This document shows, in pieces, positions 1-64,000 of a stretch of DNA of 64,000 nt; position 1 is the first letter of the stretch, and each line of letters opens with the position of its first letter. Location of the stretch: contig NZ_VORA01000001.1 of assembly GCF_008477545.1 (NCBI RefSeq), positions 1,116,001 to 1,180,000 on the forward strand, read 5' to 3'. Below the pieces are notes generated by a model. That model saw only the letters and a program-made list of their open reading frames with translations, made no database searches and was not told the DNA's origin. The DNA comes from Roseibium aestuarii (GTDB lineage Bacteria > Pseudomonadota > Alphaproteobacteria > Rhizobiales > Stappiaceae). The position numbers and the translations under genes were made by a program.

Positions 1-156
1 GGGCGCTGAGCCGGTTCGGACAGGAATGAGAGAGACGGTGGCGGACCAGCGGATGCGAGAAGGCTGGATCACGTCGCCAGGGGCCGAGCCCAGGAGGAAC
101 GCCGGAGTGACGGCCGTTCGGATCCGGTTCGGTTCCGCGAGAGGGAGACCAAGGAA

Positions 157-3141
157 ATGCTGAGGAAAAAGTCGAGCCGCATGGCCCGTCCGACCCAGGG
201 CCGCCTTGCTGCGGTGCTGTCGGGCGCCACCATGGCCACCATGGACCGGCGTACGTTCCTGCGTCGCTCCGGTCTGGCTGCCGGTGGTGTTGCCGCCGTG
301 ACGGCCCTGTCGGGTGGCGCCATGGTGAAGAAGGCCGAGGCTGCAGGCGCAGCCGGTGCCGGCAAGGTGGAAATCAAGAAGTCCGTCTGCACCCACTGCT
401 CGGTCGGTTGTACCGTTCTGGCGGAAGTGCAGGACGGCGTCTGGGTGGGCCAGGAGCCGGGCTTCGACAGCCCGTTCAACTTGGGTTCCCATTGCGCCAA
501 GGGCGCGTCCGTGCGCGAGCATGCCCATGGCGAGCGTCGCCTCAAGTACCCGATGAAGCTCGTCGGCGGAAAGTGGGAGCGCATCTCCTGGGACACCGCC
601 ATCGATGAGCTCGGCGACAAGATGATGCAGGTCCGCGACGAATTCGGTCCGGACTCCGTCTACTGGCTCGGCTCCGCCAAGCACTCCAACGAACAGGCCT
701 ATCTGCTGCGCAAGTTCGCTGCCTTCTTCGGCACGAACAACATCGACCACCAGGCCCGTATCTGTCACTCCACCACGGTCGCAGGTGTTGCCAACACCTG
801 GGGCTATGGCGCGATGACCAACTCCTACAACGACATCCATAACTCCAAGGCGATCTTCCTGATCGGCGGCAATCCGGCCGAGGCCCATCCGGTCTCCCTG
901 ATGCACCTGCTCAAGGCCAAGGAAGAAAACAATGCCCCGCTGATCGTCTGCGATCCGCGCTTCACGCGCACCGCGGCGCATGCCACCGAATATGTCCGCT
1001 TCCGTCCGGGCACGGACGTTGCCCTCGTCTGGGGCATTCTGTGGCACATCTTCGAGAACGGCTGGGAAGACAAGGAATTCATCCGCCAGCGTGTCTGGGG
1101 CATGGATCAGATCCGCGGCGAAGTGGCCAAGTGGACGCCGGAAGAGGTCGAGAACGTCACCGGCGTTCCGGGCTCCCAGCTCAAGCGCGTGGCTCGCACC
1201 CTGGTCAACAACCGTCCGGGCACCGTGATCTGGTGCATGGGCGGCACCCAGCACACCAACGGCAACAACAACACCCGCGCCTACTGCATCCTGCAGCTGG
1301 CCCTTGGCAACATGGGCAAGGCCGGTGGCGGCACCAACATCTTCCGCGGCCATGACAACGTTCAGGGCGCGACCGATCTGGGCGTGCTGGCCGACACCCT
1401 GCCGGGCTACTACGGCCTGACCGACGGCTCCTGGGCTCACTGGGCCCGCGTCTGGGACGTGGACGTCAAGTCGATCCGCGAGCGCTTCTCGGTCATGAAG
1501 GGCAAGGACGGCAAGGACGTGCCGATGATCAACGAGTCGGGCATTCCGGTGTCCCGATGGATCGACGGCGTTCTGGAAGACGAAGACAAGCTGCAGCAGC
1601 CGCACAACACCAAGGTCATGGTGTTCTGGGGTCATGCCCCGAACTCCCAGACCCGTCTGCCGGACATGAAGGTGGCGATGGAGAAGCTCGATACCCTGGT
1701 GGTCATCGATCCCTATCCGACCGTCTCCGCAGTGCTCTCCGACCGCAAGGACGGCGTCTACCTGCTCCCGGCCTCGACCCAGTTCGAGACCTACGGCTCG
1801 GTGACGGCGTCCAACCGCTCCCTGCAGTGGCGCGAGAAGGTGGTCGAGCCGCTCTTCGAGAGCCTGCCGGACCACACGATCATGTACAAGTTCGCCAAGA
1901 AGTTCGGCTTCGACGGCGACATGTTCAAGCACATCCAGGTCAATGGCGAAGAGCCGCTGATCGAGGACATCACCCGCGAGTTCAACCGCGGCATGTGGAC
2001 CATCGGCTACACCGGCCAGTCGCCGGAGCGCATGAAGCTTCACATGGAAAACCAGCACACCTTCGACCGCACCACCCTGCGGGCGAATGGCGGCCCGTGC
2101 GACGGCGACTTCTACGGCATGCCGTGGCCGTGCTGGGGCACTCCGGAAATGAAGCATCCGGGCTCTGCCAACCTCTATGACACCTCCCTGCCGGTCGCCG
2201 AAGGCGGCATGGGCTTCCGCGCCCGCTACGGCGTGGAGCGCAACGGCGAGAACCTTCTGGCCGAAGGCTCCTGGCCGGTCGGCTCGGAGATCGAGGACGG
2301 CTATCCGGAATTCACCATGGCCATGCTGGAAAAGCTCGGCTGGGACAAGGATCTGACCAAGGAAGAGCGCGCCTCCATCGAGAAGGTCGCGGGCTATGTC
2401 CGCAACGACAAGGAAGAGGTGGGCGAACAGTCCCAGACCGGTCCCTATCCGTCCGATTGGGCAGAGAAGATCGGCGGCGTGAACTGGAAGACCGACCTGT
2501 CGGGCGGCATCCAGCGCGTGGCGATCAAGCATGGCTGCGCGCCCTACGGCAACGCCAAGGCCCGTGCGGTCGTCTGGACCTTCCCGGATCCGATCCCGCT
2601 GCACCGCGAGCCGCTCTACACCAACCGGCGTGACCTGCTGGAGAAGTATGCGACCTACGAGGACAAGACCTTCTGGCGTGTGCCGACGGCCTACAAGTCC
2701 ATCCAGGACAACGACTTCTCCAAGGACTTCCCGATGATCCTCACCTCCGGCCGTCTGGTCGAATACGAGGGTGGCGGGGACGAGACGCGCTCCAACCCGT
2801 GGCTGGCCGAGCTGCAGCAGGACATGTTCATCGAGATCAACACCGGGGACGCCAACGACCTTGGCATCCGGGACGGCGAGATGGTCTGGGTGCACGGTCC
2901 GGAAGGCGGCAAGGTGAAGGTCATGGCCATGGTCACCGAGCGCGTCGGACGCGGCGTGACCTTCATGCCCTTCCACTTCGGCGGCTTCTATCAGGGCGAG
3001 GACCTGCGCGGGAAATATCCCTCCGGCGCCGATCCCTATGTCCTGGGTGAAAGCACCAACACTGCACAGACCTATGGCTACGACAGCGTCACCCAGATGC
3101 AGGAAACCAAGGCAACCCTTTGCCGGGTCGAACGGGCGTAA
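157..3141 (+). CDS. fdhA: Formate dehydrogenase catalytic (alpha) subunit, Tat-exported, Mo/W-bis-MGD enzyme
   Basis: Oxidises formate to CO2 at a molybdopterin (Mo or W) centre on the periplasmic side and passes electrons to the adjacent ferredoxin subunit. The 994-residue protein has a long Tat signal: the twin-arginine motif MDRRTFLRR begins at residue 29 and is followed by an Ala/Gly-rich hydrophobic stretch. A [4Fe-4S] site is formed by C78, C81, C85 and C113. The active site is C203-H204 in ARICHS, so this is a Cys enzyme and not a selenocysteine one. A C-terminal molydop-binding domain lies around residues 860-990. The ATG at 157 has GAGGGAGA 8 nt upstream. ATGs at 181, 232 and 241 would also keep the Tat motif. 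Size and neighbours match the FdhABC/FDH3 family. The promoter lies left of the window or within the first 150 bases. Confidence 0.95.
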   Translation: MLRKKSSRMARPTQGRLAAVLSGATMATMDRRTFLRRSGLAAGGVAAVTALSGGAMVKKAEAAGAAGAGKVEIKKSVCTHCSVGCTVLAEVQDGVWVGQEPGFDSPFNLGSHCAKGASVREHAHGERRLKYPMKLVGGKWERISWDTAIDELGDKMMQVRDEFGPDSVYWLGSAKHSNEQAYLLRKFAAFFGTNNIDHQARICHSTTVAGVANTWGYGAMTNSYNDIHNSKAIFLIGGNPAEAHPVSLMHLLKAKEENNAPLIVCDPRFTRTAAHATEYVRFRPGTDVALVWGILWHIFENGWEDKEFIRQRVWGMDQIRGEVAKWTPEEVENVTGVPGSQLKRVARTLVNNRPGTVIWCMGGTQHTNGNNNTRAYCILQLALGNMGKAGGGTNIFRGHDNVQGATDLGVLADTLPGYYGLTDGSWAHWARVWDVDVKSIRERFSVMKGKDGKDVPMINESGIPVSRWIDGVLEDEDKLQQPHNTKVMVFWGHAPNSQTRLPDMKVAMEKLDTLVVIDPYPTVSAVLSDRKDGVYLLPASTQFETYGSVTASNRSLQWREKVVEPLFESLPDHTIMYKFAKKFGFDGDMFKHIQVNGEEPLIEDITREFNRGMWTIGYTGQSPERMKLHMENQHTFDRTTLRANGGPCDGDFYGMPWPCWGTPEMKHPGSANLYDTSLPVAEGGMGFRARYGVERNGENLLAEGSWPVGSEIEDGYPEFTMAMLEKLGWDKDLTKEERASIEKVAGYVRNDKEEVGEQSQTGPYPSDWAEKIGGVNWKTDLSGGIQRVAIKHGCAPYGNAKARAVVWTFPDPIPLHREPLYTNRRDLLEKYATYEDKTFWRVPTAYKSIQDNDFSKDFPMILTSGRLVEYEGGGDETRSNPWLAELQQDMFIEINTGDANDLGIRDGEMVWVHGPEGGKVKVMAMVTERVGRGVTFMPFHFGGFYQGEDLRGKYPSGADPYVLGESTNTAQTYGYDSVTQMQETKATLCRVERA

Positions 3142-3156
3142 GGGAGGAGAACAACA

Positions 3157-3756
3157 ATGGCACGTATGAAATTCCTCTGTGACGCCGAACGCTGCATCGA
3201 GTGCAACGCCTGCGTTACCGCCTGCAAGAACGAGCACGAAGTGCCGTGGGGCATCAACCGCCGTCGCGTCGTGACGATCAACGACGGCAAGCCCGGCGAG
3301 CGGTCCATCTCGGTGGCCTGCATGCACTGCTCCGACGCGCCCTGCATGGCCGTCTGCCCGGTGGATTGCTTCTACCAGACCGACGAAGGCGTGGTCCTGC
3401 ACTCCAAGGACCTGTGCATCGGCTGCGGCTACTGCTTCTATGCCTGCCCCTTCGGCGCGCCGCAGTATCCGCAGGCCGGCAACTTCGGTTCCCGTGGCAA
3501 GATGGACAAGTGCACCTTCTGCGCCGGTGGCCCGGAAGCGGACAATTCCGCAGCCGAGTTCCAGAAGTACGGTCGCAACCGTCTGGCCGAAGGCAAGCTG
3601 CCGCTCTGCGCCGAAATGTGCTCCACCAAGGCCCTGCTCGCCGGTGACGGCGATGTGGTCTCCGCGATCTACCGCGAGCGCGTTGTCGCCCGCGGCTTCG
3701 GATCCGGCGCCTGGGGCTGGGGCACCGCCTATGAGCAGAAGGCCGGCGGTCTCTGA
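3157..3756 (+). CDS. fdhB: Formate dehydrogenase iron-sulfur (beta) subunit, FDH3 type
   Basis: Electron-transfer subunit (199 aa) carrying electrons from the catalytic subunit toward the membrane cytochrome b. Four cysteine groups typical of a four-[4Fe-4S] DMSOR/FdhB-type ferredoxin are visible: C13-x2-C16-x2-C19-x3-C23, a CMHC...CMAVCP group, CIGCGYCFYACP, and CTFC with a later CAEMC. It has no signal peptide, as expected for a subunit co-exported with the Tat-borne alpha subunit. The start has GGAGG 8 nt upstream and lies 15 bp after fdhA, so the two genes are co-transcribed. Also called fdh3B in current annotation. No membrane anchor is visible, unlike E. coli FdnH. A strong hairpin follows within 50 bp. 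Confidence 0.94.
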   Translation: MARMKFLCDAERCIECNACVTACKNEHEVPWGINRRRVVTINDGKPGERSISVACMHCSDAPCMAVCPVDCFYQTDEGVVLHSKDLCIGCGYCFYACPFGAPQYPQAGNFGSRGKMDKCTFCAGGPEADNSAAEFQKYGRNRLAEGKLPLCAEMCSTKALLAGDGDVVSAIYRERVVARGFGSGAWGWGTAYEQKAGGL

Positions 3757-3804
3757 GCGACGGCATCGACAAACTCGCGGTTGGCCCCATCTTCCGCGAT
3801 TAGA

Positions 3805-3842
3805 GGAAACGGAGGCTTCCCAGACGGGAGGTCTCCGTTTCC
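3805..3842 (+). terminator. Long intercistronic hairpin after fdhB
   Basis: Perfect 10-bp inverted repeat (GGAAACGGAG at 3805-3814 against CTCCGTTTCC at 3833-3842). The 18-nt loop can pair further (TTCCC with GGGA). There is no clean U-run, so it may be a weak terminator or an mRNA-stabilising/processing hairpin that lowers expression of the genes after fdhB. Confidence 0.6.
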
Positions 3843-3910
3843 AGCATTGGCGCAAGGTCGCCTTGGCAAGGGTCTGCACCGAGCAGGCCGGATGGCCGCG
3901 ACCCCTCGCA

Positions 3911-3944
3911 ACCAGGCTTCGGCCAGGACCAGGCTTCGGCCAGG
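3911..3944 (+). repeat. Tandem 17-bp duplication in the ribosome-binding region of the lipoprotein gene
   Basis: Two perfect back-to-back copies of ACCAGGCTTCGGCCAGG (3911-3927 and 3928-3944). The second copy supplies the start of the AGGAG ribosome-binding site for the ATG at 3957. Simple slippage could change the copy number. Confidence 0.85.
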
Positions 3945-3956
3945 AGAAGACACCAG

Positions 3957-4160
3957 ATGACGAGCCACGTAAACGGCCGCACCTTCAAGACCATCGTGAT
4001 CCTCGCCGGCCTGCTGGCCGGGCTTTCCGCATGCCGCGAGAGTGAGGAACACCGCCAGATCAAGCTCGAGAAGGGCGGATATGCCGGGCAGCACGACAAC
4101 CAGCTGAACGAGGACACCCTCCGCCAGCTGCGCCAGCGCGGCAGCCTTCAGCAGAACTGA
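3957..4160 (+). CDS. Small lipoprotein of the formate dehydrogenase operon
   Basis: A 67-residue protein of unknown function. It has a lipoprotein signal: a basic N-terminus, a hydrophobic stretch (IVILAGLLAGLSAC) and a lipobox LSAC giving a mature protein that begins at Cys. The mature part is about 40 residues, charged and Gln-rich, with no recognised domain. AGGAG lies 10 nt upstream of the ATG. It sits between the ferredoxin and cytochrome b subunits in the same orientation, so it probably acts at the membrane with the FDH complex, for example in assembly or anchoring. That role is inferred only from position. Confidence 0.8.
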   Translation: MTSHVNGRTFKTIVILAGLLAGLSACRESEEHRQIKLEKGGYAGQHDNQLNEDTLRQLRQRGSLQQN

Positions 4161-4212
4161 GCTTCAACTAGCGCCCCGCCGGACGGGACGGGGCGATCGG
4201 GAGACGAAACCA

Positions 4213-5376
4213 ATGATGGCGACCCACACCCGCAAGGATTTCAGAGGGGCATTCGACCGGCTGGGGGCCGCGCTTGCGGCACCACTCCTGCTCGTGACCC
4301 TTGTCCTCTCGCTGCTGGCCTTCACCGGCGCGGCCTCCGCCCAGCAGGCGGTGCGCACCGGCGACGAAGTGACCTCGGAAACCCCGGTTGACGGTCTGGT
4401 TCCGGGCAACACCCTGGGCGACACGTCTGATGCCGACTACTGGCGCGCGGTGCGCTCCGGCACCCAGGGTTTCGTGTCCATCCCGGACAAGAAGGCCGGC
4501 ACGCTGGTCCAGTCCGAGGGCGAGGCCTGGCGCTCCTTCCGCAATGGCCCTCTGTCGCTCTATGCCAGCTGGGCGATCCTGGGCACCATCGTGGTGCTTT
4601 GCCTGTTCTATGCCCTGCGCGGACGCATCCGCATCGAGCATGGCCGGTCCGCCGCCACCATCACCCGCTTCGCCTGGATCGAGCGCTTCGGCCACTGGAT
4701 GACCGCGATCTCCTTCGTGATCCTGGGCCTGACCGGGCTGAACGTGCTCTATGGCCGCTATGCCCTGCGCCCAGTGATCGGGGACGAGGCCTTCGGCTTC
4801 CTCACACAGGTCGGCAAGTATCTGCACAATTATCTGGCTTTCGCCTTCATGGCAGGCCTGGTGATGATCTTCGTCATGTGGGTGCGCCACAACCTGCCGG
4901 ACCGTACCGACGGCAAGTGGCTGCTGCAGGCCGGCGGGCTCTTCTCCAAGAAGCTGCATCCGCCCGCGAAGAAGTTCAACGCGGGTCAGAAGCTGATCTT
5001 CTGGTCGGTGATCCTGGGCGGCCTCTCGCTCTCGCTTTCCGGCTGGGCGCTGCTCTTCCCCTTCACCACCCACTTCTTCTCCGACACGTTCTCTCACGTG
5101 AACTGGCTCTTCGGCACCGACCTGCCGACGTCCCTGAGCGTGTTGCAGGAACAGCAGATCAACCAGCTCTGGCACACGATCATGGCCATCTTCATGGTCT
5201 GCGTGATCCTGGCCCACATCTACATCGGCTCCATCGGCATGGAAGGCGCCTTCGATGCCATGGGCTCCGGCGAGGTGGATCTGAACTGGGCGAAGGAACA
5301 CCATTCGCTCTGGGTCGACGAAGTGCAGGAACGCGAGGCGGGCCGCCGCAGCACGGCCGCGCAGCCGGCCGAATGA
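4213..5376 (+). CDS. fdhC: Formate dehydrogenase cytochrome b556 (gamma) subunit
   Basis: Integral membrane diheme cytochrome b (387 aa) that anchors FDH and passes electrons to quinone. An N-terminal cleavable signal ends near AASA-QQ (residue about 43) and is followed by a periplasmic stretch of about 70 residues. Transmembrane segments start near residue 116 (ASWAILGTIVVLCLFYAL), then WMTAISFVILGLTGLNVLYG, the LHNYLAFAFMAGLVMIF region, LIFWSVILGGLSLSLSGWAL, and a last one containing HTIMAIFMVCVILAHIYIG. Histidines in these helices are the likely heme ligands. The GxEGAFDAMGSGEVDLNWAK tail is typical of this family. Two ATGs stand in tandem (4213 and 4216) with GGGAGA upstream. The signal-peptide-plus-extension form is the long alphaproteobacterial version, compared with about 210 aa for E. 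coli FdnI. Confidence 0.93.
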   Translation: MMATHTRKDFRGAFDRLGAALAAPLLLVTLVLSLLAFTGAASAQQAVRTGDEVTSETPVDGLVPGNTLGDTSDADYWRAVRSGTQGFVSIPDKKAGTLVQSEGEAWRSFRNGPLSLYASWAILGTIVVLCLFYALRGRIRIEHGRSAATITRFAWIERFGHWMTAISFVILGLTGLNVLYGRYALRPVIGDEAFGFLTQVGKYLHNYLAFAFMAGLVMIFVMWVRHNLPDRTDGKWLLQAGGLFSKKLHPPAKKFNAGQKLIFWSVILGGLSLSLSGWALLFPFTTHFFSDTFSHVNWLFGTDLPTSLSVLQEQQINQLWHTIMAIFMVCVILAHIYIGSIGMEGAFDAMGSGEVDLNWAKEHHSLWVDEVQEREAGRRSTAAQPAE

Positions 5377-5381
5377 GACCG

Positions 5382-5407
5382 CGGCGGTTCGGTTCGCCGG
5401 ACCGCCG
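5382..5407 (+). terminator. Intercistronic hairpin after the cytochrome b gene
   Basis: An 11-bp stem (5382-5392 with 5397-5407, one G-U pair) closed by a TTCG loop, in the 64-bp gap before the WD40-cytochrome c gene. No T-run follows, so it is more likely an mRNA-stability element than a full terminator. Confidence 0.55.
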
Positions 5408-5440
5408 TCGTTCCCGCGACACGCCACGGAGCCAGATCCG

Positions 5441-6907
5441 ATGCACAGGGTCAGTCTGTCCGACAGCCGGAGATCGACGGGGCGCTTCCGCCGGTCCCTG
5501 GCGGCTGGCCTGATCCCGGCTGCGCTGGTCGCGGTCGCCTTCGCAACAGGTGCAGGGGCCGAAACGGCAAGGCACCCCGACACGGCCGTTTCCTGGCCCG
5601 ACGTCCTTGCTGGCCACGGCGGCCCGGTGAAGTCCGTGCAGATGTCCCCGGACGGACAGCGCATGATCTCAACGTCCTTCGATTATTCAGCCCGGGTGTG
5701 GACCGCGCCGGCAGAGGGGGCGTCTCTCGCCGAGCCGCAGGTGCTGATCGGCCATGAGGCGGCGGTGAATGATGCCCGCTTCCTCCCCGGCAACCGTGCC
5801 GCCACCGTGTCCGACGACAGCGACCTGATCATCTGGGATCTCGGTTCGGGCACGCCGCTCCACCGCTTTCCGGGCAAGGGGGAGAAGGTTCTCTCCCTCG
5901 AAGTCTCCGACGACGGCGCCCACATCGGCGTCGCGAGCTGGGAGAACGAGGCCCGGATCTACGATCTGACCGGTCCCGAACCCCGTCTGGAGGCCACGCT
6001 TTCAGGTCACCGCAACAACGTCAATGCCCTGGCCTTCTCGCCCGAGGGCGACAAGGTATGGACCGCGTCCACCGATGGAGCCATCCGGCGCTTCGACCGG
6101 GTGACGGCTGCGCTGGAACGACAGCTCTTCTCCCTGGGCTGGGGGATCAACACCCTGAAGCGTCTGGACGACGGGCGCAGTCTCCTGTTCGGCGGAGCGG
6201 ACGGAACGGTCGGGCTGATCGACGGCGAGAGCGGCTTCGATCTCGGTCGCCTGACACCCCACAGCCGCCCGGTTCTGGCCCTTGCCGTCTCGCCGGACGG
6301 GCGTCGGCTCGCCAGCGGCGGGGGCGACGGGCTCATCCACGTGCATGACCGGGCGACCCAGACCCTGATCGAGACCTTCGAGACCCCTTATGGTCCGGTC
6401 TGGGGCCTGAGCTTCGACCCGGAGGGAACGGCGCTCTATTATGTCGGCCTGGACGACACCATCCACCGCTGGCAGATCACCCCGCGCAAGCCGTTCGAGC
6501 CGCTGGAGGTGACCTATCCCCGTCGCTTCCAGGTGGCGGATGCGGACGATCCGGGCGCGCTGCAATTCGCCCGCAAGTGCTCGGTCTGTCATACGCTCAC
6601 ACCGGATGACGGCAACCGCGCGGGACCGACCCTTTACGGGGTCTTCGGCCGCAAGGCCGGATCCCTTCCGGGCTATCCCTATTCGGACGCCCTGCTGAAA
6701 AGTGATATCGTCTGGTCCCGCGAGAGCATTTCGCAGCTCTTCGAACATGGACCGGATGTCGTGACCCCGGGCACGAAGATGCCCATCCAGCGCATGCGCT
6801 CACCGGACGACCGGCTGGCGCTTGTGACATTCCTTGAAAAGGCGACGCGCCCGACCTCAGGCGGTTCGGCAGCGTCGCAAGACACCACCGGAGACACAGT
6901 GAAATGA
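5441..6907 (+). CDS. WD40 beta-propeller fused to a class I cytochrome c, exported
   Basis: A 488-residue protein. Residues 1-38 form a signal peptide (hydrophobic AAGLIPAALVAVAFATGAGA). Residues about 45-355 contain WD40-type repeats, recognisable by recurring blocks such as GHGGPVKSVQMSPDG, GHEAAVNDARF, GHRNNVNALAFSPEGD and LAVSPDGRRLASGGGDGLIH. Residues about 365-470 form a mono-heme cytochrome c with C380-x2-C383-H384 and a likely axial Met447 in GTKMPIQRM. The heme domain looks like small mitochondrial-type cytochrome c (GPTLYGVFGRKAG). It is encoded within the FDH run and overlaps the next gene by ATGA. Inferred role: a periplasmic electron acceptor or docking partner for formate dehydrogenase. 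The fusion is plain in the sequence, but its function is not established to my knowledge. Confidence 0.88.
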   Translation: MHRVSLSDSRRSTGRFRRSLAAGLIPAALVAVAFATGAGAETARHPDTAVSWPDVLAGHGGPVKSVQMSPDGQRMISTSFDYSARVWTAPAEGASLAEPQVLIGHEAAVNDARFLPGNRAATVSDDSDLIIWDLGSGTPLHRFPGKGEKVLSLEVSDDGAHIGVASWENEARIYDLTGPEPRLEATLSGHRNNVNALAFSPEGDKVWTASTDGAIRRFDRVTAALERQLFSLGWGINTLKRLDDGRSLLFGGADGTVGLIDGESGFDLGRLTPHSRPVLALAVSPDGRRLASGGGDGLIHVHDRATQTLIETFETPYGPVWGLSFDPEGTALYYVGLDDTIHRWQITPRKPFEPLEVTYPRRFQVADADDPGALQFARKCSVCHTLTPDDGNRAGPTLYGVFGRKAGSLPGYPYSDALLKSDIVWSRESISQLFEHGPDVVTPGTKMPIQRMRSPDDRLALVTFLEKATRPTSGGSAASQDTTGDTVK

Positions 6908-7074
6908 CTGCATTCCTTTCCAGCCTTGCCGCTATGGTCGTGATCGGTGTCGGCGCCTGGGTCGTGCTCACCCAGGAACTCGACTATTCCTCCGTGTCCA
7001 CCTATCAGAGCCATAACCCGTCTGCCGTGCGTCTGGATCCGGGCATGGGCGAGCGCCCGGGCGAGACCCATTGA
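6904..7074 (+). CDS. 56-residue single-pass membrane peptide coupled to the WD40-cytochrome c gene
   Basis: A short gene whose ATG (6904) overlaps the preceding stop codon (ATGA at 6904-6907), a classic translational-coupling arrangement. The peptide starts MTAFLSSLAAMVVIGVGAWV, one hydrophobic helix, and continues with a polar 30-residue tail (QELDYSSVSTYQSHNPSAVR and so on) that would face the periplasm if the N-terminus is inside. No known domain is recognised. Its position suggests a small accessory subunit or membrane tether for the WD40-cytochrome c or the FDH complex. That is inference. Confidence 0.72.
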   Translation: MTAFLSSLAAMVVIGVGAWVVLTQELDYSSVSTYQSHNPSAVRLDPGMGERPGETH

Positions 7075-7247
7075 TCGAGCAATCTCAAAGGCTTGTGCAG
7101 TCTGATTGAATCAGGCTGCCAGGCACTTGACTCTGTTCGTGAGGGCATGGACGGGCGTCTGGTCCCGCATGCCCCGATGCAGACACGACCCGCTCGCACC
7201 CGCCCCCGCCCCCGCCCCTGGACCAGTCCTCCGCAAGCAAGATCCAC

Positions 7248-8045
7248 ATGACCGACCTGTCCCTTCCGCCGCTTCTGACCTCCCGGCCCGTTGTCCCGCC
7301 GCAGGACCCCTTCGCCAGTGCGCTCGAGGCGCTGCGGATGGACGCGACCGAGGCCGGGGATCTCTTCTGGTCCGTGCGCGACGACCGGCTGGATTACGCC
7401 CTGGTGCTCGCTCCCGAAGTTGGGCCGCAGCAGGCCCGCCACATGATCTTCGTGGCCATGGTGGCCGCCGCTGACGCCCTGGGCGCCATCGCGCCACCGG
7501 AGCTGGCGATCACCTGGGACTGGCCGCTCGGCCTCTTTGCCAACCGGGGACGGGTGGGCAAGGTGCGGCTTGCCATGAGCGAGACCCTTGACGGTGATGG
7601 TGCGCCCGAGTGGCTGGTGCTGGGTCAATCCCTCGCGCTGAAGCCGGAAAGCGTCAGGTCCGCCGAGGACACCGATCCGGGCCTGCGGCCGGAGATCACC
7701 TCGCTCTGGGACGAAGGGGCTGTGGATCTGGAAACCGCACCTCTGCTGGAAAGCCTGTCCCGCCATTTCCTGACCTGGCTGAACCGCTGGGAAGGGGAGG
7801 GGCTGCGCGCCCTGATGGACGCCTGGCTGTTCCGCTGTGATCTCTATCGCAAGCCGGTCCGCTTCGAGACCGAAGATGGCGTAGTGGAAGGCACCATGCT
7901 CGGACTTGATGACGGGGGCAACCTGATCGTCGAGACGGCTGAGGGCACGCGTATGGTCGCCCTCGACGTGGCCCTGACGCGGGAAGACGCTGCTGCGGCC
8001 TGGCCGGCAGTCGCCCCTTCCACTGGCCCTCATGAGGTTGCCTGA
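7248..8045 (+). CDS. Biotin/lipoate protein ligase-like protein with C-terminal DUF4444
   Basis: A 265-residue cytosolic protein that I recognise as the alphaproteobacterial biotin/lipoate ligase-like family with a DUF4444 tail. Supporting stretches are the ITWDWPLGLFANRGRVGKVRL core (the 'G+VG' ligase-like strand region) and a C-terminal small beta domain (GVVEGTMLGLDDGGNLIVET) that resembles the BPL C-terminal SH3-like domain. Its substrate is unknown. It overlaps or abuts the next gene and heads a set of three coupled genes after the FDH structural genes. I infer a role in maturation or modification connected with formate metabolism, not general biotinylation. ATG at 7248; the 173-bp gap before it has a C-rich stretch (CCCGCC repeats near 7200). 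Confidence 0.75.
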   Translation: MTDLSLPPLLTSRPVVPPQDPFASALEALRMDATEAGDLFWSVRDDRLDYALVLAPEVGPQQARHMIFVAMVAAADALGAIAPPELAITWDWPLGLFANRGRVGKVRLAMSETLDGDGAPEWLVLGQSLALKPESVRSAEDTDPGLRPEITSLWDEGAVDLETAPLLESLSRHFLTWLNRWEGEGLRALMDAWLFRCDLYRKPVRFETEDGVVEGTMLGLDDGGNLIVETAEGTRMVALDVALTREDAAAAWPAVAPSTGPHEVA

Positions 8046-8046
8046 C

Positions 8047-8544
8047 ATGCCCAAGGCCCTGCGCGTGATCCGGCTGGACGCGTCCGACACCCACGTCTTT
8101 GCCGCGGTCGCCCAGCCCGATGAATGGGCGGTGCCTGGCACCACGGTCTTTGCCAGCGGCGCCTTCGGGGATCCCGGCGAGCTGAAGGGCAAGGCCCGAC
8201 AGGCCTTCGTCAGCGGCTTCCTCGGATGTGTCTCCTTCGGATATTCCACGCTGGTCAGCGTCGGCGAGGCGCGGACCGACGAGCTGGAGGCGGCCGTGGA
8301 GGCTCTCGGCCAGCATTTCGTCCGGGCCTGCGGCGCGCCCAATGACATGGTCGCCCGCGAGGCGGCGCGCGAGGAAATGACCGCAGCACAGGATCTGGCG
8401 GCAGACCTGCCGCTCAACACGCTGCTGGCGCTGGCGCGCGAAGTGGGCGAGAACGGTGAGCTTCGGGAACGCATCCAGGTGGTCGTTCCCGCCGACAAGG
8501 AGGCCCACGCCCGCATCTGGGACGTGGTCGAGGAGGGGGAATGA
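8047..8544 (+). CDS. Conserved protein of unknown function, probably DUF6505 family
   Basis: About 165 residues starting MPKALRVIRLDASDTHVFAA. An alternative start at 8032 would overlap the previous gene by 14 bp. I prefer the ATG at 8047, 1 nt after the upstream stop, because TGAGG sits 9 nt before it and the family-like N-terminus begins there. No signal peptide, membrane segment or cofactor motif is seen; it is acidic and probably cytosolic. One feature is GFLGCVSFGYSTLV with a single Cys. I recall this family as DUF6505, found with alphaproteobacterial FDH genes, but cannot verify it here. The stop overlaps the next ATG (ATGA). Confidence 0.72.
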   Translation: MPKALRVIRLDASDTHVFAAVAQPDEWAVPGTTVFASGAFGDPGELKGKARQAFVSGFLGCVSFGYSTLVSVGEARTDELEAAVEALGQHFVRACGAPNDMVAREAAREEMTAAQDLAADLPLNTLLALAREVGENGELRERIQVVVPADKEAHARIWDVVEEGE

Positions 8545-9554
8545 GAGACTTCTGGAAATCCGCGGGCTATCACCTGGTGGAGCGCGACGGATCCGGATGG
8601 CTGAAGGTGACGCCGGATCTCGTTCGCGCCTACCTGACCCGGCCCGAGATCCATCCGGTCGAGGAAAGCTGCCCGGCCGAGATCGCCTTGTTCGAGGCGC
8701 TGATGGCCGACCCGGAGCGCCCGGTCACCGAGGCGGAACTTGCCGCCATGGCTGATCCGGATGCCGTCGACAATTACCGGGTGGTGCTGGGCTTCCGCGA
8801 TCATCTGCTGCGTCACGGCACGGTGGAAGGCGCCTATGCCGGCCTCTTCCAGGGCCAGCCCATCGCCATTCCGCCGGTCTTTATCGACCAGATGGTGCAT
8901 CTGATCCTGCGCAACATCCTGCGCAAGACCCATGAGCCGCTGCGTTTGCGGGCCGCCGAACTCTTCTTCCGCGAGCAGAGCGTTTCGCTGGAGGGCGGTC
9001 GGGTGACCGTCGCCGACACGGAAATCGTCGAGCGCATGTCCGAGACCGGCGGTCTTGGCGGTCTGGGTGCGCTGCTGCGCGAAAGCGGCACGCCCATGCG
9101 GGAGGTCTCCCTCGACGTGCTGACCGAGGAGAACGCCGCAATCTACTGGGAGCGTTCCGACCGGTTCGACACGGCGCTCGACTTCCGCTTCACCGAGCCG
9201 GGGCCGGATGCCTTTGCCCGGGTTCTGGAGGCCTGGGTGCTGCATTTCGCCGGGGTGGAGGTGCGCATCCAGCCGGTGATGAAGATCCGCGACGAGCGCT
9301 GGTCCTGGCACATCGGTCTCGATGCGGAGGCGACCCGCCTCCTCAACGGTCTCTATCAGGGCCAGACGCCCAGCGACGAGGAAGCCGTGCGCATCCTGTC
9401 CCTGTTCCGCCTTGACTTCCTGCACGCAAGGGACCAGAGATCCGATCTGGCCGGCAAGCCCGTGTGGCTCGGCCTGGCCATGGGGCCGGATCGTCACCTG
9501 CGCATGAAGCCGCAGAACCTGCTGACAAACCTGCCCCTGGCCCGTTCCAGCTGA
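8541..9554 (+). CDS. Conserved protein of unknown function, probably DUF6352 family
   Basis: A 337-residue cytosolic protein beginning MRDFWKSAGYHLVERDGSGW. The ATG overlaps the stop of the upstream gene by 4 nt, so the two are translationally coupled. It has no signal peptide or membrane helices. The sequence is acidic and helical, with a run of conserved-looking aromatic and charged residues (DQMVHLILRNILRKTHEPLR). I recall it as DUF6352, a family that travels with FDH3-type formate dehydrogenases. No enzymatic motif is recognised. Together with the two preceding genes it forms a three-gene coupled module that may serve assembly of the FDH or its cofactor. Confidence 0.72.
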   Translation: MRDFWKSAGYHLVERDGSGWLKVTPDLVRAYLTRPEIHPVEESCPAEIALFEALMADPERPVTEAELAAMADPDAVDNYRVVLGFRDHLLRHGTVEGAYAGLFQGQPIAIPPVFIDQMVHLILRNILRKTHEPLRLRAAELFFREQSVSLEGGRVTVADTEIVERMSETGGLGGLGALLRESGTPMREVSLDVLTEENAAIYWERSDRFDTALDFRFTEPGPDAFARVLEAWVLHFAGVEVRIQPVMKIRDERWSWHIGLDAEATRLLNGLYQGQTPSDEEAVRILSLFRLDFLHARDQRSDLAGKPVWLGLAMGPDRHLRMKPQNLLTNLPLARSS

Positions 9555-9594
9555 GCGCCGCACGCCTGCGCGCGCAATCTCCGGAGTGACGACC

Positions 9595-10596
9595 TTGGAC
9601 GCAAGGGACAATGGCCGCGCCATCGCCGCCATGCTGGCCGCCAATGCGGTCTTCATGGTCAATGATGCGCTGGTGAAGGCGGTCGGCATCGGCATGCCGC
9701 TGGGGCAGGTCATGGCGCTGCGCGGTGCCTTCGCCTTCGCGCTGCTGCTTGTTGCCTGTCAGGCGGTCGGCGTCTTCCGGCGCATGGACCGGCTCTTCCA
9801 GCCCGCGGTTCTGCTGCGCACGGCCCTGGAGACGACCGCGTCCTTCCTTTACCTCTACGCCCTGCTGCATCTGCCGGTCGCCAATTCGGCCGCGATCCTT
9901 CAGGCCCTGCCTCTGGTGGTCACCGCCGGGGCGGCCGTCTTCCTCGGCGCGCCGGTCGGGTGGCGCCGCTGGCTGGCGATCCTCATCGGCCTCGCCGGTG
10001 TCATGCTGATCATCCGCCCAGGGCTGGAAGGCTTCTCCGGCTGGGCCCTGGTGACGCTCTCGAGCGTGGTCTTCATGGGCGCGCGCGATCTGGTGACCCG
10101 CCGCATTCCGCCCGACGTCCACACCTTCGGCATTTCCATCATGACCATCTTTACGGTGGCGGTGCTGGGCGGCGTCATCAGTGTCAGCAACGTCTTCCCC
10201 GATCTGGGCGGATGGAAGACCCCGGACCTCTCCGAACTGGTCCTTCTGGCGCTCTGCGCCGGGCTTCTGGTCGCGGGCTACATTCTGCTGATCATGGCCG
10301 TGCGCATCGGTGACATCTCCGTCGTCGCGCCCTTCCGCTATTCCAGCGTGCTCTGGGCCATGGGCATGGGCTTCCTGCTCTTCGGCGAAGTGCCCGATCG
10401 CCTGACCCTCCTGGGCACCGGCATCATCATTGCGACAGGGGTCTACATGTTCCTGCGCGAGCGCCGCGTGGCACGCCTGGGACGGCAGGCTGCGGCGGTC
10501 GCAGCCCCTGCGGTGGCACCCGGTCCGGTGGATCTGACGGACAGCGGCACCCTTGCCGGCGATGCCTCCCTTGCGGACGAGCGCCCCCGGGCCTAG
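9595..10596 (+). CDS. DMT-superfamily (EamA) transporter
   Basis: An inner-membrane permease of about 333 residues with ten predicted helices arranged as two EamA repeats (AAMLAANAVFMVNDALVKAV in the first, ALVTLSSVVFMGARDLVTRR starting the second). The substrate is unknown; family members export metabolites or amino acids. A start at GTG 9586 is possible, but GGAG at 9583-9586 is 8 nt from TTG 9595, which favours the TTG. The C-terminus has an Ala/Pro-rich cytosolic tail. It lies 31-40 bp after the DUF6352-like gene and may be part of the same transcript, though a link to formate is not evident. Confidence 0.8.
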   Translation: MDARDNGRAIAAMLAANAVFMVNDALVKAVGIGMPLGQVMALRGAFAFALLLVACQAVGVFRRMDRLFQPAVLLRTALETTASFLYLYALLHLPVANSAAILQALPLVVTAGAAVFLGAPVGWRRWLAILIGLAGVMLIIRPGLEGFSGWALVTLSSVVFMGARDLVTRRIPPDVHTFGISIMTIFTVAVLGGVISVSNVFPDLGGWKTPDLSELVLLALCAGLLVAGYILLIMAVRIGDISVVAPFRYSSVLWAMGMGFLLFGEVPDRLTLLGTGIIIATGVYMFLRERRVARLGRQAAAVAAPAVAPGPVDLTDSGTLAGDASLADERPRA

Positions 10597-10681
10597 GGTC
10601 CGCCCCTTCCTTGCCGGTTGCGCGCGTGTTTCCCGCAGCCATTCCCGCTCCTGCTCAGGCCTTGCCTCCGGATTTCTGCTC

Positions 10682-11956
10682 ATGACCCATGCTCCCCGTT
10701 CCCTCGATGGTGTGAAGGCACCGGTCTCCGGCGGGGGAGATCCGGCAGGTCAGGACGGGGCGCGCAAGACGCCGCCGCTTCTCATGCTCATCGTCGTCTC
10801 GGCCATCGCGCCGATCTCCATGAACATGTATCTGCCCTCTATGGGCCATCTGGCGGAGGTCTTCGGCACCACCTCGGGCATGGTGCAGCTCACCATGTCG
10901 CTCTATTTCGTGGCCGTGGCACTCGCCCAGATCGTCATTGGTCCCCTGTCCGACCGCTACGGTCGGCGTCCGGTGCTGCTCGCCGGCATGGCGCTCTATT
11001 GCGCGGGAAGCCTCGCCTGTCTTCTCGTGACCTCCATCGAGGGGCTGATTGCGGCGCGCATGATCCAGGCGGCGGGCGGCTGTTCCGGCCTCGTCCTGTC
11101 GCGGGCCATCGTGCGCGACCTCTATGATCGGGACACCACCGCCAGCATGCTGGGCTATGTGACGATGGGCATGGCCATCGGCCCCATGTGCGCCCCGCTC
11201 ATCGGCGGCACTCTGCAGGATCTGGTTGGCTGGCAGGGCAGTTTCTGGCTGATGCTCGTACTTGGCCTTGCCACGCTGGCGGTGGCTGCCTTACGTCTGC
11301 ACGAGACCCATTTTACCCGCAGCGAAAGCCTGAAGCTCGGCCAGCTGGCGGGCTCCTTCGTCTCCCTGCTGCGCGAGCCGCTCTTCGTCGCCTATGGGGT
11401 CACGATCATGTGCGCCTCGTCGACCTATTTCGCCTATCTGGGGGGCATGCCCTTCCTGGCCGCCGGGCGCCTTGCCATGTCACCGCAGGTGATGGGGCTC
11501 TATTTCATGACCCTGGCCTTCGGCTACATCGCCGGAAACTTCCTGTCCGGGCGCTATGCTCGCCGCATCGGACCCTCGCGCATGGTGTTGATCGGGGCCT
11601 CTCTGCCGCTTGTCGGCATCGTGGCCTTCACCGGCTTTGTCGCGGCCGACCTCTACCAGCCGCTCTTCCTCTTCGCGCCGATGTTCTTCGTGGGCATCGG
11701 CAATGGGCTCTGCCTGCCGAGCGCGATCTCCGGCGCGGTCAGCGTCCGCCCGGATCTGGCTGGTGCGGCCTCCGGCCTGACCGGAAGCCTGCAGATGGGG
11801 CTGGGCGCCTTCTCCTCGGCGCTGGTGGCCCATCTCATCTCCACCGACCGCTTCGCCGATACCGCCTGGCCCATGGTGATCGTCATGGGCGCCTGCGTGG
11901 CTCTCGCCCTTGCCGGCGTGGCGCAGGCGCGCCGTCTGGAACGCACCCGCCCCTGA
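10682..11956 (+). CDS. MFS transporter, Bcr/CflA drug-efflux family
   Basis: A 424-residue, 12-helix permease. Family marks are the opening LPSMGHLAEVFGTTSGMVQLTMSLYF region, GPLSDRYGRRPVLL (the MFS loop 2-3 motif A) and a motif C-like segment in helix 5 (GYVTMGMAIGPMCAPLIGG). The closest family is Bcr/CflA multidrug export. The frame is open back to 10553, but that would overlap the upstream gene and add an unlikely Ser/Arg-rich leader, so I place the start at ATG 10682; no strong ribosome-binding site is visible there. It is collinear with the DMT gene and convergent with the polyferredoxin gene. Confidence 0.86.
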   Translation: MTHAPRSLDGVKAPVSGGGDPAGQDGARKTPPLLMLIVVSAIAPISMNMYLPSMGHLAEVFGTTSGMVQLTMSLYFVAVALAQIVIGPLSDRYGRRPVLLAGMALYCAGSLACLLVTSIEGLIAARMIQAAGGCSGLVLSRAIVRDLYDRDTTASMLGYVTMGMAIGPMCAPLIGGTLQDLVGWQGSFWLMLVLGLATLAVAALRLHETHFTRSESLKLGQLAGSFVSLLREPLFVAYGVTIMCASSTYFAYLGGMPFLAAGRLAMSPQVMGLYFMTLAFGYIAGNFLSGRYARRIGPSRMVLIGASLPLVGIVAFTGFVAADLYQPLFLFAPMFFVGIGNGLCLPSAISGAVSVRPDLAGAASGLTGSLQMGLGAFSSALVAHLISTDRFADTAWPMVIVMGACVALALAGVAQARRLERTRP

Positions 11957-12026
11957 GGAGCCCTCAAGGGGTTCACAGGGGCGAGTGACCCGGTGGGGCG
12001 AGTGACCGGGATCCGATCCGCCGTCC

Positions 12027-14120
12027 TCAGTGTTCCTTCAGGAAATCCTCGAGGCTGAGGCCCTGACGATCGGCCTGAAGGTAGTCGTCGGTGGTGCGGA
12101 TGCGCGGGCGCGGCGCATGACCGGTCGCGGCCGGATCCCCGAAGCCGCCGGAGACCGGTTGGCCCGAGAAGCTGCCCATGTTCGCCTGGGTCTGGATGCG
12201 GCAGTCATCGCACATCTCGATCAGCGAAGCCTGGGCCTCGGAGCGGAACATGGAATGGCGACCGGCCAGCTTTTCCTTGATGCGCGCGATCGTCGAGGCG
12301 GTGCCGAAGGCCGTGCCGCAGGAGACGCAGATCGCGGGCTCCTCGGAATGCAGCACCGTCTGGCGCAAGGCGGCAGGCGAGAGCGAATAGCGCGGCTCCA
12401 GGGTGATCACCCGTTCCGGGCAGGTCGACTGGCAGAGCCCGCACTGGACGCAGGCGGTCTCTGTGAAGCTGACCTCGGGCCGGTCCGGATTGTCGCTCAG
12501 CGCTCCGGCCGGGCAGGCCGACACGCAGGACAGGCACAGGGTGCAACCGGAAGCCTCGATGTGGATGCGGCCATAGGGAGCCCCCGCCGGCAGGGCAATG
12601 GTCTCTGTCGGAGCCGGGGCTTCCTGCTGCAGGCGCGACAGGGCCAGACGCACGATGTCGCGCTTGCTGCCCACCGGCGCAAGCGGCGTCGGGCGGGAGA
12701 GCAGGGCGGAGGGCACTGGCATTCCGAGGCTTGCGGCAAGCGCATCCGGATCGTCGCTGGCCACCAGACGCAGCCGGTTGGCCATGTCGAAGCCCAGACC
12801 ACCGGCGAGGGCCGCAGCCAGCGTCATTTCGGCCTCCAGCGTCGCGAATTCGTCCTGCTTGCGCGGATCGGCCAGGAAGACGATGGCCCGCGCACCGCCC
12901 ACCAGCGCGCTCAGCATGGCCTCGTGGCCAAAGCCGGTGACCGCATGTTCGGCCAGCGGCAGCACATGGGCCGGAAGGCCATCGCCGAGGCGCGCAAGTG
13001 CGGTGAGGATCGGCAGGCCGTGGCCCGCATCATGCACGAGGAGCACGGGCGCGCTGCCGCCAGCGCCAGAATAGGTGCCGAGCAGGGCGTCGATGCGCGT
13101 CAGATGATCGGCGCGGGACGGATAGCGATAGCTGATCGCACCGGTCGGGCAGGTCGCCGCGCAATTGCCGCAGCCGCCGCAGATGCCCGCATCCACCGCG
13201 ATCTTCTCGCCGGTGGAGGTGATGGCGCCCGCCGGACAGGCGTCGAGACACTTGCTGCAGCCGGTCTTGCCCGCATGGGAATGGGCGCAGATATCGGCCT
13301 GATAGCTGACGTAAATCGGCTTTTCGAAGGTGCCGGTCAGGTCGGAGGCCTTGCGGACAGCCTCCAGAACGGCGGCCGGCGCGCCCGGGTCGGCGCGCAC
13401 ATAGCCGTCACGCCGGTCCGGTCCGGTCAGCGGGGCCGGGTCGCCGGAGAGGTCCACCACGACAGAACAGGTCGCCCGCGCACCGTCCCGGGTCAGGCCG
13501 AAGTCCGGCTGGCGGCGGGAGGAAGGCAGCATCGGAGCATAGCGGTCCAGCACCACCTCGAAGCTGCCAAGCGAGCCGCCGAGGCTGCGCAGCCGGCCGC
13601 AGAAGACGGGGATCGGCAGGATGGAGGGCAGCAGCACGTCCGCCCAGTCGCTGAGCACCAGCGTGACGGACAGATGCTCTTCCAGCGCCAACGCCGCATC
13701 CAGTGCTTCCTGACCCCGGCCATAGACCAGGCACATGCCGTCGGAAACCACTTCCTGCACGCGTGCCGGAGTGGACCGCGCGGCCTGCAGGCTTTCGGCG
13801 ATCAGGGCCTGAACCTTCGGAGCGATGTCGCCCCGGTCGGCGGTCCAGCCGGCACGTTCGCGGATGTTGACGAAGGAGACGAGCTCGGGGCGCTCCATGT
13901 CTTCCGCGATCTCGGAGAAGAGCGGCGCTTCCTGGGTGCAGGCAACGATCAGCGGCATGCCTTCGCCAAGGGCGGCTTCATAAGTGCCGACCTCGTCCCG
14001 GCAGAGCTGAGAGCACAGGGGCGCGGCAAGCTGGCCGGAGAGCGCGGCGGCCGCCCCTCCAAGCTCCATGGACTTGAAGCACGAGCAAAGCAGGATGCGC
14101 GCATCGTGAGGAACTGGCAT
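12027..14120 (-). CDS. Polyferredoxin-like protein with four [4Fe-4S] clusters (FDH-associated)
   Basis: A 697-residue cytosolic redox protein. Two ferredoxin pairs are clear: CSKCLDACPAG and CGGCGNCAATCPTG near residues 285-320, then CTLCLSCVSACPAG and CVQCGLCQSTCPER near 530-565. A C-terminal CVSCG...CDDC pair (about 598 and 638) could bind Zn or another cluster. The N-terminus (ILLCSCFKSM, then CSQLCRDE) also has paired cysteines, and the middle resembles an HdrA/MvhD-like alpha/beta region. The frame extends to 14165, but ATG 14120 (MPVPHDARILLCSC) has AGAGG 10 nt upstream and is preferred. It diverges from the DUF3305/DUF3306 genes. This family commonly accompanies alphaproteobacterial formate dehydrogenases; its electron partners are unknown. 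Confidence 0.85.
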   Translation of the reverse strand: MPVPHDARILLCSCFKSMELGGAAAALSGQLAAPLCSQLCRDEVGTYEAALGEGMPLIVACTQEAPLFSEIAEDMERPELVSFVNIRERAGWTADRGDIAPKVQALIAESLQAARSTPARVQEVVSDGMCLVYGRGQEALDAALALEEHLSVTLVLSDWADVLLPSILPIPVFCGRLRSLGGSLGSFEVVLDRYAPMLPSSRRQPDFGLTRDGARATCSVVVDLSGDPAPLTGPDRRDGYVRADPGAPAAVLEAVRKASDLTGTFEKPIYVSYQADICAHSHAGKTGCSKCLDACPAGAITSTGEKIAVDAGICGGCGNCAATCPTGAISYRYPSRADHLTRIDALLGTYSGAGGSAPVLLVHDAGHGLPILTALARLGDGLPAHVLPLAEHAVTGFGHEAMLSALVGGARAIVFLADPRKQDEFATLEAEMTLAAALAGGLGFDMANRLRLVASDDPDALAASLGMPVPSALLSRPTPLAPVGSKRDIVRLALSRLQQEAPAPTETIALPAGAPYGRIHIEASGCTLCLSCVSACPAGALSDNPDRPEVSFTETACVQCGLCQSTCPERVITLEPRYSLSPAALRQTVLHSEEPAICVSCGTAFGTASTIARIKEKLAGRHSMFRSEAQASLIEMCDDCRIQTQANMGSFSGQPVSGGFGDPAATGHAPRPRIRTTDDYLQADRQGLSLEDFLKEH

Positions 14121-14334
14121 ATGGGCTGGCCTCTGTGATCTTTCCGGTCGCATCTTCCGCCGCAAGGGGAGTGTGGAAGATGGGGACGTTTCCTGTCAGT
14201 TTGTAATTATTCCAAGTTGGGTCAACATTAGCGGAAGGAAGGGCCATTTCAAGCCCTGCACGTCGTTGGGGAAGGGGGTCTTCCACCGGCGGATGCGATT
14301 CCGTAAGATCGCGCCAGAAAAAAGGAGACGCATC

Positions 14335-14877
14335 GTGCTTCGCGAAGTCAGCTATCCGGTTGGAATCGTTCTGGAACGCAGGCCCAGCCAGAACAAGTGG
14401 GTCGACCACTCCTGGCAGGTTGTCGACCTGATCCTCGACCCTCCGGCGATGGACGGATGGCAGGAGCTGCCGACCACCGCGCCGGGCGAGGCCGATGACG
14501 GTGTCCGCCGCTTCTGCTACGGGCCCGTGTTCATCACCCTGCACCGGCGTATGGGTGAGGCCTATGACCACAATATCCTGACCGGTCACCCGGCCGTGTG
14601 GGTGATGCTCGACGACCTGATCGGCGAGACCGTGCCCTACCGGTTCCGGGGTGTGACGGTGGATCCCTTCGAGGCCCAGGGCTTCCTCGATTGTGCCGAG
14701 GGGCTCATCGAGCGCCTGCCCATGCCCGAGGCCATCCGGGCGTGGATGGCCGGCTACATGCAGGAAATGCCCGAACCCGAACAGTTCAAGAAGCGCAAGC
14801 GCGTGACCTTCAAACGGGAAGAGGAGCAGAAGTTCGGCAAGGATCCGATCTTCTCTCCCCAGGGCCGCAAATCATGA
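14335..14877 (+). CDS. DUF3305 family protein
   Basis: A 180-residue protein beginning at GTG 14335, which has a perfect AAGGAG 7 nt upstream; the open frame reaches back to 14173 but lacks such a site. It is cytosolic with no membrane helix. It shows the DUF3305 pattern: an N-terminal VSYPVGIVLERRPSQNKWVD, a central FCYGPVFITLHRRMGEAYDH, and a lysine/arginine-rich tail (FKKRKRVTFKREEE). DUF3305 and DUF3306 are adjacent in FDH clusters of alphaproteobacteria (family knowledge); the biochemical role is unknown. Its stop overlaps the next ATG by 4 nt. Confidence 0.84.
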   Translation: MLREVSYPVGIVLERRPSQNKWVDHSWQVVDLILDPPAMDGWQELPTTAPGEADDGVRRFCYGPVFITLHRRMGEAYDHNILTGHPAVWVMLDDLIGETVPYRFRGVTVDPFEAQGFLDCAEGLIERLPMPEAIRAWMAGYMQEMPEPEQFKKRKRVTFKREEEQKFGKDPIFSPQGRKS

Positions 14878-15722
14878 ATCGGGGAGACGGCACGCGCAAT
14901 GCCGATGAGGGCTTCCTCGCCCGCTGGTCCCGGCGCAAGCGCCAGTCGGACGACACGCGCGAGATCGAGGATGCCGCGGATGAGATTTCCGGTGAGCCCC
15001 CTGAATCAGCGTCGCAGCCGATGGCCGCAAGGGATTCGGATCACGGCACGAATGGGCCTGCAGACGCGACGAACCCCGAGGGCCTGACGGAGGAGATCGA
15101 GGACGAGGAAGCGCGCGCCAACCGGGTGGCGGCCGAGGCCATCGATCTGGAGAGCCTGACGAGCCAGTCCGACATCACCGCCTTCCTGAAGCGTGGCGTG
15201 CCCAAGGCCCTGAAGAATGCCGCCCTCAGCCGCATGTGGCGGTCCAACCCGGTCTTCGCCGTGCTCGACGGCCTGAACGACTATGACGACGACTACCGCA
15301 ATGCCCAGACCTTTGCCGACGGGTTCAAGTCCGCCTGGGCCGTGGGCAAGGGCTATGCGGACAAGGCCGACGAGATTGCGCGGCGCATGGAGGAAGAAAG
15401 CGCCCGTCTGGCCCGCCTGCGCGCCGGCGTGAATGCGGAACCCGAGGAAGTGCCCGGCGTGCCCGGTCTCTCCGGCTCTGCGGCGGTCAAGGCGTCACGG
15501 GAAAATGCGCTGGCCGCTGCCGCCGAAGACGACACCGCTGAGGCATCCGCATCCGTATCTGGGGGGGAGGGTGACAGGACGCTCCCTGCGGACGCCGCCT
15601 CGGTGCAAGCCTCCAGGAACCTTGCCGAACCATCCGCCGATCCGGACGAGCAGGAGCAAGAGGAGCGCATGCCCCGCGTCGGCCTGCGCCGCCGCATGCA
15701 GTTCGGCCAGGACCCGGCCTGA
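14874..15722 (+). CDS. DUF3306 family protein
   Basis: A 282-residue acidic protein translationally coupled to the DUF3305 gene (ATGA at 14874-14877). The N-terminal motif DEGFLARWSRRKRQ is typical of DUF3306. The central folded part is about residues 75-130 (LTSQSDITAFLKRGVPKALK, then LSRMWRSNPVFAVLDGLNDY), flanked by long Glu/Ala/Ser-rich low-complexity regions. The tail ends in an Arg-rich stretch (RVGLRRRMQFGQ). Probably cytosolic. It is presumably a partner of DUF3305 in FDH maturation, inferred from their constant pairing. A rho-independent-like hairpin follows. Confidence 0.83.
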   Translation: MNRGDGTRNADEGFLARWSRRKRQSDDTREIEDAADEISGEPPESASQPMAARDSDHGTNGPADATNPEGLTEEIEDEEARANRVAAEAIDLESLTSQSDITAFLKRGVPKALKNAALSRMWRSNPVFAVLDGLNDYDDDYRNAQTFADGFKSAWAVGKGYADKADEIARRMEEESARLARLRAGVNAEPEEVPGVPGLSGSAAVKASRENALAAAAEDDTAEASASVSGGEGDRTLPADAASVQASRNLAEPSADPDEQEQEERMPRVGLRRRMQFGQDPA

Positions 15723-15755
15723 TCCTGGTCTTCCCGGCAAGACAAGGGATCAAGA

Positions 15756-15786
15756 CCGCCCCCGAGAGGGGCGGCCGCGCAAAAAA
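15756..15786 (+). terminator. Hairpin downstream of the DUF3306 gene
   Basis: A 7-bp GC stem (15756-15762 with 15768-15774), short loop, then a 6-nt gap and an A-run at 15781-15786. On the plus strand it ends the DUF3305-DUF3306 transcript. On the minus strand the A-run becomes a T-run placed before the stem, so it is not a canonical terminator for the opposite genes. Confidence 0.45.
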
Positions 15787-15822
15787 GGCGAGAGTGTCTG
15801 GCGAAAGTGTCTGGCGAGATGG

Positions 15823-16146
15823 TTAGCGGTCGCGGGGGAACTGGGTCTCGCAGAAGGACACGGCCCGCGAGCGGAACAGCTCTTCCTGCGCCGGGGCGAT
15901 CACGCCGTCGAGCTTCATCTGCTCCACATCGCCGAGGCGCTTGGCCAGACAGGCATCCAGCTCCGGATTGCCGGTGGCCGCAGGGGCGGGGCTTTCGCCC
16001 GTCACCTGCGCCCTCAAGGACTTGAGGAAGGGCACGTCGTCCCGCCCGATCCACCCCATCAGCGCCAGACAGGCAAGCGCGATGGCCACGGCGGCAAGCC
16101 GCGGCCAGAGGGGGACGGAGGACGATCCGGACGGAGTGTCCGCCAT
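15823..16146 (-). CDS. Small membrane-anchored protein coupled to moaA
   Basis: A 107-residue protein. After a short Ser/Pro N-terminus it has one hydrophobic helix (LAAVAIALACLALMGWIG), then a periplasmic-type domain with two cysteines (ELDACLAKRLGDVEQMKLDG and SFCETQFPRDR) that could form a disulfide. The start codon is 1 nt beyond the moaA stop, indicating coupling. No family is recognised. The D-x-C-x3-R pattern followed by a C-terminal SFCETQ recurs in small alphaproteobacterial periplasmic proteins, but I cannot assign a function. Confidence 0.72.
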   Translation of the reverse strand: MADTPSGSSSVPLWPRLAAVAIALACLALMGWIGRDDVPFLKSLRAQVTGESPAPAATGNPELDACLAKRLGDVEQMKLDGVIAPAQEELFRSRAVSFCETQFPRDR

Positions 16147-16147
16147 G

Positions 16148-17206
16148 TCAGCCGCCGGTCACGCTCATGTGGCGGGAGACCGCGGGAGCCCGGGTCTGCC
16201 GGTCGATGACGAAGTCGTGGCCCTTGGGCTTGCGGCCGATGGCTTCGTCGATGGCGGCGGAAAGCAGCTCGTTGCCTTCCGAGGCGCGCAAGGGCGCCCG
16301 CAGGTCGGCCATGTCTTCCTGACCGAGGCACATGTAGAGCTGGCCCGTGCAGGTGACGCGCACCCGGTTGCAGCTTTCACAGAAATTGTGGGTCAGCGGC
16401 GTGATGAAGCCGAGCCGTCCGCCGGTTTCCTCCACCGTGACATAACGGGCCGGGCCGCCGGTCTTATAGGGAATGTCGGTCAGGGTGAACCGGTCCATGA
16501 GCGAGGCTCGGACCCGCGACAGGGGCAGGTACTGATCGGTCCGGTCGCCGTCGATCTCGCCGAGCGGCATGGTCTCGATCAGGGTCAGGTCATGGCCCTC
16601 GCCGTGCGCCCATTCCATCATCGGCACGATCTCGTGCTCGTTGAAGTCCTTCAGCGCCACCATGTTGATCTTGATCGAGAGGCCGGCAGTCTTGGCTGCC
16701 GCGATGCCGTCCATCACCTTCTGCAGGTTGCCCCAGCGGGTGACGGCCTGGAACCGGTCCGCATCCAGTGTGTCGAGGGAGACGTTGATCCGGCGCACGC
16801 CGCAATCGGCCAGCTCCTGCGCCAGCTTGGCAAGCTGGGAGCCATTGGTGGTGACGGTCAGTTCCTCGAGCGCACCGCTGTCCAGATGACGCGAGAGCGA
16901 GCGGAACAGGGTCATGATGTCCTTGCGCACCAGCGGTTCGCCGCCGGTCAGCCGCAGCTTGCGCACGCCCTTCTCGATGAAGGCCGAACACAGGCGATCC
17001 AGCTCTTCCAGCGAGAGGATCTCGCGCTTCGGAAGGAAGGTCATGTTCTCGGCCATGCAATAGACACAGCGGAAGTCGCAGCGGTCCGTGACGGAGACGC
17101 GCAGATACGAGACCGCGCGACCGAACGGATCGATCATCTCGGCACGCGGAGACGCGCCGGCGGTGGTCGCCGTCTCGAGGGAACTCCCGATCAAAGAGTT
17201 CGTCAT
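16148..17206 (-). CDS. moaA: GTP 3',8-cyclase MoaA (molybdenum cofactor biosynthesis)
   Basis: Radical SAM enzyme converting GTP to 3',8-cyclo-7,8-dihydro-GTP, the first step of molybdopterin synthesis needed by the FDH in this island. The 352-residue protein has the N-terminal [4Fe-4S]/SAM motif CDFRCVYC followed by [10 protein letters not shown], the [10 protein letters not shown] region, and the C-terminal second cluster [12 protein letters not shown]...C. It ends with the family GG tail (SVTGG). The open frame continues far upstream, but ATG 17206 ([11 protein letters not shown]) is preceded by GGGAGAAAAAC and gives the normal family length. It lies upstream of the small membrane protein gene in one operon. 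Confidence 0.95.
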
Positions 17207-17539
17207 GTTTTTCTCCCTCGTCCCGTGGCGCAGACTGCCCCGCGCTTTCGGGCCCTGATCCCGGGCTCTCGCCGGAATTCTCGTCCGGGTCCGGGCCGGC
17301 AGGCCCTTCAAAGGTCTCCTGACCCTTGGGAACCTACTCGCCCGCACCGCTTTTTCAAGAGTATAAAGGCGCGGGTTCCACGCCTTCAAGCCATTTGCAC
17401 GGCAAACGGTTTCGCCGTCCGGGAAAAGCTCGGACCACGCCTGAGCTGCGGGCCCAGATGGCCCCGCCTGGGTGATCTTTCCCCGTCCGTCCCCCGTAGA
17501 TGGAGGCAGAAGACCGAATGACAAGAGGCCCCACGCCCC
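17207..17539. other. Divergent intergenic region between moaA and the photolyase gene
   Basis: 333 bp without a convincing gene. It should hold the divergent promoters for moaA and the photolyase. I see no clear operator, riboswitch or Moco-box fold by eye. Confidence 0.5.
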
Positions 17540-18976
17540 ATGACCACCCTCGTCTGGTTCCGCAATGACCTTCGCCTCAGCGACAATCCGGCCCTTGTTG
17601 CGGCCGTCGAAAAGGGCGCGATCCTGCCCGTCTTCGTGTTGGAAGACCCTGCGGCGACCGGCGAAACCCATCCCATGGGCGGCGCAAGCCGCTGGTGGCT
17701 TCATCACGCCTTGAAGGCGCTTGAAAAGGATCTCGGGGGCCTCGTTCTGCTGCGCGGTGATGCCCGGCACGTGATCCCGGATCTGGCGCGACGGGTGGGC
17801 GCAACCGGCGTCTACTGGAACCGGGCCTATGAACCCCGTGCCATCGAGCGCGACAGCGACATCAAGGCCGAGCTGAAGAGCGAGGGCCTGGATGCCCGCA
17901 GTTTCAAGGCCAACCTTCTGGTGGAGCCCTTCGAGATCGAGACCAAGGCCGGAGGCTCCTTCAAGGTCTATTCGCCCTTCTGGCGCGCCGTTCAGGGCCT
18001 GACCTTTGATGCGCCGCTTGCGCGTCCCGAGACGATCCGGCTTGCCGATTTCGACGGTGGCGAAACCCTGGAGGACCTGGGTCTCCTGCCCGTGTCGCCC
18101 AACTGGGCCGAGGGCTGGGAGGATATCTGGATCCCGGGCGAGGCCGGAGCCCATGCCCGCCTCAGCGCCTTTCTCGAGGAGGGGATGGCCGGTTACGGCG
18201 ACAAGCGCAACCGGCCGGATCTGCCCAACGTCTCGCGCCTGTCTCCCCATCTTCACTTCGGCGAGATCTCGCCCCGCCAGATCTGGCATGCGGTGCGCGA
18301 AGGCGATCATGGCAAGGACGGGGAGAAGTTCCTGAGCGAGCTGGCCTGGCGCGAATTCTCCTATCACCTGCTCTACCATTTCCCGAAACTGCCGGAGAGC
18401 AACTGGCGCGAGGATTTCAACGCCTACCCCTGGGCCTTCAGCGAGGCCAATCTGACAGCCTGGCAGCGGGGCCGCACCGGGTATCCCATCGTCGATGCGG
18501 GGATGCGCGAGCTCTGGGCCACCGGCTACATGCACAACCGGGTGCGGATGATCGTCGCCAGTTTCCTGGTCAAGCATCTGCGCATTCACTGGCATCACGG
18601 GGAGGAATGGTTCCGCGACACGCTGGTGGATGCGGATCTGGCCAACAATTCCGCTAGCTGGCAGTGGGTGACCGGCAGCGGAGCGGATGCTGCGCCCTAT
18701 TTCCGCATCTTCAATCCCATCACCCAGGGCCAGAAGTTCGATCCCGACGGGGTCTATGTGCGCCGCTGGGTGCCGGAACTGAGCAAGGTGCCGGATCAGT
18801 ATCTCAACGCCCCGTTCGACGCGCCGGAGTCCGTGCTGAAAAAGGCCGGCGTGGTGCTGGGCAAGGACTATCCGAAGCCGATCGTCGACCATGCAACCGC
18901 GCGGCAGAAGGCGCTCGACGGCTATGATGCGGTCAAGTCCCGCCGCGAGGAGCGGGAAGGGGAGGCGGCCGCCTGA
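17540..18976 (+). CDS. phrB: Deoxyribodipyrimidine photolyase
   Basis: A 478-residue FAD flavoprotein that repairs cyclobutane pyrimidine dimers with light. The N-terminal Rossmann antenna domain starts [18 protein letters not shown]. The C-terminal FAD domain includes [54 protein letters not shown], and the signature around [20 protein letters not shown] with [17 protein letters not shown]. Length and motifs fit class I CPD photolyase. It diverges from moaA and has no obvious link to formate metabolism. Confidence 0.95.
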
Positions 18977-19164
18977 GATCCAGGCGACGCCCTGCCGGCT
19001 GCCCTGCCGGGTGCCCTGCGGGCTGGCCTGTGAGGGTTGCCTGTTGATGGGCACCTGACGAGCAGCCCCTGCCACCTTGATCTTTGATCTTGAGCCACTA
19101 TCGTTCGGCTCCCGATCAAAGACGTGGGCGGCAGCACCCTGCCGCCATCAGGAAGGATGCCGCG

Positions 19165-19533
19165 GTGAGCGACGAACAGAAGGCCTGGCCGACCGAACTG
19201 CGTGTGTCGAGCGACCGCAAGACCCTGACCATCGGGTTCGACACCGGCGAGACCCATGAGCTGTCGGCGGAATACCTGCGGGTCTGCTCGCCCTCTGCCG
19301 AAGTGCAGGGCCATTCCCCTTCCCAGAAGAAGACCGTGCCCGGCAAGCGCGACGTGGGCATCATGAAGATCGAGCCGGTGGGCAACTACGCCGTGCGCAT
19401 CCACTTCGACGACATGCACAATTCCGGCATCTTCAGCTGGGCCTATTTCCTCGAGCTCGGCCGCAATCCGGACGCCCACTGGGGTGTCTATCTGCGCGAA
19501 CTGGAGGAAAAGGGCCTGAAGCGCGAGCGCTGA
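19165..19533 (+). CDS. DUF971 domain protein (gamma-butyrobetaine hydroxylase N-terminal-like)
   Basis: A 122-residue protein. I prefer GTG 19165 because GGAAGGA lies 7 nt upstream; the frame opens at 19084. It matches DUF971: WPTELRVSSDRKTLTIGFDT, then LSAEYLRVCSPSAEVQGHSP, and the C-terminal AVRIHFDDMHNSGIFSWAYF. Family members often bind Fe or Fe-S or lie next to Mrp/MoaD-type genes, but no cofactor ligand set is clear here beyond the single Cys and several His residues. Location near moaA and FDH is suggestive of a cofactor-related role, not proof. Confidence 0.85.
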   Translation: MSDEQKAWPTELRVSSDRKTLTIGFDTGETHELSAEYLRVCSPSAEVQGHSPSQKKTVPGKRDVGIMKIEPVGNYAVRIHFDDMHNSGIFSWAYFLELGRNPDAHWGVYLRELEEKGLKRER

Positions 19534-19571
19534 GGCTCAAGGCCTCGCGTCTCGGAAAAGTGGCCTGAAGC

Positions 19572-19763
19572 TCAGGAGGTCTTCGCCTCGGCCAGAGCGT
19601 GTTCGGCCGCCGAGGCCTGCTGCAGCTCCCGCTGCGCCTGCTCTTCGGCTTCCTTCTTCTTGTCCTGATCATAGTGCCACTTGATGGAGTAGAACATGCC
19701 TACTCCCAGCACGATGAATTTCAGGGGGAAAAAGACCAGAGGGAACCAATCGACCCCGTTCAT
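19572..19763 (-). CDS. Small membrane protein of unknown function
   Basis: A 63-residue protein beginning MNGVDWFPLVFFPLKFIVLG. The ATG at 19763 has GGAG 7 nt upstream, which decides it over the longer frame to 19778. One hydrophobic helix (LVFFPLKFIVLGVGMFYSI) is followed by a charged, Glu/Ala/Gln-rich tail likely to be a coiled coil in the cytoplasm (DQDKKKEAEEQAQRELQQAS). No family is recognised. It is convergent with the DUF971 gene and lies downstream of the cytochrome c gene on the same strand. Confidence 0.68.
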   Translation of the reverse strand: MNGVDWFPLVFFPLKFIVLGVGMFYSIKWHYDQDKKKEAEEQAQRELQQASAAEHALAEAKTS

Positions 19764-19904
19764 TGCGGAACTCCACACCTTGCTGCTGTCTCAGTCGGGT
19801 GCGTGGCATATCCCACAAGGCGCTGCGATGAGACCTGCCAGATTGACGCAGTCCACATCTTGTTGCGGGCGCGCATCCGAGGGGAAGGGGGGCGGCAAGG
19901 CCGG

Positions 19905-20396
19905 TCAGTCCGGGCGCGGCCGTCCCTGCTCCTTGGCCAGATAATCCACATAGGCGAGAATGTCCTCGATCTCCTGCTGCGTCAGGATGACCTCGACGAT
20001 GGTCGCCGGCAGGTTGTCCGGTCGGGCATCGCTGCCGTCAAGGCGCAGGTGGGCCGGATGCGGATTGCGCCCCATGAACGTGTCGAAGCGCTCGGGCCAG
20101 TCCTCCAGCGCATCGATCATGATCATGAAGGACGGGGTCGAGGCGTGGCCGGTAAAGCGGTCGTCCGGATGGATGATGTGGCACCGGGCACAATGGAGCT
20201 TCGACAGCGCGTATCCGCTTCGCACCGGGCCGTCCTGCGGAACGACCGGCCCCTTGGCAGCACCTGATGCAGCAAGGCTCAATGAGGGAGCCGCCATCGC
20301 CGCCGCCAGCGAAAGGGCGAGGCTCACCGCTGACCGAAGGGCGGTGCGGCGGAAGGGTCTGGATGGCGTGCCGGGCAAAACGCGATGAAAAGGCAT
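19905..20396 (-). CDS. Exported c-type cytochrome
   Basis: About 163 residues (MPFHRVLPGTP start at 20396, with AGGGA 7 nt upstream; ATG at 20411 is also possible). An N-terminal signal (AVSLALSLAAAMAAPSLSLA) is followed by one heme site, LHCARCHIIHPDDRF. Downstream the FMIMIDA stretch offers candidate Met ligands, and a C-terminal TQQEIEDILAYVDYLAKEQ helix is typical of class I cytochrome c. It is the second c-type cytochrome near the FDH genes. Periplasmic electron carrier is the likely role; the donor and acceptor are not shown. Confidence 0.8.
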   Translation of the reverse strand: MPFHRVLPGTPSRPFRRTALRSAVSLALSLAAAMAAPSLSLAASGAAKGPVVPQDGPVRSGYALSKLHCARCHIIHPDDRFTGHASTPSFMIMIDALEDWPERFDTFMGRNPHPAHLRLDGSDARPDNLPATIVEVILTQQEIEDILAYVDYLAKEQGRPRPD

Positions 20397-20411
20397 GTGG
20401 CTGTCCCTCAT

Positions 20412-20844
20412 GTCTCTCAGTCTACCTCAAGGCAGATCAGAGGTCAGCAGGGGAGCGCAGCGTCAAAGGCCGGCCTTTCACCTGTTCGATGGTCTCTTGG
20501 CTCACCGATCCAGGCTCGCCCTCCGCTTGGCCGGGATGACGACAGAGAGGGAACGCCTCAGCGAAATGATGGCCGCGCGGTAGTGCCCAATAGGCGCGGG
20601 CTGGATGCGCGATGCCCCCTCGACGGTCATGCTCGGGCCTGTCCCGAGCATCAGTCTGCCGGGCCGTCCTCCAACGGACTGGAGTCCCGGCACAAGGCCG
20701 GGAATGACGACGGTCAGGCCTTCAGACAATCCATCGCCTTTGGTCCTCCCCGACGAAGGCTGCAAGCCGAAGATCCGGGGCCGGTGAGCCGAGGGTCTTT
20801 GGGCGCAGCTCACCGGCAAGAACGAACCGGTAGCTCGATCCGCC
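20412..20844. repeat. Intergenic palindromic repeat cluster
   Basis: 433 bp without a gene. It contains two head-to-head palindromes (20626-20654 and 20679-20708, see separate entries), a degenerate copy ending GGCCGGGATGAC near 20540, and a 9-bp inverted repeat CCGGTGAGC/GCTCACCGG (20781-20789 with 20808-20816) just beyond the stop of the L,D-transpeptidase gene, where it could end that transcript. Confidence 0.6.
20626..20708. repeat. Paired palindromic elements (GTCAT...ATCAG and CTGGA...ATGAC)
   Basis: The left element (20626-20654) pairs GATGCTCGG-type arms around a GCCTGT centre. The right element (20679-20708) pairs TCCCGGC with GCCGGGA and ends ATGAC. The two are in opposite orientation, so the whole pair can form a larger cruciform. 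Related elements lie at 26212, 37932, 38009 and 38095. Confidence 0.65.
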
Positions 20845-21447
20845 TCAGCGCTGCACGATGACCTTCGAGCCCACCTGCACGGAATTGTAGAGGTGGATCA
20901 CGTCGTCATTGGCCAGGCGAATGCAACCTGACGAGACCGCGTCGCCGATGGTCCAGGGCTGGTTGGTGCCGTGAATGCGATAGATGGTCGAGCCGATATA
21001 CATGGCCCGCGCGCCCAGCGGATTGTTCGGGCCGCCCTTCATGTGGGCGGGCAGGATCCGGCCCTTGGCCTTCTCGCGGGCCCGCATCTGCGGCGGAGGG
21101 GTCCAGCCCGGCCATTCCGCCTTGCGGGTGATGCGGTGGGTGCCGGCCCACTGGAAGCCCTCCCGGCCAACGCCAATGCCATATTTCATCGCCTTGCCGC
21201 CGGGCAGCACGTGGTAGAGACGCCGCTCCTTGGTGTTGACGATGATCGTGCCCGGTGCGTGCGGCCCGCTGTAACGGACCGTTTCCCGGCGCACCGGGGA
21301 CTTGCCGCTCGGGTTGCCGTAGGTCGGACCATACTGGATCCACTGGCGGGTGTTTGGGTCATAGAACTGGCCACCCGGGGCGGCGAGGGCTGCTCCGGTC
21401 ATTCCCAGGAACAGCGCGGCCATGGTGACACGCAGCAAGGTCTTCAT
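20845..21447 (-). CDS. L,D-transpeptidase (ErfK/YbiS/YcfS/YnhG family)
   Basis: A 200-residue exported enzyme that forms 3-3 peptidoglycan cross-links or attaches lipoproteins to peptidoglycan. The N-terminal signal is MKTLLRVTMAALFLGMTGAA. The catalytic YkuD domain spans about residues 75-198, with HGTNQPW and the active-site motif SSGCIRL (His, Ser, Cys, Arg). The start at ATG 21447 follows GGGGGA; the longer open frame lacks a signal peptide at its own start. Monocistronic, divergent from the phn operon. It is distinct from the larger L,D-transpeptidase at the right end of the window. Confidence 0.92.
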   Translation of the reverse strand: MKTLLRVTMAALFLGMTGAALAAPGGQFYDPNTRQWIQYGPTYGNPSGKSPVRRETVRYSGPHAPGTIIVNTKERRLYHVLPGGKAMKYGIGVGREGFQWAGTHRITRKAEWPGWTPPPQMRAREKAKGRILPAHMKGGPNNPLGARAMYIGSTIYRIHGTNQPWTIGDAVSSGCIRLANDDVIHLYNSVQVGSKVIVQR

Positions 21448-21922
21448 CGTGATCCCCCAATCGAGACAGGAATAAGCATCAGTACTGACGGCAGGAAAAC
21501 AGGGGTGCGGTTTCCGTTGACTTAACGTCAGTGCAAAAAAAAGGCGCAGGACGCAAGGTCTGGCGTTGGTCAGGAGATGCTTGACGCCCTGTCGCCGCAT
21601 CTGCCCGCGACGGGGCGGCCTGTCCCCGCTCATCCACGATCCACTGCATGCCCCCCGCCGGATTGCGGACCCCGCAGGGCTGCGGGCGAAACGGCAATTC
21701 CCGGCCGGCGTCTGTCAGGTCTTGTCACGAGGAGGGAGATGTAAAATCACGGTTTAAAGATTTGCCGGGAAAGTTATAGGGCTAAGATCGCGCCGCGCGT
21801 CATCTCTTCTTATGCGGCATGTCATGAAAACTTCAAGAACCGCACCGGTTTCTGTCATGCCTCTGTAATGTTCGCGTGGCTCTTGTCGCTGCACAGACAA
21901 CGCGAACAGACGGGGCTGTCCG
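21448..21922. other. Divergent promoter region between L,D-transpeptidase and phnC
   Basis: 475 bp with no gene. It carries the Pho box upstream of phnC and a locally AT-richer stretch at about 21740-21830, a suitable place for the phnC promoter. Confidence 0.6.
21852..21869 (+). promoter_or_regulatory. Pho box (PhoB operator) upstream of phnC
   Basis: Two 7-bp direct repeats CTGTCAT and CTGTAAT separated by 4 bp (GCCT), the exact layout of a PhoB box, 54 bp before the phnC start. A weaker TGTCATGAAAACTTC-like half site lies at 21820-21834. Indicates induction by phosphate limitation. Confidence 0.85.
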
Positions 21923-22759
21923 GTGATCCACTTTGAAAACGTGACCAAGGCATTTGGCGAACGGCGTGCCGTGGATCAGGTGAGCTTCTCTCTCGACCGG
22001 CCCCAGATGGTCGGTGTCATCGGTCGCTCCGGTGCGGGCAAGTCCACCCTGCTGCGCATGATCAACCGCCTGACGCCGGCGACCTCCGGACGCATCGTCA
22101 TCGAGGGGCAGGACGTCCTGGCGCTCAAGGGCGACCGCATGCGCCGCTGGCAGCGCGACTGCGCCATGGTCTTCCAGCAGTTCAATCTGGTGCTGCGCCT
22201 CGACGTGCTGACCAACGTCATGCTCGGCCGCCTGAACATGCATTCCACCGTGCCGTCCCTGCTCAAGGTCTTTTCCCGGGAAGAGCGTGCCATGGCGCTG
22301 CTCGCCCTCGACCGGCTCGGCATTGCATCCGAGGCCACCAAGCGCGCCGAGGCGCTCTCCGGTGGCCAGCAGCAGCGCGTGGCCATTGCCCGGGCGCTCA
22401 TGCAGGACCCCAAGCTGGTGCTGGCCGACGAGCCGATCGCCTCGCTGGATCCGATGAATGCCCAGATCGTCATGGATGCGCTGCGCGAGATCCACGAGCG
22501 CGACGGCAAGACCGTCCTGTGCAACCTGCACACCCTCGACACCGCCCGCGCCTATTGCGACCGGGTGATCGGCATGCGCGACGGCCGCATCGTCTTCGAT
22601 GGTGCCCCGGAGGCGCTGACCACCGACGTGGCACGCGAGATCTACGGCGCCGATGAAAGTTTCAACGAGGCAGCCACCTCCACCGCCATCGAGCGGCCGG
22701 CGCCCCGTCCCCTGTATTCCGCCGGTGCGATGACGCCGGTGGCATCGTCTGCGGTCTGA
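21923..22759 (+). CDS. phnC: Phosphonate/organophosphorus ABC transporter ATP-binding protein PhnC
   Basis: Cytoplasmic ATPase (278 aa) powering uptake through PhnE. Walker A is GRSGAGKST, the ABC signature LSGGQQQR, Walker [13 protein letters not shown] and the H-loop in NLHTLDTA. It starts at GTG 21923. The C-terminus has a roughly 25-residue extension beyond the usual PhnC end. First gene of a Pho-box-controlled phnCDE1E2 operon; no C-P lyase genes (phnG-M) follow, so the window shows only the importer. Confidence 0.94.
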
Positions 22760-22809
22760 GGATCGTAACGCCAGAACCGTCATCCCTATCCTGAAATCGG
22801 AGTAGACCG

Positions 22810-23733
22810 ATGAAGACCCTTGCCAAGTTCGCGGCCCTCGCTGCCGTCAGCATGATCGCCCTGAACGCCACCCATGCCTCGGCCGAAGAAACCATCACCG
22901 AATTCCGCATCGGCATCCTCGGCGGCGAAAACGAAGCCGACCGTCTGCGCTCCAACGAGTGCCTGGTCAAGCGCTACGAAGCCCTGCTTGGCGTTCCGGT
23001 CAAGCTCTTCCCGGCTGCTGACTATGCCGGCACGATCGAAGGTCTGAAGGGCGGCAACCTGGACTATGCCGAACTCGGCGCTTCCGGCTATGCCGCTCTC
23101 TACCTGGAAGACGAAAACCTGGTCGAGCCGCTGGCAACCACCGAACAGACCGACGGCTCCACCGGCTATCACTCCGTTCTGATCACCCTGGCAGACAGCA
23201 ACATCGACAACCTCGATGAGATGAAGGGCAAGGTCCTGGGCTACGCCGACCCGAACTCCACCTCCGGCTACCTGATCCCCTACGTGTCCTTCAAGAAGCA
23301 GGGCATCGATCCGGACGCCTATTTCGCCAAGACTGTCTTCTCCGGTGGCCATGAGCAGAACGTTCTGGCCGTCCTGAACCACGACGTCGATGCCGGCGTG
23401 ACCTGGGCTTCGGGCGTGGGCGAATGGGAAGAGGGCTATTCCTCGGGCAACCTGCGCAAGATGGTCGACAAGGGCATGCTCGACATGTCCCAGGTCCGCG
23501 AGATCTGGAAGTCCCCGCTGATCCCGAACGGCCCGACCGTGGTGCGTTCCTCCCTGCCGCAGGGCGTGAAGGACAAGCTCAAGGCGTCGCTCCTGTCCTT
23601 CAACCAGGACGATCCGGAGTGCATGTACAAGGTCGCTGCCGGCGAGATCAACCGCTACGTCGAAGTCCAGCCGTCCTTCTACGAGCCGATCTTCGACGCC
23701 CGCCGCGCGACGATCGAAGCCAAGAAGAACTGA
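22810..23733 (+). CDS. phnD: Phosphonate ABC transporter substrate-binding protein PhnD
   Basis: Periplasmic binding protein (307 aa) that captures phosphonates or related P compounds. Signal peptide MKTLAKFAALAAVSMIALNA ends near ASA. Family marks are FRIGILGGENEADRL, YAGTIEGLKGGNLDYAELG, the STSGYLIPYV ligand loop and VTWASGVGEWEEG. CGGAGTAG precedes the ATG. Codon use is noticeably optimised compared with the permeases, matching the abundant role. A terminator-like hairpin directly after it probably sets the excess of binding protein over permease. Confidence 0.95.
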   Translation: MKTLAKFAALAAVSMIALNATHASAEETITEFRIGILGGENEADRLRSNECLVKRYEALLGVPVKLFPAADYAGTIEGLKGGNLDYAELGASGYAALYLEDENLVEPLATTEQTDGSTGYHSVLITLADSNIDNLDEMKGKVLGYADPNSTSGYLIPYVSFKKQGIDPDAYFAKTVFSGGHEQNVLAVLNHDVDAGVTWASGVGEWEEGYSSGNLRKMVDKGMLDMSQVREIWKSPLIPNGPTVVRSSLPQGVKDKLKASLLSFNQDDPECMYKVAAGEINRYVEVQPSFYEPIFDARRATIEAKKN

Positions 23734-23747
23734 TCTTCTCTCTCTGG

Positions 23748-23772
23748 AAAGGGGCGCGGCTCGCGCCCCTTT
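23748..23772 (+). terminator. Intercistronic hairpin between phnD and phnE1
   Basis: A perfect 11-bp stem (23748-23758 with 23762-23772), 3-nt loop, ending in TTTTC. Typical of the 3' stabilising or partial-terminator hairpin behind binding-protein genes in ABC operons. Confidence 0.75.
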
Positions 23773-23833
23773 TCGTCTGTCCTGACCGGCCTCTGGCGGA
23801 TCGTCCGCCCGGTGCCCAGCTGAAAGATCCGCC

Positions 23834-24706
23834 GTGCGCGCCCAGACCGACCTCTCCGCTCACCCTCATCTGGCCGAGATCGGGGCGGCCTATGACCGGC
23901 TGTCCGGCCGTCGGACCCTTTACACGCTTCTGCTGATCCTCTGCGCCGTCCTCGCCATCGTGGGCGGTCTGACGGTGGCCGAAGAGGCCAACTCCGGCAG
24001 TTTCTGGGGCGGCCTGTCGAGCTTCCTGGATTATCCCCGCGATCTGATCGAGGACACCTGGGCCGCCGGCTGGGGCTGGTTCGGCCTGCTGGCCACCTAT
24101 TTCCCCTACCTGCTGGAAACCATCAACATCGCGATCCTGTCCACGATCATCGGCTTCGTGATCGGCGGCTCCTTCAGCTTCCTCGCCAGCCGCAACCTGA
24201 TGGACAATCGGCCGGTGGTCTTCATCATGCGCCGCGCGCTGGATGTCTGCCGCGCCTTCCCGGAACTGGTGCTCGCTCTGGTTCTTGTCCTGGCGCTGGG
24301 CCCGACGCCGGTTGCCGCCGTGATCGCGGTGGCCTTCCACACCATCGGTGCGCTGGGCAAGCTCTTCTCCGAGACCAACGAAAACGCGGACATGAAGCCG
24401 GTGGAGGGCCTCGCCTCCGTGGGCGCCAGCTGGCTGCAGCGGATGCGCTTCGCCGTCCTGCCGCAGGTTCTGCCCAATTACCTTTCCTACGGACTGCTGC
24501 GTCTCGAGATCAACGTCCGCGCCTCCGCCATCCTCGGCTTCGTCGGGGCAGGGGGGCTCGGGGCCGAGCTCAAGAAGGTGGTCGACTGGAACTATGGCGC
24601 CGACATCACGGCGATCATCGTGCTGCTCGTCACGGCCATCACCCTCATCGATTATCTGTCCGCCTTTGCCCGCCGCGCCCTGATCGGCCGGACCGGCGTC
24701 CTCTAA
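23834..24706 (+). CDS. phnE1: Phosphonate ABC transporter permease PhnE (first)
   Basis: Inner-membrane permease (290 aa) starting at GTG 23834. About six helices are seen, with the binding-protein-dependent transport domain at residues about 95-280. The EAA-like loop for PhnC contact is the AFHTIGALGKLFSETNENAD / VEGLASVGASW region. The first helix is TLYTLLLILCAVLAIVGGL. Followed after 14 bp by the second permease gene. Confidence 0.93.
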   Translation: MRAQTDLSAHPHLAEIGAAYDRLSGRRTLYTLLLILCAVLAIVGGLTVAEEANSGSFWGGLSSFLDYPRDLIEDTWAAGWGWFGLLATYFPYLLETINIAILSTIIGFVIGGSFSFLASRNLMDNRPVVFIMRRALDVCRAFPELVLALVLVLALGPTPVAAVIAVAFHTIGALGKLFSETNENADMKPVEGLASVGASWLQRMRFAVLPQVLPNYLSYGLLRLEINVRASAILGFVGAGGLGAELKKVVDWNYGADITAIIVLLVTAITLIDYLSAFARRALIGRTGVL

Positions 24707-24720
24707 GCCAGGAACCGATC

Positions 24721-26070
24721 ATGACCAGCCTGACCGCGTCCCGGATCGATGCCCTTTCCGCCCGCCATCCCGGGGTGATCGACCGCCCGCTCTCCGCGCG
24801 CCTCATTCCGCTCGGGGCCTTCGTCGCGCTGCTGGCCTATCTGGCCACCTGCTTCATCACCTTCGACCTGCCGGGCGTGATGCGCGGTTTCCGGGGCGAC
24901 ATGGTGCAGCTCTTCTTCCTCGACAGCTTCGCCCACAAGATCCACGTGGTGCGCCGCCTGACCGATGACCGCTTCACCGCCAATCTGGAAGGCGCCCGCT
25001 TCGCTCAATATGACCCGCTGCCCGACTGGGTCCAGCAGGGCCCTGGCCCCGATCGCATCGAGCTGGGGGCTGCCGGATGGGTGGACGTGACCGCCGACAC
25101 GGTCTCCTATTTCGAACCGGGCCGGGATCTGCCCTGGGTGATCCACTATGCCAAGGGGGAAGTGCCGACCCTTCGCAACGTGCCGGCCGGCGAGCCGGTG
25201 CCGGACTGGATCCGGGCCTCCGAGATCCAGGTCGACATGCGGCCCTCTGCCTTTGCGCGCATCTGGATCACCAAGAGCAAGATCGAGATCCACCGCTACT
25301 TTATCGGCTGGGAGAACTTCTTCTTCGATTTCTCCTCGCCGCTGGCCGGCAAGTCCATCTCCGAGATCGTGTCCCTTGCCGCCTCCGGTGAGCGGATCGA
25401 TCCGGCCCGGTCAAACCTGTCCCTGATCGCCTCGGAATTCTGGAACAACGAGGACTGGCAGCACGGCGAGGTCGCCTACGCCCTGCTTCAGACCGTGATC
25501 ATGGCGGTGGTGGGCACCCTGCTGGCCGGCATTCTGGCCCTGCCGCTCGCCTTTGCCGCCGCCCGCAACATCAATGCTTCCGGCCTTGCCCGCTTCGGCC
25601 TGCGACGTGGCTTCGATTTCCTGCGCGGTATCGACACGCTGATCTGGTCGCTGATCTTCATCCGCGCCTTCGGCCTCGGCCCGCTCTCGGGGATCTTCGC
25701 CATCGTCTTCACCGACACCGGCGCCTTCGGCAAGCTCTTCTCCGAGGCCATCGAGAACGCCGATCGCAAGCAGGTGGAAGGCATTCAGGCCACCGGCGCC
25801 TCGCCCGTGCAGAAATACCGCTTCGGCGTCTTCCCGCAGATCCTGCCGCTCTTCATTTCCCAGGTGCTCTATTTCCTGGAATCGAACACCCGTTCCGCCA
25901 CGGTCATCGGCGCGCTCGGGGCCGGGGGCATCGGTCTGAAGCTGCTGGAGACGATCCGCACCCGTCAGGATTGGGAAAACACCCTCTACATCATCCTGCT
26001 GACCATCGCCGTGGTGATCCTCATGGACCAGTTCTCCGGCTGGCTGCGGCGCAAGCTGATTGACGGATGA
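24721..26070 (+). CDS. phnE2: Phosphonate ABC transporter permease PhnE (second, long form)
   Basis: Inner-membrane permease (449 aa) pairing with the first PhnE. It has a hydrophobic N-terminal helix (LIPLGAFVALLAYLATCFIT), then about 180 residues of extra-cytoplasmic sequence (residues about 55-235), then a transport domain with the same EAA-like loop (FTDTGAFGKLFSEAIENADR, VEGIQATGAS). AGGA precedes the ATG. The long N-terminal domain is typical of the second PhnE in alphaproteobacterial phnCDE1E2 operons. Confidence 0.93.
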   Translation: MTSLTASRIDALSARHPGVIDRPLSARLIPLGAFVALLAYLATCFITFDLPGVMRGFRGDMVQLFFLDSFAHKIHVVRRLTDDRFTANLEGARFAQYDPLPDWVQQGPGPDRIELGAAGWVDVTADTVSYFEPGRDLPWVIHYAKGEVPTLRNVPAGEPVPDWIRASEIQVDMRPSAFARIWITKSKIEIHRYFIGWENFFFDFSSPLAGKSISEIVSLAASGERIDPARSNLSLIASEFWNNEDWQHGEVAYALLQTVIMAVVGTLLAGILALPLAFAAARNINASGLARFGLRRGFDFLRGIDTLIWSLIFIRAFGLGPLSGIFAIVFTDTGAFGKLFSEAIENADRKQVEGIQATGASPVQKYRFGVFPQILPLFISQVLYFLESNTRSATVIGALGAGGIGLKLLETIRTRQDWENTLYIILLTIAVVILMDQFSGWLRRKLIDG

Positions 26071-26464
26071 CTTGATCACGGCAATGAAGTTCGGAGGCGG
26101 GGCAACCCGCCTCTTGCCGTTTGGGGGGCTCGGTCATTCCAAGGCTCGACCATGGACTCTATGCCGTGACCCTGCTCGGCGGTTGTGTTCGGCGACGTGC
26201 GCCTTCGCCCCGTCATTCTCGGCCCTGTGCCGAGAACCCAGTCTTCTCGGGTTCATGCCTCTGGTTCTGGGTGCTCGGGAGAGGTCGGGGCATCACAGCT
26301 GTAGGGAGCATGTGCCGCTTTGGGCTGCTCCTGCGCGACGGCACCAGCAGCCCGACCAGCTTCCGGCACGCCCGCCGTTTGCCGGGTGCGGCGCACCCAT
26401 GTCATGATTCCCCCATCATCTCGCGCCACGATGGGCCCGAATCACGCTGGAGCGGCAGACAGAC
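26071..26464. repeat. Intergenic repeat-bearing region after phnE2
   Basis: 394 bp without a supported gene. It includes a palindrome GTCATTCTCGG...CCGAGAACCCAG at 26212-26241 (same family as at 37932) and a partial copy of the long repeat (CTCGACCATGG...TATGCCGTG at about 26144-26168) seen twice at 37.6-38.3 kb. Short open frames here are not credible genes. Confidence 0.6.
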
Positions 26465-27667
26465 ATGTTTACCTGGATCCCCGGACCCCTTTCGAAACGC
26501 GCGACCCTTGCGGGCGGCCTGCTGCTGGCAGCCGCGCCGGTTGAGGCCGCCTCCATCGGGGCCTGCGTCAGCGGCCTGAAGAAACAGGCGATCGAGGCCG
26601 GTGTCAGCGCCGATGTGGCCGGACGCATGCTCGACGGGGCGACCTTCGATGAAAAGGTGATCCGCTTTTCCGGCAGTCAGCCCGAATATGAGACCCCGAT
26701 CTGGGATTACATGGCCTTTCTGGTGGATCCGGAGCGGATCGAGGATGGAAAGCGCCTGCTCAAGGAGCACGACCGCACCCTGCGCAGCGTGGAAAAGCGC
26801 TATAGTGTCGACCGGCATGTGGTTCTCGCCGTCTGGGGCATCGAGAGCGATTTCGGCCAGTTCCAGGGGGATTTCTACACGCCTCACGCACTCGCCAATC
26901 TGGCCTGTGCGGGCGGTCGGCGTGCGGGCTACTTCAAGGATGAACTGATCAAGACCCTGAAGATCGCCTCGGCCGGCCATGTTCACCCGGAAGCGTTCCG
27001 TGGCTCCTGGGCGGGGGCTTTCGGTCAGACCCAGTTCATGCCGACGACCTATCTGCGCCTGGCGGTCGACCATGATGGCGACGGCCACAAGGATCTGGTG
27101 AATTCCGTCCCGGACGCGCTCGCCTCCACCGCCAATTTCCTCAAGGACGCAGGCTGGAGCAATGCCCGTGCCTGGGGCCATGAGGTGCGGCTGCCCAAGG
27201 GCTACAACGGACCGGAAGGGCGCACCAAGCGGGCGCCCCTGTCCACCTGGGCCAAGCGCGGCATCACGCGCATGGACGGCGGCAAGCTGTCGGGCGGGGA
27301 GGCGGCGGCGCTCATCCAGCCGGCGGGCAAGGGTGGCCCGGCATTTCTCGTGACCCGCAATTTCGAGGCGCTGCGTTCCTATAATGTCTCGACGTCCTAT
27401 GCGCTGGCGATTTCCCTCCTGTCGGAGCTCGTGTCTGGCGGCGAGCCCTTCAAGACGCCCTGGCCGACCGACAATCCTGGGCTCTCCCGCGCCCAGCGGA
27501 AGGAGTTGCAGCACTTGCTGAACAAGGCCGGTTTCCCCGTGGGCGAGCCGGACGGCAAGGTGGGACCCGCCACCCGCGAGGGGATCAAGAAGGCCGAGGC
27601 CCATTTCGGCCTGCCGGTCACCGGCCGCCCCGCCTATGGCATCTACACGCTCCTCGGCGGCTCCTGA
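26465..27667 (+). CDS. Lytic murein transglycosylase (MltB/SLT_2 family) with peptidoglycan-binding domain
   Basis: A 400-residue exported enzyme cleaving the MurNAc-GlcNAc bond with 1,6-anhydro formation. Signal at residues 1-22 (GGLLLAAAPVEAAS). The SLT_2 domain (about 30-330) has the catalytic Glu127 in VWGIESDFGQFQG, plus GSWAGAFGQTQFMPTTYLRL and DGDGHKDL. A PG_binding_1 domain lies at 340-398 (LQHLLNKAGFPVGEPDGKVG, then TREGIKKAEAHFGLP). Standard length for this alphaproteobacterial type. Monocistronic, followed 153 bp later by the ParA gene. Confidence 0.93.
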   Translation: MFTWIPGPLSKRATLAGGLLLAAAPVEAASIGACVSGLKKQAIEAGVSADVAGRMLDGATFDEKVIRFSGSQPEYETPIWDYMAFLVDPERIEDGKRLLKEHDRTLRSVEKRYSVDRHVVLAVWGIESDFGQFQGDFYTPHALANLACAGGRRAGYFKDELIKTLKIASAGHVHPEAFRGSWAGAFGQTQFMPTTYLRLAVDHDGDGHKDLVNSVPDALASTANFLKDAGWSNARAWGHEVRLPKGYNGPEGRTKRAPLSTWAKRGITRMDGGKLSGGEAAALIQPAGKGGPAFLVTRNFEALRSYNVSTSYALAISLLSELVSGGEPFKTPWPTDNPGLSRAQRKELQHLLNKAGFPVGEPDGKVGPATREGIKKAEAHFGLPVTGRPAYGIYTLLGGS

Positions 27668-27820
27668 GGCGGGCCCCGTCTGCATGTCTGCCCGCCGTTC
27701 GCCGGAAACCTGACGTAGCGGTTGTCTTTGTCGATATTGCAGCGCAATATGGCTCTCGGTGAGCGGAAAGATCGGTCTGGCATCAGGTGCCGGCCGGCCG
27801 CTGGATCGGGGAAAACAGCC

Positions 27821-28459
27821 ATGTCCGGACGCATTCTCACGGTTGCCCAGCAAAAGGGCGGCTCTGGAAAGACCACTCTGGCCGCCCATCTGGCGGTGTC
27901 CCTCTCCCGCAGGGGCGAAGGCGCTGTCGCCATCCTCGATGTGGACACGCAAGGCTCGCTCGGAACCTGGTTCGAAACCCGGGAGGAAACCCTGGGAGAA
28001 GACGCGACCGGTCTGGTCTTCCGCACAGCCTCCGGCTGGGGCGCGCGGCGTGAGGCCAAGGCCCTGGCCCGCGATCACGCCTATGTGGTGGTCGACACCC
28101 CGCCAAAGACCGACGCGGACGCCAAGCCCGCCATCGATGCAGCCGATCTGGTGCTGGTTCCCATCCAGCCCACGCCTGTGGACCTCTGGGCGACCGACCA
28201 GACCCTGAGACTTGCCGAGCGGGAGAACACGCCCGCGGTTCTTGTCTTCAACCGGGTGCCCCCCCGCGCAGCGCTCACCCTCGAGATGACCGAGGCCATC
28301 GCCAAGCATGGCTTTCAGGCGCTCGGCGCACGTCTTGGCAACCGCACGGCCTTTGCCGCCTCGATGGGGCAGGGGCGGACGGTCATGGAAACCGATCCCT
28401 CCGGCAAGGCCGCAGCTGAAATGACGGCGCTGCTGCAGGAACTCGCCACGCGCCTTTAG
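27821..28459 (+). CDS. Orphan ParA-family ATPase
   Basis: A 212-residue deviant Walker A ATPase, starting at ATG 27821 with GGGGA 8 nt upstream. The motif QQKGGSGKTTLAAHL is at residues 10-24, the DVDTQGSLGTW switch near 45 and the VVVDTPPKTD Walker B near 95. No parB or parS-like element is adjacent, so it is not the chromosomal segregation ParA. It belongs to the small MinD/ParA-like group of unknown cargo. Confidence 0.88.
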   Translation: MSGRILTVAQQKGGSGKTTLAAHLAVSLSRRGEGAVAILDVDTQGSLGTWFETREETLGEDATGLVFRTASGWGARREAKALARDHAYVVVDTPPKTDADAKPAIDAADLVLVPIQPTPVDLWATDQTLRLAERENTPAVLVFNRVPPRAALTLEMTEAIAKHGFQALGARLGNRTAFAASMGQGRTVMETDPSGKAAAEMTALLQELATRL

Positions 28460-29283
28460 GCGCCGGCCTTTCCGGGGGCAGGGTCTGGCATGGCGCAGGC
28501 GCTCGACCCGTCGCGCCGAACGCCGCGCCTCCCCACAAGACACACTCCACAAAGCACCGGCTTTCCAGCCCTTTGACGGGCTGCTGAGTGCTGCGCGCTC
28601 AAACGGAGGTGAAGTTCACGGCGTCGAGTCCCGACCCAGTGAGCGTCGACCCTCTTCCGGCCGATCGGCTGTGCGCGAGTCCCCGAAAAGGTCCGCAAGA
28701 AGAACGGATGGTCACTCAAGGTTGTGACAAGTTGGCTCCATGCCGACTTCTGACGAAAATACGGCATCAATGGGGCTGTGCCTTCAGGGCAAGCCAGTGC
28801 GCTCGATATCCTGCGTAATGCAAAGTAGTTCTCGTGTTCCGCAACACGGAATGCCGAAACGGAAATTTGGTCAGAAATCCGTCTTTGAAAGTTGAAGCAA
28901 GCCATCCGATTTTACGAAGACTCAAGGCGAGCGGATTGATTTCTTGCCATGGAGCCGGAGAGCAACGAAAATAAACTGCACTAGATAGTTTACAATGGCG
29001 CCTCACCAAAATGTGAGAAATAGAGCCATTTCTGGCAGTGTTGCAAAAAGGACGCTGTGGAAACTTTGAAGTTTACAAGCGGCGAAAAAACTATTGAGTA
29101 TACCTCCGGCCTGTGGCTTTCATCACGTCGAGCGAAGGCCGTTTCCCGCGGTGCTCGTCCTCACGAGGGGGAGGGATGGGTCCGGTGGATCTGTTGCGCG
29201 GGGAAGGGGCGACGCCAGCGAGGCGTCCAGGGAAATACTTCCCGGACATGGCGCCTTTGAAAAATGACTTTAGGAGGTCAGAA
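28460..29283. other. Long intergenic region before the first porin, AT-richer in its middle
   Basis: 824 bp without a convincing gene. The GC content visibly drops between about 28700 and 29110. It holds a small stem (CGTGTT at 28833-28838 with AACACG at 28843-28848) and a Shine-Dalgarno AGGAGGT just before 29284. The motif found upstream of porins 2 and 3 is absent. An open frame on the minus strand (28456-28905) has no ribosome-binding site and biased composition, so I leave it out. Confidence 0.5.
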
Positions 29284-30402
29284 ATGAACTTTAAGAGCGT
29301 GATGCTCGCAGCCGCTGCTGCCGCTGCCGCCACCACTGCCCAGGCTGCCGATCTGCCGGTCGCCGCTGAGCCGGTTGATTACGTCAAGGTCTGCGACGCT
29401 TACGGCGCACAGTTCTACTACATCCCGGGCACCGACACCTGCCTGCGTGTTGGCGGCCGCGTTCGCGTCCAGTACACCGTCAACGACTTCTCCGACAACG
29501 GCAACTGGGGTGACGACTCCGCAGACGGTTACGGCGCTTACGGCCGTGGCTACCTGTACCTCGATGCCCGCACTGCGACCGAATACGGTCTGGTTCGCGC
29601 CTTCATCGACATGAACGGCCGTTCCACCGGCGGCTTTGGCATCGACAAGGCCTACATCCAGTTCGGCGGCTTCACCTTCGGTTACGCCACCTCCAACTTC
29701 GACTTCTTCACCGGCTCCACCTACATCGGTGTTGCAGGTCGTAACTGGTCCGACACCACCGTCGAGCAGATCGCCTACACCCAGGCTTTCGGCAACGGCC
29801 TGTCCGCCACGATCGCAGTTGAAGATGCAGCTGACCGCCGCGTCGGCGCCTATGACGGCGTCCGCTACCCGGATCTGGTCGCCAAGCTGAACGTCAACCA
29901 GGGCTGGGGCTCTGCTCAGCTGATGGGCGCTCTGCACGATGCAAACGTCACCGGTGAAGACCGTGAAGTCGGCTACGCCATCGGCGGCGGCGTGACCTTC
30001 GGCCTGCCGATGATCTCCACCGGCACCGAGCTGTCCTTCCAGGCAGTCTATGCTGATGGCGCTCTGTCCTACATCAACCTGGACGACAGCTTCACCTTCG
30101 GCTCCACCACCTATGACGTCTCTGACGTTGCAGGCGGCGACACCTCTTCCGGTTACGCTCTGGGCGCAGGTCTGTACCACCAGGCAACCGCGACCGTTGG
30201 TCTGGCTCTCGACGGCTCCTATGCCGACGTGGAAACCGGCGACGATCTGGACGTGACCCGTTACGCCATCAACGGTTCCGTTGAATGGGCTCCGGTCTCC
30301 GGCCTCTCCCTGGGTGCAAACCTGGGCTACGAGAACGTCGAAGTCGAAAACGACGACGAAGACGCTCTGCTGGCTGCCTTCCGCGTTCAGCGCACCTTCT
30401 AA
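29284..30402 (+). CDS. Outer-membrane porin, Omp2b family (first of three)
   Basis: A 372-residue trimeric beta-barrel porin for small solutes. Signal peptide MNFKSVMLAAAAAAAATTAQ, mature start ADLPVAAEPVDYVKVCD. The conserved family block CDAYGAQFYYIPGTDTCLRV (two Cys likely disulfide-bonded) is followed by GGRVRVQY, and the last residues are FRVQRTF, with the C-terminal Phe needed for outer-membrane assembly. The ATG at 29284 has a strong AGGAGGTCAGAA ribosome-binding site; the frame opens 171 bp earlier but without signal-peptide logic. Codon use is strongly optimised, indicating high expression. First of three tandem paralogues. Confidence 0.93.
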   Translation: MNFKSVMLAAAAAAAATTAQAADLPVAAEPVDYVKVCDAYGAQFYYIPGTDTCLRVGGRVRVQYTVNDFSDNGNWGDDSADGYGAYGRGYLYLDARTATEYGLVRAFIDMNGRSTGGFGIDKAYIQFGGFTFGYATSNFDFFTGSTYIGVAGRNWSDTTVEQIAYTQAFGNGLSATIAVEDAADRRVGAYDGVRYPDLVAKLNVNQGWGSAQLMGALHDANVTGEDREVGYAIGGGVTFGLPMISTGTELSFQAVYADGALSYINLDDSFTFGSTTYDVSDVAGGDTSSGYALGAGLYHQATATVGLALDGSYADVETGDDLDVTRYAINGSVEWAPVSGLSLGANLGYENVEVENDDEDALLAAFRVQRTF

Positions 30403-30464
30403 GTCGACCCCTCGACTTCAAATGGCTCCTGACCGGATTTCCTTCTGATCTCCAGTCAGCCATG

Positions 30465-30494
30465 CGGCCCGGCGGCCTCCTAACCGCCGGGCCG
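30465..30494 (+). terminator. Terminator hairpin after porin 1
   Basis: A perfect 11-bp stem (30465-30475 with 30484-30494), 8-nt loop. The sequence and flanks (CTTCTGATCTCCAGTC upstream) match the terminator of porin 2, so the two downstream regions are paralogous. Confidence 0.85.
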
Positions 30495-30792
30495 TCCCCA
30501 TTTCTGGGGCAGCCTTCTTCCTGTGTCGTTGACCGGGTCGCGAGGCAGAAGCTGCGGTGGCGGTGCCTCGGGCGGGCGCGAGTCAGTGTGTTTTCCAGTG
30601 AGAGTGCCGAGATTCCCGCTCGCAAATCACGCTTCAGGGGATCTGTTTTCGCTGTGGGCGGTAAATCTGGCCCTGTGGGCAGCGGTCCTGTCTATATTCT
30701 GACATATTTGATGTGATGCGTGGATATACTCAGCGATTGAAGTTAGTCATCCATTTGCTCCTGTCTTGACGTCGAAATGCCGTTGAGTTGCA

Positions 30793-30833
30793 TGCTTTTT
30801 TAAGCACGATATTGAAATCTTTACTTCAATATC
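30793..30833. promoter_or_regulatory. Two adjacent inverted repeats in the AT-rich porin spacer
   Basis: TGCTTTTTTAAGCA (5-bp arms) abuts a 26-bp element with 9-bp arms GATATTGAA / TTCAATATC. Could be binding sites for a dimeric regulator or a small-RNA structure; no known consensus is matched. Confidence 0.4.
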
Positions 30834-31156
30834 ACGTAGCGTCGATTCTTCATTTTTCAATTTTTTAAATGACAAAAATTTAATCGCTATTATTTAGCGA
30901 CAAAACTATCTCGGCGTAAGGTGGCTAAGAGGTGGAAATTTAATTAAACTTACCTTACGTAATTAAAATATAGATGTGAATTCAGTATGTTGCAAAAAAA
31001 TCACGACCAGGTCGGGGAGGGGTGGCGCGGGCCTGAAATCGGTTGCGGCGGGGAATCCGATTTGGTTCATTCCGTCTTGCGAACGGCACAGCGCCGTTGT
31101 CATTACATTCCCGGTCGTTATTGAACCTCAGCAACGACCATGCATGTAACGTCAAA

Positions 31157-31171
31157 ATTCGCGGGGATTGA
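31157..31171 (+). promoter_or_regulatory. Leader motif shared by porins 2 and 3 (copy at porin 2)
   Basis: ATTCGCGGGGATTGA, 75 bp before the porin 2 ATG; an identical copy is at 32758-32772 before porin 3. A second shared block GTCATCTTTA lies at 31198-31207. Absent from porin 1. Possible promoter or operator. Confidence 0.5.
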
Positions 31172-31231
31172 TGACCCGAGCCAACCCGGTTTCGACGTCA
31201 TCTTTATGGTTTTGACTTTAGGAGGTCAGAA

Positions 31232-32314
31232 ATGAACTTTAAGAGCGTTCTGCTCGCAGCCGCTGCTGCCGCTGCCGCCACCACCGCCCAGGCTGCCGAT
31301 CTGCCGGTCGCCGCTGAGCCGGTTGATTACGTCAAGGTCTGCGACGCTTACGGCGCACAGTTCTACTACATCCCGGGCACCGACACCTGCCTGCGCGTTG
31401 GCGGCCGCGTCCGCGTTCAGTACGCTGTCAACAACTTCGCTGACGACGGCGCATGGGGCGATGCATCTGCTGATGGCTACTCCGCTTACGGCAAGGGCTA
31501 CCTGTACCTCGACGCTCGCACTGCAACCGAATTCGGCCTGCTGCGCGCCTTCACCGAGCTGAACGGTTCTTCCGCTTCTGGCTTCGGTCTGGGTTCTGCT
31601 TACATCCAGTTCGGCGGCTTCACCTTCGGTTACGCCACCTCGCAGTTCGACGGCGCTACCGGCCAGACCCTGGCAGGCATCATTGGCCGTAACTGGTCCG
31701 ACAAGACCACCGAACAGCTGACCTATGCCGCTTCCTTCGGCAACGGCCTGAAGGCAACTGTCGGTCTGGAAAACGGCGCTCGTCGTGAAGGCGACTCCGC
31801 TTACGAAGGTACCCGCATTCCGGATCTGGTCGCTACCCTCGGCGTGTCCCAGGGCTGGGGCTCTGCAAAGCTCTCCGGCGCTCTGCATGACGTGAACGTT
31901 GATGGCTTCGAAAACGAAGTTGGCTACGCTCTCGGCGGTCTCGTGACCTTCGACCTGCCGATGCTCGGCGCTGGTTCGAACATCTTCTTCCAGGCTCAGT
32001 ACGCTGACGGCGCTCTGTCCTACATCGGTGGCTCTGACTACTCCGACGTGAACGGCACCGACACCGTTGCTGGTTACTCCCTGTCCGCAGGTCTGTACCA
32101 CCAGGCAACCTCGACCGTTGGTCTGGCCCTCGATGGCTCCTACATGGACATCGACGATCTGGACGTGACCCGTTACGCAATCGACGGCTCCGTCGCTTGG
32201 ACCCCGGTCAAGGGCTTCGTGATGGGTGTTGACCTCGGCTACGCCAACACCGAAGTCGGTTCCACCGACACGGACGAACTGGCAGCAGCCTTCCGCGTCC
32301 AGCGCACCTTCTAA
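31232..32314 (+). CDS. Outer-membrane porin, Omp2b family (second of three)
   Basis: A 360-residue porin whose first about 65 residues are nearly identical to porin 1 (MNFKSVLLAAAAAAAATTAQ signal, same VDYVKVCDAYGAQFYYIPG block), including its ribosome-binding site. The barrel strands diverge afterwards, mainly in the putative surface loops. The C-terminus is again FRVQRTF. Codon use is optimised. It has its own leader and terminator, so the paralogues can be expressed independently. Pattern resembles Brucella omp2a/omp2b duplication. Confidence 0.93.
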   Translation: MNFKSVLLAAAAAAAATTAQAADLPVAAEPVDYVKVCDAYGAQFYYIPGTDTCLRVGGRVRVQYAVNNFADDGAWGDASADGYSAYGKGYLYLDARTATEFGLLRAFTELNGSSASGFGLGSAYIQFGGFTFGYATSQFDGATGQTLAGIIGRNWSDKTTEQLTYAASFGNGLKATVGLENGARREGDSAYEGTRIPDLVATLGVSQGWGSAKLSGALHDVNVDGFENEVGYALGGLVTFDLPMLGAGSNIFFQAQYADGALSYIGGSDYSDVNGTDTVAGYSLSAGLYHQATSTVGLALDGSYMDIDDLDVTRYAIDGSVAWTPVKGFVMGVDLGYANTEVGSTDTDELAAAFRVQRTF

Positions 32315-32374
32315 TCCGGGTCTCTCGGATTACCTGATCTGACAGGTTGATCTTCTGATCTCCAGTCGGTCATG

Positions 32375-32411
32375 CGGCCCGGCGAATTCCACCTCGCCGG
32401 GCCGTCCCCTT
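32375..32411 (+). terminator. Rho-independent terminator after porin 2
   Basis: A perfect 11-bp stem (32375-32385 with 32394-32404), 8-nt loop, followed by TCCCCTTTTTA. Same arms as the porin 1 terminator with a changed loop end. Confidence 0.9.
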
Positions 32412-32842
32412 TTTAGTGAGGCAGCTTTTCTGTCTCCCTCCCGTCCTGAACCTCCCGGCCTCAGTGCCCGGTGAGTCGGATGGGGAGAAAAGAGCGATCG
32501 CGAGATTTCACGAGAGTGACCCGGCAAAGCCGCCCGATGGCTGCCTCACTCCTTACCGAAGTCTTTCCGCGGGTCGCCTTTTTGTGTCCTTCGCGCAACA
32601 GTGTGATTTGAAACCAGCGTCTCACCCCCCGTGAGGCGGTTTTCGTCGTTGCGCATGGAAAGCCGATGCGTAAGGTCAGGGTGCGAGCGGCCCTTGGGGT
32701 CGCGCTGAACCGTAAGTTCGAACGTCCAACCTTCGAACCACTTCGACTTCAGAGATTATTCGCGGGGATTGAGATGATGATCGGGCAAAAGCCCCTCCGA
32801 AAGGACGCGTCATCTTTAACATGACTGATTTGGAGGTCAGAA
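32412..32842. other. Spacer between porins 2 and 3
   Basis: About 430 bp without a gene. It holds the shared leader motif (32758-32772), the GTCATCTTTA block (32808-32817) and GGAGGTCAGAA before the porin 3 start. Nothing else recognised. Confidence 0.5.
32758..32772 (+). promoter_or_regulatory. Leader motif shared by porins 2 and 3 (copy at porin 3)
   Basis: ATTCGCGGGGATTGA, 85 bp before the porin 3 ATG, identical to the 31157 copy. Candidate promoter or operator element. Confidence 0.5.
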
Positions 32843-33949
32843 ATGAACTTTAAGAGCGTTCTGCTCGCAGCCGCTGCTGCCGCTGCCGCCACCACCGCCC
32901 AGGCTGCCGATCTTCCGGTCGCCGCCGAACCGGTTGACTACGTCAAGGTTTGCGACGCCTACGGCGCACGCTTCTATTACATCCCGGGCACCGACACCTG
33001 CCTGCGCGTTGGCGGCCGCGTCCGCGCTCAGTACACCATCAACGACATGTCTGATGGCGGCAACTGGGCAACCCCGGCAACCGACGGCTATACCTTCCTT
33101 GGCCGTGGCTACCTCTACCTCGACAGCCGCACCGCCACCGAGTGGGGCCTGCTGCGCACCTTCTTCGAACTCGAAGCTGGCGCGTCCGCTGGTGCCGAAG
33201 CTGCTGCCAACGTGAACAAGGCCTTCATCCAGTGGGGTGGCTGGACCTTCGGTTACGCAACGTCGTTCTTCGACTACTTCACCGGCCAGACCTTCATCGG
33301 CGTCGTCGATCGTGACTTCTCCGACGTGACCACCAACCTGATCGCCTACACCGCCGCTTTCGGCAACGGCTTCTCCGCCACGATCTCCGTGGAAGAAGGC
33401 TCGTTCCGCGAATCCGGCACCTATGACGGTCAGCGTTTCCCGGATCTGGTTGGCGCTCTGGAAGTGTCCCAGGGTTGGGGCGGTGCCAAGCTGTCTGGTG
33501 CCCTGCACCACGTCAACATGACCGGCACTCCGGATGAAGAACTCGGCTACGCCATCCAGGGTGGTGTCGTGATCAACCTGCCGATGCTGTCCTCCGGCTC
33601 CAACATCGCCTTCCAGGCAGCTTATGCCGATGGCGCTCTGTCCTACCTGAACGCCACTGGCGCTGACGGTGCTGCTGGCGACACCTCCACCGGTTACAAC
33701 ATCGGCGGCGGCATCTACTACCAGGCAACCTCGACCGTCGGTCTCGCTCTGGACGGCTCCTACCTGGATGTCGATCTCGCGAACACCACCAATGACTACA
33801 CCAAGTGGGCCATCGACGGCTCCGTCGTGTGGCAGCCGGTCTCCGGTTTCCAGATCGGTGTTGACGTCGGTTACACCGACACCGACTTCGACACCACTGG
33901 TGACGACGAAAACCTGTCTGCAGCCTTCCGCGTGCAGCGCACCTTCTAA
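32843..33949 (+). CDS. Outer-membrane porin, Omp2b family (third of three)
   Basis: A 368-residue porin with the same signal peptide and CDAYGARFYYIPGTDTCLRV block as porins 1 and 2. Its start codon has GGAGGTCAGAA upstream. The barrel region is the most diverged of the three (more Trp/Phe, as in WGGWTFGYATSFFDY). It ends FRVQRTF. Strongly optimised codons. Closed by its own terminator, so the array is three independent cistrons. Confidence 0.93.
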   Translation: MNFKSVLLAAAAAAAATTAQAADLPVAAEPVDYVKVCDAYGARFYYIPGTDTCLRVGGRVRAQYTINDMSDGGNWATPATDGYTFLGRGYLYLDSRTATEWGLLRTFFELEAGASAGAEAAANVNKAFIQWGGWTFGYATSFFDYFTGQTFIGVVDRDFSDVTTNLIAYTAAFGNGFSATISVEEGSFRESGTYDGQRFPDLVGALEVSQGWGGAKLSGALHHVNMTGTPDEELGYAIQGGVVINLPMLSSGSNIAFQAAYADGALSYLNATGADGAAGDTSTGYNIGGGIYYQATSTVGLALDGSYLDVDLANTTNDYTKWAIDGSVVWQPVSGFQIGVDVGYTDTDFDTTGDDENLSAAFRVQRTF

Positions 33950-33974
33950 GAACGTGCGCCTCACCTGAGGTTGG

Positions 33975-34006
33975 AAAGGGTCCGGTGGCAACACCGGGCC
34001 CTTTTT
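33975..34006 (+). terminator. Rho-independent terminator after porin 3
   Basis: A 13-bp stem (33975-33987 with 33992-34004, one G-U pair) closed by a GCAA tetraloop, with T-run (CTTTTTA). Unrelated in sequence to the terminators of porins 1 and 2. Confidence 0.9.
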
Positions 34007-34140
34007 ACGTTGTCAGCGGATTGACGGTGCGAGCATGTCGCGTCTGGTCCGGGCGTGGCAGTCTGGACCGTAATCCGGCGGGGCTGTCGGCAAGGAGGGG
34101 ACGACGCCTCCGGGGCCCGGCTCGTCACGGCGGCGCTTAC

Positions 34141-35094
34141 TCAGGAAAGGGTTTGCAGGAACGCGGCGATCCGTGTCTGTGTGTCCGCATCCCAGAGCAG
34201 GGGTGCGTGACCTTCGCCCGCAACCGTGTGCAGAGCGCAGGCCTGGCGCCGGCGCCCCATCTCCCGGAACGTCGTCTCCGAAAGCAGATCCGAGGTCTCG
34301 CCGCGAAGAACCATGAGCGGGATATCGGCCATCAGGTCGAAGAGGGGCCACAGGTCCGGGAAGGCCGGAGCATCCCCCGCGTTGCTCCACCCGTTCAGGG
34401 TCTTGCCGAGCGCGGGGTCGTAGCTCAACCGAACCGTGCCCTCGGGACCCGGCGCGGCCAGCTGACGGGCCAGCCGCACCCATCCCGCCTCCGTCAGCCC
34501 GGTGAACTGGTCGCCGAGATCCGCACGCAGCCGCTGTCCCAGCGTGTCAAAGGAGGGAAATTCCATCTGCTTTCCGATACTCGTGGCAATCCGGGCAAGC
34601 GATTCCGCTTCGATATGCGGGCCGATGTCATTGAGAATGACGCCGGCCAGGCGGGACCGAAGCGGTCGCGCCGCCATGGCCATGGCATGCAGGCCGCCAC
34701 GGGAGGTGCCGAGAACCGCGAAACGGTCGAGGCCGAGCCGGTCAATTGCCGCGTCAATGTCGGCTGCTTCCATCTCGATGGAATAGTGCGTCCAGTCCGG
34801 ATCCCAGTCACTCAGGCCGCGGCCGCGATAGTCGAGGGCAATGACCGGATGTCCGCGCGCCTGAAGAAAGGCGGCAATATCATTGAAATCTCGGGTGTTT
34901 CTCGAAAGGCCCGGCAGGCAGAGCACCGGCAGGGAGGCGTCTCTCTCGGTGACCGCAGAGGCAGCGCACGGCGCGAAGATCCGCCCCCCCAGACGCAGGC
35001 CGTCAGAAGCCTGCCAGTGAAAGACCTCTGCCGTCACGTCGGGCGCAGTCTCGGCAGGGCTGCCGTTGCGCAGTGTCGATGGGTTTGTGGTCAA
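34141..35094 (-). CDS. Alpha/beta hydrolase
   Basis: A 317-residue cytosolic alpha/beta hydrolase of unknown substrate. Visible features: LPVLCLPGLSRNTRDFN (oxyanion-side strand), IALDYRGRGLSDWD, the nucleophile elbow GTSRGG with Ser, and a late His in VAGEGHAPLLWD. It starts at TTG 35094, just after GGAGGAG. Could be an esterase or haloperoxidase-like enzyme. Divergent from dapA; no functional partner next to it. Confidence 0.88.
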   Translation of the reverse strand: MTTNPSTLRNGSPAETAPDVTAEVFHWQASDGLRLGGRIFAPCAASAVTERDASLPVLCLPGLSRNTRDFNDIAAFLQARGHPVIALDYRGRGLSDWDPDWTHYSIEMEAADIDAAIDRLGLDRFAVLGTSRGGLHAMAMAARPLRSRLAGVILNDIGPHIEAESLARIATSIGKQMEFPSFDTLGQRLRADLGDQFTGLTEAGWVRLARQLAAPGPEGTVRLSYDPALGKTLNGWSNAGDAPAFPDLWPLFDLMADIPLMVLRGETSDLLSETTFREMGRRRQACALHTVAGEGHAPLLWDADTQTRIAAFLQTLS

Positions 35095-35288
35095 GGGCTC
35101 CTCCCGAAGGACCCGGGCTCTCTGCCCGACGTTTTCGGTCAGCCTAACGGTCCGGAATGACCTTGCAAAGCCCCTGCGGCAGCACGCCAGCCCACGGGGC
35201 GCGCGCTGTGGGGGACGGACCGTGAAGAGCGTGCGGGAACCGGCCTTTAGCCATTGCCGTTATGAAGTGAGGCGACTATGGTGCGTCA

Positions 35289-35319
35289 CCGGTCGGACGG
35301 GGGTTCGGCCGGCTTTTTT
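35289..35319 (+). terminator. Terminator-like hairpin 30 bp upstream of dapA
   Basis: A 9-bp stem (35289-35297 with 35304-35312, two G-U pairs), 6-nt loop, followed directly by CTTTTTTC. It reads on the plus strand in front of dapA. It either ends a short leader transcript (attenuator) or a small RNA. Confidence 0.6.
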
Positions 35320-35347
35320 CTCTACTTAGTCGACTGAGGGAACCACA

Positions 35348-36226
35348 ATGTTCAAGGGATCGATTCCAGCGCTTGTTACACCGTTTTTGAACGGCGCGGT
35401 GGATGAGAAACGCTTTCAGGACTTCGTCGACTGGCAGATAAAAGAGGGCAGCAACGGGCTCGTGCCGGTGGGCACCACCGGTGAAAGCCCGACGCTCACC
35501 CACGATGAACACAAGCGCGTCATCGAGCTCTGCATCGAGGCCGCCGCCGGCCGCGTGCCGGTGATCGCCGGTGCAGGCTCCAACAACACGGTGGAAGCCA
35601 TTGATTTCGCTCAACATGCCGAGAAGGCTGGAGCGGACGCACTGCTCGTGGTGACGCCCTATTACAACAAGCCGAACCAGGCTGGCCTGAAGGCCCATTT
35701 CAAGGCCATCAACGATGCGGTCGGGATTCCGATTCTCATCTACAACATCCCGGGCCGGTCGGTGATCGACATGCTGCCCGAGACGATGGCCGAGCTGTTC
35801 CGCGACTGCAAGAACATCGTCGGCGTCAAGGATGCGACGGCGAACCTTGCAAAGGCCACCCAGCAGCGCCATCTCTGCGGTCCGGACTTCTGCCAGTTGT
35901 CCGGCGAGGACATCACGGCGCTGGCCTTCAACGCCCATGGCGGCAACGGCTGCATCTCGGTGACCGCCAACGTGGCCCCGCGACTGTCGGCCGAATTCCA
36001 GGCGGCTTGCGCGGCAAACGATTTCGCCAAGGCGCTGGAATATCAGGACAAGCTGGGCCTGCTGCACCAGGCGCTCTTCATCGAGCCGAACCCGACCGGC
36101 GTGAAATATGCCCTGTCGCTGCTCGGCAAGATGGAAAACGAACTGCGCCTTCCGCTGGTTCCGGTGAGTGACACCACCAAGCGGGCGGTCGAAGAGGCCA
36201 TGCGCCACGCAGGCCTGATCAACTGA
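35348..36226 (+). CDS. dapA: 4-hydroxy-tetrahydrodipicolinate synthase
   Basis: Condenses pyruvate with aspartate semialdehyde in lysine and meso-diaminopimelate synthesis. The 292-residue TIM barrel has T43-T44 (GTTGESPTL), Y105 (VTPYYNKP), Y132 (YNIPGRS) and the Schiff-base Lys161 in GVKDAT. GAGGGAA precedes the ATG. Followed 89 bp later by smpB, an order common in alphaproteobacteria. A strong 11-bp hairpin separates them. Confidence 0.97.
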
Positions 36227-36234
36227 CACAGGTT

Positions 36235-36260
36235 CCGGCGGAGGGTTTCCCCTCCGTCGG
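36235..36260 (+). terminator. Hairpin between dapA and smpB
   Basis: An 11-bp stem (36235-36245 with 36250-36260, one G-U pair) closed by TTTC. No T-run, so partial termination or mRNA stabilisation. Confidence 0.6.
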
Positions 36261-36315
36261 GCCCAGGACGGCCGGCGGCGCCTCGGATGGCAGCCGCCGC
36301 AAGGATGAGAGACAC

Positions 36316-36795
36316 ATGGCTGCCAAACGCCCCGGCGCTCCGGCCAAGACCATCATTTCGGACAATCGCAAGGCTCGTTTCAACTTCGAGATCGAGGACA
36401 CCCTCGAGGCCGGCATCGAGTTGAAGGGGACGGAAGTCAAGTCCCTGCGCAACGGCAAGGCGAATATCGCCGAATCCTATGCGGCCGAATATCAGGGCGA
36501 GATCTGGATCTACAACGTCTACATCCCGGAATATCTGCAGGCCAACCGGTTCAATCACGAGCCGCGCCGCCCGCGCAAGCTCCTGCTGCACAAGCGCGAG
36601 ATCGGCAAGCTGGCCGGCGGCGTGCAGAAGGAAGGCAAGACCATCGTCCCGCTGAAGCTCTATTTTAACGAGGATGGCCGGGCCAAGCTGGAGATCGCGC
36701 TCGCCAAGGGCAAGAAGCTCCACGACAAGCGCGAGACCGAAAAGAAGCGCGACTGGAACCGGGAAAAGGCGCGTATTCTCAAGAACAACGGCTGA
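36316..36795 (+). CDS. smpB: SsrA-binding protein SmpB (trans-translation)
   Basis: A 159-residue RNA-binding protein that brings tmRNA to stalled ribosomes. Family marks: [56 protein letters not shown], and the basic C-terminal tail ([20 protein letters not shown]) that enters the mRNA channel. tmRNA itself is not in the window. A terminator follows at 36802. Confidence 0.97.
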
Positions 36796-36801
36796 TCTGG
36801 C

Positions 36802-36844
36802 GCCCCCTGGCGCGAGGCCTGTAGCCTCGCAGGCCGGGGCGTTT
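36802..36844 (+). terminator. Terminator after smpB
   Basis: Nested hairpin: outer GCCCC/GGGGC (36802-36806 with 36836-36840) and inner GCGAGGC/GCCTCGC (36812-36818 with 36824-36830), followed by GTTTTC. Confidence 0.8.
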
Positions 36845-36970
36845 TCTTTGCGTTATCCTCCACCCATGCACCGGGTTTCTCAGGCCTTCCGCACAGGCTT
36901 TTCAACACGTGTTGCCCGGCGTATCCGCGCGTCGTGACAGGCACCCATCCGGCAACCGGCCTGACGCGGC

Positions 36971-37435
36971 TCAACTCTGACGGAGCGCGAGGGTCTCCAC
37001 ATGCGCCCTCAGCGCCGCGGTGAGAGGCACCGGGCGGCGGGTTGTCCTGTCTACCAGCACATGCACGAAGCGACCCTCGACGGCCGGCAGGTCGGCGCCT
37101 TGAACAAATGCCCCCAGCCGATAGGTCACCGAACTCGTGCCCGCCCGCTCCACGGCCACGCCGATGTCGAGCCTTGCCGGATGATGCGCCTCGCGGAAAT
37201 AACGGCAGCCGGTCTCGACCACGAGAAAGATCTGGGGTGATCCTGCCGGGTCCAGCAGGCCTTTCGTGATCAGCAGGTTGTTCACGGCCGTGTCGAAGTA
37301 GCTGTAGAACACCACATTGTTCAGATGCCCGTAGACATCCACATCCGCCCATCGGGTATCGATTGAGATGAACTGAGGGTAGCTTGCACGGGGCAGGGGG
37401 GCGTCGCGTTCGGCCAAGGCGTGTGTCTCTTTCAT
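36971..37435 (-). CDS. Acyl-CoA thioesterase, YbgC/FadM-like hotdog fold
   Basis: A 154-residue hotdog-fold thioesterase. The active-site region ISIDTRWADVDVYGHLNNVV carries the catalytic Asp, and RYFREAHHPARLDIGVAVER follows. Typical length and motif for the 4-hydroxybenzoyl-CoA thioesterase/YbgC family. Substrate not predictable. Convergent with smpB. Confidence 0.9.
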   Translation of the reverse strand: MKETHALAERDAPLPRASYPQFISIDTRWADVDVYGHLNNVVFYSYFDTAVNNLLITKGLLDPAGSPQIFLVVETGCRYFREAHHPARLDIGVAVERAGTSSVTYRLGAFVQGADLPAVEGRFVHVLVDRTTRRPVPLTAALRAHVETLALRQS

Positions 37436-37648
37436 GAGGGATCTGGTGCTCCTCGACAGGCGCGTCGGGCGGTCTCCCGATTAAAGCCCAGGATCACCCG
37501 CCCGCGAAACCCTCCCGGTGAAGTGAGTGAGGAGAAGTGAGACACTGTCTGTCTTTCCGTCTGTCCGGGCAGGCGAACGGCGTGTTAGACATCGCTCTCA
37601 TTTCCCCTTGGCCTCTCGCCTTGCGCCGCTCGCCGCGCTCTTACCTCT

Positions 37649-37760
37649 CCATCGTCGTGCCATGTCTCGACCATGGCATCCATGCCGTGTCTTCTCGACA
37701 GACCCGGCGCGGAGTATGCCGACCCGTCACGGCATGGATGGCAGCATCGAGTGCTGCCAT
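37649..37760. repeat. 112-bp intergenic repeat, copy 1
   Basis: Direct repeat of 38215-38326, same length and most bases alike. Internally, CATGGCATCCATGCCGTG near the left is answered by TCACGGCATGGATGGCAG near the right, so each copy can fold into a long hairpin. A fragment recurs near 26144. Confidence 0.8.
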
Positions 37761-37931
37761 GTCGGAGGAGAGGGCGGTGACTGAGAGGGGCTGCCACAGC
37801 GAGATGCCGGGGCAGCGCCCCAGCAGGCCAAAGGGTGATTGGTGCTCTCTTCCGAGACAGTAGACGGCAGTGAATGCACCGAACGGACATACCAGAGACC
37901 GTCCACGCCCGGGCCCAACGCCTCCCACCCG

Positions 37932-38035
37932 GTCATCCTCGGCCCTGTGCCGAGGATCCAGTTCTTCATCGAAGGCGGGGGAAAATAATCCGGCACCTCA
38001 GCGGGTTACTGGATCCCCGCCTGCGCGGGGATGAC
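37932..38035. repeat. Head-to-head pair of short palindromic elements
   Basis: GTCATCCTCGG...CCGAGGATCCAG (37932-37961) and CTGGATCCCCGC...GCGGGGATGAC (38009-38035) are inverted relative to each other, as in the 20626-20708 pair. A third element CTGGATACTCGGG...CCCGAGCAAGAC is at 38095-38124. Confidence 0.7.
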
Positions 38036-38214
38036 GTGGATAGCCCAGAGAGCATCGCGCTGCTGGTATGCACAACGTGCGTGGAGAACATGCCCTGGAT
38101 ACTCGGGACAGGCCCGAGCAAGACGGAGGAGAGGTCAGTGTGAGACGCAGGCCTTTTCCTTCGCCCCTGCCCGCAGCCCTCAATGCCTCAGACACTCTCC
38201 ACCGGCCTAACTCG

Positions 38215-38326
38215 CCATCGTCGTGCCATGGCTCGACCATGGCATCCATGCCGTTCCCTATCGACAGACCCGGCACCGCGTGGGCCCGCGCGTCACGGCA
38301 TGGATGGCAGCATCACGTGCTGCCAT
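38215..38326. repeat. 112-bp intergenic repeat, copy 2
   Basis: Second copy of the 37649 element, 454 bp away in the same orientation, ending 42 bp before the parC stop codon. It could serve as a transcription end for parC. Confidence 0.8.
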
Positions 38327-38367
38327 GACGGGGGCACAAGGCGCATTCCGTGGCGCGCGCGTCGTGG

Positions 38368-40617
38368 TTACGGCTTGCGGGGGCCGAAGCGGTTGCTGCG
38401 GGGGAAGCCGGCAGGGGGCAGGCGTCCGGCCTGGGCCCGGTCGCCGCGCCAGTCCGCGAGGTCCTCGAGCGAGCGGTTGAAGCTCCGGTCCGAACTGTCG
38501 GTCCAGGTCAGGCCGTCCTCCGCCTTGAACACCCGGATGTCGGCGATGGAGCCGTCCCGGTAGCGCTGCAGGCGCACGCCGCGGCCGCGGGTCATGATGC
38601 CGACCTGCTCCAGCGGGAAGACGAGAAGCTTGCGGTTCTCACCGATGATGGCGACCTGGTCCCCGTCCGCTTCGACGCAGAGACAGGCTTCCGCCGGCAA
38701 GGTGACATTGAGCACCTGCTTGCCCTTGCGCGTGTTGGCGACGACCGTGTCTTCCTCCACCACGAAGCCCCGGGCCTCGGTGGTGGCCACCAGCAGCTTG
38801 CGTCCGGGCTTGTGGGTAAACGCGGAGACGATGTCCTGGGCCTCGTCCATGTCCACCATGAGGCGGATCGGTTCGCCGTGACCGCGCCCGCCCGGCAGCT
38901 TGTCGGCCGCCAGCGTGAAGAACTTGCCGCCCGTGGTGAAGACTAGGATCTTGTCCGTGGTCTCCCCGTGGAAGGAGAGCTTGAGCTTGTCGCCCTGCTT
39001 GAAGGCGACGGAGCTCAGGTCGCTCTGGTGTCCCTTCAGGGCGCGGATCCAGCCCTTTTCGGAGACGATCACTGTGATCGGCTCCTTTTCGATCATGGCC
39101 TGGTAGATGTCTTCCAGATCGTGATCGGAGGCCTCGCCCTTGTCGGTGCGGCGCTTGCCGATGGCCGTATCCAGACCATAGGCCTTGGAAATGTCGGCGA
39201 TTTCCTTGCTGATCTTGGTCCATTGGCGGGCATCGGAGCCGAGCAGCTTCGTCAGCTCGTCCTTTTCCGCCGTGAGCTTGTCGTGCTCCTTGCGGATTTC
39301 CATCTCTTCCAGCTTGCGCAAGGAGCGCAGGCGCATGTTGAGGATGGCTTCCGCCTGCACGTCCGTCAGCTCGAACGTGCGCATCAGCTCGGCCTTGACC
39401 TCATCCTCCTCGCGGATGATGCGGATCACCTCGTCCAGGTTGAGATAGGCGATCAGATGGCCCTGAAGCACCTCGAGCCGGTGGTTGATCTGCCCGAGCC
39501 GGTGTTCCGAGCGGCGGACCAGAACCTCCTTGCGGTGGTCCAGCCATTCGCGCAGCACCTGCTTCACGCCCATCACCATGGGCACCTTGCCCATGGAGAG
39601 CACGTTCATGTTCAGCGAGAACCGGTTTTCCAGGTCCGTCAGCTTGAACAGGCTTTCCATCAACAGCTGGGGGTCGACGTTGCGCGACCGGGGCACCAGA
39701 ACCACGCGCACGTCTTCCGCGCTTTCGTCGCGCACGTCATCGAGCAGCGGCAGCTTGCGGGCAAGCAGCAGCTCGGCGATCTTCTCGATGAGCCGGGACT
39801 TCTGCACCTGATAGGGGATCTCGGTGACGACGATCTGCCACTGGCCTCGATCGAGCTCTTCCTTCTCCCAGCGCGCCCGCACCCGGAACGAGCCACGGCC
39901 GGTCTCATAGGCCTCCAGGATCGAGCCTTCGTCGGACACCAGAATGCCCCCGGTGGGGAAGTCCGGTCCCTGGATGAACTGCATGAGATCGCGCGTCGTG
40001 CAGTCCGGGTTCTTGATCAGGTGCTGGGAGGCTTCGCAAAGCTCGTGCACATTGTGCGGCGGGATGGAGGTCGCCATGCCCACGGCGATGCCGGAGGAAC
40101 CATTGGCCAGAAGGTTGGGGAACCCGCCGGGCAGGACGATGGGTTCCTTGTCCTCGCCGTCATAGGTCTCACGGAATTCGACCGCGTCCTCGTCCAGCCC
40201 GTCCAGCAGGCGGCGGGCCGTCTCGGTCATGCGCGCTTCGGTGTATCGCATGGCCGCGGCACTGTCGCCGTCCACGTTGCCGAAGTTGCCCTGGCCATCG
40301 ATGAGAGGATACCGCTGGGCGAAGTCTTGGGCGAGGCGCACCAGCGCGTCATAGACGGCCTGGTCCCCGTGGGGGTGATACTTACCGATCACGTCGCCGA
40401 CCACGCGGGCGCATTTCTTGAACCCGGCATTGGGGTCCAGCTTCAGCAGCCGCATGGCATAGAGCAGGCGCCGATGCACCGGCTTCAGGCCGTCGCGCAC
40501 GTCCGGCAGCGCACGGTGCATGATGGTGGACAGGGCATAGGCGAGGTAGCGCTCTTCCAGCGCTTCACGCAGGTCAATGCCTTCGATGCCATTCGGCGGA
40601 ATCAGCTCGTTTCCCAT
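38368..40617 (-). CDS. parC: DNA topoisomerase IV subunit A
   Basis: The 749-residue A subunit of topoisomerase IV, decatenating daughter chromosomes. The N-terminus has [20 protein letters not shown] and [14 protein letters not shown]; the catalytic Tyr125 lies in [10 protein letters not shown] coiled-coil/tower region and a C-terminal beta-pinwheel domain of roughly 250 residues (blades such as [17 protein letters not shown]) follow. Length fits ParC rather than GyrA. parE is not in the window. Upstream spacer of about 350 bp separates it from the GGDEF/EAL gene. Confidence 0.96.
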
Positions 40618-40973
40618 GTCAAGACAAGTAGCAGCCGAAGACGGTGGATCGCAATGCGGTGGAGCCCGGGGCAGGGCGCCTGAGCGGCAGTTTTCCCCGG
40701 TTCCCGGCGCTCTTCCGGCACGGAGCGCCGGTCCGGCCGGGAGACTTGCCTTGCACCTGCCTCAGAGGCGCGACGAGCGAGGCTGCGGGGGCAACGCAAG
40801 GGAAGTACGACAATGCGTGCCGGTAAATATGCGTAATCAAATTAATCTCTGATAAATGACCAAGGGTTAGAATTGTCAGTGGTGTTGACCGAAGGATGAG
40901 GTGCTGTCCAGGGCCCGGACAGGTGCATCCCGGTTGTGGCAGTTGGGCAGTGCATGAAGAAAAGACCGGTCCC
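40618..40973. other. Divergent intergenic region between parC and the GGDEF/EAL gene
   Basis: About 356 bp, with an AT-rich stretch at about 40825-40880 suited to promoters. The reading frame of the next gene extends back to ATG 40896, but that stretch is Cys/Gly/Pro-rich and unlike coding sequence. No other element recognised. Confidence 0.5.
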
Positions 40974-42995
40974 TTGAGTATCCTGAAGTCAGCCTTTTCT
41001 CAGATTTCGAGAGATCCCGACCTTCTGAAGGCGCAATACGCGGCCAACATCAATCAGATTCCCCTGATGTACTTTCTTGTGGTCGTCGGCACCTGGGGGC
41101 TGGCCTCCAGTTTCTTCGAACGGGCACCCGCCTGGCTGTCGATCTGGCTGCCTGTTGCCCTGACGGTGGTGGCCACGGCGCGGATTGTCACCTGGGTCCG
41201 CCTGCGGCACCAGCGGGTCAGCGCCAAACTCGCCTTCAAGGCGCTGCGCACCACCAACCGCGTCTCCGGCCTGATTTCCCTTGCCTTCGTCATCTGGGCG
41301 CTCACGCTCACCCCTTATGCGGACGACCACACCCGCGGTCACGTGGCCTTCTATCTGGGCATCACCTCCGTTGGCTGCATGTTCTGTCTCATGCACATCC
41401 GCTCGGCCGCCCTGATGATGGCGATCGTGGTCAATGGTGGGTTCGTCTGGTTCGCGGTGCTCAATGGCGACCGGGTGTTCCTGGCCGAAGCCATCAACGT
41501 GGTGCTCGCGTCTGCGGCGATGCTGGTCATCCTGCGGGTGAACTTCAAGGATTTCGAGGCGCTCATCGACAGCCGCCGCCGCCTGCTCTCCCAGCAGAAG
41601 GAGCTCGTGCGCCGCGAGGCCATGACCCGGCAGTTGAGCGAGGAAGCCTTCCGTCTCGCCTATATGGATGACCTGACCGAGCTGCCCAACCGGCGCCATT
41701 TCTTCGAGGAACTGGGCGATCGCATCGCTCTGCGCCAGCGCGGCGAGGGAGAGGGCAACTTCTTCATCGGCGTTCTGGATCTGGACGAGTTCAAGCGGGT
41801 CAATGACGTCTACGGCCACACCTGCGGTGACCGCTTGCTGCGCCATGTGGCCGAACGCCTGATCGGTCTCAATCGCAACGACATGTTCCTGGCCCGTCTG
41901 GGCGGCGACGAGTTCGCCCTGCTCATCGATGCGGACCCCAGCGACGGCGAGATGGTGCGGATCGGCAGCCAGATCTGTCATCAGATCGAGGCCCCCATGG
42001 ATCTCGAGGACGCTGTCCTGGAATGCTCCGTTTCCATCGGCTTTGCCCGCTGGACGGGGGAGGGACAGACCCCGGAAGTGCTCTACGAGCAAGCCGATTA
42101 TGCGCTCTATCAGGTCAAGCGCGGCGGCAAGGCCGGATGCCAGATCTTCGGACCCGACCACGAATTCGAGGTGCAGCGCGCCCGCGTTCTGGAGCGCAGC
42201 CTGCGGTCCGCCACCTTCGAGCGCGAACTGAGCGTCGTCTTCCAGCCGATCATCGACACGGCCAGCGGCCGGGTGCTCGCCTTCGAGAGCCTTGCCCGCT
42301 GGAACTCGGACGTTCTCGGGCCCATTCCCCCGGTGACCTTCATTCCGATTGCCGAGCGCATCGGGCTGATCGACAGCCTGACCTTCGCGCTCCTGCGCAA
42401 GGCTCTGCCCGAGCTGGCCCGCTGGCCGGAGCATGTGCGCCTGTCCTTCAACCTCTCGGCCAAGTCGGTCACGTCGAGCCACTTCATCGACGGGCTCATC
42501 GGCGAGATCGAGGCCCTCGGCGCGCGGCCAGAGCGGATCGACTTCGAGATTACCGAAACCGCGATGATCGACAATTTCGCCGAGATGGCGAGTGCGATCG
42601 AGCGGCTCAAGCTGGCGGGCTTCGGCATTGCGCTGGATGACTTCGGCACCGGCTATTCCAGCCTCGTGCATCTCCACCGCCTGCCGCTCGACAAGATCAA
42701 GATCGACAAGTCCTTCGTCTGCAATCTCGTGGAGGATCAGGCCAGCTGCACCATCGTGCGCTCGCTTCTCGCCCTCGGTCGCCAGCTTCAGGTCGGCTGC
42801 ATCGTTGAAGGGGTCGAGACGGCGGAGATCCGCGATCTGGTGCGCGACCTCGGCGGATCCATCATGCAGGGCTACCACTTCGCCCGCCCGATGGCGGCGG
42901 ACCGGGTGTTGTCCTATCTGGAGCAGCTTCAGGGCACCGGCGCCGATGACACCACCCCGCAAGAGGTGCCCATGTCGCGGGTGGTCAACGCCTGA
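40974..42995 (+). CDS. Membrane-bound GGDEF/EAL protein (cyclic di-GMP turnover)
   Basis: About 673 residues (TTG start at 40974; the frame opens at ATG 40896). N-terminal membrane sensor of several helices (PLMYFLVVVGTWGLASSFF and following). GGDEF domain with an intact motif GGDEF at residues 310-314 (LARLGGDEFALL), so diguanylate cyclase activity is possible. EAL domain follows with the motif read as ESL (438-440, FESLARW), keeping the metal-binding Glu, plus FNLSAKSV, FEITETAM, DDFGTGYSSL, KIDKSFV and EGVET. Both domains look catalytically competent; the net direction cannot be told from sequence. Confidence 0.92.
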   Translation: MSILKSAFSQISRDPDLLKAQYAANINQIPLMYFLVVVGTWGLASSFFERAPAWLSIWLPVALTVVATARIVTWVRLRHQRVSAKLAFKALRTTNRVSGLISLAFVIWALTLTPYADDHTRGHVAFYLGITSVGCMFCLMHIRSAALMMAIVVNGGFVWFAVLNGDRVFLAEAINVVLASAAMLVILRVNFKDFEALIDSRRRLLSQQKELVRREAMTRQLSEEAFRLAYMDDLTELPNRRHFFEELGDRIALRQRGEGEGNFFIGVLDLDEFKRVNDVYGHTCGDRLLRHVAERLIGLNRNDMFLARLGGDEFALLIDADPSDGEMVRIGSQICHQIEAPMDLEDAVLECSVSIGFARWTGEGQTPEVLYEQADYALYQVKRGGKAGCQIFGPDHEFEVQRARVLERSLRSATFERELSVVFQPIIDTASGRVLAFESLARWNSDVLGPIPPVTFIPIAERIGLIDSLTFALLRKALPELARWPEHVRLSFNLSAKSVTSSHFIDGLIGEIEALGARPERIDFEITETAMIDNFAEMASAIERLKLAGFGIALDDFGTGYSSLVHLHRLPLDKIKIDKSFVCNLVEDQASCTIVRSLLALGRQLQVGCIVEGVETAEIRDLVRDLGGSIMQGYHFARPMAADRVLSYLEQLQGTGADDTTPQEVPMSRVVNA

Positions 42996-43005
42996 TCACG
43001 CGCCC

Positions 43006-43935
43006 TCAGCGCCGCGGACCTACCAGTCCGAGAGTGGAGGATCCGTCCCCCGGGTCCACGTCCGAAGCGGCATCGATCTCCAGGAAGTCCCAGGGCTGTT
43101 CGATCCGGTAGGTCTTGCCATAGGCCGCAATCAGCGCCCTGCGCGTGGCGCTCAGGCTGTCGAGAGGCCCTTGGGCCTGTTGGGCCGTGTCCCTTGAAGC
43201 CTCGCGGCCAGGGGAGGATGGCGACGCCTTTGCGACGCCTTGCGGGCCCCGCCTTGCGTGTCCATGTCCCTCGGCCACCCGCTCCAGGAAGAAGCTGGCC
43301 AGATCGAACCCGGCCAGAATGTCCCGGAAGGAAATCTCCGATCCCCTTTGCCGGTGCCCCTCGACCAGAAAGCCGGGCAGGGGCAGCATCCGGTCATGAT
43401 AGGGCTGACCCGCCTCGCGGCTGACGGCGCGTCCCGACTTCGGCGAGACATAGGCCAGATCATCCGCCCGCCCTGTCGCCGCACAGCGCTCCAGATCCAG
43501 ACCGAAACCGAGCTCGGAGAGCACCTGCAGTTCCAGCTTCACCATGAGCGGCGCGGCGATGCGCGGCTCGTCCAGATGGTCGCAGAGGATCAGGAGGGCT
43601 TCATAGAGGGCGGGATGGCTGTCGCGTTCCGGCAGCAGCCGCAGGAGCGCGGCCAGATGCTGAAGCCCGTAGAGCGCGGCCGGAGAGGCGAGAAAGCCTG
43701 CCGTGCGCGCGGTGAGAAGCTCGATGCGGAACTGGCCGAGCTGGCTGCCCAGCCGCGCCTTCCAGGTGGCCCGCACGCTGTTGCCGGGCTGCAGGGCCGA
43801 GACCTGCCGGCGGGACCGTCCGGCGCGCACCATCCCCAGATGCCGCCCGTGCCCGGGCGTCATCACCTCGACGATGAGGTCGGCTTCCCCGTGCTTGCGG
43901 GTTGCCAGGATGAGGGCGTCGCTCGTCCATTCCAT
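43006..43935 (-). CDS. recO: DNA repair protein RecO
   Basis: A 309-residue RecFOR pathway protein that loads RecA at gaps. N-terminal OB fold begins MEWTSDALILATRKHGEADL; then GRHLGMVRAGRSRRQVSALQ and PAALYGLQHLAALLRLLPER in the helical part. It is longer than the E. coli protein (242 aa), with a C-terminal Ser/Pro/Gly-rich extension from about residue 240 (SSPGREASRDTAQQ and so on). The Zn-finger Cys set of some RecO proteins is not seen (only FGLDLERCAATG). Downstream of era in the same orientation. Confidence 0.92.
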   Translation of the reverse strand: MEWTSDALILATRKHGEADLIVEVMTPGHGRHLGMVRAGRSRRQVSALQPGNSVRATWKARLGSQLGQFRIELLTARTAGFLASPAALYGLQHLAALLRLLPERDSHPALYEALLILCDHLDEPRIAAPLMVKLELQVLSELGFGLDLERCAATGRADDLAYVSPKSGRAVSREAGQPYHDRMLPLPGFLVEGHRQRGSEISFRDILAGFDLASFFLERVAEGHGHARRGPQGVAKASPSSPGREASRDTAQQAQGPLDSLSATRRALIAAYGKTYRIEQPWDFLEIDAASDVDPGDGSSTLGLVGPRR

Positions 43936-43971
43936 CGGGGCAGACTAGTCGATTCCGGTCGCAAAAGCAGG

Positions 43972-44001
43972 ACGGGGGCGCCGGATCTCCGACGCCCCCG
44001 T
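43972..44001 (-). terminator. Hairpin between era and recO
   Basis: A 9-bp perfect stem (43972-43980 with 43993-44001), 12-nt loop, in the 106-bp gap. On the minus strand it follows era and precedes recO; a T-rich stretch (CTTTTG) comes only 6 nt later, so termination may be partial. Confidence 0.55.
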
Positions 44002-44041
44002 AATCATTATTCTGGTGATTATCAGTCTGGTGAGGAGCGGT

Positions 44042-45190
44042 TCAGCGGGGGAACTCCAGCCCCATTTCTCGGTAGCGCTCCGGATCATCCGCCCAGTTCT
44101 CCCGCACCTTCACGAAGAGGAACAGGTGAACGGGCGCCTCGATGATCTCCGACAACTCGTTGCGCGAGGCGGTCGAGATGGCCTTGATCGTTGCCCCCCG
44201 CTTGCCGAGGACGATCGACTTCTGGCTGTCGCGCTCCACGTAGATCGTCTGCTCCACCCGGGCCGATCCGTCCTTGCGGCTTTCCCAGCGCTCAGTCTCG
44301 ACCGTGGAAATATAGGGCAGCTCCTGGTGCAGCCGCTCGAATAGCTTCTCGCGGGTGATCTCGGCCGCAAGAATGCGCAGCGGCAGATCCGAAGGCTGGT
44401 CTTCCGGGAAGAGCCAGGGGCTTTCGGGCACCTTGTCGGAGAAATAGTCGAGGATCGCATCCGTGCCGCTGCCGTTCAGGGCCGAGACCATGAAGGTCTC
44501 GTCAAAGCGCACGAACTCGTTCGCGGCCTGGGCGAGCTTCAGCAGCTGCTCCTTCTTCGCCACGTCGATCTTGTTGAGGATCAGCACCTTGGGCGACTGG
44601 ATGTCCTTGAGGCGCAGCAGGATCTTCTCCACCTCCTCGTCGATCCCCTTGCGGGCATCGATCAGAAGGGCAATGAGATCCGCGTCGCGCGCCCCGCCCC
44701 AGGCCGTGTCGACCATGGCCCGGTCGAGACGGCGCTTGGGCTTGAAGATGCCCGGCGTGTCCACGAAGACGAGCTGAGAGGCGCCATGCATGGCGATGCC
44801 GCGCACGATGGCACGCGTCGTCTGCACCTTGTGGGTGACGATGGAGACCTTGGTGCCGACCAGCTGGTTGATCAGGGTCGACTTGCCCGCATTGGGCGCG
44901 CCGATGAGGGCAATGAAGCCCGCACGGGTGTTGTCGGGCAGGGGGGCTGCCGGATCGGGCAGGGGCATGTCGAAGCGCGGAGCACGCGCCGCGAGCGCGT
45001 CCTCGTCGCCTTCTTCATCGTCGAAGTCGTCGCCCTCGAAGTCATCGCCCTCGAAGTCTGCGCCCTCGAAATCGTCGTCCTCAAGGGCCTCGGCGTCCAG
45101 ATCGGCGTCGTCGCGCGTATCTTCGGCCTGCTCGGTCGCAGCCAGAGGATCCTTCGGCAGATCGTCGTCAGGGGTGTCGTGAGTGTTCAC
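44042..45190 (-). CDS. era: GTPase Era with acidic N-terminal extension
   Basis: A 382-residue ribosome-assembly GTPase that binds 16S rRNA. G1 GAPNAGKST at about 97-104, G3 DTPG, G4 NKID, then a C-terminal KH domain (KSIVLGKRGATIKAI). The bacterial norm is about 300 residues; here an extra 80 N-terminal residues are acidic, with four repeats of the D/E-F-E-G-D type (about 38-58). GTG 45190 is preferred because AGGA lies 8 nt upstream and it is 10 bp after rnc; the frame runs further back inside rnc. Co-transcribed with rnc and lepB. Confidence 0.94.
   Translation of the reverse strand: MNTHDTPDDDLPKDPLAATEQAEDTRDDADLDAEALEDDDFEGADFEGDDFEGDDFDDEEGDEDALAARAPRFDMPLPDPAAPLPDNTRAGFIALIGAPNAGKSTLINQLVGTKVSIVTHKVQTTRAIVRGIAMHGASQLVFVDTPGIFKPKRRLDRAMVDTAWGGARDADLIALLIDARKGIDEEVEKILLRLKDIQSPKVLILNKIDVAKKEQLLKLAQAANEFVRFDETFMVSALNGSGTDAILDYFSDKVPESPWLFPEDQPSDLPLRILAAEITREKLFERLHQELPYISTVETERWESRKDGSARVEQTIYVERDSQKSIVLGKRGATIKAISTASRNELSEIIEAPVHLFLFVKVRENWADDPERYREMGLEFPR
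45021..45080. repeat. Four tandem 15-bp units inside era
   Basis: TCGAAGTCGTCGCCC-type units at 45021-45035, 45036-45050, 45051-45065 and 45066-45080. They code in frame for the acidic repeats of the Era extension. Confidence 0.9.
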
Positions 45191-45200
45191 GGGCAGTGTC

Positions 45201-45908
45201 CTATTCGTTCCACACGCCTTCACGGCGCAGTACCGCTTCTGCGGCGGCTTGTTCGGCGATGCGCTTGGAGCCGCCCTGGCCTTCGCCACGGGGCAGGCCC
45301 AGCACGGTCACGCCCACGACGAATTCCGGGGCATGGTCCGGGCCTTCCCGGCTCAGCACGTCATAGCGTGGGGTCGGCAGCCCGCGCGACTGCGCCCATT
45401 CCTGCAAGGTAGTCTTGGCGTCGCGCAAGGGTCCGCGGAAGGATAGCATGCGCGGCTCCCAGATGCGCCGGACAAAGGCTTCCGCCGCAGAGAATCCGCC
45501 ATCCAGGTAAATGGCCGCAATCACCGCCTCGCACATGTCGGCGAGAAGGGCGCCCTTCTTGCGGCCGCCGGTCTGGGCTTCGGACTGGCCGATGCGCATG
45601 GCGGCGCCGATGTTGAGCTCGGTCGCGATTTCCGCGCAGGTTTCCCGCTTCACCAGCTGGTTGAAGCGCCGGGCCAGTTCGCCCTCGTCGGCACGGGGAA
45701 AGTGGGTGTGCAGCATGGCGGCGACCACAAGCCCGAGCACCCGGTCACCCAGGAATTCGAGCCTCTGGTAGCTGCCCCGGCCGGCATCGGCCGGATCCAG
45801 CGCGCTGGCATGGGTCAGTGCCGTGGCCAGCAGGCTGTCGTCGGCAAAGGTGTGGCCCAGTTTCAGTTTCAGGGCCTTGAATGCAGCAGTGGTGTCGTCA
45901 CGCGCCAT
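45201..45908 (-). CDS. rnc: Ribonuclease III
   Basis: A 235-residue double-strand-specific RNase processing rRNA and mRNA. RNase III signature QRLEFLGDRVLGLVVAAML in the catalytic domain, with a downstream Glu/Asp set (LADMCEAVIAAIYLDGG); C-terminal dsRBD (YDVLSREGPDHAPEFVVGV, then GSKRIAEQAAAEAVL). The frame opens upstream, but ATG 45908 (MARDDTTAAF) has AGAGGA 9 nt before it. Order lepB-rnc-era is the standard operon. Confidence 0.96.
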   Translation of the reverse strand: MARDDTTAAFKALKLKLGHTFADDSLLATALTHASALDPADAGRGSYQRLEFLGDRVLGLVVAAMLHTHFPRADEGELARRFNQLVKRETCAEIATELNIGAAMRIGQSEAQTGGRKKGALLADMCEAVIAAIYLDGGFSAAEAFVRRIWEPRMLSFRGPLRDAKTTLQEWAQSRGLPTPRYDVLSREGPDHAPEFVVGVTVLGLPRGEGQGGSKRIAEQAAAEAVLRREGVWNE

Positions 45909-45963
45909 TGGTTCGGCGTCCTCTTGGGGGCCCGGCCGGTGCGACCACCGGCCAGGTTGAATG

Positions 45964-46707
45964 TTAGAGCGTCTTGAACAGACGGTCCCAGCGAACGGAG
46001 CCGGGCCAGGACCAGAAGGCCCAGGCCGGCTGATCGCCGGAGATGGAGAAGAACAGGATTTCGGCCCGTCCCACGAAGTTCTCGAAGGGCACATAGCCCA
46101 CGTGGTTCAGCACGCGGCTGTCCGTCGAGTTGTCCCGGTTGTCACCCATCATGAAGTAATGGCCCTCGGGGACCTCATACTCGCGGGTGTTGTCGAGGCT
46201 GCCATTCGGCGAAAGGTCCAGCGTGTCATAGGTCACCCCGTTGGGCAGGGTTTCCCGGTAGCGCGCCACCCGTTCCGAGCCGTAGTCGCTGACCTCGATA
46301 TAGTCGTCGATCCGCTCGCGCTTGACCGCCTCGCCGTTGATGTGCAGCACGCCGTCGATCATCTGGATCCGGTCGCCCGGCAGGCCGATCACCCGCTTGA
46401 TGTAATCGATGGACGGGTCGGTCGGCAGCTTGAACACGGCGATGTCGCCGCGCTCGGGGAGGCTGGCCAGAATGCGGCCGGAGAACAGGTTCGGACCGAA
46501 GGGCAGCGAATAGCGGGAATAGCCATAGCTGAACTTGGACACGAACAGATAGTCGCCGATCAGCAGCGTGTCCTTCATGGAGCCGGAAGGAATGTTGAAC
46601 GGCTGAAACAGCAGGGTCCGCACGATGAGAGCGAGCGCCAGCGCCTGAACGATGATCTTCACGGTCTCGACGAAACCGCCATCGTCGTTCTGTTTTCTGT
46701 CTTTCAC
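45964..46707 (-). CDS. lepB: Signal peptidase I
   Basis: A 247-residue inner-membrane protease that removes Sec signal peptides. One N-terminal helix (IIVQALALALIVRTLLFQPF), catalytic Ser43 in IPSGSMKDTL and the Lys general base in DYIKRVIGLPGD; the last conserved box GDNRDNSTDSR follows. GTG 46707 gives the normal length and has AAGGA 10 nt upstream; the frame extends to 46854 but without support. Confidence 0.95.
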   Translation of the reverse strand: MKDRKQNDDGGFVETVKIIVQALALALIVRTLLFQPFNIPSGSMKDTLLIGDYLFVSKFSYGYSRYSLPFGPNLFSGRILASLPERGDIAVFKLPTDPSIDYIKRVIGLPGDRIQMIDGVLHINGEAVKRERIDDYIEVSDYGSERVARYRETLPNGVTYDTLDLSPNGSLDNTREYEVPEGHYFMMGDNRDNSTDSRVLNHVGYVPFENFVGRAEILFFSISGDQPAWAFWSWPGSVRWDRLFKTL

Positions 46708-46913
46708 GCGAATGTCGTCCTTAAAAGATGGTCCGGGCACCCGCAATCGGGGGCGCAGGGAAGGGAGCCGGCTCCGCTGACCGGAAAGGGGACAGGGCAA
46801 GGGTCCGATTCCGAAAACACATAGCGTTTCGGCGGTCCGCTGTCCATGCGCCACGACGTCCGGGCACCATGGCCGGGGCAGCTTCCGGATTGCAGAGGAG
46901 CGCCAGAGGGCTG

Positions 46914-47519
46914 TCAGCCAGTCCCCGGGCCGCTACGGTCGTCACAGCCATCCGGATCGAAGGGCAGCGGCGGGCGCTTGCCGGAAATCGCCTTGCGCCG
47001 GCGGTGCTGATAGAGCTCGACGCTCTTGTAGACCAGCAGATAGCTGGTCACCCCGGCGATCAGTCCGAGCGGCACGGCGCCCACCATCATGGGCTTGAGC
47101 ATGGGAAACAGCACGTCGAGGGACTTGGAAAGAAGCCGCTCCTGGAACTGCTCGTGGATCTCGCCCGGCCCGCCGCCCTGGCGCCCGGGAAGGATCCAGC
47201 TGCCCACCTTGAAGGTGGCCGCCCAGATGAAGGGGAAGGTCAGCGGGTTGCCGACGGAGGTTCCCAGCGCCGAGGCGATCAGGTTGCCGCCGATCACATA
47301 AGCCAGCGCGAAGGCGATGAGGAAGTGAAAGCCGATGAGCGGCGTGAAGGAGGCAAAGGCCCCGGCGGCAAAGCCGATGGCGATGGCATGGGGCGTCGCC
47401 GTCAGCCGCAGGACCCGCTTGCCATAGTAACGGGTTGACCGGACCCAGCTGTGTCGGGGCCACACGGCCACCCGCAGCTGTTCCAGTCGTGTCGGCCTGT
47501 GTCTGCGGCGAAACAGCAT
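46914..47519 (-). CDS. DUF2062 domain membrane protein
   Basis: A 201-residue inner-membrane protein. DUF2062 core: TPHAIAIGFAAGAFASFTPL, GFHFLIAFALAYVIGGNLIA, GTSVGNPLTFPFIW. About three to four helices. Function unknown. Its place between pyrE and lepB is conserved in Hyphomicrobiales (family knowledge). The C-terminus is basic, then acidic (RRRKAISGKRPPLPFDPDG). Confidence 0.9.
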   Translation of the reverse strand: MLFRRRHRPTRLEQLRVAVWPRHSWVRSTRYYGKRVLRLTATPHAIAIGFAAGAFASFTPLIGFHFLIAFALAYVIGGNLIASALGTSVGNPLTFPFIWAATFKVGSWILPGRQGGGPGEIHEQFQERLLSKSLDVLFPMLKPMMVGAVPLGLIAGVTSYLLVYKSVELYQHRRRKAISGKRPPLPFDPDGCDDRSGPGTG

Positions 47520-47605
47520 GAACTCTACGCTACCCGTACTGCTCTGAAGGCGACCCGCGTGCGGGCCGGAAGAATCATCACTCCAACCCTACAGGGAACC
47601 GGCGC

Positions 47606-48187
47606 TTATGCCAGCCCCCGGCTGCCGGGCTTCACGGCCGGAAGGGCGGCAAGTTCCGGCGGGAGAGCGTCGGCGGGATAGGCCGGCACCTTGTAATCGG
47701 TCAGGGCCACCAGCGGAACGCCCGTGTCCGCCTCGCCGCCGGAGCGGTCGATCAGGCAGGCCACGGCCACCACGTTGGCGCCGATCGCCTTCAGGGCGTC
47801 CACCGTTTCGCGGCTGGAAAGGCCGGTCGTGACGATGTCCTCGACGATCACCACCCGGGCCCCCTTGGGCATCTCGAAGCGGCGCAGGCGGAATTCCCCG
47901 TCCTCGCGCTCCACCCACATGGAGGGCACGCCGAGGTGACGCGCGGTCTCGTACCCCGGGATCAGGCCGCCCATGGCCGGGCCGACGACGAAGTCGATCT
48001 GGCCCAGGCCCGCGTCGCGGATCTTGGCGGCCAGCGCCTTGCACAGGCGCTCGGTCTTTTCCGGATACATGAACACCCGGGCCTTCTGCAGGAACACCGG
48101 GCTGCGCAGGCCGGACGACAGGATGAAGTGGCCTTCCAGGATGGCGCCGGCTTCGCGGAAGACCTCAAGCACTTCGTCACGGGTCAT
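47606..48187 (-). CDS. pyrE: Orotate phosphoribosyltransferase
   Basis: A 193-residue enzyme making OMP from orotate and PRPP in UMP synthesis. The PRPP-binding motif [20 protein letters not shown] is diagnostic. Other conserved stretches are [16 protein letters not shown] and [18 protein letters not shown] 48187 directly downstream of rsh. Confidence 0.96.
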
Positions 48188-48234
48188 GGGGTCAGGTCCT
48201 CTCTAGGGTCGGTCAGGTCCAGGGACGCCTCATG

Positions 48235-50481
48235 TCAGCCGTTGACGCGGGTGACGCTGGACACGTTCTGCTTGGATCTCAACTGGTTGATGATCCTGTT
48301 CAGGTGCTTCAGATCCCATACTTCGAGATCGATGAGCATCTCGTGAAAATCGGGCGCCTTGCGCACCATCTTCAGGTTGTCGATGTTGCCGCCATTGTCG
48401 CCGATGATCTGGGCGATGGTGGCGAGCGACCCGGGTTCGTTGACGGCGGAAATGGCCAGCCGCGCCGGGAAGCGTTCCGGATTGTCTACGTCGATGTTCC
48501 AGCGCACGTCGATCCAGCGCTCGCTCTGATCATCGAATTCCTTCAAGGCCGGGGACTGGATCGGATAGATCGTCAGACCTTCGGACGGCGTCAGGATGCC
48601 GACGATCCGGTCGCCGGGCACGGCCCCGCCATCGGGGGCAAAGTTCACCGGAATGTCGCCGCCGGCAAAGCCGCGGATCGGGAACACGCCGCCCAGGGCG
48701 TCGTCACCCGATCCGGTGATCGCGTGATCGAGATCGGAGACGGGAATGCGGAACTTGAGGCCCGCGCCCCGCGCCAGGTTGAACCAGCCCTCTTCGTTGG
48801 GCTGGGGCAGGCCGACCGTGCGTTCGTCCTGATAATCCGGATGGGCACTCTTCAGCACGGACTGGGCGGGAATGTCGCCACGGCCGACGGCGGCCAGAAG
48901 GTCGGCGACGGAGCCCTGTGCATGATCTTCCAGCGCCGGCTTCAGCACGTCTTCCGAATAGGGCTTGTCCGCCCGGGAGAAGGCCCGCTTGAGGATATGC
49001 TCGCCGAGCGCGCCATATTGCTTGCGGATGGATTCCTTCGTCGCCCGGCGGATGGCCGCACGCGCCTTGCCGGTAACCGCGATGCTTTCCCACGCCGGAG
49101 GCGGCGTCTGCGCCTGGGAGCGGACGATTTCCACCTCGTCGCCATTCTGCAACTCGGTGACCAGCGGCATGATCTTGCCGTTGATCTTGCAGCCGACGCA
49201 GGTGTTGCCGATCAGGGTGTGAACCGCATAGGCAAAGTCGATGGGGGTCGCGCCGCGGGGCAGGGCGATCAGGCGGCCCTTGGGCGTGAAGCAGAACACC
49301 TGGTCGTGGAACAGCTCGAGCTTGGTGTTCTCGAGGAATTCTTCCGGCGTGTCGCCTTCCGCCAGCAGATCGATGGTCCGCCGCAGCCATTCATAGGCGC
49401 GGCTTTCTTCCGTGAGCTGGGCAATGTTGCGCCCGCCGCGTTCCACATCACCGTCCTTGTAGAGGGCGTGGGCGGCAATCCCGTATTCGGCGAGCCGGTC
49501 CATGGCGATGGTGCGGATCTGCAATTCCACGCGCTGGCGCGATGGGCCGACGATCGTGGTGTGGATCGAGCGGTAGTCGTTGGACTTCGGCGTGGAGATA
49601 TAGTCCTTGAACCGGCCGGGCACCGTCGGCCAGGTGGTGTGGATGATCCCCAGAACCCGGTAGCAGGCCTCGGTGGTGCCCACCGTAACCCGGAAGCCGT
49701 AGATGTCGGACAGCTGCTCGAAGCCGAGCGACTTGTTCTGCATCTTGCGGAAGATGGAATAGGGGCGCTTCTCGCGTCCCTTGACCATGGCCGCCATGCC
49801 GCGCTCCTGCAGGCGCTCGCTCAGTACCCGCTCGATCTCGGAGATCAGGTTGGCATTGGTCTCGCGCTGTTCGCGCAGCCGCTCCGCGATTGCCTCATAA
49901 GCGTCCGGATTGAGGGTGCGGAAGGAAATGTCCTCCAGCTCCTCGCGCATGTCCTGCATGCCCATGCGCCCGGCCAGCGGCGCATAGATGTCCATGGTCT
50001 CTTCCGCGATCCGCCCGCGCTTGTGCTCGGGCATGTGATCGAGGGTGCGCATGTTGTGCAGCCGGTCGGCCAGCTTGACGAGAAGCACGCGCACGTCATC
50101 GGCCACCGCCAGCAGCAGCTTGCGGAAGTTCTCCGCCTGCTTCGCCTTGCGCGACACCAGGTCGAGCCGCTTGATCTTGGTCAGGCCCTCGACGAGCTTG
50201 CCGATCTCCTCGCCGAACACGTGATCGATTTCGGCGCGGGTCGCGTCCGTGTCCTCGATCGTGTCATGCAGCAGGGCGACGGCAATCGTCGCGTCATCCA
50301 CCTTCATGTTGGTGAGGATGGCGGCCACTTCGAGCGGATGGGAGAAATAGGGGTCGCCGGAGGCCCGCTTCTGCTCGCCATGCTTCTGCATGGCATAGAC
50401 ATAGGCCTTGTTGAGCAGGGCTTCGTCTGCGTTGGGGTTATAGCGTGTGACTCGTTCGACGAGTTCGTATTGGCGCATCAT
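48235..50481 (-). CDS. rsh: Bifunctional (p)ppGpp synthetase/hydrolase (RelA/SpoT homologue)
   Basis: A 748-residue stringent-response enzyme. N-terminal HD hydrolase (YFSHPLEVAAILTNMKVDDA, then ALLHDTIEDTD), nucleotidyltransferase synthetase (DIYGFRVTVGTTEACYRVLG, then STPKSNDYRSIHTTIVGPSR), TGS domain (VFCFTPKGRLIALPRGATPI) and C-terminal ACT domain (VNEPGSLATIAQIIGDNGGN). All four parts are intact, so both activities are expected. Single long RSH is the norm in this order. Upstream is rpoZ, as in many bacteria. Confidence 0.96.
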   Translation of the reverse strand: MMRQYELVERVTRYNPNADEALLNKAYVYAMQKHGEQKRASGDPYFSHPLEVAAILTNMKVDDATIAVALLHDTIEDTDATRAEIDHVFGEEIGKLVEGLTKIKRLDLVSRKAKQAENFRKLLLAVADDVRVLLVKLADRLHNMRTLDHMPEHKRGRIAEETMDIYAPLAGRMGMQDMREELEDISFRTLNPDAYEAIAERLREQRETNANLISEIERVLSERLQERGMAAMVKGREKRPYSIFRKMQNKSLGFEQLSDIYGFRVTVGTTEACYRVLGIIHTTWPTVPGRFKDYISTPKSNDYRSIHTTIVGPSRQRVELQIRTIAMDRLAEYGIAAHALYKDGDVERGGRNIAQLTEESRAYEWLRRTIDLLAEGDTPEEFLENTKLELFHDQVFCFTPKGRLIALPRGATPIDFAYAVHTLIGNTCVGCKINGKIMPLVTELQNGDEVEIVRSQAQTPPPAWESIAVTGKARAAIRRATKESIRKQYGALGEHILKRAFSRADKPYSEDVLKPALEDHAQGSVADLLAAVGRGDIPAQSVLKSAHPDYQDERTVGLPQPNEEGWFNLARGAGLKFRIPVSDLDHAITGSGDDALGGVFPIRGFAGGDIPVNFAPDGGAVPGDRIVGILTPSEGLTIYPIQSPALKEFDDQSERWIDVRWNIDVDNPERFPARLAISAVNEPGSLATIAQIIGDNGGNIDNLKMVRKAPDFHEMLIDLEVWDLKHLNRIINQLRSKQNVSSVTRVNG

Positions 50482-50716
50482 GGCGGCAATCGGACCAACT
50501 GAAGATGGGAGAACCGAAGTCTCCGCATGCCGGCAAGGAACAGCGGGTCAGGACCGTCCGCTGGCGCGCCACAGGGCGCAATCTGCGCTCCGGAGGGCCC
50601 GTTTCGACGGCACGTCTCATGCCGCGCGGGGGATCAGGGGCGGGCGGCCAGAGCGGTCCCGGGAAGACCGGGAGAGCGGCGCCACGCCCCTTCCATCCGG
50701 ATGATCCGTTGCCGGA

Positions 50717-51118
50717 TCAGATGTCGTCGGAACGCTCCGGCGGCACCAGGCCTTCGAGGCCACGAAGAAGATCTTCTTCGGAAATACGGTCGAACTCGAC
50801 GGCGGAATCGTCCACCTGAGCCACCTGGGTCGCCTGCTGGCCACCGCTGGTCTGAACCAGCGGAACAGCTTCGGCTTCCGGCTCGTCCACTTCCACATAC
50901 TTCTGCAGGGAGTGGATGAGATCTTCCTTGAGGTCTTCCGGGCTGACAGTCTGGTCCGCGATTTCACGCAGGGCCACGACCGGGTTCTTGTCGTTGTCCC
51001 GATCGACCGTCAGAGGAGAGCCGCTCGAAATCATACGAGCGCGATGAGCTGCAAGAAGAATGAGCTCGAATCGATTTTCGACCTTGTCGATGCAGTCCTC
51101 GACGGTCACGCGCGCCAT
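50717..51118 (-). CDS. rpoZ: RNA polymerase omega subunit
   Basis: A 133-residue assembly subunit of RNA polymerase. Conserved start [20 protein letters not shown] and then [20 protein letters not shown], followed by a longer acidic C-terminal tail. The start is set at ATG 51118; the open frame goes back to 51220. Followed 235 bp later by rsh. Confidence 0.95.
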
Positions 51119-51673
51119 AAGACGTCTCCATAAATGAGGGAACCTGAGGAGTGAGCGTATACTGATCCGGGTGGGGTAAAGCAACCCCAAAAGCCTTCCT
51201 GCGACCTGCTGTCGTGTCACGCATCCGGTCTGACAAGTCAGTCCGGTGATAAACAGCGGGCCGGAGCCAATAGGCCATGCAAGTTCAGGGCGTGGGGAGC
51301 AACTGGCATAGCAGTGCCCGGCAGAAACTGCCGGTCGGACATCTCTTGAAATTTATGACAGGTCTTAATGCATACTTTGTCAGGACCTTGAGCGCTTTGC
51401 ACGCGGAAGTGAAGCGATTTTCAGGGGGCGAATGATCTTGGACGGTTATTTGTGATTGCAGTTTTGGGGCTATTTGGTGTACGGGCTGAATTGTGGCTCC
51501 CCTTACAAAAAAATCAGAAGAGTCACGCGGGTATAGAACAAGGCACTTCTAAGGGTCGGTACAAGGCCCGGACTTTCTGCAGTCTGCCGTGAATGGCGAC
51601 CGTTCAAACTTATTTTTAAAGAGATCAGGTCGCCTTTCGGGAATTGCAGAAAATAAGAAAGGTTCCCCTAAGG
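51119..51673. other. Long divergent intergenic region between rpoZ and the NYN gene
   Basis: 555 bp without a gene. It includes the inverted repeats TGGGGT/ACCCCA (51172-51177 with 51184-51189) and CCGGCAG/CTGCCGG (51318-51324 with 51328-51334), and an AT-richer part at 51380-51640. Divergent promoters are expected; a small RNA is possible but not demonstrated. Confidence 0.5.
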
Positions 51674-52258
51674 ATGTTTGATGCACGTGAAAAGGTTGCG
51701 TTGTTCATTGACGGCGCAAACCTTTATTCCACCGCAAAGGCTATTGGTTTCGACATCGATTACAAGCGGTTGTTGAAGGAATTTCAGGGCCAGGCCTACC
51801 TGCTGCGGGCATACTACTACACGGCTCTGATCGAGGATCAGGAGTATTCCTCTATCCGTCCCCTGATCGACTGGCTCGACTACAACGGCTACAAGGTAAT
51901 CACCAAGCCGGTGAAGGAGTTTGTCGATTCGTCCGGTCGCCGCAAGGTGAAGGGCAACATGGACATCGAGCTCGCGGTCGACGCGATGCAGCTCGTCGAT
52001 CATGTCGACCACATCGTTCTCTTCTCCGGTGACGGTGACTTCCGCTCTCTGGTCGAGGCGCTGCAGCGCAAGGGCCGCAAGGTGTCGGTGGTGTCCACCC
52101 TCAAGACCCAGCCGCCGATGATCGCCGACGACCTGCGCCGCCAGGCCGACCACTTCATCGATCTGGCCACCCTGGCCAACAAGATCGGTCGTGACCCCTC
52201 TGAACGTCCGTCCCGCGCGCCCGTGCAGGACGACGTCGAGGATGACGACGACTACTGA
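51674..52258 (+). CDS. NYN-domain (LabA/DUF88) putative nuclease
   Basis: A 194-residue PIN-like NYN protein. Start MFDAREKVALFIDGANLYST (ATG 51674) matches the family N-terminus; the frame opens earlier at TTG 51644. Acidic metal residues: FIDGANLY, GNMDIELAVDAM and LFSGDGDF. The tail is acidic (DDVEDDDDY). LabA-like NYN proteins are putative RNases; the target is unknown. Its place next to rpoZ and a uracil-DNA glycosylase gene is conserved in the order. Confidence 0.92.
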   Translation: MFDAREKVALFIDGANLYSTAKAIGFDIDYKRLLKEFQGQAYLLRAYYYTALIEDQEYSSIRPLIDWLDYNGYKVITKPVKEFVDSSGRRKVKGNMDIELAVDAMQLVDHVDHIVLFSGDGDFRSLVEALQRKGRKVSVVSTLKTQPPMIADDLRRQADHFIDLATLANKIGRDPSERPSRAPVQDDVEDDDDY

Positions 52259-52296
52259 GACCGGCTCGGACCCACGGACAACAGGTCAGGGAGACC

Positions 52297-52971
52297 ATGA
52301 CTGACGCGCGTTCCCCGGGTCCGGTCGATCCGCCCAAGGACTGCAATGCCTGCCCGCGCCTTGTCGGCTTGCGGCAGGACCTGCAGGTCCAGTTCCCCGA
52401 CTGGTTCAATGCGCCCGTGCCGACCTTCCGGTCCGCCGACGCGCCGCAGCTCCTCATCGTGGGGCTGGCGCCGGGCATGCGCGGTGCCAACCGCACCGGC
52501 CGTCCCTTCACCGGCGACTATGCCGGGGATCTCCTCTACGAGACCATGATCGACTTCGGCTTCGCGCAAGGCACCTACCGGGCCGATCCGGAAGATGGGC
52601 TCGCCCTGCGCGGCGCCATGATCACCAATGCGGTGCGCTGCCTGCCGCCGGAGAACAAGCCAACGGGCCCGGAGATCCGCACCTGCCGGCCCTATCTCCT
52701 GTCGACGCTCAGGGCGGATCCGGCCTTGAAGCTCGTGCTCGCGCTCGGTCGCATCGCCCATGACACGTTCCTGTCGGCGCTTGACCAGAGGCGCGCGGCC
52801 CATCCCTTCGCCCATGGCGCCCGCCACGAGCTGACCGGCACGGGTCTGGTGCTCTACGACAGCTATCACTGCTCCCGCTACAACACGAATACCGGCAAGC
52901 TGACGACGGAGATGTTCCGCTCGGTCTTCTCCGCCATGCGCCAGGAGCTGGACGCGGCCGGCTCCGCCTGA
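52297..52971 (+). CDS. Uracil-DNA glycosylase, type 5 (UDGb)-like
   Basis: A 224-residue base-excision enzyme. Motif 1 is GLAPGMRGANRTGRPFTGDY, a UDGb mark with Ala/Gly where family 1 has Asp. The N-terminal Cys pair CNACPRL plus CLPP and C-x-PYLL suggests the 4Fe-4S cluster of type 4/5 UDGs. Motif 2 is SYHCSRYNTNTG. The usual HPS is HCS here, a substitution worth noting. Follows the NYN gene on the same strand after 38 bp. Confidence 0.88.
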   Translation: MTDARSPGPVDPPKDCNACPRLVGLRQDLQVQFPDWFNAPVPTFRSADAPQLLIVGLAPGMRGANRTGRPFTGDYAGDLLYETMIDFGFAQGTYRADPEDGLALRGAMITNAVRCLPPENKPTGPEIRTCRPYLLSTLRADPALKLVLALGRIAHDTFLSALDQRRAAHPFAHGARHELTGTGLVLYDSYHCSRYNTNTGKLTTEMFRSVFSAMRQELDAAGSA

Positions 52972-53028
52972 GGAGCGCGCGGAGCCTGTCTCGGGAAACG
53001 CCTTGCGCGTGACTGGACGGCGCTGTCG

Positions 53029-53835
53029 TCAGACCGTGGGCGGGAAGGCGGGTGGCGTCTGTGCCGCGGCAGGGGGGGGGCTTTCGCTGTCGCTCACCTC
53101 GACCCATCCGTCAGGGCCCAGATGTTCCTGCGGCTGGAACCGGGCCTTGTAGGCCATCTTCGGCGAGCCGTTCACCCAGTATCCCAGATAGACGTAAGGC
53201 AGGCCGAGCCGCTGGGCGCGCTCAACATGGTCGAGGATCATGACCGTGCCGAGGCTCAGATCCCGCTGGTCGGGATCGTAGAAGGAATAGACCATCGATA
53301 GCCCGTCGCTCAGCCGGTCGGTGAGGGCGACCCCGAGCAGGGGACCGGTGCCCGTTCCGGTCAGGAAACTGTCGGGGCCCTTGTGGCGGTATTCAACGAC
53401 CAAGGTCTCCACATGGGTGTCTTCCACCATCATGGCATAGTCGAGCACGCTCATGTCGCTCATGCCGCCGTGTTCATGGCGGGAGTGGAGATAGGTCTTG
53501 AAGAGATCATACTGCTCGGCAGAGGGCGCCGGCGGCAACTGGGCGCCGATGATGTGGCGGGTCTTTGCGCGAATGCGCCGGAATGACTTGGTCCAGCGGA
53601 AATCATCGACGCGGATGCGGACGGAGATGCAGGCCCGGCAGGCCTCGCAGGCCGGGCGATAGGCGATGTTCTGGCTGCGGCGGAACCCGCCCTGGGTGAG
53701 CACGTCATTGAGCGCGGGCGCATGATTTCCCACCAGATGCGTGAACACCTTGCGCTCCTGCCGCCCCTCCAGATAGGGGCAGGGGGCAGGGGCCGTCAGG
53801 TAGAACTGCGGGTGGTCTGTCGGATGCCGCGTCAC
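53029..53835 (-). CDS. bpt: Aspartate/glutamate leucyltransferase (Bpt)
   Basis: A 268-residue N-end-rule transferase that adds Leu from tRNA to N-terminal Asp or Glu. Conserved start [20 protein letters not shown], the Cys cluster [13 protein letters not shown], and [40 protein letters not shown]. Starts at GTG 53835. The C-terminal 25 residues are Pro/Ala-rich. Convergent with the UDG gene. Confidence 0.93.
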
Positions 53836-53904
53836 GAACGTCCTCTCATCTGTCGCCGCCGCTCACTCTCACCTAACGGGAGACGCCCCTCAAGGGGGCG
53901 CGCT

Positions 53905-55728
53905 TCACAAGTGGTAATACCATGGCGCGACGATGGAGAAGGTCAACCACAAAATGATCACCAGCGGGGTTCCCGCCCGCAGGAAGTCAGAGAATCTGTA
54001 GTGTCCCGGACCCATCACGATCAGGTTGGTCTGATAGCCGATGGGGGTGGCGAAGGACGAATTGGCCGCGAAGATCAGGCAGACGAGGAAGGCTTCCGGC
54101 GACACCCCGATCTGCTTTGCAATGCCGATGACGATCGGCGTGAAGAGCACCGCCGCCGCATTGTTCGACAGGAAGTTGGTGAGGATCGCCACGATCAGGT
54201 AGAGCGCGGACAGCATCACCGCCGGCGAGGCGCCTTTCAGCAGGGCCACCATGGAGGTGGCAAGGAACTCCGCCCCGCCCGAGGCCTCCAGCGCCAGCGC
54301 ACCCGCCATGGAGGAGCCCACCAGCATGAAGATGCGGCTGTCAATCGCCCGCATGGCCTGGCGGATGTTCAGGCAGCCGCTCGCGATCATGGCGAAGACG
54401 CCGGTGACGGAGGTGACGACGATGGGCACCAGCCCGGTCGCGGCAAGGCTTAGCACCAGCAGGAAGATGACCAGCGCCCGCGGCGCGAAGCGGCGGCGCG
54501 GGACTTCGGCCTGGGACCAGTCGAGGAGAAGCACGTCCCTGTTGCCGCGCAGACGCGCCACCTGATCCGCATCGCCGCCCACCAGCAGAACGTCACCGGC
54601 CTCCAGGCGGATGTCGTTCATCGCCATGCGCGGCATCCGGCTGCGGCGCTGGATGCCCATCACCACGCAGCCGGTTTCCGCATGGAACCCCGATTGCAGC
54701 AGGGTGCGGCCCATCAGGCGCGAGGCAGGCGCGACCACGGCCTCGGCCAAGGTCAGGGTGCCCGTGGGCAGGGGCGGGGCGTCGGCGGGGGAGTCCGGCG
54801 AGGTGCCGCCCTCGCCGTCGAGCAGGGGCTTGCGCGCCGACAGCGCCTTGGCGAGCGCGGTGCGCGTGGCGGCCACGATCACTGTGTCGCCGGGCGCCAG
54901 CACGACATTCTCGAAGGGGGGCAGGATCGGCTTCTCGCCGCGCTGCACCAGCCGCACGGTCATGTCCTTCAGCGACGGGAACATGCCCGACACCGACTGG
55001 GTGCCGACCAGTGGATGGCCATAGGTGATGTTGATCTGGGCGATGAACTGCTTGCCGGAAGACCCTTGCAACTCCTCGGCCATAGTCTTGCGCACGGTGA
55101 GCAGCCGCGGCATCACGAAGAGCACGTAGATCCCCCCGACGACGGCCAGAAGCGCGCCCAGCGGCGTGAAGGAGAAGAACGTCAGGTGCACGTCCGTGGT
55201 GGCATTGGCGATGTTGGCGACCAGCAGGTTGGTCGAGGAGCCGACAACCGTGGTCATGCCGCCCAGAATGGTGATGAAGGAGAGCGGCATCAGCACCCGG
55301 GCGGGCGAACTGCCCATGGTGATGGCCACGGCGCTCAGGATCGGCAGGAACATCACCACCACGGGGGTGTTGTTGAGGAAGGCGCTGAGGAACCCGACCA
55401 GGCACAGGACCGGCACGGTGGCGAGGCCGGAGCGGCCGCGGGTCCAGCGCACGATCAGCTTGGCGGGTCTCTCCAGGGCATCCGTCTGGAACAGGCCCTG
55501 GCCGATGATCAGCAGGCTGGTGACGGTGATCAGCGCCGGGTTGGCAAAGCCGGACAGAAGCCCTGTCGGGGTCACGGCCTCGTTGGGGAAGAGTGTGAAG
55601 AGCACCAGAAAGGCGACGACCGCGCCCACCGAGACGGTCTCGATGGCGTAGCGCTCCATCGCATAGAGAACAATCGTGACGCCGATCACCAGAAAGGTGA
55701 GCGTCATGGGAAGATCAAGTGCCTGCAT
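53905..55728 (-). CDS. SLC13-family permease with two TrkA-C (RCK_C) domains
   Basis: A 607-residue inner-membrane transporter. An N-terminal block of helices (TLTFLVIGVTIVLYAMERYA) is followed by two cytosolic RCK_C-like domains (residues about 215-420; VRLVQRGEKPILPPFENVVL and MAMNDIRLEAGDVLLVGGDA) and a second block of helices ending WLTFSIVAPWYYHL. The motifs NNTPVVVMFLPI and SNNAAAVLFTPI are typical of the DASS/ArsB fold. Substrate could be sulfate, dicarboxylate or an inorganic anion; not decidable by eye. Confidence 0.92.
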   Translation of the reverse strand: MQALDLPMTLTFLVIGVTIVLYAMERYAIETVSVGAVVAFLVLFTLFPNEAVTPTGLLSGFANPALITVTSLLIIGQGLFQTDALERPAKLIVRWTRGRSGLATVPVLCLVGFLSAFLNNTPVVVMFLPILSAVAITMGSSPARVLMPLSFITILGGMTTVVGSSTNLLVANIANATTDVHLTFFSFTPLGALLAVVGGIYVLFVMPRLLTVRKTMAEELQGSSGKQFIAQINITYGHPLVGTQSVSGMFPSLKDMTVRLVQRGEKPILPPFENVVLAPGDTVIVAATRTALAKALSARKPLLDGEGGTSPDSPADAPPLPTGTLTLAEAVVAPASRLMGRTLLQSGFHAETGCVVMGIQRRSRMPRMAMNDIRLEAGDVLLVGGDADQVARLRGNRDVLLLDWSQAEVPRRRFAPRALVIFLLVLSLAATGLVPIVVTSVTGVFAMIASGCLNIRQAMRAIDSRIFMLVGSSMAGALALEASGGAEFLATSMVALLKGASPAVMLSALYLIVAILTNFLSNNAAAVLFTPIVIGIAKQIGVSPEAFLVCLIFAANSSFATPIGYQTNLIVMGPGHYRFSDFLRAGTPLVIILWLTFSIVAPWYYHL

Positions 55729-55925
55729 TCGCCCCGCCTGCTGTCACCCGGACCCTCATCCGGGCAGCCTCCTGGTGTTCGAAGGCGCCGCAGTGCGCGC
55801 CCTTGCAGGGCCGGCAATGGCGCCTCAAACCGAGATGATCTTAGTGCATGGCGCCAAGGTTCGAAAGGAAAACCGGTTGTCTTCCAAAGGGCTCTGTCGA
55901 GGGACGCACCTCAGCCCGTGTCCGC

Positions 55926-56453
55926 TTACAGGCCGTTGCGGCGCAGGGCGTCCGTGTTCATGACCACGGTGCCCAGCACGATGTCGTGGAGCAGACGCTT
56001 GCGATCGGAGAAGAGGCTGACGAGCAGCACGAGCGGCGTCAGCAGTGACACCGAGAACCAGAAGAGCAGCACATGGACGGCCGCCAGCAGCGGATAGGGC
56101 AGGGCGCCGTGCCACAGGCGCATTTCCAGGCCCATCGCCCGCATGCCGGGTGTGGCCGCCGTCGGGCCGCCAAGCGTCAGCGCGGTGTAGATCAGTGCAA
56201 CCGCCGGCCACAGGAAGGCATAGGCAAGCCAGGCCAGGCCGAGGGTGAAGATCCCGAGGAAGAAGATCACCACGGCCGCCAGCGAGGCAAAGAGGAAGAC
56301 CGCGATCACGTCGATGAGGAAGGCCATCATGCGACGGGTGCGCACACCGTCGAAAAGGTCCGGCCGCACAAGCGGGTCGAACAGGACGGGGCGGTCGGAA
56401 GGGGCAAGGCTGTCGCTGGACATGGCGGCTCCTGAAGCATGAGCATCGGTCAT
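55926..56453 (-). CDS. RDD family membrane protein
   Basis: A 175-residue protein. The N-terminal RTRRMMAFLIDVIAVFLFAS is the RDD signature region (Arg in the first, Asp in the helix). Three to four helices. The end has LLHDIVLGTVVMNTD, another conserved block. Function unknown. A shorter start at M12 (MSSDSLAPSD) is possible. Confidence 0.87.
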   Translation of the reverse strand: MTDAHASGAAMSSDSLAPSDRPVLFDPLVRPDLFDGVRTRRMMAFLIDVIAVFLFASLAAVVIFFLGIFTLGLAWLAYAFLWPAVALIYTALTLGGPTAATPGMRAMGLEMRLWHGALPYPLLAAVHVLLFWFSVSLLTPLVLLVSLFSDRKRLLHDIVLGTVVMNTDALRRNGL

Positions 56454-56555
56454 GGCAGGGATATGGGAAGTCGAGGCCTTCAGCGCAATGCAACCCTTGC
56501 GCTTGAGGTCTCGTCAGGTCCCCGCCCGTCAAGCCCCCGGGTCCGGTCCCGCTCG

Positions 56556-57824
56556 TCAAGCCATGGTTTGGGCCACGTCCAGGTGACGCACCGTGTAGCC
56601 CTTGTCGCGCAGGGCCTGAACGATGTCCTTGCCATGCTGGGCGGTGAAGGCCTCGAAGGTCACGTCCAGGGTCGCGCCCTTGGCCGGCACATTGAGGAAG
56701 AGCCGGTGATGGGCCACGTCCACCACATTGCCCTGCATGTCGCCGATGGTCATGGCAATGTCGCCGAGGACGCCCGGCCGGTCCGGCGTGTCGATGCGGA
56801 TGGAGACCACCTTGCCGTCGCGCGCCAGTTCGCGCACCACGATCTTCGACAGGAGACGCGGATCGATGTTGCCGCCGCACAGCACCAGACCGACGCGCTT
56901 GCCCGCAAACCGCTCCGGCTCGCTCAGCAGCGCGGCAAGGCCGGCCGCGCCCGCGCCTTCCGCAATCGTCCGCTGCAGAGTCAGATAGGCATTGATGGCC
57001 TGCTCCAGCGTGCTTTCCTTGACGAGGATGATCTCGTCGACGGTCGCCTTCACCACTTCCTGGGTGATCAGTCCGATGTCGCGCACCGCAATGCCTTCGG
57101 CGATGGTGGCGCCTTCGCAGCGCACCTCCTTGTCATGCAGCGCGCCCCACATGCCCGGATAAAGCACGGTCTCGACACCGATTACCTCGATGGAGGGCTT
57201 TAGTGCCTTGGCGGCGACCGCCATGCCGGCAATCAGGCCGCCACCGCCCACCGGCACGACCAGCGTGTCCAGGTTCGGCTGGCTCTTGAGCATCTCCAGG
57301 GCGATGGTGCCCTGACCGCGCATGACCTCCACGTCGTCGTAGGGGTGCACCCAGACATAGCCATGGGCCTCGGCCAGCCGGTCGGCCTCGGCCTTGGCCT
57401 CCGCCAGCGTATCGCCCACCAGCACCACCTCGGCGCCAAAGCCGCGGGTGGCGGAAATCTTCACGAAGGGCGTCAACGCCGGCATGACGATGGTCGCCTT
57501 GATGCCCAGCCGGCTGGCGTGATAGGCGACCCCTTGCGCGTGATTGCCGGCCGAGACCGCGATCACGCCCCGGGCGCGTTCCTCCGCGCTCAGGCTCAGC
57601 AGCTTGATCAGGGCGCCGCGCTCCTTGAAGGCGCCGGTCACCTGCATGTTCTCGTATTTGACGAAGACCTCGGCGCCGGTCAGTTCGGACAGCCGCGGCG
57701 CGGGAAGGCACGGCGTCTCGATCACCGCATCCTTCAGCAGCTCCGCCGCCTGACGGATGCTGTCGAGGGTGAGGGTGGCCGCCAGCGCGGCGGCTTCAGA
57801 CTTTGAGGGGGCGGTTGTGCTCAT
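56556..57824 (-). CDS. ilvA: Threonine ammonia-lyase (dehydratase)
   Basis: A 422-residue PLP enzyme converting threonine to 2-oxobutanoate. PLP Lys67 in VTGAFKERGA, the phosphate loop SAGNHAQG, the GGGGLIAG stretch and a C-terminal ACT-like domain (IRIDTPDRPGVLGDIAMTIG). One ACT domain places it with the short IlvA/TdcB forms. Best start is ATG 57824; the frame includes TTG 57827. Upstream is hemB on the same strand, 143 bp away. Confidence 0.93.
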   Translation of the reverse strand: MSTTAPSKSEAAALAATLTLDSIRQAAELLKDAVIETPCLPAPRLSELTGAEVFVKYENMQVTGAFKERGALIKLLSLSAEERARGVIAVSAGNHAQGVAYHASRLGIKATIVMPALTPFVKISATRGFGAEVVLVGDTLAEAKAEADRLAEAHGYVWVHPYDDVEVMRGQGTIALEMLKSQPNLDTLVVPVGGGGLIAGMAVAAKALKPSIEVIGVETVLYPGMWGALHDKEVRCEGATIAEGIAVRDIGLITQEVVKATVDEIILVKESTLEQAINAYLTLQRTIAEGAGAAGLAALLSEPERFAGKRVGLVLCGGNIDPRLLSKIVVRELARDGKVVSIRIDTPDRPGVLGDIAMTIGDMQGNVVDVAHHRLFLNVPAKGATLDVTFEAFTAQHGKDIVQALRDKGYTVRHLDVAQTMA

Positions 57825-57967
57825 CAATCGGGTCTTCTTTCGCGAGCCCGTGCCGCGTCTCCCGCACGGGCCCCTTGAGTGATCTGAAGCGATCTGGATG
57901 CCGGTCTCTCCCCCCGGGACCGGCGATGTGGAGCAGCGTCAGACGACACGGCCCCCGGGGCGGGGTT

Positions 57968-60370
<2,403 letters not shown>

Positions 60371-60383
60371 CTAACGGACCCAG

Positions 60384-60794
60384 ATGACAGGCCTTCAGGA
60401 TCTTGCCAGCGCCCGCCCGTCCTGGAGCGTGGTACTCGTTTTCTATCTGCGCGTGATGTCCCTGCTGCTGATCGGCGGCGGCGTCATCCACTGGGCGCGG
60501 ATCGTCGGCCTGACCCCCTGGCGCGGACTGATGTTCTGGGACATGCCGACCGAATGGCAGGCCGCCATCATCTTCTTCGCGGTGCTTGACCTTGTGGCCG
60601 CCATCGGTCTGTGGCTTGCCGTGTCCTGGGGCACGGTGATGTGGCTCTTCCGGGCCATCAGCCAGATCGTGATGCACACGCTCTTTTCCGATGTCTATGG
60701 CCGGCGTCCCTATGAGATCGCCTTCTACCTTCTGACCATCGCAATCTATCTCATCCTGATTTATCTCATGGAACGGGAGAACCGGACGAACTGA
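60384..60794 (+). CDS. Small four-helix membrane protein, probably DUF6163
   Basis: A 136-residue integral membrane protein with about three to four helices (VVLVFYLRVMSLLLIGGGVI, IIFFAVLDLVAAIGLWLAVS, IAFYLLTIAIYLILIYLMER). I recall this family as DUF6163, usually near ldtR in Hyphomicrobiales; not verified here. Function unknown. Starts 25 bp after the HIBCH-like gene and 112 bp before mmsB. Confidence 0.8.
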   Translation: MTGLQDLASARPSWSVVLVFYLRVMSLLLIGGGVIHWARIVGLTPWRGLMFWDMPTEWQAAIIFFAVLDLVAAIGLWLAVSWGTVMWLFRAISQIVMHTLFSDVYGRRPYEIAFYLLTIAIYLILIYLMERENRTN

Positions 60795-60906
60795 CTCGCG
60801 GGCCGCAAGCCCCGGCAGTCGCGCCGGTGACGTCCTTCGGGACGCATTCAAGATCAAGACGGCCGGCCGGGAGGACCATGGCAGGCCGAACGGGAGGACA
60901 TGTCAC

Positions 60907-61824
60907 ATGAGCAGCAAGATCGCCTTCATCGGCCTGGGCAACATGGGTGGCCCCATGGCCGCCAATCTGGTGCGCGCCGGCCATAAGGTCGCGGGCTTCG
61001 ATCTGAACCCCAAGGCTCTCGAGGCGCTGGGCGCCGTGGGCGGCACGCCGGTCTCCGATGTTCATGAGGCCGTTGAGGGCGTCGACGTGGTGATCACCAT
61101 GCTGCCCGCTGGCGCGCATGTGCGCGAGATCTACATGGGTAAGAACGGTGGGGGCAAGGACGGTGCGGGCAACGGCCTGCTCGACGAACTGGCCCCCGAC
61201 ACGCTTCTGATCGACTGTTCCACCATCGACGTGGACAGCGCCCGCGCCGTGGCGGCTGCCGCGTCCGAGCGCGGTCACGTGATGGTGGATGCGCCAGTGT
61301 CCGGCGGCGTGGGCGGGGCGACCGCCGGCACTCTGACCTTCATGGTCGGCGGTTCCGACGAGGCGGTGGCCCGGGCGCGTCCGGTGCTGGAGATCATGGG
61401 TAAGACGATCGTTCACGCGGGCGGGGCCGGCAATGGCCAGGCCGCCAAGATCTGCAACAACATGATTCTCGGCATTTCCATGCTTGCGGTCAGCGAGGCC
61501 TTCAATCTCGGCGAGTCGCTCGGACTGGATGCGCAGGCGCTTTTCGACATCGCCTCGAAATCTTCTGGCCAATGTTGGTCACTGACTTCTTACTGCCCTG
61601 TCCCGGGGCCGGTACCCACCTCGCCGGCCAACAACGACTACAAGCCCGGTTTCGCCGGGGCGATGATGCTCAAGGATCTGAAGCTCTCCCAGCAGGCCGC
61701 CGGCAGCTCCGGTGCCCGCACACCCCTTGGGGCGCAAGCCGAGGCGCTGTACGAGGCCTATTGCGAGGCCGGCGGGGCGAGCCGCGACTTCTCCGGCGTG
61801 GTCACCTGGCTGAAGACCTTATGA
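60907..61824 (+). CDS. mmsB: 3-hydroxyisobutyrate dehydrogenase
   Basis: A 305-residue NAD-dependent enzyme oxidising 3-hydroxyisobutyrate to methylmalonate semialdehyde in valine catabolism. Rossmann start IAFIGLGNMGGPMAANLVRA, substrate loop VDAPVSGGVGGATAGTLTFM and catalytic Lys in GNGQAAKICNNM; the C-terminal SPANNDYKPGFAGAMMLKDL is a family mark. GGAGG lies 9 nt before the ATG. Genes for the HIBCH-like enzyme and MmsB together cover two successive valine steps. Confidence 0.95.
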   Translation: MSSKIAFIGLGNMGGPMAANLVRAGHKVAGFDLNPKALEALGAVGGTPVSDVHEAVEGVDVVITMLPAGAHVREIYMGKNGGGKDGAGNGLLDELAPDTLLIDCSTIDVDSARAVAAAASERGHVMVDAPVSGGVGGATAGTLTFMVGGSDEAVARARPVLEIMGKTIVHAGGAGNGQAAKICNNMILGISMLAVSEAFNLGESLGLDAQALFDIASKSSGQCWSLTSYCPVPGPVPTSPANNDYKPGFAGAMMLKDLKLSQQAAGSSGARTPLGAQAEALYEAYCEAGGASRDFSGVVTWLKTL

Positions 61825-61904
61825 TGAACGAAGTCTTGAGCTAACTACCTGACGGAGCTTCTTTTATTTAACGGATCATTCAGCGTGTCTCTTAAGCGGA
61901 TCTT

Positions 61905-61916
61905 AGAGGCGCCTCT
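61905..61916. promoter_or_regulatory. Perfect palindrome upstream of ldtR (candidate operator)
   Basis: AGAGGCGCCTCT, 12 bp, 70 bp before the ldtR start. The half AGAGGCGC recurs at 61973-61980, directly over the ribosome-binding site. The layout suits autoregulation by a dimeric MarR protein. Confidence 0.5.
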
Positions 61917-61986
61917 GTAGTTTGAAGGTCAAGGTGGCGCAAAAAACAATGCCACCACAAAGACAGGCAACAAGAGGCGCAAACAC

Positions 61987-62499
61987 ATGATCACCGCTAA
62001 AAGGGCAGTCGACGCAGTGGTTCACGGAGAAGGGGAAGCGGAACTCAAGCCGCTGTACCTGGAAGCCCTGACCCTTGTCGAACGGCTTCACCGCCGTCTT
62101 CTGGATGTTATCAAGGACGAGTTCGACCGCATGGGCCGGTCTGACGTGAACAGCGTGCAGGCGCTGCTTCTCTTCAACATCGGCGATTCCGAACTGACCG
62201 CAGGCGAACTCCGCACGCGGGGCTACTATCTCGGTTCGAACGTGTCCTACAATCTGAAGAAGCTCGTCGAGACCGGCTACATCCACCACCAGCGCTCCCG
62301 CATGGATCGCCGTTCGGTGCGAGTGAGCCTGACCGACAAGGGCCGGGAAGTCGCCAAGATCGTGAACGAGCTTTACGAGCGGCACATCCTGTCCGTCGAG
62401 CAGGTCGGCGAAATCGGGGCGAATGACTTCGTCACCCTGAACAAATCCCTGCGTCGTCTCGAGCGGTTCTGGACCGACCAGATTCTCTACCGTCTCTGA
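61987..62499 (+). CDS. ldtR: MarR-family regulator LdtR
   Basis: A 170-residue winged-helix dimeric regulator. MarR-type core: MGRSDVNSVQALLLFNIGDS, the recognition helix region YYLGSNVSYNLKKLVETGYI, and wing HHQRSRMDRRSVRVSLTDKG. In Liberibacter and relatives LdtR regulates an adjacent L,D-transpeptidase gene (established for that family); here an L,D-transpeptidase begins 337 bp downstream, supporting the assignment. AGAGG overlaps a candidate operator half site. Confidence 0.9.
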   Translation: MITAKRAVDAVVHGEGEAELKPLYLEALTLVERLHRRLLDVIKDEFDRMGRSDVNSVQALLLFNIGDSELTAGELRTRGYYLGSNVSYNLKKLVETGYIHHQRSRMDRRSVRVSLTDKGREVAKIVNELYERHILSVEQVGEIGANDFVTLNKSLRRLERFWTDQILYRL

Positions 62500-62836
62500 T
62501 CTTGCCGGCAGGGCCGCGGCGCCGCGGCCCGGTGCGATCATCGAGGCGCTTTCCAAAAGCCCGTCTCCTGACCCTGTCCGGTCGGGCGTCGGGCTTTTGC
62601 CTGTCCGGCATTGCGGACATGATATCGACACAAAAGCGTGGCTTCGTCGCCCAGACTGGCGTGGGCTGCGCGGTCGTCCCGCATCCGGTGCCCGTGTGGC
62701 CCGCAGGTCGTGCCGGTTCAGCTCTCCTGAGCACCAGGGCTTTCAATTTGTTAAGCATGTTTGGTTAGGGTCCGGGCCGGATCGACGCGGGATGCGCTAG
62801 GCTTCCCGCCTGAAGGATGAAACAGGGTTTTTGAGC
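62500..62836. other. Intergenic region between ldtR and the L,D-transpeptidase gene
   Basis: 337 bp without a gene. Starts with a perfect 20-bp GC palindrome at 62511-62530 just behind ldtR, which may act as a transcription end or a binding site. The rest should hold the promoter of the next gene. Confidence 0.55.
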
Positions 62837-64000
62837 ATGAACGTCTCGCTGGATACCTCGGCAATCACCCCAAGGACTGCGGCGACGGGCCGTGTCCTGT
62901 CCCGGGCGCGCCGCTCGGCGGTGGCCGGTCTCATGTCCCTGTCCGTTCTGGCAGGCTCCGGCTTCGTGACAGGCTCCAATGCCCAGTCCACGGCCCTCGA
63001 CAGCCTGCGTGCCGCCAACCAGCCGGTGGAGTGGGAAGACCGCTTCGACACCTCCACCGAGGGCCTCAAGGCCGTGGAAAGCGCCACGCCGACCCTGTCC
63101 GCCCAGACCCCCGACTATATCGCCATGGCCATCGACCGCTATTCCCGCATCGTCCAGACGGGCGGTTGGGGGCAGGTGACCCCGGTCAAGGGCAAGCCCC
63201 TGCGCATCGGCGATCGCGATCCGCGCGTGGTCGAGCTGCGCCGCCGCCTCATGGTCTCTGGAGACCTGGAGCAGCGCGAAGGCCTGACCGACATCTTCGA
63301 CAGTTACGTCGATGCCGCCCTGCGCCGTTTCCAGCTGCGTCACGGCCTGATGGCCGACGGCCTGCTCGGGGACAACACGGTCGTTGCTCTCAATGTGCCG
63401 GCGGACGTGCGCCTGCAGCAGCTCCAGACCAATTTGGTGCGCCTGCGCTCGATGTCCGGCTTCCTGGGTGACCGCTACGTGATGGTGAACATCCCCGCGG
63501 CCCAGATCGAGGCCGTGGAAGACGGGCGCGTGCGCTCGCGCCACACCGCCGTGGTCGGCAAGATCGACCGTCAGACGCCGATCCTCAATTCCAAGATCTA
63601 CGAGCTGAACTTTAATCCTTACTGGACCGTGCCGGTCTCCATCATCCGCAAGGACCTGATCCCGAAGATGAAGAAGGATCCGGAGTATCTGGCGCGCAAC
63701 CACATCCGCATCTTCGACTGGAAGAACAACGAGCTCTCCTGGCAGCAGATCGACTGGAACACCAATGACGCGGTGAACTACCAGTTCCGTCAGGATCCGG
63801 GTGACGAGAACTCCCTCGGTTCCGTGCGCATCAACTTCCACAATACCCATCAGGTCTATCTGCACGACACTCCGTCCAAGACCCTGTTCGGCAGTGACTA
63901 CCGCTTCCACTCTTCCGGCTGCGTGCGCGTCCAGAACGTGCGCGAGCTGGTGACCTGGCTTCTCCAGTCCTCCACCCCGGACTGGGACCGCGCCAAGGTG
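62837..64000 (+). CDS. L,D-transpeptidase with peptidoglycan-binding domain (LdtP/YcbB type), cut by window end
   Basis: 388 codons are seen with no stop; the gene continues beyond 64000. A signal or anchor region (AVAGLMSLSVLAGSGFVTGS) is followed by a PG_binding_1 domain (residues about 130-185, RDPRVVELRRRLMVSGDLEQ), then the YkuD catalytic domain (about 210 onward) with HNTHQVYLHDTP and the active-site motif FHSSGCVRVQNV containing the nucleophilic Cys. Likely the LdtR target LdtP, which remodels peptidoglycan cross-links. Confidence 0.93.
   Translation, partial: MNVSLDTSAITPRTAATGRVLSRARRSAVAGLMSLSVLAGSGFVTGSNAQSTALDSLRAANQPVEWEDRFDTSTEGLKAVESATPTLSAQTPDYIAMAIDRYSRIVQTGGWGQVTPVKGKPLRIGDRDPRVVELRRRLMVSGDLEQREGLTDIFDSYVDAALRRFQLRHGLMADGLLGDNTVVALNVPADVRLQQLQTNLVRLRSMSGFLGDRYVMVNIPAAQIEAVEDGRVRSRHTAVVGKIDRQTPILNSKIYELNFNPYWTVPVSIIRKDLIPKMKKDPEYLARNHIRIFDWKNNELSWQQIDWNTNDAVNYQFRQDPGDENSLGSVRINFHNTHQVYLHDTPSKTLFGSDYRFHSSGCVRVQNVRELVTWLLQSSTPDWDRAKV

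What the first reader, a model, noticed from the sequence alone, without database searches (positions are those of the whole stretch)
5441..6907. WD40 propeller fused to a cytochrome c within the FDH operon
WD40 repeats precede a heme domain (C380-x2-C383-H384, Met447) in an exported protein. A propeller docking platform with a tethered heme would suit direct electron transfer from formate dehydrogenase to a periplasmic acceptor.
Basis: partly seen in the sequence, partly recalled or inferred. Interest (0 to 1): 0.7.

Follow-up and report, generated by a model that had tools for sequence, protein, structure and literature searches.

The report
Heme-carrying propeller partner of formate dehydrogenase
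A bacterial gene for a probably periplasmic protein that joins a seven-bladed propeller to a small heme domain travels with one kind of formate dehydrogenase, and may give that enzyme an extra way to pass on its electrons.

Summary
ORF 5441-6907 (+, 488 aa) has a signal-peptide-like N-terminus, a seven-bladed WD40 propeller (residues ~54-346, model) and a class I c-type cytochrome domain (C380-x2-C383-H384, Met447). It follows fdhC in an FDH3-type operon. The link to FDH3 is strong: 33 of 45 FDH3-positive genomes in a class sample match its profile, against 0 of 244 FDH3-negative ones. In a phylum sample it is 21 of 54 against 0 of 245; all 21 are alphaproteobacteria. The heme site is intact in 104 of 104 distinct fused copies. 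In six genomes propeller and cytochrome are separate neighbouring genes at the FDH3 locus. Fused forms make one clade in both domain trees, though the FdhA tree does not mirror this. Not shown: heme binding, docking, electron transfer. FdhC keeps its heme b histidines and NAGQK motif, so the heme would usually add an electron exit. The linker has one length (27 residues in 36 of 37), against a loose tether. My paper searches, seen mostly as listings, brought up no description of it.

The parts
157..3141 (+). fdhA, FDH3 catalytic subunit (Tat motif RRTFLR, active-site Cys 203 by my reading, one Fe4S4 domain)
   Evidence: closest solved chain 9vap_A, E=0; TIGR01591 at 476.8 bits is below its 666-bit cut-off; Tat motif and Cys located
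3157..3756 (+). fdhB, FDH3 beta subunit (18 Cys, enough for four 4Fe-4S clusters)
   Evidence: NF038355 FDH3_beta 347.2 bits, cut-off 240; 9vap_B 9.6e-100; Cys positions
3957..4160 (+). small lipoprotein-like ORF (67 aa, lipobox-like LSAC, my reading)
   Evidence: Sequence, translation; matches between fdhB and fdhC in L134 and L138
4213..5376 (+). fdhC, gamma subunit, cytochrome b561 type
   Evidence: TIGR01583 147.8 bits, cut-off 115.85; aligns with 1kqf_C, 2.3e-23; His 161, 205, 321, 335 in 138 of 138 rows
5441..6907 (+). the WD40-cytochrome c protein (488 aa)
5441..5560 (+). probable signal peptide, residues 1-40, AGA|ET
   Evidence: Read from sequence; 35 of 37 rows have a hydrophobic 15-mer above 1.6 before the propeller
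5600..6478 (+). seven-bladed WD40 propeller, residues 54-346
   Evidence: Pfam; AlphaFold model with 28 strands; Foldseek best 5yzv_B, TMt 0.93
6476..6553 (+). linker, residues 346-371
   Evidence: Residues 345-371 span 27 residues in 36 of 37 aligned rows, 34 in one; pLDDT under 50 at 353-368
6551..6850 (+). class I cytochrome c domain, residues 371-470
6578..6592 (+). C380-S-V-C383-H384 heme attachment site
   Evidence: invariant 37 of 37, CxxCH in 104 of 104
6779..6781 (+). probable axial ligand Met447
   Evidence: Invariant 37 of 37; aligned with PGTKM of cytochrome c
6904..7074 (+). single-TM microprotein (56 aa, AVRLD near the C-terminus); its ATG overlaps the stop of the WD40-cytochrome gene
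   Evidence: no Pfam or NCBIfam match at E<=0.1
7248..8045 (+). biotin/lipoate ligase-like gene of the FDH3 accessory set
   Evidence: PF16917; so annotated at the FDH3 clusters of S. meliloti and Bradyrhizobium
8032..8544 (+). DUF6505 gene
   Evidence: PF20115
8541..9554 (+). DUF6352 gene
   Evidence: PF19879
12027..14165 (-). multi-4Fe-4S accessory protein gene (start codon uncertain)
   Evidence: Fer4 families; a 4Fe-4S binding protein is annotated at the clusters

Best explanation
The protein is a dedicated periplasmic electron-transfer partner of the FDH3 formate dehydrogenase of alphaproteobacteria. The propeller binds the FDH3 complex on its periplasmic side and holds a single class I heme c at a fixed distance, near the iron-sulfur chain of FdhB. 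Electrons from formate can then leave by two routes: through FdhC's b hemes to quinone, or from FdhB to the heme c and on to soluble cytochrome c and the oxidases, bypassing quinone and bc1. Shown here: architecture, intact heme site, presence only with FDH3 in the samples searched, split-gene forms, and one fused clade in both domain trees. Inferred: export, docking, the place of the heme, and the direction of electron flow.
For: Every sampled genome with a profile match has FDH3: 33 of 33 in the class sample and 21 of 21 in the phylum sample, against 0 of 244 and 0 of 245 FDH3-negative genomes. The match lies within 4 kb of fdhB in 27 of 30 same-contig cases, two of them split forms. The heme site is intact in 104 of 104 fused copies, and the cytochrome domain is closer to the window's than the propeller is in 36 of 36 comparisons (means 64.7% and 38.9%). 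In six genomes a separate propeller gene and a separate cytochrome c gene stand together at the FDH3 locus, so the pairing holds without the fusion. In G061 the gene seems to follow fdhB directly: fdhB runs off the ends of two contigs, one with fdhA, the other with the fusion gene 0.7 kb on. The FdhAB relative from Shewanella (9VAP) is described as having intrinsic direct electron transfer capability, which makes FdhB giving electrons to an outside acceptor plausible. The window's genome has a CcmF gene for heme c assembly and four COX1-family genes.
Against: No binding, redox or structural data. FdhC keeps the residues of the quinone route, so the heme is probably not needed to remove electrons. 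FDH3 genes occur without a match in all 27 non-alpha FDH3 genomes of the phylum sample, nine of them one genus, and in some alphaproteobacteria. A Met-ligated cytochrome c normally has a high potential (recalled), so using it for formate would give up energy. Cytochrome-domain net charge runs from -4 to +12, so no common charged docking face is seen. In rhizobial gene order the gene heads the accessory set, about 6.7 kb from fdhA, which also fits a maturation role. Two genomes of one family have a propeller-only relative beside an NAD-type FDH, and two others have a propeller-only gene at the FDH3 locus with no cytochrome match in the stretch fetched.
Confidence: 0.5

Rival explanations
1. Assembly, stability or redox-checking factor. 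The propeller is a periplasmic scaffold that helps mature or hold the exported FDH3 complex, and the heme is a sensor or structural part, not a main electron route.
For: In Sinorhizobium meliloti and Bradyrhizobium the gene sits at the head of the accessory set with TorD, DUF3305, DUF3306, DUF6352, DUF6505 and the ligase-like gene, not beside fdhC. Propeller-only relatives without a cytochrome match exist at FDH3 loci (L095, L103) and beside an NAD-type FDH.
Against: The heme site shows no decay in 104 copies and the cytochrome domain is the better conserved part. FDH3 genes occur without it in all 27 non-alpha FDH3 genomes sampled.
Confidence: 0.27
2. Redox bridge in another direction: the heme passes electrons between FDH3 and a different periplasmic enzyme, feeds electrons into FDH3 for CO2 reduction, or drains electrons to protect FDH3 from oxygen.
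For: Same anatomy and linkage; matches only among alphaproteobacteria would fit a need of that group.
Against: No other redox enzyme caught my eye as a steady neighbour, but I did not search for one systematically, so this is weak.
Confidence: 0.15
3. Ordinary cytochrome c that happens to be fused to a WD40 domain, with linkage by operon inheritance only.
For: WD40 proteins and class I cytochromes c are common; the genome has three other cytochromes c 31-33% identical in that domain.
Against: Nested presence with FDH3, Fisher p about 1e-33 and 6e-18, not corrected for relatedness; the same pairing in two gene orders and as split genes.
Confidence: 0.04

Closest known systems
FDH3-type formate dehydrogenase (NF038355 beta; SoFdhAB, PDB 9VAP)
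   Same: Same FdhA and FdhB families: FdhB 9.6e-100, FdhA E=0; Cys active site in SoFdhAB and, by my reading, here
   Different: The entry's chains that matched are FdhA and FdhB of Shewanella; no WD40-cytochrome match in the 27 non-alpha FDH3 genomes of the phylum sample
FdhABC3 of Desulfovibrio/Nitratidesulfovibrio, an FDH with a cytochrome c subunit (Chem Rev 2026, PMC13397495, passages read)
   Same: Periplasmic FDH with a dedicated c-type cytochrome
   Different: That subunit is a tetraheme cytochrome and those enzymes lack an integral membrane subunit; here one heme site on a WD40 propeller, usually with FdhC beside it
E. coli formate dehydrogenase-N (1KQF)
   Same: FdhC aligns with its cytochrome b556 subunit, 2.3e-23
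   Different: No heme c partner in FDH-N (recalled); FdhB here is 199 aa and, as I read it, lacks the C-terminal membrane helix of FdnH (recalled)
Cytochrome cd1 nitrite reductase
   Same: A propeller and a c-type cytochrome in one periplasmic chain (recalled)
   Different: There the cytochrome comes first and an eight-bladed propeller binds heme d1 (recalled); here a seven-bladed WD40 propeller comes first
Class I cytochromes c (c550, c2, mitochondrial c)
   Same: CxxCH, Met ligand position, sequence family
   Different: Fused to a propeller; M-P-x-Q at the Met, with Pro and Gln in 37 of 37

Membership tests
FDH3-type formate dehydrogenase locus | FDH3 beta subunit above the curated cut-off | tested here: met
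   347.2 bits against 240
FDH3-type formate dehydrogenase locus | catalytic subunit and b-type gamma subunit alongside | tested here: met
   fdhA and fdhC; TIGR01583 over its cut-off for fdhC, TIGR01591 under its cut-off for fdhA, whose closest solved relative is 9vap_A
WD40 repeat protein | PF00400 repeats above cut-off | tested here: met
   125.9 bits against 27, four stretches
WD40 repeat protein | closed seven-bladed propeller | tested here: met
   AlphaFold model with 28 strands, mean pLDDT 82.5, matching solved seven-bladed propellers; a model, not a solved structure
Class I c-type cytochrome | CxxCH and Met ligand in the sequence | tested here: met
Class I c-type cytochrome | covalently bound heme | not testable with these tools
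   CcmF gene in the genome; binding itself untested
Dedicated cytochrome c subunit of FDH (FdhABC3 kind) | tetraheme cytochrome | tested here: not met
   One CxxCH in each of 37 of 37 rows; the comparison is
Dedicated cytochrome c subunit of FDH (FdhABC3 kind) | stable part of the purified FDH complex | not testable with these tools
   No biochemical data
Cytochrome cd1 nitrite reductase | N-terminal cytochrome c, then eight-bladed heme d1 propeller | tested here: not met
   Domain order is reversed and the modelled propeller has seven blades; the definition is recalled, and the Pfam list showed 25 of 35 families

The most novel reading that the evidence does not exclude
FDH3 in alphaproteobacteria is a branched enzyme. 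A WD40 propeller clamps a single heme c onto the complex at a fixed distance, turning a formate:quinone oxidoreductase into one that can also act as a formate:cytochrome c oxidoreductase. This module arose once, by fusion of a propeller gene and a cytochrome c gene that already sat together at the FDH3 locus, and the cytochrome c-microprotein gene pair is part of it.
Probability: 0.38. Interest if true: 0.72.

Novelty: new variant of a known kind. Interest (0 to 1): 0.55.

Why it matters
The gene occurs in marine and soil alphaproteobacteria, among them the SAR116 cluster, Roseibium, Sinorhizobium, Bradyrhizobium and Methylobacterium. A second, quinone-independent exit would change how formate is counted in their energy budgets and would give a role to a gene that plasmid records call 'c-type cytochrome' or 'hypothetical protein'. 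A natural module that couples FdhB to a c-type heme would also interest people wiring FDH to electrodes for CO2 work. The split and fused forms give ready-made test pairs.

Tried and rejected
Cytochrome cd1-like enzyme: rejected on domain order and propeller type. Replacement of FdhC by the fusion protein: considered because Marivibrio (L023) has an fdhB copy directly before the fusion gene, and G061 has fdhB running off the ends of two contigs with the fusion gene 0.7 kb on. In Marivibrio a full fdhA-fdhB-fdhC cluster lies elsewhere, so it is not supported there. In G061 the only fdhC match is 36-40% identical and no other FDH3 gene matched in the 13.8 kb around it, so there it stays open. 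Microprotein as a ligand or anchor specific to the WD40-cytochrome: weakened because related microproteins also occur at FDH3 loci without the fusion. Direction of evolution: on the FdhA tree the split genomes are nested among fused ones and labels need many changes, while both domain trees put all fused forms in one clade with split forms outside. One fusion followed by transfers or losses would fit, but the trees disagree, the cytochrome tree is rooted on three cytochromes of one genome over about 110 columns, and the propeller tree has no good root. Fold search gave WD40 propellers in the 50 rows shown. Promoter-like and terminator-like sites were about as many as in shuffles (1 against 0.7, 6 against 5.1). 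Literature: searches were seen as listings (titles, starts of abstracts); none of the listed titles or abstract starts describes a WD40-cytochrome c with FDH, but I did not open those papers, except PMC13397495 (passages and one section). led to PMC4464133 (passages read), which reports DUF3305/DUF3306 beside FDH operons; 'WD40' and 'cytochrome c' do not occur in its main text.

Full report
Check of the observation. The ORF at 5441-6907 on the + strand encodes 488 residues. Pfam finds WD40 repeats (PF00400, 2.9e-37) and NCBIfam a cytochrome c-550-type domain at residues 375-454, well under that model's cut-off for full members. The C-terminal domain aligns with cytochromes c of known structure, best E 4.6e-21, placing Met447 on the axial Met. 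AlphaFold with 22 sequences gives mean pLDDT 82.5, 28 propeller strands (seven blades) and a helical C-terminal domain. The 50 nearest folds shown by Foldseek are WD40 propellers or complexes holding them, the first being 5yzv_B.

Surroundings. Upstream on the same strand lie fdhA, fdhB and fdhC; fdhB is an FDH3 beta subunit by a curated model (347.2 bits, cut-off 240). A 67-aa lipoprotein-like ORF lies between fdhB and fdhC. The fusion gene starts 64 bases after the fdhC stop, and a 56-aa single-TM ORF begins inside its stop codon. A ligase-like gene, DUF6505 and DUF6352 follow, and a multi-4Fe-4S protein is encoded on the other strand. About 0.3 kb before the window ends a TorD-like gene (42% identical to the annotated TorD of the S. 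meliloti cluster). The best matches of the genome-contig scan are Roseibium limicola and R. polysiphoniae (69 and 64% identity), so the window is probably from a Roseibium-like genome; this is inference.

Linkage. One scan of genome contigs gave 50 loci. In 45 of the 50 fdhC lies just upstream; in one (Marivibrio, L023) fdhB does; in four the contig begins at the match. From the 40 other genomes with strong hits I fetched 19; 17 of the 19 have fdhC next to the gene, and two do not, L076 (an FDH3 cluster lies about 7 kb on) and L079 (the gene is convergent with fdhB, and the fdhC match is only 37% identical). In a sample of 289 genomes of the class, own genome included, 45 have FDH3 beta and 33 match the fusion profile at E<=1e-60; all 33 are among the 45. 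In a sample of 299 of the phylum, 54 have FDH3 beta and 21 match, all within the 54; these are 21 of 27 alphaproteobacteria and 0 of 27 others, nine of the latter being one genus. Fisher tests give about 1e-33 and 6e-18, without correction for shared ancestry. The two samples overlap; together they hold 89 distinct FDH3 genomes and 45 with a match. On the same contig, 27 of 30 class-sample matches lie within 4 kb of fdhB, 29 of 30 within 15 kb, one at 85 kb; three more are on different contigs. Limits: the profile was built from FDH3-linked copies, only the five best first-look candidates per genome were scored, and more distant fusions could fall under the threshold.

Split forms. Of the 33 profile hits in the class sample, 30 are fused, two (G228, G307) are split and one (G252) is propeller-only. 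The 45 FDH3 genomes divide into 30 fused, 6 split (G132, G228, G307, G309, G231, G169), 2 propeller-only at the FDH3 locus (G096, G319), 2 propeller-only elsewhere (G252, G324) and 5 with no specific propeller found (G101, G120, G188, G191, G301; G188 has only matches in large WD40 proteins). One copy counted as fused (L086, G149) is interrupted by a stop codon. The propeller profile found nothing at E<=1e-55 in 15 of the 27 non-alpha FDH3 genomes; the other 12 were not searched with it. In all six split loci the cytochrome c gene stands on the opposite strand, tail to tail with the propeller gene, and the microprotein gene follows the cytochrome on its strand, the same order cytochrome-microprotein as in the window. 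Three of the six split cytochromes score 137-144 bits on the fused-domain profile, the other three 83-97, which overlaps the range of the window genome's own unrelated cytochromes c (62-88). A careful tree of 41 rows still groups all six with the fused domains, apart from those three cytochromes (99/93), and the 32 fused domains in it make one clade (100/97); a quick tree with 68 fused rows agrees. The propeller tree also makes 66 fused forms one side of a branch (97, SH-aLRT, quick search). The FdhA tree does not show the same order.

What is conserved. C380, C383, H384 and M447 are invariant in 37 of 37. Over the loci held, 104 of 104 distinct fused segments keep CxxCH; Met is kept in all, with the Lys before it replaced by Arg in three. 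The cytochrome domain is closer to the window's than the propeller is in 36 of 36 comparisons, means 64.7 and 38.9% identity. Linker length is 27 in 36 of 37 and 34 in one. Net charge of the cytochrome domain varies from -4 to +12, so no uniform charge pattern for docking can be claimed.

The electron path. FdhC has four histidines in the heme b region that aligns with E. coli FDH-N (which residues are ligands is recalled); all four are in 138 of 138 rows, and N, G and K of NAGQK in 137 of 138, Q in 129 (many rows are near-copies or two loci of one genome). The quinone route is therefore probably working. The FdhAB relative of known structure, 9VAP, is SoFdhAB of Shewanella oneidensis, described in a review as oxygen tolerant and capable of direct electron transfer (section read). 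This makes transfer from FdhB to an outside heme plausible, not shown. G061 is the one genome where the fusion gene may follow fdhB with no close fdhC: fdhB ends two contigs, the fusion gene starts 0.7 kb after it, and the only fdhC match is 36-40% identical and stands away from the other FDH3 genes. The join of the two contigs is inferred. The window genome has a CcmF gene and four COX1-family genes.

Gene order in named records. In Salipiger the order is as in the window: FDH3 alpha, beta, gamma, 'c-type cytochrome', small 'hypothetical protein'. In Sinorhizobium meliloti ('hypothetical protein') and Bradyrhizobium ('c-type cytochrome') the gene heads a set: 4Fe-4S protein, ligase-like, DUF6505, DUF6352, DUF3305, DUF3306, TorD, a small protein (annotated 'formate dehydrogenase' or Tat signal protein), fdhA, fdh3B, fdhC, with about 6.7 kb between the gene and fdhA. 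The Methylobacterium record has no annotation to read. This second order keeps the link but also suits an accessory role.

Reading. That the protein is a dedicated FDH3 partner is well supported (I would put about 0.9). That it is an electron exit is the most likely function given a strictly kept heme site, but docking and electron flow are inferred, hence 0.5 overall. An assembly or redox-checking role is the main rival. The paper searches brought up no description of the protein, judged from listings and passages of two papers; the library holds open-licence papers only, so it may be described elsewhere.

Noticed in passing
window 6904-7074 (+); also L114, L146, L147, L153 and others: A 40-57 aa single-TM microprotein with an invariant Arg in a V-R-L motif near the C-terminus (R in 46, V in 45, L in 43 of 46 chosen rows). 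A small TM ORF follows the fusion gene in 86 of 105 examined copies (87 hits, one judged spurious), and relatives also occur at FDH3 loci without the fusion; the window's copy has no Pfam or NCBIfam match.
   Followed up: partly
L133:393-1379 (+) and L158:5992-6903 (-): In two genomes of one family a propeller-only relative, with a ~135-aa protein gene beside it, stands next to genes of an NAD-type formate dehydrogenase (FdsA- and NuoF-like), so the propeller may be tied to formate enzymes more widely.
   Followed up: partly
L023:7042-9317 (+): Marivibrio halodurans has a second fdhB copy directly before the fusion gene, with no fdhA match in the locus; a torD-fdhA-fdhB-fdhC cluster without the fusion in the stretch fetched lies on another contig.
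   Followed up: partly
L129 and L130 (G061): fdhB is broken by contig ends and the fusion gene seems to follow it directly; the genome's only fdhC match is distant and stands elsewhere.
   Followed up: partly
window 3957-4160 (+): Small lipoprotein-like ORF between fdhB and fdhC, with matches at the same place in L134 and L138.
   Followed up: no
L077 and L078: Two relatives of the same genus have the fusion gene matched in two pieces, perhaps decayed genes or sequencing errors.
   Followed up: no
L142 and L143: One genome (G498) has two FDH3 clusters, only one of them with the fusion gene in the stretch fetched.
   Followed up: no
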